Origin: a virus
DNA length: 27,905 nt
Virus record (IMG/VR): IMGVR_UViG_3300034283_001065
Span: 1-27,905 of that record
Strand: one strand, 5' to 3'
Positions 1-27,905 of the stretch are shown here, one piece after another; within the stretch, counting starts at the first letter, position 1; the number at the start of each line of letters is the position of its first letter. The notes under the pieces are model-generated. The model did no database searches and had not been told where the DNA came from. It worked only from the letters and a program-made list of their open reading frames with translations. Made by a program: the position numbers and the translations under genes.

Positions 1-937
1 ATCTTGATGAAGCACAGATATTCAAGTAGTCAACGAAAACAATATCTGGTTTAAATTCACGCTTCATCTTTAATTCTTCAAGCAATGCTCTGAAGTGGCC
101 AGAGTGAGCAGAAGCAGTAGGATATTCTTTGACAATCAATTTACCTTGCGTTTTACTTTGAACCTTTTGAACACGACGTTCAAATAATTCTCTATCAACA
201 ACTGCAAGTTCATCCATACCAAGATTAAGCAAGTTCGCATCAATACGTTCAGCAATACGTTCCTCTGCCATCTCCATAGTGATATAGAGAACATTTCTAC
301 CTTGCATTAGAGAAGTCGCTGCGACGTGACACATAAACAAAGACTTACCCACACCAGTACCAGCGAGGATAATGTTTAGGGTCTTTTTAGACAATCCACC
401 TTTGGTGATTGTATTGAGCATGTCGAGGTCGAATGGAAGTTTTTCTTCGACTCTATGGTAGAAGTCCCATCGAGCTTCGAAGTCTTCCAGATAATCGTGA
501 CCAATGTGATTATCAAAAGAAACAGCAAGAGCATCAGACAACAATGAAGGAATGGCATCCTGTTGTCTTTGTTTGTCTTTTCCTTCGATAATTCGAATAG
601 AGTCCATAATAGCATTATAGACAGCCCTTTGCTTACAGAATGATTCCGTTTCAATTTCTAACCAATCCTGTACGGTATCAGTTGGCGTCAACTCTGAAAT
701 ATATTGTTGAAGTTCTTTAGACTCAACTTCATTTATATCTGTTCTGTTGCCAACTTCAATCGCAAGGATTTCATTTGTTGCTGGTTTGTTAAACTCACTG
801 AAGAATTTAATAATCTCAGTCGCAAGGATTTTCTCCCTGCGGTCTGAGAAATATGTTGGATCTATGTGAGGTAATACTTTACGACAAAAATTTTCATTAT
901 GAACCAGATTCGCTAGAATCGTTTTTTCTATCCTCAT
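1..937 (-). CDS. 41: gp41-like replicative DNA helicase, 3' end cut by window edge
   Basis: Hexameric DnaB-family helicase that unwinds DNA at the phage fork and works with primase. Reading from an ATG at 937 gives 312 codons with no stop before base 1, so the C-terminal part is missing. A DnaB-like N-terminal region (begins [15 protein letters not shown]) is followed by the RecA-like core with Walker A LAGTGVGKS and Walker B-like IVFVDYLNI close to the window edge. The start has an AGGTGG ribosome site 6 nt upstream and lies 41 bp inside the preceding 108-aa gene, so the two are probably translationally coupled. Position downstream of uvsX matches the conserved order of T4-like phages. Identity is secure. 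Confidence 0.95.
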   Translation of the reverse strand, partial: MRIEKTILANLVHNENFCRKVLPHIDPTYFSDRREKILATEIIKFFSEFNKPATNEILAIEVGNRTDINEVESKELQQYISELTPTDTVQDWLEIETESFCKQRAVYNAIMDSIRIIEGKDKQRQQDAIPSLLSDALAVSFDNHIGHDYLEDFEARWDFYHRVEEKLPFDLDMLNTITKGGLSKKTLNIILAGTGVGKSLFMCHVAATSLMQGRNVLYITMEMAEERIAERIDANLLNLGMDELAVVDRELFERRVQKVQSKTQGKLIVKEYPTASAHSGHFRALLEELKMKREFKPDIVFVDYLNICASSR

Positions 938-1223
938 CAACACCACCTGAATAAACAATTGAATTATTTTTTAGTCCTTCTTCAATCAAATGATGAAGGA
1001 TCTCACCTACAGTTTGCTCGAAGGCTGGCTTGTCAAACTTTTCGTCTTCAATAACATTATGCATGGTATATTCAAACGACAACTTTGCAGACGAACCATC
1101 GGGCATTTCTGATACTTCTACTTTACCATATTCATATATTATACCTGAAAATTGACCACCTGTCAACTCTACAGTATAGATTGCAGTATCATTTGTGTGT
1201 TCAATCAGCTTGAACGGTGTCAT
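897..1223 (-). CDS. conserved hypothetical protein between uvsX and gp41
   Basis: A 108-aa protein I cannot assign to a named family. The N-terminal two-thirds alternates short hydrophobic and polar stretches suggestive of beta strands ([19 protein letters not shown]), then a helix-like segment ([18 protein letters not shown]) and a polar, acidic tail. No membrane segment or signal peptide. It starts 23 bp inside the end of uvsX with GAGGAG upstream and ends 41 bp inside gp41, so it sits in a tightly coupled recombination/replication operon. A helper role at the fork is only an inference from position. Confidence 0.8.
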
Positions 1224-2271
1224 CTTCTAACTCCTCATCAACTTCTGATGTATCCAATGATTCATGACCAAATTTATATTTCTTTGCAGTATACTCATTA
1301 ATTTGCTGCAAGATATCTTTGGTGAAATATTTTTCTGGATCTTCAGAGATATGTTTGCCAAACACTTTCTTACCATCAGGAAGTTCGATACGACCACCCT
1401 GTGACTTCCAAATACCTGCCTCAACTGCTAAGTCAGTAAGACCATGATAACGATCTAGACCAGATGAGAATGACAGTTTGGTTTCTACCATTGATTGTTC
1501 TTTAGTAAAACGTGATTTCTCAAGTTTACATTTAATGATGTTGCCAATAACTTCTGTACCATCTTTGTCCTTAGACTTAGAAAGGAAAACAATAGTTGAA
1601 GCAGCATACTTAAGACCATCACCACCTCCCATAGTCTTAGTTGGAACATAAGCACCAACAACAGCGTAGGTATGATTAGTAACAATCATAGCAATATCAA
1701 GTTTAGCAAGTTTCAAAGAAAGAACACGGAAAGCGCCACGAACCAATTGAGCACGTGTCATATCACGTGTCTCTTTACCTTCGGCAATATCTTCCATCTC
1801 TTTAGATGTAGAAAGCATACCCAATGAATCTAGACACAATAGTAATTGTGGGCGATCATTCTTTGGTCGTTTCTCATATGCATCAAGAATCTTTGTTGCT
1901 TGAGTGCGGAACTCTTGGACAGTCGATACAGGAACAATAACAAATCTACGTGTATCAATACCACGCTCTGTTAACATATCACGTGTCAACGCTCCCTCAG
2001 TTTCAAAATATACAACTCCTGCTTCTGGATTGGCTTGTAGAAAGTTCTTACATATCCCGAGGGCGTAGAAGGTTTTTCCAGTTGAACTTTCTCCTGCAAG
2101 TGCTGTAACTTTATTAGAAGGAAGACCGCCAAAAATAGAACCACTGAGTAAAGCATTGAACGCATAACTACCAGTGTCAATGAAACTAGCAGTGTCGCCC
2201 ACAATGCCATCATCAGCCAGTCCAGCATACTCATTATCAAGTTCCTTTACGATTGTCTTTAAAAAATCCAT
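1201..2271 (-). CDS. uvsX: UvsX RecA-like recombinase
   Basis: Strand-exchange recombinase that coats single-stranded DNA and drives recombination-dependent replication, loaded by UvsY. 356 aa against about 390 in T4. Walker A is GESSTGKT at residues 60-67, and the Walker B-like strand is [10 protein letters not shown] near residue 148. The C-terminus is strongly acidic ([14 protein letters not shown]), as is usual for RecA/UvsX tails. The start has GGAGAAGAAC immediately upstream. It has its own early-type promoter (2300-2328) with the -35 box just after the stop of the upstream nuclease gene. Confidence 0.96.
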
Positions 2272-2299
2272 GTTCTTCTCCGTATATGTTTATATGTTT

Positions 2300-2328
2300 A
2301 GTATATAATAGTTTGTGTTAAATGTCAA
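2300..2328 (-). promoter_or_regulatory. early-type sigma70 promoter of uvsX
   Basis: On the minus strand TTGACA (2328-2323), a 17-bp spacer beginning TTTAAC, then TATACT (2305-2300). Predicted start near 2293, giving a leader of about 22 nt. The -10 box departs at one base from the TATAAT used by the other promoters of this set. Confidence 0.8.
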
Positions 2329-2329
2329 G

Positions 2330-2773
2330 TTATTTGCACCAAGATTGTTTTGCTTCTCCAAAATATTCTCGTGCAAGACCTTTCTCAATAAGTTGAGCAC
2401 GTAAACTCTTGCCATCTAGGATAACGTCTCCAAGGACACGACCACCAAACTTATCCCATGACATCAGAGCAACTTTAACTTGCTTTGCTTCTGCAACTGC
2501 TTTCTTTGTAAAAGCAGTAGCTTCTTCACCACGCTGCGCTTCACTTGGACATTGTGCACGTGAACCTTTTTCTGGAGTATCAACACCAAAGATACGAACA
2601 CTCAAAACAGGTTTAAGTGGTGGTGGTAAAAACTTTGCTTCAAACTCAACGGTATCACCGTCTTTAACTTTTGTAACTTTCCAGTCATATTGAACACTTG
2701 GTTGTTCTTTTGCTTGCGCTGGAAGCATGAGTGCTAGGAAAACAAATCCTACTGCGTAATATAGTTTCTTCAT
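2330..2773 (-). CDS. secreted staphylococcal-nuclease-like (thermonuclease) protein
   Basis: 147 aa. A typical Sec signal peptide (residues 1-21: Lys-Lys, a hydrophobic core, then PAQA before KEQ) precedes a single SNase domain. The catalytic set of the family is present: Asp40 (KDGDTV), Arg60, Asp65 and Glu68 in VRIFGVDTPEK, and Arg112 in GGRVLGDV. Such enzymes cut DNA and RNA and need calcium. With the signal peptide it should act in the periplasm or outside the cell, not on replicating phage DNA. Its ATG overlaps the gp43 stop (ATGA), so it is translated from the polymerase operon. Two Cys residues (75 and 146) could form a disulfide, consistent with export. Confidence 0.9.
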   Translation of the reverse strand: MKKLYYAVGFVFLALMLPAQAKEQPSVQYDWKVTKVKDGDTVEFEAKFLPPPLKPVLSVRIFGVDTPEKGSRAQCPSEAQRGEEATAFTKKAVAEAKQVKVALMSWDKFGGRVLGDVILDGKSLRAQLIEKGLAREYFGEAKQSWCK

Positions 2774-5259
2774 CCAAAAAACTCCTCTAAATTAGATTTC
2801 TCTTCGATTGACCAACCGATTGGTTGGATAAGACTTTCAAGTTGTTCAAGAAAAACTTTCTCAAACATCAATTCATAGTCAACGTATTTATGTAGGTTAA
2901 GCTCTTTTGGCAACTCACCAGCAAAGGCAACCACGTTTTCTTGAATGGTATTTGGAACCTTTAAGTAAACAAACTTAATTTTATCACCATCACGAATCAT
3001 TGGATATTTCTTATCCAACTTATTTTGTTTAACGTAGTGATTAAACAAGAGAGCACCTCGCACATGAATCGGTGTTCCCTTTTTATATATTGTAGAAGAA
3101 GCTGTATATTCTTTTAGACCATTCAATCCACGTGGGAATGCAATCTGCTCAACAGGCAACTCTTTAAACTGAATGCGGAACTCATTAATAAACTTATGCA
3201 ATTTACTTTCATCACCAGCAAGAATTACTTTCAACACTTCCTTCATCTTAGAACGGATAACTTGTGGTGTTGAAGATTTCACCATCTCTAGACCCATAAC
3301 TTTTAATTTGGGTTGAGCATATTGAACACCCTCAGAGTTATGGACATTTAAAATATAACGCTTTTTCGCAGTCCAGATTGCTTTGTCGGCAAGAACCTCA
3401 CGCTTCATCTGCATCTTCTGAGCATACGCATTCATATACTCAGCAAGTTTTTGATAGGTTGTATCTATGAAAGGTTGGAAGGCATCCTCACAGATTTTAT
3501 CCATGTATTTAATTTTCTGTTCATCTGTTTTCCCAGCACAAGTATGCTCAACCAAATCTTCAAGCGATAGGTAGATGGAATCAGTATCAATAGCAATGAC
3601 ATAATCTTTGTCTTCAGTCTTTAAAATCTTATTCATGTATTTGTTAAACTCGTTAGCCATCCAACGGATAGATAACTGCCCAGATGTCGTGATGCCTTCA
3701 GCAATCCTTACGTCAAAGTAACGGAAGTATTGATTACCGATCGCACCATAAGCTGAGTTCAAAGCAATCTTCATAGCCATCTGTAGATTGTTGAGTCTTG
3801 AGATTTCTTTCAGTAGGTGAGTCTTTGACTTATCGTTCTGATATTCTTGCTCGACTTTCAACATCTGCTTTTTAAACTTAGAACGATTCACATACATTTG
3901 CTCCATCAACTCTGGCATGAAACCTCTTACGTCTTTGCGATAGCACCAGCCATTTGCGCTGACTGCTAGATCTTGCCTATGCCCATAGGAAGTATCAACA
4001 TCTTTGTTTAGAAGTTTCTCAACGCTGATACCATGGACTTTTTCATCAGTCAATGTTTCAGGACTCATGTTATACTGCATAATCAAATGCGGATACAGAC
4101 TGTTCAAGTCAAAAGAAGCCACCCAACGATGCGCACCAATAATTGGATCTTTAACAAATGCACCTTCAAATGCTTCGGTTTTATTTGTTCGTGTCTTCTC
4201 AGGGATGACAATGTTTCTCTGACGTAGGTGATTATAGATGATAGAATCCCACATACGTACTTGAGAGAAAACATCCTCGTAGTTAATCTTAGCATTGTAA
4301 GCCATAGTGATTAACAACTCAATCAACTTCATTTTATCTTCAAGTCTATCGACAAGACGTGTATCATGGATGTTATACTTAACGAAAAGATCCCAATGCT
4401 TAGCATAGAAGTCACGGAAGTTATCTTCAGGATTCTCTAATTTGTTTTCGCCAAGTTCAACGAAAGCGATGTGATCCAGTTTATATGATTCTTGTGCAGT
4501 ATACGTATACTTCTTATAGAGATCTAAGTAGTCAACAGTAGATATGCCAACCATGTCATAACAAATCTCTTCGTTACCTTTGACATGAATTCTGCGTTCA
4601 TTAACGATATCCCATGGTGACATCTTCTTAGAGAAACTGTTACCAAGGACTTTATCAATCCTGCGAACAAGATAAGGGATATCAAAGAAGTTGATATTCC
4701 AGCCAGTGATAATGTCAGGGGATTGTGTTTGCCAGAAGATGAGAAATTCTTTTAGTAGAGAAGATTCATTTTGGCATTGAATATAACGAACACCTTCTGC
4801 GCCAGCAAATGGACGTGAGCCGAAGGTAGTAATTTGTTTTGTGAAGTTATCTTGTATAGTGATTAGAAGAACTTCTTCCGCAGCAGATTCAACATTAGGG
4901 AAACCACTTTCAGCACCTACTTCAATATCAATAGAGAAAATTTTAATCTTCTCAATATCCCAGCGAATGTCGTTTGAGTAACTATCGCTGATGTATTGGT
5001 GAGCATAGTTTGCGTTGCCATATACGCTGAATCCATCTACCTCTTTGTATCGTTCAATAAAGTCACGTGCTTCATTAATATCACCAAACTTAACTTCGCT
5101 TACTGGTTCACCAAACAAGGTGCGCCACTCACTAGGTTTATTTGATTTGATGTAGAGGGTTGGAGAAAAATCAATTTTAGTTTTGTATGGGTTGCCGTTC
5201 TTGACTGCACGAACAAGCAACTTGTTCCCATACTTAGTTACGTTTGTGTAAAATTCCAT
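2770..5259 (-). CDS. 43: gp43 family-B replicative DNA polymerase
   Basis: 829 aa (T4: 898). The 3'-5' exonuclease motifs are visible: Exo I FSIDIEVG (Asp111, Glu113), Exo II NINFFDIPYL and Exo III YNIHDTRLV. Polymerase motifs follow: A SFDLNSLYPH, B KIALNSAYGAIGN and C IDTDSIY. The C-terminus SNLEEFFG has the form of a sliding-clamp-binding peptide. The ATG directly follows the dexA stop (TAAATG), with GGGGT inside the end of dexA as ribosome site, and the gene ends in an ATGA overlap with the nuclease gene. Confidence 0.98.
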   Translation of the reverse strand: MEFYTNVTKYGNKLLVRAVKNGNPYKTKIDFSPTLYIKSNKPSEWRTLFGEPVSEVKFGDINEARDFIERYKEVDGFSVYGNANYAHQYISDSYSNDIRWDIEKIKIFSIDIEVGAESGFPNVESAAEEVLLITIQDNFTKQITTFGSRPFAGAEGVRYIQCQNESSLLKEFLIFWQTQSPDIITGWNINFFDIPYLVRRIDKVLGNSFSKKMSPWDIVNERRIHVKGNEEICYDMVGISTVDYLDLYKKYTYTAQESYKLDHIAFVELGENKLENPEDNFRDFYAKHWDLFVKYNIHDTRLVDRLEDKMKLIELLITMAYNAKINYEDVFSQVRMWDSIIYNHLRQRNIVIPEKTRTNKTEAFEGAFVKDPIIGAHRWVASFDLNSLYPHLIMQYNMSPETLTDEKVHGISVEKLLNKDVDTSYGHRQDLAVSANGWCYRKDVRGFMPELMEQMYVNRSKFKKQMLKVEQEYQNDKSKTHLLKEISRLNNLQMAMKIALNSAYGAIGNQYFRYFDVRIAEGITTSGQLSIRWMANEFNKYMNKILKTEDKDYVIAIDTDSIYLSLEDLVEHTCAGKTDEQKIKYMDKICEDAFQPFIDTTYQKLAEYMNAYAQKMQMKREVLADKAIWTAKKRYILNVHNSEGVQYAQPKLKVMGLEMVKSSTPQVIRSKMKEVLKVILAGDESKLHKFINEFRIQFKELPVEQIAFPRGLNGLKEYTASSTIYKKGTPIHVRGALLFNHYVKQNKLDKKYPMIRDGDKIKFVYLKVPNTIQENVVAFAGELPKELNLHKYVDYELMFEKVFLEQLESLIQPIGWSIEEKSNLEEFFG

Positions 5260-5814
5260 TTATACCCCATAAAGTAACATCATCGCATCAAGCGCACAGT
5301 CATGCGTAGGATGATGTTTAATCACATTGTGTCTTCCGAATGTAGGATGGTTCACATCCGCATAACCATTCTTAGAAGTAGAACATAGAATATCAACTCC
5401 AGTTCTAACATCTCGCCAATCATTATAAGGCAAAAGACGTTCTGTGTCAAGTTTTAAGCAAAGACTATCAATAACCATTTGGTCTAAAGAACCACGTGCC
5501 CAAATTTTAGCTGGACCATATTTCTTGATGTAGTCTTTTAATTTGTTGATTGCATCGATCGGATGTAAGTCATCTGGCGCTGGATCGAAACTCAGCTTTC
5601 GAATGTGAGGATGAATTTTACTCCACCATTCGAGTGTGTCTTTAGAAACTGTTCTTCCATACTTTTCGATTTGAACCTTACTATCAAACTTTACAAACAA
5701 AGATTTGTTTAGTAGGGTATCATAATCGTCGCCTTCTTCGAAGTAGAGAATGGCAGCAGATAGAACAACAGAAGTGGACTCAATATCAAGAGTCTCAATG
5801 TCAAACATATACAT
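5260..5814 (-). CDS. dexA: DexA-like 3'-5' exonuclease
   Basis: 184 aa. DEDD-fold exonuclease: first motif FDIETLD (Asp5, Glu7), then SKDTLEWWSK, WARGSLDQ holding the second acidic residue, WRDVRTGVDIL, and HPTHDCALDAMM with the last His/Asp pair. The order and spacing fit T4 exonuclease A and the related Rv2179c-like exoribonucleases, so RNA as well as DNA is a possible substrate. Start chosen at 5814 with GGGTG 7 nt upstream; MFDIET at 5808 is an alternative. It abuts gp43 with no gap and has its own promoter with a dyad around the -10 box. Confidence 0.85.
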   Translation of the reverse strand: MYMFDIETLDIESTSVVLSAAILYFEEGDDYDTLLNKSLFVKFDSKVQIEKYGRTVSKDTLEWWSKIHPHIRKLSFDPAPDDLHPIDAINKLKDYIKKYGPAKIWARGSLDQMVIDSLCLKLDTERLLPYNDWRDVRTGVDILCSTSKNGYADVNHPTFGRHNVIKHHPTHDCALDAMMLLYGV

Positions 5815-5833
5815 TATAAAACACCCATAGAAA

Positions 5834-5864
5834 AATCTCAGATATAATAATTATACCTGAGATT
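5834..5864. repeat. perfect inverted repeat around the dexA promoter -10 box
   Basis: Arms AATCTCAG (5834-5841) and CTGAGATT (5857-5864), 8 bp each, with 15 bp between them that contains the TATAAT box. This placement suits an operator that would block polymerase. As RNA it could only fold if transcription started further upstream. Confidence 0.7.
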
Positions 5865-5878
5865 CTAATTAAAAGCAA
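5850..5878 (-). promoter_or_regulatory. early-type sigma70 promoter of dexA-gp43
   Basis: TTGCTT (5878-5873), 17-bp spacer beginning TTAATT and ending CAGG, then TATAAT (5855-5850). Lies right after the stop of the upstream LSm-like gene. Predicted leader of about 30 nt before dexA. The weak -35 (TTGCTT) is shared with the gp55 promoter. Confidence 0.8.
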
Positions 5879-5880
5879 AT

Positions 5881-6192
5881 TTAAGAAAGTTGGATACTTG
5901 AGGTTGGCATAGTATTTGCAATTTCTATACCAGAACCGTAGATGCGGTTATATTCGTTGACCATCTGTACGTCAGGCTCACAGTCAGCTGCGATAGCTGT
6001 CTTGTAAACATAAACTTTTGCAAACTCTGCGTAAGCCATATATGGAGCAAGCGCAACACTAAACTTACCGTCTGGTGTTTGACGCATTAGAATTACTGCT
6101 GGGGATTTTAGAATGATGCCTGTAGCATCTGAAGATTCTTCGCTGCCGATTACTTCTTCACCTGTTAACAACTTAAAAATTTTCACTGTCAT
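5881..6192 (-). CDS. LSm-like small phage protein (copy 1)
   Basis: 103 aa from the ATG at 6192, chosen because AGGATAACT sits just upstream; an in-frame TTG at 6207 has no such site. The sequence opens VKIFKLLTGEEVIG, followed by a break, then IILKSPAVILMRQ, then APYMAY and a KVYVYKTAI strand, ending in a helix-like DVQMVNEYNRIYG. This strand pattern (metabolite/RNA-type 'NGdxvig' strand pair, 'p..i' strand) recalls Sm/Hfq-like small barrels, and it parallels the gene at 21322-21798. Fold assignment is by eye. It overlaps the 75-aa gene upstream by 20 bp. Confidence 0.75.
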   Translation of the reverse strand: MTVKIFKLLTGEEVIGSEESSDATGIILKSPAVILMRQTPDGKFSVALAPYMAYAEFAKVYVYKTAIAADCEPDVQMVNEYNRIYGSGIEIANTMPTSSIQLS

Positions 6193-6400
6193 AGTTATCC
6201 TGTTCAATTAAAAAATCAATAAAACTCGATGCTTCATTAAAATCGGTGAAGTATCTTGAGAATACCTGCTCTTGGTAAAAGCAGTGTTGCGCAACAAGTA
6301 ACACGTACTTGTCACGGAATACAGATATCTTTAACAACCAGTCTTTACGACGGACTGTTTGAAAAGAGATCATATCTTTGGAGACTTTTGCTTTCATCAT
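6173..6400 (-). CDS. small hypothetical protein
   Basis: 75 aa, basic N-terminus, then KDWLLKISVFRDKYVLLVAQHCFYQEQVFSRYF and an acidic C-terminal helix. No family recognised; the strand-rich middle with an aromatic-rich end suggests a compact domain. Two tandem ATGs (6400, 6397) open it and there is no good ribosome site. The CATAAATA box just upstream would start RNA almost at the ATG. It overlaps the LSm-like gene by 20 bp. Confidence 0.65.
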   Translation of the reverse strand: MMKAKVSKDMISFQTVRRKDWLLKISVFRDKYVLLVAQHCFYQEQVFSRYFTDFNEASSFIDFLIEQDNYDSENF

Positions 6401-6405
6401 ATTCT

Positions 6406-6413
6406 TATTTATG
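6406..6413 (-). promoter_or_regulatory. possible late promoter variant CATAAATA
   Basis: Seven of eight bases of the T4 late box TATAAATA, directly after a hairpin, the same arrangement as at the two clear late promoters at 7294 and 24337. The mismatch at the first base keeps confidence low. Confidence 0.4.
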
Positions 6414-6416
6414 ATG

Positions 6417-6442
6417 AAGAGGGAGTCTCCTCCCTCTTTTTT
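6417..6442. terminator. GNRA hairpin; T-tract on the plus-strand side
   Basis: Nine-base-pair stem (AAGAGGGAG / CTCCCTCTT), loop GAGA when read on the minus strand. The T-run that makes a classical intrinsic terminator follows the stem on the plus strand; on the minus strand the hairpin is followed by CATC. It may act in both directions, or mainly stop antisense RNA. Confidence 0.55.
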
Positions 6443-6515
6443 AAGACTTAGGTGGTTGGGTTTTACCGTTTACCCATTCCCAATCTTCATCTGTCATTGG
6501 GATCCAATTAGTCAA
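6441..6515 (-). CDS. possible 24-aa ORF with TTG start
   Basis: TTG start at 6515 with AAGGGG 7 nt upstream. The peptide contains TNWIPMTDEDWEWVNG, rich in Trp and acidic residues, and ends just before the hairpin at 6417-6442. It overlaps the end of the 37-aa gene. It is too short to prove coding; the support is the ribosome site and the snug fit between neighbour and hairpin. Confidence 0.35.
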   Translation of the reverse strand: MTNWIPMTDEDWEWVNGKTQPPKS

Positions 6516-6621
6516 TTCTATTCCCCTTAGCATACGCAGCAGCTTTTGCTTTGCGTGCTTCGATAATTGACTCGATCATGACGTTGAAGAATGTCTTACA
6601 GAGTTTCAGCAGCTTTGTCAT
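6508..6621 (-). CDS. 37-aa hypothetical protein overlapping hsp20 end
   Basis: ATG at 6621 with AGGAAGAAG upstream, inside the last codons of hsp20 in another frame. Begins MTKLLKLCKTFFNVMIESII and continues with EARKAKAAAYAKGNRID. The N-terminal 20 residues form an amphipathic or membrane-binding helix and the rest is basic and Ala-rich. Function unknown. Probably co-expressed late with hsp20. Confidence 0.6.
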   Translation of the reverse strand: MTKLLKLCKTFFNVMIESIIEARKAKAAAYAKGNRID

Positions 6622-7102
6622 ATGCTTCTTCCTGTAAGAGTTGTTTACCTTTACCTGTCTTTACTGGCACTTTCTTTGCCTTTCTTTCTTCTGGTACTAA
6701 TTGATCTAGAGCGATCTTTAGAATACCATTGAAAAGTTCAGCGTCTTTAACTTCATACTGATCGCCGATAGCCCACGCACGTGTGAACGAACGATTAGCA
6801 ATACCTTTGAACAAGTAATCAGTGCCCTCTGGTTCTACCGATTCAGAGTTACCCTTGACAACTAATTTGCCACCATCGATAGTAATGTCGATTTCATTTT
6901 GTGCGAAACCTGCTACAGCGATTTCAATCGTGTAGGTATTACCGTTCTTACGAACATTGAATGGTGGATAGTTAGGGATATTCTTAGTGAGTTCGTCATG
7001 CAATGCTTGCATCTTTGAGAATTGCTCATCAAAGCCAACAAAGACTTTATCAAATTCTTTGAAGTGTTCACCAAAAATAGTTGGAATGAATTTGTGTACC
7101 AT
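6596..7102 (-). CDS. Hsp20/IbpA-like small heat shock protein
   Basis: 168 aa. An ATP-independent holdase that keeps unfolding proteins soluble. A short aromatic-rich N-terminal arm (VHKFIPTIFGEHFKEF) is followed by an alpha-crystallin domain at about residues 45-135 (NYPPFNVRKNGNTYTIEIAV, DITIDGGKLVVKG, AELFNGILKIAL), then a basic tail with VPV in the place of the IxI oligomer motif. The start at 7102 is chosen because GGAG lies 8 nt upstream. An in-frame ATG at 7216 would add 38 residues but lacks a good ribosome site and family resemblance. It has a late promoter and a long leader, so it is likely made during virion assembly. Confidence 0.9.
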   Translation of the reverse strand: MVHKFIPTIFGEHFKEFDKVFVGFDEQFSKMQALHDELTKNIPNYPPFNVRKNGNTYTIEIAVAGFAQNEIDITIDGGKLVVKGNSESVEPEGTDYLFKGIANRSFTRAWAIGDQYEVKDAELFNGILKIALDQLVPEERKAKKVPVKTGKGKQLLQEEAYDKAAETL

Positions 7103-7288
7103 AGTTTTTTCTCCTATTAAGCGAGTTGAAAAACTCTCAAGCAAATCCCCGAAGGCGAATTGAAGAGAGCCATATTTAAAATGCTGGTTACGAGATCCAG
7201 CGACATCGTGCGTCATGTCCGCTTTATCACGCTTCGTTCCATAGCGGTCCTAAGGTGAAGTCTTTACGTTCCCATCCCGATTGGGACA
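7103..7288 (-). promoter_or_regulatory. 186-nt hsp20 leader RNA, possible RNA thermometer
   Basis: Untranslated region between the late promoter start point and the hsp20 ATG. Near the ribosome site, AGTTTTTC (7127-7120) can pair with GAAAAAACT (7111-7103) across a loop that holds most of the Shine-Dalgarno site, leaving one bulged A. The same upstream segment can instead form a local hairpin GAGTT-TTTC-AACTC that frees the ribosome site. An A-U rich clamp over the start of a heat shock gene is typical of RNA thermometers. A further hairpin, GCTGG/CCAGC, lies near 7183-7201. Folding was judged by eye. Confidence 0.4.
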
Positions 7289-7293
7289 TAAAC

Positions 7294-7301
7294 TATTTAT
7301 A
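7294..7301 (-). promoter_or_regulatory. late promoter TATAAATA of hsp20
   Basis: Exact match to the T4 late box recognised by gp55. It starts within 4 nt of the T-run of the pqqA terminator. Expected RNA start near 7288. Confidence 0.8.
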
Positions 7302-7304
7302 ATG

Positions 7305-7326
7305 AAAAACCCACCGAAGTGGGTTT
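7305..7326 (-). terminator. intrinsic terminator after pqqA
   Basis: Minus-strand stem AAACCCAC / GTGGGTTT, UUCG tetraloop, then a run of five T. It ends transcripts from pqqA and any read-through from regA before the hsp20 late promoter. Confidence 0.85.
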
Positions 7327-7385
7327 CTCTATATGTTTTTTAAACGCAATCGCCCAAACTTTCGAGCCAGCGTTCCAAATCAGAC

Positions 7386-7457
7386 TTATCTGTTTGCAAC
7401 ATACATTGTTACTTCGAAACCGAAACGCATTTCAGTAGCTGCTGGTTTTGTCCACAT
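7386..7457 (-). CDS. pqqA: PqqA, precursor peptide of the cofactor PQQ
   Basis: 23 codons plus TAA. Reads MWTKPAATEMRF then GFEVTMYVANR. This matches the PqqA family in length, in the W-x-K-P start, in R-x-G-F, and in the E-V-T-M-Y motif. Glu15 and Tyr19 are the two residues that PqqE crosslinks and that become PQQ; the rest of the peptide is discarded. ATG at 7457 has AAGGAG 8 nt upstream; the ATG at 7463 is too close to that site. It stands alone between regA and hsp20, with an AT-rich promoter-like region and a 7-bp inverted repeat before it and a strong terminator after it. PqqB-E are not in the window, so the host's enzymes would be used. A chance match of this quality is very unlikely. 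Confidence 0.93.
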   Translation of the reverse strand: MWTKPAATEMRFGFEVTMYVANR

Positions 7458-7479
7458 AATCATTTCTCCTTAATTAAAG

Positions 7480-7500
7480 ATACGGAAATATTATCCGTAT
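7480..7500. repeat. inverted repeat upstream of pqqA
   Basis: ATACGGA (7480-7486), 7 bp, TCCGTAT (7494-7500). It lies between the TATAAT-like box and the ribosome site of pqqA, about where RNA would begin, so it could be an operator or a short 5' hairpin on the mRNA. Confidence 0.7.
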
Positions 7501-7501
7501 A

Positions 7502-7507
7502 ATTATA
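7502..7507 (-). promoter_or_regulatory. possible -10 box for pqqA
   Basis: TATAAT in the context CTATATAATTATACGG. The expected -35 position reads CGTGTT, which is not a good match, so activity would be weaker than the other early promoters here or depend on an activator. Confidence 0.45.
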
Positions 7508-7520
7508 TAGAAGAAAGAAC

Positions 7521-7547
7521 AAAAAACACGCTAATGAAAATCATTAG
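7521..7547 (-). terminator. weak terminator after regA
   Basis: AT-rich 7-bp stem CTAATGA-TTT-TCATTAG followed after CGTG by six T. It lies 19 nt past the regA stop. The low stem stability suggests partial termination, letting some transcripts continue into pqqA. Confidence 0.5.
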
Positions 7548-7566
7548 TTTGAGGTAACTGAAACCT

Positions 7567-7983
7567 TTATTTCTTCTTACCGATATTGTACTTTGGAACA
7601 AGTTCCCAGTCATCTTTTTCTTTGTAAGAGACAACTTTAATTTGAGAAAGGGATGCTTGCGGTTCAGCTTTGGCTGGATGTAAAATCTTTAATAGACCCC
7701 AATCCGCCAACAACTTTGCAATAGTATTTCTTCGCTCAATATCGTTTGATGTGATATTAGATTCTTTGCCATCTAACGCAAAGAGTTCTTTGAAATGGAC
7801 AATGAAGTATCTACCTTGCTTATGTAATATGTGGCAAGATTGATAAAGTTTCTTGTCTTTTCTTGATGCGATTCCGATTCGTGTTAGAGTTTCACGAATC
7901 TTTAAGAAATTGTCTGGTTCGTCTAATAGGACTTCCAACATAGAGTCGGCTGTCCAATCATAATAGATCATCTCAACGGTCAT
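7567..7983 (-). CDS. regA: RegA translational repressor
   Basis: 138 aa (T4: 122). RNA-binding protein that represses translation of early phage mRNAs at their start sites. The segment FLKIRETLTRIGIASRKDKK, then YQSCHILHKQGRYFIVHFKE, then RRNTIAKLLADWGLLKI, and the end WELVPKYNIG follow T4 RegA closely. Compared with T4 it has an N-terminal extension of about 13 residues. The start overlaps the gp62 stop as TAATG, so translation is coupled. Confidence 0.95.
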   Translation of the reverse strand: MTVEMIYYDWTADSMLEVLLDEPDNFLKIRETLTRIGIASRKDKKLYQSCHILHKQGRYFIVHFKELFALDGKESNITSNDIERRNTIAKLLADWGLLKILHPAKAEPQASLSQIKVVSYKEKDDWELVPKYNIGKKK

Positions 7984-8369
7984 TATCTTCCACCTTTGTT
8001 TAATCGTTCTTCAATATTTTTCAATTGGTCTTGAGTTAGTAAACTCAAAGCCACTGTCGCTTTTTCACTAGAGTAGCCATAGTACTCCATGACCAAGGAA
8101 AGATCTTTGGACACATCTGCTTTGTGCCACTTTGAGAATCTTTTTTTCTTGGTAATACTATTTAGTAAATATTGAAATTGCCATTTCTTAGGTGCGTCGT
8201 AAAGACGATTCATCTCGTTTGCCTGCATAACTGTATCGGCAAAGTAGGATAAACCTTTATTGACCATAAAAGCATTATACTCTTTTACGTTCTGAGGATC
8301 TTTCTCCAGTAGATCTTCTTTGGTTAGATTGATAGCGTTGAGGAAGTCAAATGGGGATAATTTACTCAT
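7983..8369 (-). CDS. 62: gp62 clamp loader small subunit
   Basis: 128 aa, much shorter than T4 gp62 (187) but in the expected place between gp44 and regA. Begins SPFDFLNAINLTKEDL and contains YNAFMVNKGLSYFADTVMQA, a signature region of gp62 proteins of T4-like phages. With gp44 it forms the ATP-driven loader that places gp45 on DNA. Overlaps the preceding membrane-protein gene by 8 bp and regA by 1 bp. Confidence 0.88.
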   Translation of the reverse strand: MSKLSPFDFLNAINLTKEDLLEKDPQNVKEYNAFMVNKGLSYFADTVMQANEMNRLYDAPKKWQFQYLLNSITKKKRFSKWHKADVSKDLSLVMEYYGYSSEKATVALSLLTQDQLKNIEERLNKGGR

Positions 8370-8691
8370 TATGAAACCCCACTTGTCTTAGGTTTTCTTC
8401 GTTGGCTGCAAACTTCTTATCAGGAAATCTTTCTTTTAAGATTCTAGCGATCTCATTTTTGTTCTTACCCTGTGCCATGAATGATGAGTCATCTTCGTTA
8501 TAAACAAAGAAAGTATCATTAACCCTTTCAACCTTTACACGAATAGTATTCTCTTTCTCATGTTCCTCAAAGGCATCCATAAGTCCATCAAGTTTTTTGA
8601 TGGCTTCTCGTTCACGTGCTTCATAACCACGTTTGAATCCTGTAAGATACACCAATGCTACAATAATAGCCATAACAAAAAATTCAAGCAT
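8362..8691 (-). CDS. membrane-anchored hypothetical protein inside the clamp loader operon
   Basis: 109 aa. One N-terminal membrane helix (MLEFFVMAIIVALVYLTGF) followed by a basic stop (KRGYEARER), a helical linker, and a C-terminal part with RVKVERVNDTFFVYNEDD strands and a KNEIARILKERFP helix. Not recognised. GAGGTAATC precedes the ATG. It is inserted between gp44 and gp62, two subunits of one complex, which suggests a replication-linked role such as tethering to the membrane; that is inference only. Confidence 0.8.
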   Translation of the reverse strand: MLEFFVMAIIVALVYLTGFKRGYEAREREAIKKLDGLMDAFEEHEKENTIRVKVERVNDTFFVYNEDDSSFMAQGKNKNEIARILKERFPDKKFAANEENLRQVGFHNE

Positions 8692-8698
8692 GATTACC

Positions 8699-9646
8699 TC
8701 ACTTAAACTTACATGATGTCATAATCTCCGTCATCGCTGCCATGGTATTAAGTTCTTGGTTGGCAACAAAAGCAGACTTGTATTGATAGTCCGCAAGAAT
8801 AACAACAAGTTGGGGGATACTTTTTGGTTCAACATATTCTGACGCAGTAGTATATAGTTGGTCAAATAAACCAGCTGTATCCATATCAGAATTACGTGCG
8901 ACCCATTTGCGCACTTCGTTGAAGTTCATACCCTTAAGATTGGCAATTAGATCTTTGAATGATTCTTCAGAAACACTTGACAGAATATCTGCATCGATAG
9001 TTCCGCTAACACTGTATCGTTGTAGTTCATTAAGAATACGACGATAGTCAGGGAAGTGCTTCATAATCAATTCAGCAACTACCTTAGAATCAAAAGCAAC
9101 TTTCTCTTCCGTAAGGATAGCAGAAACTCTCTTGAAGAATTTACCAGCGATCTCTTGCTTTTCTTTTGCGTCAATCTTAAACTCTACAACAGCACAACGA
9201 CTGTGTAGTGGTTCAATGATTCTATTTTTAAAGTTACATGTAAAGATGAATCGGCAGTTATTAGAAAACTCTTCGATAAATGCACGCAACGCAGGTTGAA
9301 CAGAATCAGCATTCATATAATCTGCTTCATCAATAATAACAACACGCTTTCTTGCGTCAAGAGAAACTGCTGCTGCGAAAGAAGTGATTGTAGTTCGCAG
9401 AGTGTCAATCTTACGCCCTTCATCTGAACCATTGATCACAATATACTCAGCACCAACTTCATTACATAGTGCCTTCGCTGCTGTCGTTTTACCTGTACCT
9501 GCTGAACCGCAGAACAGGAAGTTTGGAAGTTCACCAGATTGGATAAACTCTTTGAATGTATTTTTCAAACCTTCAGGCAAAATACAATCATCAATTTTTT
9601 GTGGGCGATATTTCTCAACCCATAGATACTGCTCACGTTCACTCAT
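8699..9646 (-). CDS. 44: gp44 clamp loader ATPase subunit
   Basis: 315 aa from the ATG at 9646 (T4: 319). AAA+ ATPase: begins LWVEKYRPQKIDDCILP, Walker A FCGSAGTGKTT, Walker B VVIIDEADYM, sensor 1 FTCNF, and the SRC motif holding the arginine finger (LHSRCAVVEF). Upstream in-frame ATG at 9694 would add 16 residues overlapping the previous gene and is not needed. The ribosome site is weak (AAAGAAAC), perhaps a RegA-controlled start. Confidence 0.96.
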   Translation of the reverse strand: MSEREQYLWVEKYRPQKIDDCILPEGLKNTFKEFIQSGELPNFLFCGSAGTGKTTAAKALCNEVGAEYIVINGSDEGRKIDTLRTTITSFAAAVSLDARKRVVIIDEADYMNADSVQPALRAFIEEFSNNCRFIFTCNFKNRIIEPLHSRCAVVEFKIDAKEKQEIAGKFFKRVSAILTEEKVAFDSKVVAELIMKHFPDYRRILNELQRYSVSGTIDADILSSVSEESFKDLIANLKGMNFNEVRKWVARNSDMDTAGLFDQLYTTASEYVEPKSIPQLVVILADYQYKSAFVANQELNTMAAMTEIMTSCKFK

Positions 9647-9650
9647 AATA

Positions 9651-9974
9651 TTAGTTTCTTTCAAAGTCAAAAAGTGTTGCTCTATTTTTATCACGCTTAC
9701 GTGCTATTTGTAGACGTTCACGTCGTTTCCGATCACGGTCTTTTTGCATTTTAACACGGGCATCCCAAGCAAGAGCGCAAATAGGTTCAACATCATTTGC
9801 GTGTTTACGTTTGGTTTTGTCTTTCATATAAAATTCGCCGAGTGGCAAAAACTTCTTATACGCTTTACACCAAGAAACAGCACGTGTTTTGTTTCCATCC
9901 ATGTCAGTAACCCACATGTCTCTAGCTCTCTCACGTGTAACAGTAGATGTGTTTTCACTTCGTTTGTGTGTCAT
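9651..9974 (-). CDS. basic protein with clamp-binding-like C-terminus
   Basis: 107 aa, very basic. The middle (SWCKAYKKFLPLGEFYMKDKTKRK then ICALAW) looks like the C-x-x-C ... F-Y ... C-x-x-C zinc ribbon common in phage small proteins, but with one Cys of each pair replaced (CKAY, CALA), so metal binding is doubtful. The last residues RATLFDFERN resemble sliding-clamp-binding peptides (L-F-D-F). It lies between the clamp gene gp45 and the loader gp44. Function unknown; a clamp-tethered DNA-binding factor, for example a divergent partner of late transcription, is a hypothesis. Confidence 0.78.
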   Translation of the reverse strand: MTHKRSENTSTVTRERARDMWVTDMDGNKTRAVSWCKAYKKFLPLGEFYMKDKTKRKHANDVEPICALAWDARVKMQKDRDRKRRERLQIARKRDKNRATLFDFERN

Positions 9975-9996
9975 AATATAGATCCATAATAAAGTA

Positions 9997-10014
9997 AGGG
10001 GAGTTTCCTCCCCT
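9997..10014 (-). terminator. hairpin after gp45, likely attenuator
   Basis: Stem AGGGGAG / CTCCCCT with a GAAA tetraloop, followed by TACTTTATT, a poor T-tract. It begins 5 nt after the gp45 stop. This would let gp45 be made in excess while some transcripts run on to gp44-gp62. Confidence 0.6.
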
Positions 10015-10018
10015 GTGT

Positions 10019-10681
10019 TTAGAAGTCGAATGTAGTATCTGCTTCAACTGCTACGTAGTAAACAAGGTCACTACCTGTTGCTTTAAAGCGAGAGATTTTC
10101 TTCTTAGAAACAGAAACCGAATAATCTCCTGGCAACATTTTTAGGTTTTCAACTTTCAAGAATACATTGAATGACTTGTCAGTTGCACCAAGTTCAAGCG
10201 AATAGGTATTTAGTGCTGGGTTCTTTTTGTCAAGAACAGTTGCGGTGATCTTTGAACCATCACCAGAAATAGATAGGTCGCTACCACGAAGAATAGAAGA
10301 TGTCTTCTGAATCATCGCAAGGTTAGATGCACTCACATTAAAGTCAATGTCGCTGTCAGGAAAAACAATTTCCTTTTGCGGTGATGTTAAAACTGAAGCA
10401 TCTGCTGCGCCAAACTTGATACTGTTTTTATCTTGTTTGATTTTAACATCTGTACCACTGAACGCAAAATCTGGATCCTCAAATAATGATACTGCGCCAA
10501 GGAACTCATTCAAATCATAGATACCAAAGTCATTTGGGAATGATTCGTCAACGGTTACACTTGCCATAACATTCTTATGGGCAGTGATAGTAGCAAGTCG
10601 ATTGCCTTGCTTAATCATCAAGTTTGGATTGATATTTGCGAAATTCTTTAGCAACTCAATCGTCTTTTTACTAATTTTCAT
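10019..10681 (-). CDS. 45: gp45 sliding clamp
   Basis: 220 aa (T4: 228). Trimeric ring that tethers polymerase to DNA and, with gp55, activates late promoters. Begins MKISKKTIELLKNFANINPN, with two-domain clamp pattern: GNRLATITAHKNVMASVTVD, then DLNEFLGAVSLFEDPDFAF, and the end VYYVAVEADTTFDF. Has ACAGGAG upstream and a perfect early promoter. A hairpin right after the stop may raise its level relative to the loader. Confidence 0.96.
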   Translation of the reverse strand: MKISKKTIELLKNFANINPNLMIKQGNRLATITAHKNVMASVTVDESFPNDFGIYDLNEFLGAVSLFEDPDFAFSGTDVKIKQDKNSIKFGAADASVLTSPQKEIVFPDSDIDFNVSASNLAMIQKTSSILRGSDLSISGDGSKITATVLDKKNPALNTYSLELGATDKSFNVFLKVENLKMLPGDYSVSVSKKKISRFKATGSDLVYYVAVEADTTFDF

Positions 10682-10721
10682 TTGTTTCTCCTGTCAATAA
10701 ACTCATAACTATGTATATAAA

Positions 10722-10750
10722 ATTATACCTCATTTTGACTCACTTGTCAA
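10722..10750 (-). promoter_or_regulatory. early-type sigma70 promoter of gp45
   Basis: TTGACA (10750-10745), 17-bp spacer ending GAGG, TATAAT (10727-10722). Both boxes are consensus. The -35 box lies inside the last codons of the 45-aa gene. Leader of about 34 nt. Confidence 0.88.
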
Positions 10751-10867
10751 ATTTTTTTCTTGCTTACGTTCGATAGGTGGTGGAAAGTAGGGTTCAATTA
10801 TGTAATGTTGAGCACCCCACCATCCAAACGCACTAAAGAATCCCCAAAGAATGACTTCCGCAATCAT
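10730..10867 (-). CDS. 45-aa small membrane-associated protein
   Basis: ATG overlaps the stop of the SPFH gene (ATGA), so translation is coupled. Begins MIAEVILWGFFSAFGWWG, a Trp/Phe-rich membrane helix, then an external or cytoplasmic AQHYIIEPYFPPP stretch and a charged tail. Similar tiny proteins occur in T4-like marine phages as far as I recall, without known function. Coupling to the SPFH lipoprotein suggests a joint membrane role. Confidence 0.75.
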   Translation of the reverse strand: MIAEVILWGFFSAFGWWGAQHYIIEPYFPPPIERKQEKNLTSESK

Positions 10868-11658
10868 TTCAGCATCAGAGCATTAAAGTTTGCAGGAACT
10901 ACAATAGTTTGCACCTTACCATTCTTAATGCCTTCTGAAATATTCAATGCAGCCTGAGCATTCATAAACGCAATAGAACTAGCAGAGTTGTTTGCTAGAG
11001 CAGCCATACGTTCAGCTTCTTTCTTAGCAGTCTGCACTTCTACTTCCTTCTGTTTGTATTCGTTCTTTGCACGAACAAGAGCATTGGCAGATTCTACAAC
11101 AGAGTCAGCAGGAACTACATTACGAATCAAAACCTGAGAGATGGTAATAGAACCATCCAACTTTTCTTCAGCCAGATTCTTTTGAATCTCTTCACGAATA
11201 ATGGTCTCCATAGCCTCACGATTGTCTGCCATATCAAGTGCTTCATACTTACGTGCAGCTTTGTAAATAGCATTACGTGCATTTTGAACAATGTAGTTAT
11301 ACATTACATAAGTGTCGCCTTTCGCTTCAGCATGGAAAGATTTATTCTTTGTAGAATAAAGTTCAGCGACTTGCTGAGGGTTGATGTTATAAACAACCAC
11401 AGCATCTACGTCTTTCATAGTAGAGTTGTCTTTAGCAACAGGAGTCATATTCTCCAGCACCACGTTCACATCCTTAACTGGGAAAGTCAGAACATCACCA
11501 ATCAAGACTTGGTTGAAAGATCCAGGAAGCAGTTCTCCAGGTTTGACTTGTTTATCAAAGCCAACACGAACACCAACTTCACCTGTCTCAATACGAGTAC
11601 AACCAGTTGCCAAAGCAACAGCAGCAACCAAAGCAGAGATTTTAAATACGCTTTTCAT
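10864..11658 (-). CDS. SPFH/prohibitin-like lipoprotein
   Basis: 264 aa from the ATG at 11658, which has AAAGGAAATTG upstream. N-terminal lipoprotein signal with lipobox LATGC; Cys20 would be lipidated. Residue +2 is Thr, so no inner-membrane retention Asp is present. Then a Band-7/SPFH domain: TGEVGVRVGFDKQV, DVDAVVVYNINPQQVAELY, and NAIYKAARKYEALD, EEIQKNLAEE. A helical segment rich in K/E/A follows (EYKQKEVEVQTAKKEAERMA), then QTIVVPANFNA. SPFH proteins form ring or cage assemblies on membranes and often control proteases. In a phage it might alter the envelope or shield phage proteins from proteolysis; this is inference. Confidence 0.88.
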   Translation of the reverse strand: MKSVFKISALVAAVALATGCTRIETGEVGVRVGFDKQVKPGELLPGSFNQVLIGDVLTFPVKDVNVVLENMTPVAKDNSTMKDVDAVVVYNINPQQVAELYSTKNKSFHAEAKGDTYVMYNYIVQNARNAIYKAARKYEALDMADNREAMETIIREEIQKNLAEEKLDGSITISQVLIRNVVPADSVVESANALVRAKNEYKQKEVEVQTAKKEAERMAALANNSASSIAFMNAQAALNISEGIKNGKVQTIVVPANFNALMLK

Positions 11659-11670
11659 AATCAATTTCCT

Positions 11671-11847
11671 TTAAAACAAAACAACAAGAGTGGTAAGAAC
11701 AATAATAACAAGAAGGGAAATGCCAACACTATATGCTGCCATCTTAACTACTTTCCATTGTTCTTTCTTTGTAAACTTTCTGAATAGATCTATACTGATA
11801 AAGAAAATAACAAAGAGAGAAATAAAAGCCAGAATTATTTTAATCAT
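11671..11847 (-). CDS. 58-aa membrane protein with two helices
   Basis: ATG at 11847 with AAAGGATTC upstream, overlapping the end of the upstream gene by 4 bp. Two hydrophobic helices (IILAFISLFVIFFISI and YSVGISLLVIIVLTTLVVLF) are joined by a basic loop (FRKFTKKEQWKVVK). Ends 12 nt before the SPFH start. Hairpin membrane protein of unknown role, possibly a partner of the SPFH lipoprotein. Confidence 0.75.
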   Translation of the reverse strand: MIKIILAFISLFVIFFISIDLFRKFTKKEQWKVVKMAAYSVGISLLVIIVLTTLVVLF

Positions 11848-12182
11848 TTTGAATCCTTTGAATATTTCACATCGTGCTCATATAAGAACATTAAGCAACA
11901 CATTGCATGTGCCAAGTGGTTCTTGCCAGTTTCTGGATCATTTTGCTCACCTTCTTTCCATGCCCAAAGGTGTCTTTGCATTGCGTCAAAGTACCTGCGC
12001 TTGGAATCAGGAACATGCTTCCAGTTATCTGGTTCATACTTCTCTGCGCCAAATGTTAGAATCTCTACAGTGGCTTTTAATGCAAGCGGAGGGACTAAAC
12101 CATATTGGAGTTTACCACCGTCAAACTTGCGACCACCTGTTGTTGCGTTTTGTGATTTTTTAACTTCTTCTTTAGTAGCCAT
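11844..12182 (-). CDS. dATP/dGTP diphosphohydrolase-like protein (MazG-fold, DUF5664 type)
   Basis: 112 aa. The stretch GRKFDGGKLQYGLVPPLALK, then EILTFGAEKYEPDNWK, RRYFDAMQRHLWAWKEGE and GKNHLAHAMCCLMFLYEHD is typical of a phage family that I recall as the N-terminal dATP/dGTP diphosphohydrolase domain, related to MazG all-alpha pyrophosphatases. The acidic residues in AEKYE and the HLAHA helix are the likely metal/substrate site. It would trim nucleotide pools. No PurZ-like gene is in the window, so a link to 2-aminoadenine DNA cannot be claimed. GAGGTAAT precedes the ATG. Confidence 0.75.
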   Translation of the reverse strand: MATKEEVKKSQNATTGGRKFDGGKLQYGLVPPLALKATVEILTFGAEKYEPDNWKHVPDSKRRYFDAMQRHLWAWKEGEQNDPETGKNHLAHAMCCLMFLYEHDVKYSKDSK

Positions 12183-12183
12183 A

Positions 12184-12399
12184 TTACCTCAACAAAAACA
12201 AATGAATGATAACAAAATAATCTACAACTATCATAAATGAGTATTGGAGTTTTAACCTAAAGTCTTTCATCTCTGCCGAGAGAATTAACAATATAGTATG
12301 AGCACTTAAGAATGCCCATATCCACATTGGACTGTTAGTTGATATTAAGATTAACCCACCAATTATGTAAAGCCATGTACTGCACCATCGAGCAAACAA
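12184..12399 (-). CDS. small hypothetical membrane protein, TTG start
   Basis: 71 aa with two to three hydrophobic helices (WLYIIGGLILIS, MWIWAFLSAHTILLILS, YSFMIVVDYFVIIHLFLL). An in-frame stop lies directly before the TTG at 12399, and GAGGA sits about 9 nt upstream, so TTG is the likely start. It follows a UUCG hairpin and ends 1 nt before the next gene. Function unknown; holin-like topology is possible but nothing else supports lysis. Confidence 0.65.
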   Translation of the reverse strand: MFARWCSTWLYIIGGLILISTNSPMWIWAFLSAHTILLILSAEMKDFRLKLQYSFMIVVDYFVIIHLFLLR

Positions 12400-12425
12400 T
12401 CATCACATCCTCAAAATGAAAATAA

Positions 12426-12453
12426 GTCTGGATACTCCGAAGAATATCCAGAC
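12426..12453 (-). terminator. UUCG hairpin terminator after the winged helix gene
   Basis: Twelve-base-pair stem (GTCTGGATATTC / GAGTATCCAGAC with one G-U pair) around a UUCG loop, followed by TTATTTTCATTTT. It begins 9 nt after the stop of the upstream gene. Confidence 0.7.
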
Positions 12454-12462
12454 GTATCTCAC

Positions 12463-12720
12463 TTATCGAGTGAAAATCGCAGCACCGTAAATACGGTTAG
12501 CCAAAGCAACCATACGGCGATTTGGTTTACCGAGACGATACTTAACTACTTCGCTACCAGTGCTGAGTTTAGCACGGTTGCCATACACGCAATAACCTTG
12601 CTCACGCAAGTTACGGATAGCAGAAGCTGGGTGAGCAATACCGAAAGAAGCAGAGATTTGCTTAGCAGTAAATGCCTTACCCTTTTCAAGATGGGTTAGC
12701 AACAGATCTTGTTTAGACAT
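12463..12720 (-). CDS. winged helix-turn-helix DNA-binding protein
   Basis: 85 aa from the ATG at 12720, preceded by GGAGACTTAAT. Contains LLLTHLEKGKAFTAKQISAS, then FGIAHPASAIRNLREQGYCV and a wing-like YGNRAKLSTGSEVVKYRLG: three helices and a two-stranded wing, as in MarR/helix-turn-helix_45-type domains. The tail is basic. Flanked on both sides by terminators. Likely a transcription regulator; its targets may be the dyads at dexA or pqqA, which is untested. Confidence 0.78.
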   Translation of the reverse strand: MSKQDLLLTHLEKGKAFTAKQISASFGIAHPASAIRNLREQGYCVYGNRAKLSTGSEVVKYRLGKPNRRMVALANRIYGAAIFTR

Positions 12721-12747
12721 ATTAAGTCTCCATAATAAAGCCATCAT

Positions 12748-12785
12748 AAAAAAAGCTGGGGCGACGATGGCAGATAATCGCCCCA
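12748..12785 (-). terminator. strong intrinsic terminator after the 119-aa gene
   Basis: Stem TGGGGCGA / TCGCCCCA (8 bp, 13-nt loop) followed by AGC and seven T on the minus strand. It closes the accessory island transcript. Confidence 0.85.
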
Positions 12786-12804
12786 ACTAAAAACTCAAGT
12801 TCGA

Positions 12805-13164
12805 TTAAACTTGAATACCGTTTTCACGCAACTCGGCGAGAAATTCTTCTTCGTTGGCTTCCTCAACAGGATCGCTTTCATTGAGAATCTTTTGTAGTTT
12901 AGACTTCTCAAGAGCAGTTGTTTCCCCAGTAGAGTTGGGTCCAGGGAAAGCCAAAAGACCACGTTGGATTTGGTTATGCTTTGACAGCCAGTGTGGGTAA
13001 CCAATTTTTACGCCACCATCACCACGCTTTGCGTAGATTTCTTGCCAGATATAGTACATATCTTTAGATGCAAGGGTGTCAGCCGAAGCAAGTTCGGGAC
13101 GATGCTCAACGAAGGCATCGATACAACGCTTTTGTCCTTTAGAGAGATCAGAATATTTCAACAT
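12805..13164 (-). CDS. 119-aa protein resembling the N-terminal domain of the CobS-like ATPase
   Basis: Residues 8-75 line up by eye with residues 6-65 of the neighbouring AAA+ protein. Both have a helix starting with a Q-K pair, a PEL/PDV turn, a second helix, then GYPHWLSKHNQIQRGLLAFPG here against NPFHPLWLMQTQLGRGLYAIPG there. The ATPase part is absent; instead there is a charged helical tail (LEKSKLQKILNE, EEANEEEFLAELRENG). It has a consensus early promoter whose -35 box overlaps the cobS stop, a CAGGAG ribosome site and its own terminator, so it is expressed independently. It could compete with or adapt the AAA+ ring. Confidence 0.8.
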   Translation of the reverse strand: MLKYSDLSKGQKRCIDAFVEHRPELASADTLASKDMYYIWQEIYAKRGDGGVKIGYPHWLSKHNQIQRGLLAFPGPNSTGETTALEKSKLQKILNESDPVEEANEEEFLAELRENGIQV

Positions 13165-13210
13165 AATATAAACTCCTGTGTGTTAGTGTGTTTTTCAAGA
13201 CTACAATATA

Positions 13211-13239
13211 ATTATACCTGAACATTGATTAAATGTCAA
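13211..13239 (-). promoter_or_regulatory. early-type sigma70 promoter of the 119-aa gene
   Basis: TTGACA (13239-13234), 17-bp spacer TTTAAT...CAGG, TATAAT (13216-13211). Full consensus. The TGA in the -35 box is the stop codon of the CobS-like gene. Leader of about 40 nt. Confidence 0.9.
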
Positions 13240-14411
13240 GCACTTGCAACTTCTTCAGAAGTTGTTTCTTGCAAGGGTTGTTCAACTTGCAACTCGCCAG
13301 AAGAAACCTTCTCGAACAAGTCATTAAATGCGATTCGAGTGGAGTCATCAAAACGATTGGTACAAAGCTCGATTGCCTTTTTCTGATTCTTAAAGATAGA
13401 GAAGGCACGAACAATATGAATCAAACGACGTGTAGTGATTGTTTCATCCACGCCACCAGCGTCAAACGTGCGACGGATAGCGTCTGCCCACTTGACCATG
13501 TTATCTGCAAAGTCTTCATCAATAGCATTGTAAGACTTCATCAGATTCATAATGATACGCTTTTCAACCTTAGAATCTGGATATTCTTGGTTGAACGTAA
13601 CCGCAAAACGCTCGAGGAACGCTTCGTTGAGTACGTTAGTACCGATGTAACGACCATCGTCACTACCCTTACCCTTTGTGTTAGCAGTAGCGAACACATT
13701 GAATCCAGGTGCGGGAACGATCATTTCGTTCTTAAGTTTGAAGTAATAGGGTTTGCCCTCGAGAATGGGTTGCAAACACAACAGGGTGTTAGCAGAGCCA
13801 GCGTCAATCTCATCAAGTAGCAGTACGGATCCTGTACGCATAGCGATGACGACTGGTCCTTCAACGATCTCTACGTTGCCATTCACAAGGGTCTTAGTAC
13901 CGATGAGTTGGTCTTCGTCAGTCATAGTGTTAAGGTTAACACGAATCAGAGCACGACGTTGCTTTGCGCAAATCTGCTCAATGGTAGTAGACTTACCGTT
14001 GCCAGTTGGACCCGAAATATAAGCAGGGTAAAATTGCTTTGACGAAATAATTTGTTCGAGGTCTTTGTGATTACCGAATGCGACATAGTTAGCATCCAAA
14101 CGTGGGATGAGCGATTCAGTATCCGTAAAATCAACCACAACAGACTCCATTTTCTTTGCTGATGGTTCAGCGTATTCAGTTACAGGTTTGCGAGCCATAG
14201 GTTGTGTTACGGAACCTCCAGGGATCGCATAAAGTCCACGACCCAGTTGAGTTTGCATCAACCATAGTGGATGGAAAGGGTTACCCATCGATTCACGAAC
14301 AGTCAACAGTTGACTGCGAGTAACAGTACCTGAAGTCTGAACATCGGGAAACATCTCAAAGAGTTTCTGCTCAAACTCAGCTTTTTGCGCTTCAGTAATT
14401 TTAGCCATCAT
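13236..14411 (-). CDS. cobS: CobS/MoxR-like AAA+ ATPase
   Basis: 391 aa. Walker A SGPTGNGKST (residues 133-142), Walker B SVLLLDEIDAG (195-205), sensor 1 NVFATANT (238-245), then GRYIGTNVLNEAFLERF with Arg268 as likely arginine finger. This follows the CobS subunit of aerobic cobalt chelatase and the MoxR group. Such ATPases work with a VWA-domain partner to insert metals or remodel proteins. The N-terminal domain (to about 65) with RGLYAIPG is shared with the 119-aa protein. CobS-like genes are common in T4-like marine phages, where true cobalamin synthesis is unproven. ATGATG start: GGAGTGA favours the second ATG (14408). Own consensus promoter. Confidence 0.92.
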   Translation of the reverse strand: MMAKITEAQKAEFEQKLFEMFPDVQTSGTVTRSQLLTVRESMGNPFHPLWLMQTQLGRGLYAIPGGSVTQPMARKPVTEYAEPSAKKMESVVVDFTDTESLIPRLDANYVAFGNHKDLEQIISSKQFYPAYISGPTGNGKSTTIEQICAKQRRALIRVNLNTMTDEDQLIGTKTLVNGNVEIVEGPVVIAMRTGSVLLLDEIDAGSANTLLCLQPILEGKPYYFKLKNEMIVPAPGFNVFATANTKGKGSDDGRYIGTNVLNEAFLERFAVTFNQEYPDSKVEKRIIMNLMKSYNAIDEDFADNMVKWADAIRRTFDAGGVDETITTRRLIHIVRAFSIFKNQKKAIELCTNRFDDSTRIAFNDLFEKVSSGELQVEQPLQETTSEEVASA

Positions 14412-14448
14412 TCACTCCATTCATCATAAAAGTATTTCGCATAAGATA

Positions 14449-14477
14449 ATTATAGCACATGCAAGGATTATTGTCAA
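14449..14477 (-). promoter_or_regulatory. early-type sigma70 promoter of the CobS-like gene
   Basis: TTGACA (14477-14472), 17-bp spacer beginning ATAATC, TATAAT (14454-14449). The TGA of the -35 box is the stop codon of the 70-aa gene. Leader of about 31 nt. Confidence 0.9.
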
Positions 14478-14686
14478 GCAATTTCTTCCACGGTTACAAC
14501 ATACTTACGTCCATTGCCATCTTCAACTACCATGGTCTTCTTTGTAGATTTGAAAGCACCATTGCTATCCAAATCCCAGTTTATCTTTCCAACTTCGTTC
14601 AGCGGAACAGGCGCAAAGGCATCTTCCTTGGCAGCAACCAACGCTTTACGAACCCTGTCTGCAATATAATCACAATAAACTAACAT
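14474..14686 (-). CDS. 70-aa hypothetical protein between the CobT- and CobS-like genes
   Basis: Not recognised. N-terminal helix (YCDYIADRVRKALVAAKEDA), then a beta-rich part with GKINWDLDSNGAFKSTKKTM and RKYVVTVEEIA. GAGGAG precedes the ATG. It has its own promoter and its stop is used in the next promoter's -35 box. Placement between the two subunits of an ATPase/VWA pair suggests a client, adaptor or regulator; no motif confirms this. Confidence 0.75.
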   Translation of the reverse strand: MLVYCDYIADRVRKALVAAKEDAFAPVPLNEVGKINWDLDSNGAFKSTKKTMVVEDGNGRKYVVTVEEIA

Positions 14687-14718
14687 AGAAACTCCTCAAT
14701 TTTTCAGTCTATAATAAT

Positions 14719-14747
14719 ATTATACAGGAATTCTGAATTATTGTAAA
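14719..14747 (-). promoter_or_regulatory. early-type sigma70 promoter of the 70-aa gene
   Basis: TTTACA (14747-14742), 17-bp spacer ATAATTC...CCTG, TATAAT (14724-14719). Leader of about 26 nt with GAGGAG. Confidence 0.85.
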
Positions 14748-14761
14748 GCATTATTTTCATT

Positions 14762-14808
14762 CCCCTACGGTTTATAGGGGATTAGAAACCCTCTACCAGA
14801 GAGGGTTT
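14762..14808 (-). terminator. tandem hairpins after the CobT-like gene
   Basis: Minus-strand hairpin 1 AAACCCTCT-CTGGT-AGAGGGTTT (14808-14786), then hairpin 2 CCCCTA-TAAACCG-TAGGGG (14780-14762, with one weak closing pair). It starts 3 nt past the stop. T-tracts are short (TTTCTAAT), so termination may be partial or the hairpins may protect the 3' end. Confidence 0.6.
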
Positions 14809-14811
14809 GGC

Positions 14812-17058
14812 TCACGCCACCAGCCCCACGAACCGATTGAGTAGGATACGACTGGTTTTCTTCACGTTCATATACTTCTCAAACTGCTTTGCGATCGCCT
14901 TGCTATTCATAGATTCCTTTACAGCAAGTTCGCCTTCTTGGATCTCCAACTTAGCAATAGACACCAAGAACAACTCATCGTGACCAGTGCCAGTCATGCT
15001 GTAGAAACCTTCCTTGCGGAGATTCACACGCATGTCATCAACAAGCAAACGACGTGCGGTATATTCACCAGAGGTAGAAACCGAACCGAGATTGTCATGG
15101 CAGAACTGCTCAAGCATACGCTTACTATTACGCAAGACATGGAAACCAATGACTGCGCAGTTGTATCTGTCACGAATAATGTTCAGCAAGACTGAAGTAT
15201 GGTTGTATCGTGATAGATTATACTCTTTGCGAGTCACAGGATCACGCATGTAGTTTTTAACTTTCACGCTCTTGTGTTGCTCATAGTTGTATTCAGTTTC
15301 TTGGATACCACCACTCACACTATTCAAAGCACTACCTTGACCATCGGTGAGAGTAATCAAAGAGAATTTCTCTACATTGTTTGTACGCAGAAACTTACTG
15401 ATTTGCGTATCAATCATATAGAGCAACGCTTCATTCAGTGGCGTACCACCCATACCGTAACCATTACCGTACTGGTATGGACGATCCAACATGAAAGATA
15501 CCATACGGTTAAACTCGCTGTTGCTCATTTTGTTGTTGAAGAATTCAATCAGATTGAAGTGGCTGCAAGCAACAAACTTCTTATCGTCTTTAGGATTTTT
15601 TTCTTCAGGATATTTCTGTCTACGCAAGTTGTAGTCGTTGCGTGTAGACTTATCATAATCACTAGAGAACGCAAACACTTGGTATGGAATCATAGCACGT
15701 TGGCAGAACATTGCTAGGCTGATTACCTGCTTGATAGTATCATCGATACACTCAATCATAGAGCCAGACCAGTCAAGCAAGAACAACATACCGTGATTCT
15801 TAGCATCGGGGATAATTTGAACACGACGGAACAAGTCGTCAGTCAACTGATATACTGCAAGTTTGCGTGCATCAAGTTGTCCGATCTTAGCTGTCTGCGT
15901 ACGTTTGTATTGTGTCGCAGACTTGCGCATCTCAAATTCTTTGACAAGGTAGTTTACAACACGTGAACTTTCTACCTTAAACTTTTCGACATCAGCCTTG
16001 CGTTTCGCATAGTGCTTGTCTCTCTCCGTAGTATTCAACAACCCTGTTTGGTAGTCGCTGAACATACGGGTGTCACGGTCTTCACGACCAACTTCAAGTT
16101 CTTCCAAAACACGCTTGTAACTAATTACGGTGTCTTCATAGAAGTTGTCATAGATGGTTGGCTCATAGATGCGCACCATAGTATTAGTATCTGCATACTC
16201 TTCAACCCTACGGTAGAATGCGTCATCGGTATGGGACTTAACTTCTTCGTCCTCATCCATCTTTGGCTCTTCTTTGGGGGTTTCTGGCTCTTGCTCTTCT
16301 TCTTTAGAGTTGCCATTAATTTTCTCTGCATCCTCATCCTCGACTTCATCTTCGTCAAGTTCTTCATCGTCATAGGATGCAGGATCCCAACCTTCTTCTT
16401 CGTCATCCTCAGCATCAAGCAACTGCTCTTCAAGTTCTTCTTGCTGGTCTTCAGAATCAAGATTCAACTTTTTACGCTCTTCCTCCATCAGCTGACGCAT
16501 TTTCTTGCGCTCACCTTTGGTGAAGTCATAGATTTCTTTTGCGACAGAGTATACATCTGCCATAGTATCGGTAGACTCAACCTTGCGAACAAAGTCCATC
16601 TCTGCTGGCGTAAAGCGAACACCACAGTTGATACCGCACTTGTAGTATAGGTTAATTCTATCAATCAACAAAAGTTTGGACAAGTCCTTACCCTGCAAGT
16701 CAAAGAAGTCTTTTTCGTTGAGTTCTTTGTAGCCTTGGATGAAGGTACGACGGAGTCCAGGATATTTGTTTTTGATTTTCTTTTCAATACGCACGTCTTC
16801 ACATACGTTCATGTAGCCGTGGAATGAGTGAGTATAATCTTCTTTCTTGATATACTCATTAGTAGTGAACAGTGCGTGACCCACCTCATGACCGATAAGC
16901 ATCTCTTCGACTTGATCGGACATTTCCTTCCACTGTGGGAGGGTGAGAGTTCGTGACTCAACATCAAATGATGCGGTACGCACTGGTGCCCTAAGAACCG
17001 TAAGATTCTCGCTGGCGAGCAACTTTGCTAGTAAGTCTTTGGAATTGTTTGTCATCAT
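14812..17058 (-). CDS. cobT: CobT-like VWA protein with HEVGH metallopeptidase-like motif
   Basis: 748 aa from the first ATG of ATGATG at 17058; a reading frame further upstream would cross the promoter and is rejected. Residues 57-61 are HEVGH with CEDVRIEKK at 86-94, the pattern of zinc metallopeptidases. A very acidic linker spans about 195-280. The C-terminal VWA domain has an intact MIDAS: DWSGS at 429-433, later GGTPLNEALL and TLTDGQGS. CobT of cobalt chelatase also joins an acidic linker and a MIDAS VWA domain, and pairs with CobS, here two genes downstream. Possible roles are metal insertion, ATP-driven protein remodelling or proteolysis. It has a consensus promoter but no Shine-Dalgarno site, and its mRNA appears leaderless. 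Confidence 0.9.
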   Translation of the reverse strand: MMTNNSKDLLAKLLASENLTVLRAPVRTASFDVESRTLTLPQWKEMSDQVEEMLIGHEVGHALFTTNEYIKKEDYTHSFHGYMNVCEDVRIEKKIKNKYPGLRRTFIQGYKELNEKDFFDLQGKDLSKLLLIDRINLYYKCGINCGVRFTPAEMDFVRKVESTDTMADVYSVAKEIYDFTKGERKKMRQLMEEERKKLNLDSEDQQEELEEQLLDAEDDEEEGWDPASYDDEELDEDEVEDEDAEKINGNSKEEEQEPETPKEEPKMDEDEEVKSHTDDAFYRRVEEYADTNTMVRIYEPTIYDNFYEDTVISYKRVLEELEVGREDRDTRMFSDYQTGLLNTTERDKHYAKRKADVEKFKVESSRVVNYLVKEFEMRKSATQYKRTQTAKIGQLDARKLAVYQLTDDLFRRVQIIPDAKNHGMLFLLDWSGSMIECIDDTIKQVISLAMFCQRAMIPYQVFAFSSDYDKSTRNDYNLRRQKYPEEKNPKDDKKFVACSHFNLIEFFNNKMSNSEFNRMVSFMLDRPYQYGNGYGMGGTPLNEALLYMIDTQISKFLRTNNVEKFSLITLTDGQGSALNSVSGGIQETEYNYEQHKSVKVKNYMRDPVTRKEYNLSRYNHTSVLLNIIRDRYNCAVIGFHVLRNSKRMLEQFCHDNLGSVSTSGEYTARRLLVDDMRVNLRKEGFYSMTGTGHDELFLVSIAKLEIQEGELAVKESMNSKAIAKQFEKYMNVKKTSRILLNRFVGLVA

Positions 17059-17064
17059 AATATA

Positions 17065-17093
17065 ATTATACCTCAGGTGTGAATTAATGTCAA
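17065..17093 (-). promoter_or_regulatory. early-type sigma70 promoter of the CobT-like gene, leaderless
   Basis: TTGACA (17093-17088), 17-bp spacer TTAATTC...GAGG, TATAAT (17070-17065), full consensus. Six bases separate the -10 box from the ATG at 17058, so RNA should begin on or beside the start codon. The TGA of the -35 box is the stop codon of the 50-aa gene. Confidence 0.9.
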
Positions 17094-17242
17094 GCGAAAG
17101 CCAAGTCGTGCTCATAGCGTGTCAAGATACGCTCGACTTCAACACGATTCATCAATGCACCCTTCTCAACTTGCAAGATGTAATCAAGGCAGTAGTCATA
17201 CGCCAAACAGATAAGTTCTTTGTCAGTAAATCCAGCCCACAT
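17090..17242 (-). CDS. 50-aa hypothetical protein
   Basis: ATG at 17242 with AGGAGTG upstream. Begins MWAGFTDKELICLAYDYCLD, then YILQVEKGALMNRVEVERIL and TRYEHDLAFA: almost wholly helical, mildly acidic, with an amphipathic pattern suited to protein contacts. It has its own promoter and its stop codon is built into the promoter of the CobT-like gene. No family recognised. Confidence 0.75.
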   Translation of the reverse strand: MWAGFTDKELICLAYDYCLDYILQVEKGALMNRVEVERILTRYEHDLAFA

Positions 17243-17274
17243 AATTCACTCCTGTTTTCATCATCAATAATAGA

Positions 17275-17303
17275 ATTATACAGGATTTTTGAATTAAAGT
17301 AAA
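17275..17303 (-). promoter_or_regulatory. early-type sigma70 promoter of the 50-aa gene
   Basis: TTTACT (17303-17298), 17-bp spacer TTAATTC...CCTG, TATAAT (17280-17275). Leader of about 26 nt with AGGAG. Confidence 0.8.
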
Positions 17304-17363
17304 TACCCCCAAAACTCCTCTGTTTCAGAGGGTTCCAAAACCCTACTGGGCGTAGGGGTATTT
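17301..17363 (-). terminator. nested and tandem hairpins after gp46
   Basis: Minus-strand hairpins CCCTAC-GCCCA-GTAGGG followed by TTTT, and CCTCTG-AAA-CAGAGG followed by AGTTTT. An alternative outer stem AAATACCCC / GGGGTATTT (9 bp) encloses both. It begins at the gp46 stop codon and ends at the next promoter. Confidence 0.7.
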
Positions 17364-19081
17364 TATGGGCTTACAATTACGGAAAAATCGTTGCGCTTCT
17401 CAAACTTGATAACGCTACGGAATTTATCAAAAAGCTGATCGCCTTTGTGACTGATGACGAAAGTGTTGGATCTTTCGCCAAGTTGGGACATGACAGACAG
17501 GAAGTAATCAGTTCCTGATGTGTCAAGAGAGGAATCAAAGATCTCGTCAAGGATGAGTAGGTTTGTATTGACAGAGTTTTTCATCTTAGCAATCTGACGC
17601 CAAGTGAATAGGATAGCCAAGTCAATACGCATCTTCTCGCCTTCAGAGAAACTTGCATAGGTAAACTCATCACGGTATCGTGATTTAATAACTTCATTGA
17701 AAGACTCATCAAGTTCGAAGTGAACAAAGAAGTCCATCGCTTGTAGATACATGTTGATCAACTTATTCATTGCAGGCAGGTACTCACGAATAATCGCAGT
17801 CTTGATACCTGTGTCTTTCAGCAATGTAGAAGCAACTTCTTCTAAGTTCCTTTGTTCAAGCAAAGCAGTTTTAGTATTGATACACTCAAGTGCTTTGGCA
17901 GCAAGTTCTTTTAACTTGGCTTTCTCTTCATCAATATTAGCAGTGTTTTCTTTTGCTTCTTCTATCTCATTCTGCAAAGATGTATTTTGCTTGTTCAATA
18001 ATGTGATAGAAGAATTGAAGGAAGAAACTTCTGCGGTAAGAGACATAATCTCATCTTGAACCTTTTTAATTTCAGCAAGACGCTGGCGAAGTTTGACAAG
18101 AGCTTCATCAATCTTTTGAATAAAGTCTGCATTACTTTGCGCATCTTGCTTCATTTTATCCACGATAGAACTCTTATGTTCATGAGGGATATCTTGCGCA
18201 CAAGAAGGGCAACTATCGTTATTGACAAAAAACTCGATATGTGTATCGATCTCTGTATTCTTTTCTTTCTTTCGATTCAGAGAATTAAGAAGTTTGTCGA
18301 TACCTTCTTCTACGTCAGTCCTATCCTTTATACTCTCTCGTAGTGCATCAACTCTAACATTCGTTCCCTCAATGTTAGTTGTGATGGTTGAAATCTCCAA
18401 ATTATTTGCTGTGATCTTTTGTTGAATAGAATCGATGTATTCATTTTTGGATTGGACCAGAGACTTAATAAGTTTTTGTTGTGCGTCAACTTCGGCTCTT
18501 GATTTCGATAAAGTAGATTCAACATCGAGCAACTCCATTTTTGATTTTGCGCTCTTCTCTTTTAAGAGAGTGTTCATTGTTGAGAAGATACGGATATCCA
18601 AAATATCTTCAATAACATCTTTACGCTGGTTAGATGGTAACTGCATAAAAGGAACAAACGATGCTGAACCCAGAATGACTACCTGCGTAAATGTTTTATA
18701 GTTTAACTTTAGGATTTGCTGCTCAAGGATCTTTTGATAATCTCTTGATGCAGAGTCTTGATTGAGAAGGGTTGTTCCCTGATAGATCTCAAAGATGTTT
18801 GGCTTGATGCCACGGATAATTTTATATTCAGCTGAGCCGATACTAAACTCAATTTCAACAAGACAGTTTTTAAGATTGATACTATTGATTAGTTGGTTCT
18901 TGTTGATATTGCGGAAGGGTTTTCCAAATAGACCAAAGCAAAGAGCATCTAAAATAGTTGACTTACCTTCACCATTCTTACCTACAATTAGCGTAGTAAG
19001 AGAACGATTTAATTCAACTGTATTGGGAGAGTTGCCTGTAGATAAAAAGTTTTTCCAAGTTACCTTCTTCAGTTCAATCAT
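17363..19081 (-). CDS. 46: gp46 recombination nuclease ATPase subunit (Rad50-like)
   Basis: 572 aa (T4: 560). Walker A GKNGEGKST at residues 34-42, long coiled coils, a zinc hook CPSC in the middle (NDSCPSCAQDIP), then signature FSEGEKMRIDLAI and Walker B NLLILDEIFD. With gp47 it resects DNA ends for recombination-dependent replication and host DNA breakdown. Its ATG overlaps the stop of the inserted 103-aa gene (ATGA). Confidence 0.97.
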   Translation of the reverse strand: MIELKKVTWKNFLSTGNSPNTVELNRSLTTLIVGKNGEGKSTILDALCFGLFGKPFRNINKNQLINSINLKNCLVEIEFSIGSAEYKIIRGIKPNIFEIYQGTTLLNQDSASRDYQKILEQQILKLNYKTFTQVVILGSASFVPFMQLPSNQRKDVIEDILDIRIFSTMNTLLKEKSAKSKMELLDVESTLSKSRAEVDAQQKLIKSLVQSKNEYIDSIQQKITANNLEISTITTNIEGTNVRVDALRESIKDRTDVEEGIDKLLNSLNRKKEKNTEIDTHIEFFVNNDSCPSCAQDIPHEHKSSIVDKMKQDAQSNADFIQKIDEALVKLRQRLAEIKKVQDEIMSLTAEVSSFNSSITLLNKQNTSLQNEIEEAKENTANIDEEKAKLKELAAKALECINTKTALLEQRNLEEVASTLLKDTGIKTAIIREYLPAMNKLINMYLQAMDFFVHFELDESFNEVIKSRYRDEFTYASFSEGEKMRIDLAILFTWRQIAKMKNSVNTNLLILDEIFDSSLDTSGTDYFLSVMSQLGERSNTFVISHKGDQLFDKFRSVIKFEKRNDFSVIVSP

Positions 19082-19389
19082 TTACCCATCCATTTCATAC
19101 CAAATATTTTTTTCATCAATACCTTCTGTAAGAAAGTAGGTTTGCGTTTATTGTTTTCAATTTCCCAGCTACCAAGTCTAGTACTGTTTTCCCAGTCAAT
19201 GGAATTAGTAGTTAGCGTCAATCCTGTGATACTACCATTCATAGCACTACCAGCAGAAATAGTTATCGTTGAATTACTAATAAACTTCCTACGCTGTTCT
19301 TCAATATACTCAAGTGTTTTTGTATAATCAAGATCGAGCGGAATCTGTTCCGTCAACGGAAAAAAATACTGAATCTCAAGTTGCTGCAT
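19078..19389 (-). CDS. hypothetical protein inserted between gp47 and gp46
   Basis: 103 aa from the ATG at 19389, which shares bases with the gp47 stop (TGATG). Begins QQLEIQYFFPLTEQIPLDLD, then a helix (KTLEYIEEQRRKFI), a Ser/Thr/Gly-rich stretch (TITISAGSAMNGSITGLTLT) and a basic tail ending FGMKWMGK. Not recognised. It is locked into the gp47-gp46 operon by overlaps at both ends, suggesting equal expression and a role with the nuclease. Confidence 0.8.
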   Translation of the reverse strand: MQQLEIQYFFPLTEQIPLDLDYTKTLEYIEEQRRKFISNSTITISAGSAMNGSITGLTLTTNSIDWENSTRLGSWEIENNKRKPTFLQKVLMKKIFGMKWMGK

Positions 19390-20450
19390 CAAACCACCTC
19401 TACGTTAATTGCCTCGGTGTAAAGTGTCTTAACAAATGTTTTAATCTTTTCTTTATCAAGATCAGTTTCGATAGAATCAATGTATTCACTCAAAACTGTC
19501 TGTGTATCTTCTAAGTTAATTTCAGAAGAAACTTCTCCTTCATTGAAAGCAGAAAAATCTTCAATGATTTTCACTTCATATGGTGGAGGATTATTAGTAT
19601 ATACTCTTGAAAGGAATTTGTCAAACTTGTAAAAGTCTGCCTTGTTTACAACAACAACCTTAACAAACTTTTCACCAAATCTAGATACATCAAGTGTTTC
19701 TGCTTCTGGTGTGCTGTCGTCATATTCATAACGATCAAACATCGTGTAAGGGTTTTCTACGAAAGTGAGACTGCGAGCGCTAAGATCAAAGGTGTGGAAA
19801 CCACGAGGATCGTTATAATCCTGCCAAGTAAGTTCATATGGGTTTCCAACATAAGTGATGTTATCTTTACTACTGCGATGGTGATAATGACCACTAAAAA
19901 CACAGTCAAACTTTTTAAACAAAGAAGGATCAAGTCCGTCATGGCTTTCCATTCCTCTATACATGGCAAACCCTGCGATCTCAAAATGCCCCATACAAAT
20001 TTCAGCTGGGGTGTTCTTTAATGTTTCAATAGAATCACTGTAGTTCTCAGCGCAGATCCAAGGCATCATACAAATAGGAATGTCGTCTACGTAAATAGTT
20101 GTAGGCGAATCTATGATATTGATGTTGCTGTATTCTGCCAATAACAAATCAACAGAGTTTACATCGTTAGTATTTTTAAAGTATGTGTCATGGTTACCTG
20201 CAAGCATATGCACAGTAATACCAAGTTCTTCTAACCGATCAAAGAACATTTGCTTTGCTCTTTTTAGGGTAAAGAAGTTTACATACTTACGTCTATCAAA
20301 TGTATCACCAAGAATCAGTAATGTGGTGATTCCTTCCTCTTTTAACTTAGGAAAGAAAATTGTATCATAAAACTTTTCATAAAAATTCAAAAACGCAACT
20401 GAGTCATTGCGTGCACCGAAGTGCTGGTCAGTTATTATCGCAGTCTTCAT
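19389..20450 (-). CDS. 47: gp47 recombination nuclease subunit (Mre11-like)
   Basis: 353 aa (T4: 339). Calcineurin-like phosphoesterase motifs in order: TDQHFGARND, LGDTFDRRKY, LAGNHDTYF, MGHFEIAG and SGHYHHRS, which supply the two-metal site. The start has AGGATATATT upstream. Forms the end-resection complex with gp46. Likely co-transcribed with gp55, since no promoter is seen in the short gap upstream. Confidence 0.96.
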   Translation of the reverse strand: MKTAIITDQHFGARNDSVAFLNFYEKFYDTIFFPKLKEEGITTLLILGDTFDRRKYVNFFTLKRAKQMFFDRLEELGITVHMLAGNHDTYFKNTNDVNSVDLLLAEYSNINIIDSPTTIYVDDIPICMMPWICAENYSDSIETLKNTPAEICMGHFEIAGFAMYRGMESHDGLDPSLFKKFDCVFSGHYHHRSSKDNITYVGNPYELTWQDYNDPRGFHTFDLSARSLTFVENPYTMFDRYEYDDSTPEAETLDVSRFGEKFVKVVVVNKADFYKFDKFLSRVYTNNPPPYEVKIIEDFSAFNEGEVSSEINLEDTQTVLSEYIDSIETDLDKEKIKTFVKTLYTEAINVEVV

Positions 20451-20466
20451 AATATATCCTGACTAA

Positions 20467-20652
20467 TTATTCAGTAACTTTTAATTCGCTCACCAATACG
20501 TTAATTTGACGCTTTACTGCTTCTTTTGGAACACCGTCTTCATCATCTTCAACGTGGTCATATTCAATCCAAATACGATCAGCGTCAGCTTCTTTAATAA
20601 ATGTCGCTGGAACCCATGCATCATTATGGTAAATTTCATAAGTCTTAGCCAT
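20467..20652 (-). CDS. 61-aa hypothetical acidic protein
   Basis: ATG at 20652, inside the end of gp55 (8-bp overlap), with AAGGAGATATTA upstream. Reads as a small beta-rich domain: AKTYEIYHNDAWVPATFIKE, then RIWIEYDHVEDDEDGVPKEA and RQINVLVSELKV, resembling a Tudor/SH3-like barrel in hydrophobic pattern. No family assigned. Confidence 0.75.
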   Translation of the reverse strand: MAKTYEIYHNDAWVPATFIKEADADRIWIEYDHVEDDEDGVPKEAVKRQINVLVSELKVTE

Positions 20653-21175
20653 TAATATCTCCTTCGGTAAAGTCTTCTAGCGTAGAACGCTTTTTAGTTT
20701 TTTTCGGTTTAACAGGAACATCAGTATTGTTGTTCATCTGTAAATAGTCAACATACGCATTATTATATAGTCCGTCTTCGTCATGCTCTTGCAGCTCAAA
20801 TGCATCAAAGGGCATATCTTGAATCATTTTTTGCTTCACATAATTTTGTTTCTTTTCTTTTTGAATGCGTCTTAGAAAAGCATACCATATAATCTGTGTA
20901 AAATAAGCGAAGGGATTTTTAGATTTGTCTGGATCGAAATTTTTTACATACTGGATGCAGTTTTCAATACCATCACTAATCATCTCTTCTCGGTAAGTAT
21001 AATTTAGAAAATTTGGTTTGTATGATAAATGCGTAGCAATTTGTAAAATACATTTACCAACATATTCTGGGACTCTTGGTTCAGCTTCTCCCGATTCATG
21101 AGCCTCAGCAATTTTCTTCCTATACTCAATTAATGCTGCTAGTAACTCAGCATTGTTTACATAATGTGTTGCCAT
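20645..21175 (-). CDS. 55: gp55 late-transcription sigma factor
   Basis: 176 aa (T4: 185). Diverged sigma70-family protein that directs host RNA polymerase to TATAAATA boxes. HYVNNAELLAALIEYRKKI matches the T4 start; YREEMISDGIENCIQYVKNF and NPFAYFTQIIWYAFLRRIQK are the region-2-like core. The C-terminus (RSTLEDFTEGDING) has the S-x-L-x-x-F form of the clamp-binding tail of T4 gp55 (SLDFLYE). Three exact late boxes in the window are its likely targets. No gp33-like co-activator was recognised. Confidence 0.93.
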   Translation of the reverse strand: MATHYVNNAELLAALIEYRKKIAEAHESGEAEPRVPEYVGKCILQIATHLSYKPNFLNYTYREEMISDGIENCIQYVKNFDPDKSKNPFAYFTQIIWYAFLRRIQKEKKQNYVKQKMIQDMPFDAFELQEHDEDGLYNNAYVDYLQMNNNTDVPVKPKKTKKRSTLEDFTEGDING

Positions 21176-21214
21176 AATTTAAACCTTATTTTTTTGTTTT
21201 AACCAACTGTAATC

Positions 21215-21243
21215 ATTATACTTTAATTATCTTTAAAAAGCAA
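21215..21243 (-). promoter_or_regulatory. early-type sigma70 promoter of gp55
   Basis: TTGCTT (21243-21238), 17-bp spacer TTTAAAG...AAAG, TATAAT (21220-21215). Leader of about 33 nt. Intergenic bases 21244-21321 hold only a 13-codon ORF of doubtful meaning. Confidence 0.75.
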
Positions 21244-21321
21244 GTTTGTTTTATTGGAAAATATATTTGCTTCCAAACTTGACAACAGGCATAATTACGG
21301 TGTCAGGGTTGAAGATAGGAA

Positions 21322-21798
21322 CTAATGTTTAGTTTCATTACCAGGAACGACAGTAAAAGGAATCTCTTCCTCTTCTCTCTTTTCCCTTCTCTTCCTTGCT
21401 CTCTCGAATATACTATGAAGTTGATCTACTGCTTTAGCAATATTCTCCACAGTTTCATCATTCTCGAGATTCCCTTCCGCAGCTTGCTTCTCATCAACAT
21501 CTACATCAGTTTCATGCTCGTGGATCATTCTTTGATAATGGGGAATCATCACTTCATGTAACTTCTTAGAAAATAAGATGTCTTTCTTTTGAAACGTAAA
21601 GACCTTATCCTCAGTAAACTGACAATATGGACCAGATGTAATTTGTTCAACAAGACCTGTTGGTTCTAACCTTGGAAACAGACGAATTATCATGGGAAAC
21701 TCAATTGTAATTATTTCGTTGTTTTCAAATAATTTAGTTGCCATCAATTGGTCGCCGTTATACATTCGCAAAAAGATATACTTATCTTCTTCTGTCAT
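21322..21798 (-). CDS. LSm-like phage protein (copy 2) with coiled-coil tail
   Basis: 158 aa. The N-terminal half (KYIFLRMYNGDQLMATKLFE, then IITIEFPMIIRLFPR, YCQFTEDKVFTFQKKDILFS, MIPHYQRMI) has the same strand order as the 103-aa protein at 5881-6192 and suggests an Sm/Hfq-like small barrel. The C-terminal half is acidic, then a charged helix (AKAVDQLHSIFERARKRREK). ATGA overlap with the uvsW stop. Similar genes sit between uvsW and gp55 in related phages as far as I recall. RNA binding is inferred, not seen. Confidence 0.75.
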   Translation of the reverse strand: MTEEDKYIFLRMYNGDQLMATKLFENNEIITIEFPMIIRLFPRLEPTGLVEQITSGPYCQFTEDKVFTFQKKDILFSKKLHEVMIPHYQRMIHEHETDVDVDEKQAAEGNLENDETVENIAKAVDQLHSIFERARKRREKREEEEIPFTVVPGNETKH

Positions 21799-23279
21799 AT
21801 CTTGACCTCTACTAACTTGTAATCAAACTTCTCTTCGGAATAGGTTTTTATTCTTTCCGCAAAGTGATGCAATGTATGATTCTTCCAAGACTTCCATGAT
21901 AGGTCGTCAGCAATATCATACAAGTTACATTCAGTCTTACCTTCTTTTAATCTTAAGCCACGACCAATACTTTGTAGGTTGCGGATCTTGCTCTTAGAAG
22001 GTGAAGCAAAAATAACATTTTCAATCGAAGGTATATTAATACCTGTCGAGAAGGTACCAAACGAAGCAATAATGATAGCATCTTCTTCGCCCTCAGTAAT
22101 ATGGCGAATGGCTTCTCTATCGGTTGTTTCAGTACCACCATAGACGAAAAACACTTTTCTATCTTCGTGAGATTTAGAAAGAATTATATCGTGTAAGACT
22201 TTACCGTGTTTCTCAACGTATTGAAATAGGACAAGAGTATTTCCTTTTGACTTTAGCGCCAAATTAGAAATAAAGTTGTTTCTCTTATCGTGAGAAACTA
22301 AGAAGTCCATCTCGTCTTGATATTGGTTATTCTTTCTACCCTGACGTGTTATGTCATCATATTTTAGTAGTATACATGTTATATTTAGGTTTGCTAGTCT
22401 CTGGCTCTCCATTAGTTGCTTAGTGGTAGTAACCCTATGCATCGGTCCAAAGATACCTTCTAGTACAAGTTTATGTACTTTCTTATTGTCTAGCGTTCCT
22501 GTAGTACCAACTCTATATCTAACCTCTGTCAATTTTTCCATTACGGTAGTTAACGACTTGGCTTTAAATTGGTGCGCTTCGTCGCCAAAAATTACTTGAA
22601 ACTGATTGAACCAACTTTTTGGTTGTTTGTAGATAGATTGCCATGTAGTAATTAGTACGTCTGAGGTAAATTCTTTTGGGAAGCCAGAATATAGTTTCTG
22701 GCAGTGACGATCAACCCTCCATCCATTAGCAGATGAGTAGTCCGCAAAGTCTGCGTATAGTTGCTCAACTAGAGATGTAGTAGGAACGATAATAATTTGT
22801 TTACGTCCTTCGTTTAAATGCCACCTCATAGTAGTATAGATAATAAACGACTTACCTGATGCTGTTGGAGACAACAGTAAAGTTCGTTCGTCTTGAATTG
22901 CTTTATGTACTGCTTCTAATTGGTAATCACGGATCTCAATAGGTTTACCATGACCCATTGGTGTTAACCACTCAGCAAATTTAGAAACAGTTTCTAAGTC
23001 AACATTAGTTTGGGTAATAACTTGATTTACCCATTCAATTTCATACCCACGTTCAAACGCAAAACTTTCAACATACTTTACTAGACCAACGTAAAGAGTC
23101 TTGCGCATAATATCATACATACGGACTTTACCGTCCCAAAGTCTAGCACGATACTGTGGCGTAAATCTTGCTCCTGGATATTCATATGTAAAGAACTCTG
23201 CAAGTTCGTATAAGATTCCTTCATCTTCTGAAAGAACTCTTACGTATACATTGTCTAGTTTTTCAATCTTTAACTTCAT
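21795..23279 (-). CDS. uvsW: UvsW recombination helicase
   Basis: 494 aa (T4: 502). Superfamily 2 helicase that branch-migrates recombination intermediates and removes R-loops at origins. N-terminal DNA-binding domain (about 1-110), Q-motif region RDYQLEAVHKAI, Walker A SPTASGKS near 136, motif II GDEAHQF near 233, motif III-like GTTGTLDN, and motif VI SIGRGLRLKEG. Start shares a base with the uvsY stop (TAATG). Confidence 0.96.
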   Translation of the reverse strand: MKLKIEKLDNVYVRVLSEDEGILYELAEFFTYEYPGARFTPQYRARLWDGKVRMYDIMRKTLYVGLVKYVESFAFERGYEIEWVNQVITQTNVDLETVSKFAEWLTPMGHGKPIEIRDYQLEAVHKAIQDERTLLLSPTASGKSFIIYTTMRWHLNEGRKQIIIVPTTSLVEQLYADFADYSSANGWRVDRHCQKLYSGFPKEFTSDVLITTWQSIYKQPKSWFNQFQVIFGDEAHQFKAKSLTTVMEKLTEVRYRVGTTGTLDNKKVHKLVLEGIFGPMHRVTTTKQLMESQRLANLNITCILLKYDDITRQGRKNNQYQDEMDFLVSHDKRNNFISNLALKSKGNTLVLFQYVEKHGKVLHDIILSKSHEDRKVFFVYGGTETTDREAIRHITEGEEDAIIIASFGTFSTGINIPSIENVIFASPSKSKIRNLQSIGRGLRLKEGKTECNLYDIADDLSWKSWKNHTLHHFAERIKTYSEEKFDYKLVEVKI

Positions 23280-23716
23280 TAAGCACCACTAATAAATTTC
23301 TTCCAGTCAATCGCACCTTTGATTTGAAAGTCTCTTGATTTAATTTGATTGAGGATAGATTCGCAGAAGGTAACTATGGCAGAAACATATTCCATTCTGA
23401 CATATTCTTTATTTAATTCTGCGTCGCCAGATAGAAATTCATCCATTTCATTCTTAAGTGGCTTTGCGCCTTGCCACTGCCCCCATCCATAATCTTCTAA
23501 TTCTTGTTTACCCATCTCGCCACGATAGTAACGAAACTTTGCTTGTCTAAGTGTGTTGTAGTCTGCCTTGACTTTAGCAAGTTTCAATTTATTTGCGATT
23601 AGAATGTTTAGATATTTCGAGTGCAGGTTAGGTGTTCTGACTGCTTCTTTGTCAAGACGATCATCGTCTATCTGGCAGTCGACCGCCCACATCTCTTGTA
23701 ATTGTTCAATGTTCAT
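23279..23716 (-). CDS. uvsY: UvsY recombination mediator
   Basis: 145 aa (T4: 137). Loads UvsX onto gp32-coated DNA. MNIEQLQEMWAVDCQIDDDR and LHSKYLNILIANKLKLAKVK are the conserved N-terminal helices, followed by YYRGEM and the C-terminal QIKSRDFQIKGAIDWKKFI. Directly upstream of uvsW, as in T4-like phages, with its own early promoter inside an otherwise late region. Confidence 0.95.
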   Translation of the reverse strand: MNIEQLQEMWAVDCQIDDDRLDKEAVRTPNLHSKYLNILIANKLKLAKVKADYNTLRQAKFRYYRGEMGKQELEDYGWGQWQGAKPLKNEMDEFLSGDAELNKEYVRMEYVSAIVTFCESILNQIKSRDFQIKGAIDWKKFISGA

Positions 23717-23741
23717 AATAATCTCCGTAGGTATATACTCT

Positions 23742-23770
23742 ATTATACCCTAAATGTCAATAATTGTAAA
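23742..23770 (-). promoter_or_regulatory. early-type sigma70 promoter of uvsY-uvsW
   Basis: TTTACA (23770-23765), 17-bp spacer, TATAAT (23747-23742). A second TTGACA lies inside the spacer, too close to the -10 box to be used with it. Leader of about 19 nt. Confidence 0.8.
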
Positions 23771-23775
23771 TTTGT

Positions 23776-24309
23776 TTACAAGAACTTGTAGTATGAGAAT
23801 TTAAACGTAGCAGTTGCTCCAATGTACTGTACGTCTTGGTTTTGCGTTTGGAAAATCATTGACGATAAACTTACAGGAAAACAATCATAGAACTGCACGA
23901 GTTGATTATCTGTATTCACGTTTGTTAAGATTTGCAAAGTAGCATCAGAATAGTTTGATGCCAATTCGCTGATATTGTTCAACTCAGCAGCATCAACAAA
24001 ATTTACATATTGAGAGTATGACTCTGGGAATCCAAGAGCAATCATCCAACTATAAATTGCTTTGTAGTTTTTCATCCTTTCATCAACCATAAAACGAATC
24101 TCAAAAGAATCATAGGTTAATGTTTCGCCAGGAACAGGAACACGTGAGAATGGTGTACCAAACTCTGGCTCACCTAATTGGAGTCCAGGAAGGTTTACTT
24201 CTTGTGCGAAAAATGTTAACTCAGGCAATTTCTCAATAGAGAGTTTAAATCCGTTAGGACTTAAAAAATTGATATTGTCTGGAACAGGACAGGTTAAAAC
24301 TTGCGCCAT
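23776..24309 (-). CDS. 3: gp3 tail completion and sheath stabiliser protein
   Basis: 177 aa (T4 gp3: 176). Caps the tail tube so that the tail can join the head. The segment ETLTYDSFEIRFMVDERMKN followed by YKAIYSWMIALGFPESY matches T4 gp3, where the same region reads EYDPLIVRFIVDEELK...YEWMLG. The fold is that of tail tube proteins, so gp19 or gp54 were considered, but length and position after gp23 favour gp3. Has a late promoter after the gp23 terminator. Confidence 0.88.
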   Translation of the reverse strand: MAQVLTCPVPDNINFLSPNGFKLSIEKLPELTFFAQEVNLPGLQLGEPEFGTPFSRVPVPGETLTYDSFEIRFMVDERMKNYKAIYSWMIALGFPESYSQYVNFVDAAELNNISELASNYSDATLQILTNVNTDNQLVQFYDCFPVSLSSMIFQTQNQDVQYIGATATFKFSYYKFL

Positions 24310-24336
24310 AGTGTTATCTCTAATAGGTAATATGAC

Positions 24337-24344
24337 TATTTATA
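24337..24344 (-). promoter_or_regulatory. late promoter TATAAATA of gp3
   Basis: Exact late box. It starts 4 nt after the T-run of the gp23 terminator. Expected RNA start near 24331, leader of about 22 nt. Confidence 0.85.
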
Positions 24345-24348
24345 AGAT

Positions 24349-24377
24349 AAAAAAAGAGAGACCGAAGTCTCTCTTTT
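24349..24377 (-). terminator. intrinsic terminator after gp23
   Basis: Minus-strand stem AAAAGAGAGAC / GTCTCTCTTTT (11 bp) with a UUCG loop and T-run of seven. On the plus strand it also has four T, so it may work both ways. Confidence 0.9.
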
Positions 24378-24407
24378 AAATACCACTCTTATTGGTGGCT
24401 CAACCAA

Positions 24408-25739
24408 TTACATTAGGTTGTTTACACGTACCTTGCGGTAGTAGTAGTTTTCGCCAGCAACCATGTTGCCAGAACCGTCCAATTGAACGAATGGATTTGA
24501 GACCATGCCGTAGCGAGTCTTGAAACCAATCTTTGGTTGGAAAGTAGCTGGGTCGATTGCACGAACCAATTGTAGAGGAACGTATGGGCAGTAGAACAAA
24601 CCAGCATCGAATGCTGAAGTGCCTTTGTAACCAACCACGAAGAACTGTTGACCAGTACCTGCAGATGCGTTAGCAACTGTATATGGATCAACATAAACTT
24701 TGTAGCGACCATTTAGAACACCAGCGAAAGTTGTTGAAGACTCATCAACATTCAAACCGTTGTTGCCAGCAAGAGCTGGAGTATAGTCAAGAACACCAGC
24801 CATAGCCATTGCAGAAGCAACATCGCTAGAGCAGATGATGAAGTTACCACGTCCACGACGAGTTTGTTGAGCAATTGCGTTTGCTTCACGCTCGATTTGG
24901 AATAGCAAGCCTTTGAACTTCTCAACAGACCAACGACCGTTAGCGTCAACGTCTAAGTCGAATACGCCAGGAGCTGCTGTTCCAGCTTGAGCACCAACCT
25001 TAGCAGAAGAGTACACAGTACGTACAACTTCACGGTTGATTTCAGCCAAGATTTCTGTTGAAAGGATGCTTGACAATTCGCCTTCAGCATCAAGACCATG
25101 AACTGATTTCAAGTCTTGTGCTAGTTCGATTGTGTATTCAGCTTTCAAAGCACGTGTCTTTGCAGTCACGCTAGTTTTCTCGATAGAGAAAGCCATTTCA
25201 TTGAAAGTGTTAGCGCCACCAAGATCTTCAGCAGTAGCTGTAGACATACCACGACCGATGTCATAGTTAGCATCGTATGGGTTGTTGCCACGCTGACCTT
25301 GATAACCAGCAGTGCCACTATCACGGTCACCAGTACCAGAGAATAGTGTATCTGCTTCGTTGTAAAGAGCTTCAGTGCCGTTTTGTGCGCTGTATTTGCT
25401 CTTCATTGCGAAGATAAGACCAGTTGGTTGTGTCATTGGCTGAACACCGCAAATGTCATAAGCGATCATTTGTGGAGCTGCACGACGTACTAGGCTGATT
25501 AGAACTGGGTCATAGCCAGCCATATTAGCATTAGTACCTGCGCCACCAAGAGAGATACCAGCGCCTGCAGCGTTAACTGGAGTTGTCTCAAATAGTTGTT
25601 GACGTTCTTCTTTAAGAGCCTTTTCTTGGTTCTCTAGTAGAACTGCTGTAACTTCCTTACGGTAGTTATCTTTAATTGTTGGCATTGATTCATGTTCTAG
25701 AATCGGTGCCCATTTTTTTAATAGATCTGTGCGGTCCAT
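24408..25739 (-). CDS. 23: gp23 major capsid protein
   Basis: 443 aa (T4: 521). HK97-fold shell protein. Strong family match: VRRAAPQMIAYDICGVQPMT, RALKAEYTIELAQDLKSVHG, ILAEINREVVRTVYSSAKVG, FIICSSDVASAMAMAG, FFVVGYKGTSAFDAGLFYCP, QPKIGFKTRYGMVSNPF. Residues 49-51 (LFE, before TTPVNAAG) fit the gp21 cleavage rule [LI]-x-E, which would leave a mature protein of 392 residues. AGGAG precedes the ATG. No late box is seen directly upstream, so it probably depends on the gp22 late promoter. Confidence 0.98.
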   Translation of the reverse strand: MDRTDLLKKWAPILEHESMPTIKDNYRKEVTAVLLENQEKALKEERQQLFETTPVNAAGAGISLGGAGTNANMAGYDPVLISLVRRAAPQMIAYDICGVQPMTQPTGLIFAMKSKYSAQNGTEALYNEADTLFSGTGDRDSGTAGYQGQRGNNPYDANYDIGRGMSTATAEDLGGANTFNEMAFSIEKTSVTAKTRALKAEYTIELAQDLKSVHGLDAEGELSSILSTEILAEINREVVRTVYSSAKVGAQAGTAAPGVFDLDVDANGRWSVEKFKGLLFQIEREANAIAQQTRRGRGNFIICSSDVASAMAMAGVLDYTPALAGNNGLNVDESSTTFAGVLNGRYKVYVDPYTVANASAGTGQQFFVVGYKGTSAFDAGLFYCPYVPLQLVRAIDPATFQPKIGFKTRYGMVSNPFVQLDGSGNMVAGENYYYRKVRVNNLM

Positions 25740-25764
25740 TGTTTACTCCTAATGTGGATTGTTA

Positions 25765-26772
25765 TTATTTCTTGATACTGTTAAATGCAGTTAGATAAGC
25801 ACTGATAGATGGGTCAACGACCTTCTCTTCTTTTAGCTCTTCTACTGCGCTGTCTGTTACAACAGACTTAACTTCTGAAGTTGCCTTCTTAGTAAAGTAG
25901 TTTTCACGTATTGTCTGAAGTTTTGTCTTAAATGATTCAGCATCATCATAAGCCAATTCTTCTGCTAAAGACTTAAACTTCTCTACTTCTGTGTCAGCCA
26001 TGTCTTTAACATAAGCATCAATTGTTGCCTGACGAGCAGACTCATTGATTGACTTTGTCAACTCAACATTCTTAGCGACAGTTTCGTCAAGTTTGGATTC
26101 AAGAGACTGAAGTTTTTCTTCCATGTCTGCCAATACATCGAAACGCTCTTCAGGAATTTCAATGTAAGACTCTTGGAAAGCAACTTTAATCTTCTCGATA
26201 AAGTCTTCCATAATTTCAGACTTAATACCAGATTCAAGGGCAAGTTCATTATCTGCAATCCACTGCTCAACCATATAGTTGAGATATCCATCAACCTTTT
26301 CAACAAGACCCTCTTTGAAGCTCTCAACTTGCTCAGCAAGTTTTGCATCAAACTCTTCTTCGAGTTTAGCGACTTCTTGCTTAACTCGAGTAACTACTGC
26401 TGCTTCAAAAATTGTTGCAGCTTTAGTTTTAAATTCTTCTGAAAGACCTTCACCGTTAACAAGAGCAGCTACATCTTCGCTGACATCAACTGTGATTTCT
26501 CTTTCTTTCTTCTCGTCAACGATTTCTTCTTCAACGATCTCTTCTTCTACTAGAGTTTCATCTTCGATTGTTTCGTCTTCTTCTTTTACTGCTTTAAGAT
26601 TTGATGATTCTGGAGCTGAAGCATTGCTCTTAACATCACCTTTCTTAGTTGTTGGTGCTGTTGGCTCGCGAACATCATTTCTCTTATTGTCTGGATTTTG
26701 TTCTTCGCCCAACGATGCCTGCAGCTTTTGTGATTCAGCTAGCATCTCGGCAATTTTCTTTTCAATTGACAT
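25765..26772 (-). CDS. 22: gp22 prohead scaffold (core) protein
   Basis: 335 aa (T4: 269). Highly charged, nearly all-helical, coiled-coil protein with a long acidic stretch near residues 60-95 (DETIEDETLVEEEIVEEEIV), as expected for a scaffold that fills the prohead and is digested by gp21. Several [IL]-x-E sites are present. Ends DPSISAYLTAFNSIKK, the conserved C-terminal helix that contacts the capsid protein. Preceded by ACAGGAG and a late promoter. Confidence 0.93.
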   Translation of the reverse strand: MSIEKKIAEMLAESQKLQASLGEEQNPDNKRNDVREPTAPTTKKGDVKSNASAPESSNLKAVKEEDETIEDETLVEEEIVEEEIVDEKKEREITVDVSEDVAALVNGEGLSEEFKTKAATIFEAAVVTRVKQEVAKLEEEFDAKLAEQVESFKEGLVEKVDGYLNYMVEQWIADNELALESGIKSEIMEDFIEKIKVAFQESYIEIPEERFDVLADMEEKLQSLESKLDETVAKNVELTKSINESARQATIDAYVKDMADTEVEKFKSLAEELAYDDAESFKTKLQTIRENYFTKKATSEVKSVVTDSAVEELKEEKVVDPSISAYLTAFNSIKK

Positions 26773-26809
26773 CTTTGGTCTCCTGTAACTGGATGAGTTC
26801 TATTGTAAT

Positions 26810-26817
26810 TATTTATA
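26810..26817 (-). promoter_or_regulatory. late promoter TATAAATA of gp22-gp23
   Basis: Exact late box just before the end of the gp21 gene. Expected RNA start near 26804, leader of about 32 nt. Confidence 0.85.
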
Positions 26818-26819
26818 AA

Positions 26820-27473
26820 TTATTTGATTTTACTCAAAAAATTCTGGAAAGCACGGATCTTGGCTTCCGTTAAATTCTTCGATGATGTCTTACGTATTAC
26901 ACGCTTAACTTCATCTATATGTTTCTCCACAAATTTCCCATCAACGAAAACCCACTCCTTACCTTCCATAATGCCACGAACGAAAGCATCTGGTGCTGAA
27001 GGGTCGGCAACGATATCTGCTGCGGTTGACAACATGAAATCGTCTTGAACAATTTGTACACCGTCTTTGTTTTCTTTAAGTGAACCCATTGCTCTTGAAG
27101 AAACACCTAGATTTGCGCCACCGTCTAAAAGACCTCTAGCGATCATACCGTTTGGTGTTTCTAAAATCTTTGCTCTACCAACGTAGTTACTACCTTCCTT
27201 GCGCAATGATGTAATCATATGCGAAACAAGATGAAGGTTAATGCCTGGACCGTCTGGATGTCCCAGTTCGCCAAAGGCACGATTATTCTGCACTGTTTCT
27301 TCCATGTAACGAGCAACTTCTTTATCCATAATTTCAGATGGATACATGCGACCGTTACGGTTTTTAATATCAGCTTGCAAGAAGATACCTTCAATAAAGT
27401 AGTCTTTTTTCTTTCCTACTTTTTCTTCTACAACAAACTTAATGTCTTGTACTTCTTCTCTAATGAGTTTCAT
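26820..27473 (-). CDS. 21: gp21 prohead protease
   Basis: 217 aa (T4: 212). Serine protease that processes scaffold and capsid proteins during head maturation. Begins MKLIREEVQDIKFVVEEK; FLQADIKNRNGRMYP is the family hallmark; the likely catalytic His72 is in GELGHPDGP and Ser125/126 in LGVSSRAMG. Starts 3 nt after the preceding gene's stop. Confidence 0.95.
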   Translation of the reverse strand: MKLIREEVQDIKFVVEEKVGKKKDYFIEGIFLQADIKNRNGRMYPSEIMDKEVARYMEETVQNNRAFGELGHPDGPGINLHLVSHMITSLRKEGSNYVGRAKILETPNGMIARGLLDGGANLGVSSRAMGSLKENKDGVQIVQDDFMLSTAADIVADPSAPDAFVRGIMEGKEWVFVDGKFVEKHIDEVKRVIRKTSSKNLTEAKIRAFQNFLSKIK

Positions 27474-27476
27474 TGA

Positions 27477-27884
27477 TTAACTCCCTACAACAGTTTCGTC
27501 ATCATAGATACCGAAAGCTGCAGTTTCGATTGGATCATTATATCCATCAATTTTCTTAAGGTGTAACAGAATCATTCCTGCGCCACCAAAGGTAACAACG
27601 ATATCGTGTGTTTCTTGATCGGTAATAACCCACTCAGCATCGATATGATCGCCACCACCAAAGTAGTTAGCAACCACTACGCTGTTTCTTGTTAAACTTA
27701 CATTCGCAGCTGTGCTAAAATAAGCAGCTGAAATATAAACCTTTTGGGCTGCGCCTAATGTTTCGTTTGTAAGTTTAAGATCGGTTTGAAGGTCAATCGT
27801 TGATGTGTCATTCGCAGCTGTCGCAACGATTCTAACGATCGCATCTTTATTTGTTTTCTTTGTTACTGTTTTAGTAGCAGCCAT
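27477..27884 (-). CDS. putative virion or head-assembly protein
   Basis: 135 aa, begins AATKTVTKKTNKDAIVRIVA and is mainly beta strand (KVYISAAYFSTAANVSLTRN, SVVVANYFGGGDHIDAEWVI, HDIVVTFGGAGMILLHLKKI). AAAGGG precedes the ATG. It lies immediately upstream of gp21, where related phages carry small head genes, so a structural role is likely but unproven. Upstream sequence is outside the window. Confidence 0.75.
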   Translation of the reverse strand: MAATKTVTKKTNKDAIVRIVATAANDTSTIDLQTDLKLTNETLGAAQKVYISAAYFSTAANVSLTRNSVVVANYFGGGDHIDAEWVITDQETHDIVVTFGGAGMILLHLKKIDGYNDPIETAAFGIYDDETVVGS

Positions 27885-27905
27885 TTCTTACCCTTTAATG
27901 TCTCT

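Follow-up and report, generated by a model that had tools for sequence, protein, structure and literature searches.

In PQQ biosynthesis, the pathway consumes one PqqA per PQQ, the Pqq enzymes being reusable, and PqqE crosslinks the Glu-x3-Tyr pair of PqqA. Cyanophage psbA and psbD, as well as other AMGs, are host genes for a used-up or turned-over component that occur in unrelated phages of one guild; a phage-borne pqqA stands apart in that its product, a RiPP precursor, is a peptide substrate, whereas those genes encode enzymes or protein subunits. Such a gene has been reported by Coutinho et al. (2020; PMC7678222), who described PqqA in VP_266, a T4-like phage population from Lake Baikal (35% GC) assigned to Methylophilaceae, and proposed that it supports methanol oxidation. 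The isolate P19250A was said to have none of the AMGs of that study (PMC7678222). Viral pqqA, pqqE, and pqqD are also named, with no further description, in a 2026 study of a reservoir (PMC13188868); the Melnitz paper refers to PQQ solely as a medium ingredient (PMC9004378), and no mention of PQQ was found in the MEP301 and MEP401/402 papers. On the host side, Methylophilaceae carry 3-12 pqqA genes as against a single pqqBCDEFG (PMC4109929). No earlier account of the breadth of phage pqqA was found in the open-access PMC literature. Phage PqqA in one T4-like Methylophilaceae population was thus already known; what is new is how widely the gene occurs, that it stands alone, and that, among 50,697 sequenced phage records, it is confined to methylophages.

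The window analyzed here, a 27,905-base IMG/VR virus fragment (GC 38.6%), carries T4-type genes and is in this respect like VP_266; its DNA polymerase shares approximately 55% identity with the polymerases of T4-like phages of the cyanophage type. An earlier note on this DNA had proposed that a T4-like phage encodes PqqA here, as a 23-residue product of an ORF lying between its regA and hsp20 genes (Table 1), and both the placement and the identification are borne out. The peptide, MWTKPAATEMRFGFEVTMYVANR, matches NCBIfam TIGR02107 (E = 2.7e-11, 43 bits; cut-off 20) and Pfam PF08042 (E = 6.4e-11, 42.4 bits; cut-off 21.1), and the NCBIfam and Pfam profile searches returned no family other than PqqA. 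It also contains the Glu-x3-Tyr pair that the note had pointed out, as Glu15 and Tyr19. On these profile and motif matches, the identity of the product as PqqA is firm. The gene comprises 23 codons on the minus strand, from the ATG at 7457-7455 to the stop at 7388-7386. Another in-frame ATG farther upstream, at 7463, is separated from the GGAG by only 2 nt and probably does not serve as the start.

Table 1. Features in and around the pqqA locus of the window (positions are those of the 27,905-base stretch).
Feature	Position	Strand	Basis and remarks
hsp20, small heat-shock protein gene	6596..7102	-	Downstream neighbor; ORF start MVHKFIPT; same position in sister phages
Terminator-like GC-rich hairpin AAACCCAC-TTCG-GTGGGTTT(TTTC), T run	~7303-7328	-	Downstream of pqqA; from sequence
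pqqA	7386..7457	-	23-aa PqqA precursor peptide MWTKPAATEMRFGFEVTMYVANR, stop included; TIGR02107 and PF08042 matches
Shine-Dalgarno GGAG	7466..7469	-	8 nt before pqqA ATG; from sequence
Small hairpin ATACGGATAATATTTCCGTAT	7480..7500	-	Directly upstream of Shine-Dalgarno; GTCC..GGAC at same place in sisters
Late-promoter-like TATATAATTA	7500..7509	-	TATAAGTG/TATAAATG in sisters; comparison of upstream regions, consensus match only
Hairpin CTAATGATTTTCATTAG, then T run	7520..7547	-	Terminator-like end of regA; same element in sisters
regA-like translational repressor gene	7567..7983	-	Upstream neighbor; ORF, named in the earlier note; same position in sister phages

The clear ribosome site and the dedicated, strong terminator that the earlier note had attributed to the gene are both legible in the window. 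A consensus terminator scanner does not list the terminator-like hairpin, the likely reason being that its stem and T run overlap. Since one hairpin with a T run closes regA and another follows pqqA, the gene looks like a transcription unit of its own. The small hairpin ATACGGATAATATTTCCGTAT is probably located in the pqqA mRNA leader, and TATATAATTA is a candidate pqqA promoter, albeit a weak one in the window; both elements are plainer in sister phages. Among 123 distinct phage pqqA alleles, 121 are preceded by a Shine-Dalgarno-like sequence, and terminator-like hairpins occur upstream of 58 and downstream of 73 (raw counts, without a shuffled control). An Rfam search of the region gave no match of note. 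A 20-aa ORF on the minus strand (7340-7402; MLQTDKSDLERWLESLGDCV) overlaps the end of pqqA, and in a few sister phages a peptide ends in much the same way (...LLESLSDCV/I) but lies in a different frame with respect to pqqA. Conservation of this second peptide is confined to near relatives of the window's T4 group; it may be a small coupled peptide or may be due to chance.

Querying 50,697 phage records with the window peptide (tblastn) returned 12 matches. Nine of these are cultured OM43/LD28 methylophages (Venkman, P19250A, MEP301, MEP401, MEP402, and four Melnitz strains), and one is the uncultured podovirus ctXG6705, the TerL of which is 74% identical to that of Venkman. The next closest relatives of Venkman TerL are pelagiphages, none of them among the pqqA matches, so that carriers and non-carriers contrast directly inside a single virus group. 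The two remaining matches, filed under "Acinetobacter phage MD-2021a," were rejected as phage, since pqqA there starts a pqqABCDE operon among bacterial genes; CAKLQF020000010.1, which holds this operon together with ppk and fur, looks like a bacterial chromosome filed as phage. PqqA queries of the methylotroph, Acinetobacter, and Klebsiella types (the last a control) each recovered the identical 12 of 50,697 records, with no match among the many Klebsiella, Pseudomonas, and Vibrio phages in the set. A link of pqqA carriage to any PQQ-making host was therefore rejected: because three query types return the same records, what predicts carriage is a methylotrophic host, as opposed to any host that makes PQQ.

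TerL and MCP show no recognizable relationship among the Venkman, P19250A, MEP301, and MEP401 groups, which represent four short-genome lineages with pqqA; the T4-type Melnitz phages are a fifth, and the window's T4-like group is a sixth if counted apart. Several known taxa (MEP431-434, HIM624-A, phiMB624-A, Venkman EXVC038S, MG-MTP1, and RSA-MFP1) are not among the matches and may lie outside the searched records, so that the result does not extend to all cultured methylophages. The expectation that so short a gene would be missed by gene callers is confirmed in the ten phage records: the region is without annotation in five, and in the other five (the four Melnitz strains and ctXG6705) pqqA is covered by a hypothetical ORF, which is on the opposite strand in the records examined (L001 2961-3056 and L440 16101-16196 for Melnitz; L007 1955-2083 for ctXG6705). 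These look like miscalled ORFs. In contrast to the published statement on this phage, P19250A (KX815270.1) does carry pqqA, unannotated, at 28085-28153 on the minus strand.

Scanning IMG/VR with a degenerate DNA pattern yielded at least 120 matches, nearly all of them encoding PqqA; together with loci fetched via regA or hsp20, pqqA is present at no fewer than 157 viral loci (some sharing one contig), in at least 94 different neighbor pairs or contexts. Neighboring genes include MCP genes of three unrelated families, T4 tail tube, baseplate hub, SSB, portal, primase, and tail fiber genes. In 20 loci, an MCP gene of one of the three families lies directly upstream of pqqA on the same strand (e.g., L035, L051, L054, L064, L065, L084, L101, L110, L112, and L124, plus the two other families), a position that may place pqqA near strong late transcription. 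Four contigs (L016, L010, L019, and L023) encode a different PqqA type, RLGFEVTMYF, and may represent host DNA or a separate group of phages; in L016, a DUF1127-like ORF adjoins pqqA. More generally, a few of the short IMG/VR contigs with pqqA may be host DNA.

Unlike VP_266 and VP_139, which were reported to contain methanol dehydrogenase and, in VP_139, radical SAM proteins (PMC7678222), the window and related contigs carry pqqA alone. Among 50 viral contigs (38 with pqqA, 11 pqqA-lacking T4-like sisters, and one unrelated pattern match), no methanol dehydrogenase was found and no PqqE scored above its cut-off, the nearest approach being a single sub-threshold radical-SAM stretch in one contig (G013). 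Co-carriage of either gene with phage pqqA was accordingly rejected for this set.

Comparison of alleles indicates that the peptide is maintained by selection, one criterion for a phage AMG. Among the matches listed, 116 distinct pqqA DNA alleles encode 56 peptides, with pS of 0.65, pN of 0.13, and pN/pS of 0.20, values that show purifying selection on phage pqqA with synonymous sites nearly saturated. As for location, a further criterion, the gene lies between phage genes both in the window, where its neighbors are T4-like, and in complete isolate genomes. Because the scan pattern fixes W, K, P, E, V, T, and Y, conservation at these positions is partly ascertained, and that of R and G is partly imposed by a later filter; F14 is invariant though neither pattern nor filter required it. 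A set blind to E and Y was drawn solely from loci retrieved via regA or hsp20, which were screened with the loose pattern M-x(0-3)-W-x-x-P. Every PqqA-like peptide in this set has E15 and Y19, and the remaining peptides that fit the pattern are plainly unrelated ORFs. The earlier note had named the absence of a conserved Glu/Tyr peptide in sister phages, in combination with a host lacking pqqBCDE, as evidence against its proposal; sisters do keep a homologous peptide at the locus.

Looking in related phages for the gene between regA and hsp20, as the earlier note had suggested, shows it at a minority of loci. After deduplication, 21 of 93 regA-hsp20 loci contain pqqA (median gap of 513 nt) and 72 do not (median gap of 354.5 nt). 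A tree of RegA plus Hsp20 implies nine changes of pqqA state, at least six of them forced by well-supported branches; this is a quick-method tree with several long branches, on which gain and loss are not separable. These data characterize pqqA as a presence/absence cassette at regA-hsp20 and not as a fixed part of the locus. No pqqA was found elsewhere on the 110-174 kb contigs of pqqA-lacking T4-like sisters (contigs without host assignment or stated completeness), and the gene may therefore be dispensable.

The bacterial genomes that encode the MRFGFEVTMY core are nearly all those of methylotrophs (Methylophilaceae, Methylophaga, and a few others), and this peptide type points to a methylotroph as host of the window phage. 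Seventeen methylotroph genomes with the core have 1-9 pqqA copies each, and most streamlined OM43/LD28 genomes (0.9-1.3 Mb) have 2-3. The phage peptide is of the same 23-aa type as the products of the multi-copy pqqA genes known from Methylophilaceae (PMC4109929) and from further methylotrophs (PMC9851590); in its commonest form it does not differ from a common Methylophilaceae peptide. Phage pqqA also resembles the stand-alone host copies in lying apart from pqqBCDE, a matter of precursor dosage only; it is unlike them in being virus-encoded and set between phage genes. A host without the Pqq pathway, the other half of that adverse finding in the earlier note, is not what the candidate hosts present as regards PqqE: exactly one copy above the cut-off is found in eight of nine candidate host genomes, the ninth being a 0.9 Mb single-cell assembly. 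Methanol dehydrogenase is present in all nine, and host genomes contain further, lower-scoring PQQ-dehydrogenase-like genes.

Taken together, these data lead us to favor, with reasonable though not high confidence, the view that a stand-alone and usually unannotated pqqA is near-universal in phages of PQQ-dependent methylotrophs, occurring in at least five unrelated or distantly related lineages and showing recurrent gain or loss at the regA-hsp20 locus of T4-like phages, with the virus supplying only the RiPP precursor and the host all of the enzymes. With regard to function, we think it likely that this genuine phage-borne pqqA supplies precursor to host Pqq enzymes for methanol dehydrogenase. 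An infecting phage would make the host-type peptide, host PqqD and PqqE would crosslink its Glu15 and Tyr19, and the remaining host Pqq enzymes would convert the product to PQQ, which would load the host methanol dehydrogenases (XoxF/MxaF) and sustain methanol oxidation and energy supply. The phage would need pqqA alone, because PqqA is the only pathway component consumed one-for-one, and its gene would extend the hosts' own dosage strategy of many pqqA copies and one pqqE. We infer that pqqA would be expressed, that its product would be processed by host enzymes, and that the phage would benefit, be it through a rise in supply or through its maintenance after host shut-off. Given how many phages carry the gene, it probably serves them in general to sustain methanol metabolism while they infect. 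As hosts already hold several pqqA copies, added phage supply could be redundant with them. The medium used to culture the OM43 host and the Melnitz phage contained PQQ (PMC9004378), so that growth there says nothing about a need for pqqA.

Within this reading, phage pqqA might replace host PqqA lost after host shut-off instead of boosting supply, a version that we regard as a serious contender at somewhat less than even chances. Once the phage has silenced host transcription, fresh host PqqA would no longer be made although the Pqq enzymes persist. The same genetic evidence applies to it, including the status of PqqA as sole consumed component; terminator-like hairpins isolate phage pqqA in many genomes, and the gene often lies beside late structural genes. 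Cyanophage psbA, which replaces D1, offers a parallel. Replacement and boost are not separable by sequence.

It is also conceivable, although we judge it improbable, that the PQQ derived from the phage peptide has a role outside methanol dehydrogenase, for instance in another PQQ dehydrogenase, in redox protection, or through release at lysis. In favor of this, PQQ acts generally as a redox cofactor and the hosts have additional PQQ-dehydrogenase-like genes; however, Klebsiella, Pseudomonas, and Acinetobacter make PQQ, yet their many phages are without pqqA. Still less credit attaches to a decoy or inhibitor that occupies PqqD/PqqE and lowers host PQQ, or that signals, without being converted. 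Short peptides can be competitive inhibitors and overproduction could titrate PqqD, but no PqqA-like peptide, in the motif-free set or otherwise, has lost the reactive Glu15 or Tyr19, and the commonest phage peptide is the host substrate itself. Finally, although stand-alone pqqA copies scattered in host genomes would make contaminated contigs look alike, and a few IMG/VR matches such as L016 may be host DNA, a chance ORF, relic, or host contamination is hardly credible overall and is refuted for the window and the isolates by pqqA in complete isolate genomes, by the T4 genes on both sides of the window gene, and by purifying selection with nearly saturated synonymous sites.

If precursor supply for methanol dehydrogenase is the correct reading, a search aware of small ORFs would detect pqqA in the majority of phages that infect PQQ-dependent methylotrophs, phage PqqA would be present in infected cells, and loss of pqqA would cost a phage on methanol, with rescue by added PQQ. 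Much carbon passes through methanol in lakes and coastal seas, where OM43/LD28 bacteria rank among its main consumers. Should most of their phages carry this 72-bp gene, infection would bear directly on methanol oxidation, and pqqA would provide a host marker for uncultured phages, because the peptide type is found almost only in methylotrophs. As pqqA also shows, standard gene callers can conceal a common viral metabolic gene, one that makes a simple, testable case for whether such viral genes matter.

The 5' leader of hsp20 (window 7103-7273, minus strand) is itself conserved over roughly 140-175 nt, with the layout CACCTTAGGRC ... GCTGGA-N-GTAACCAGC ... GCCTTCGGGG stem ... CTCGCTTAATAGGAG. 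Across 23 diverse sister hsp20 leaders, the predicted helices are paired in 97.7% of cells, and both-sided changes occur in 11 of 21 pairs, a level reached by none of 500 shuffles. The final helix is invariant and includes the Shine-Dalgarno sequence, which faces a UCGCU segment; we take this arrangement to be reminiscent of ROSE-type RNA thermometers. A comparison of the leader with Rfam gave no match of note, and we regard it as a candidate new cis-regulatory RNA. Its 15-nt end motif precedes various genes in at least 120 viral stretches, and the CACCTTAGG part is also present in 21 of 80 examined stretches with that motif. Elsewhere in the window, two minus-strand ORFs resemble, by eye, a secreted thermonuclease (2330-2773) and an SPFH/prohibitin-like lipoprotein (10864-11664).
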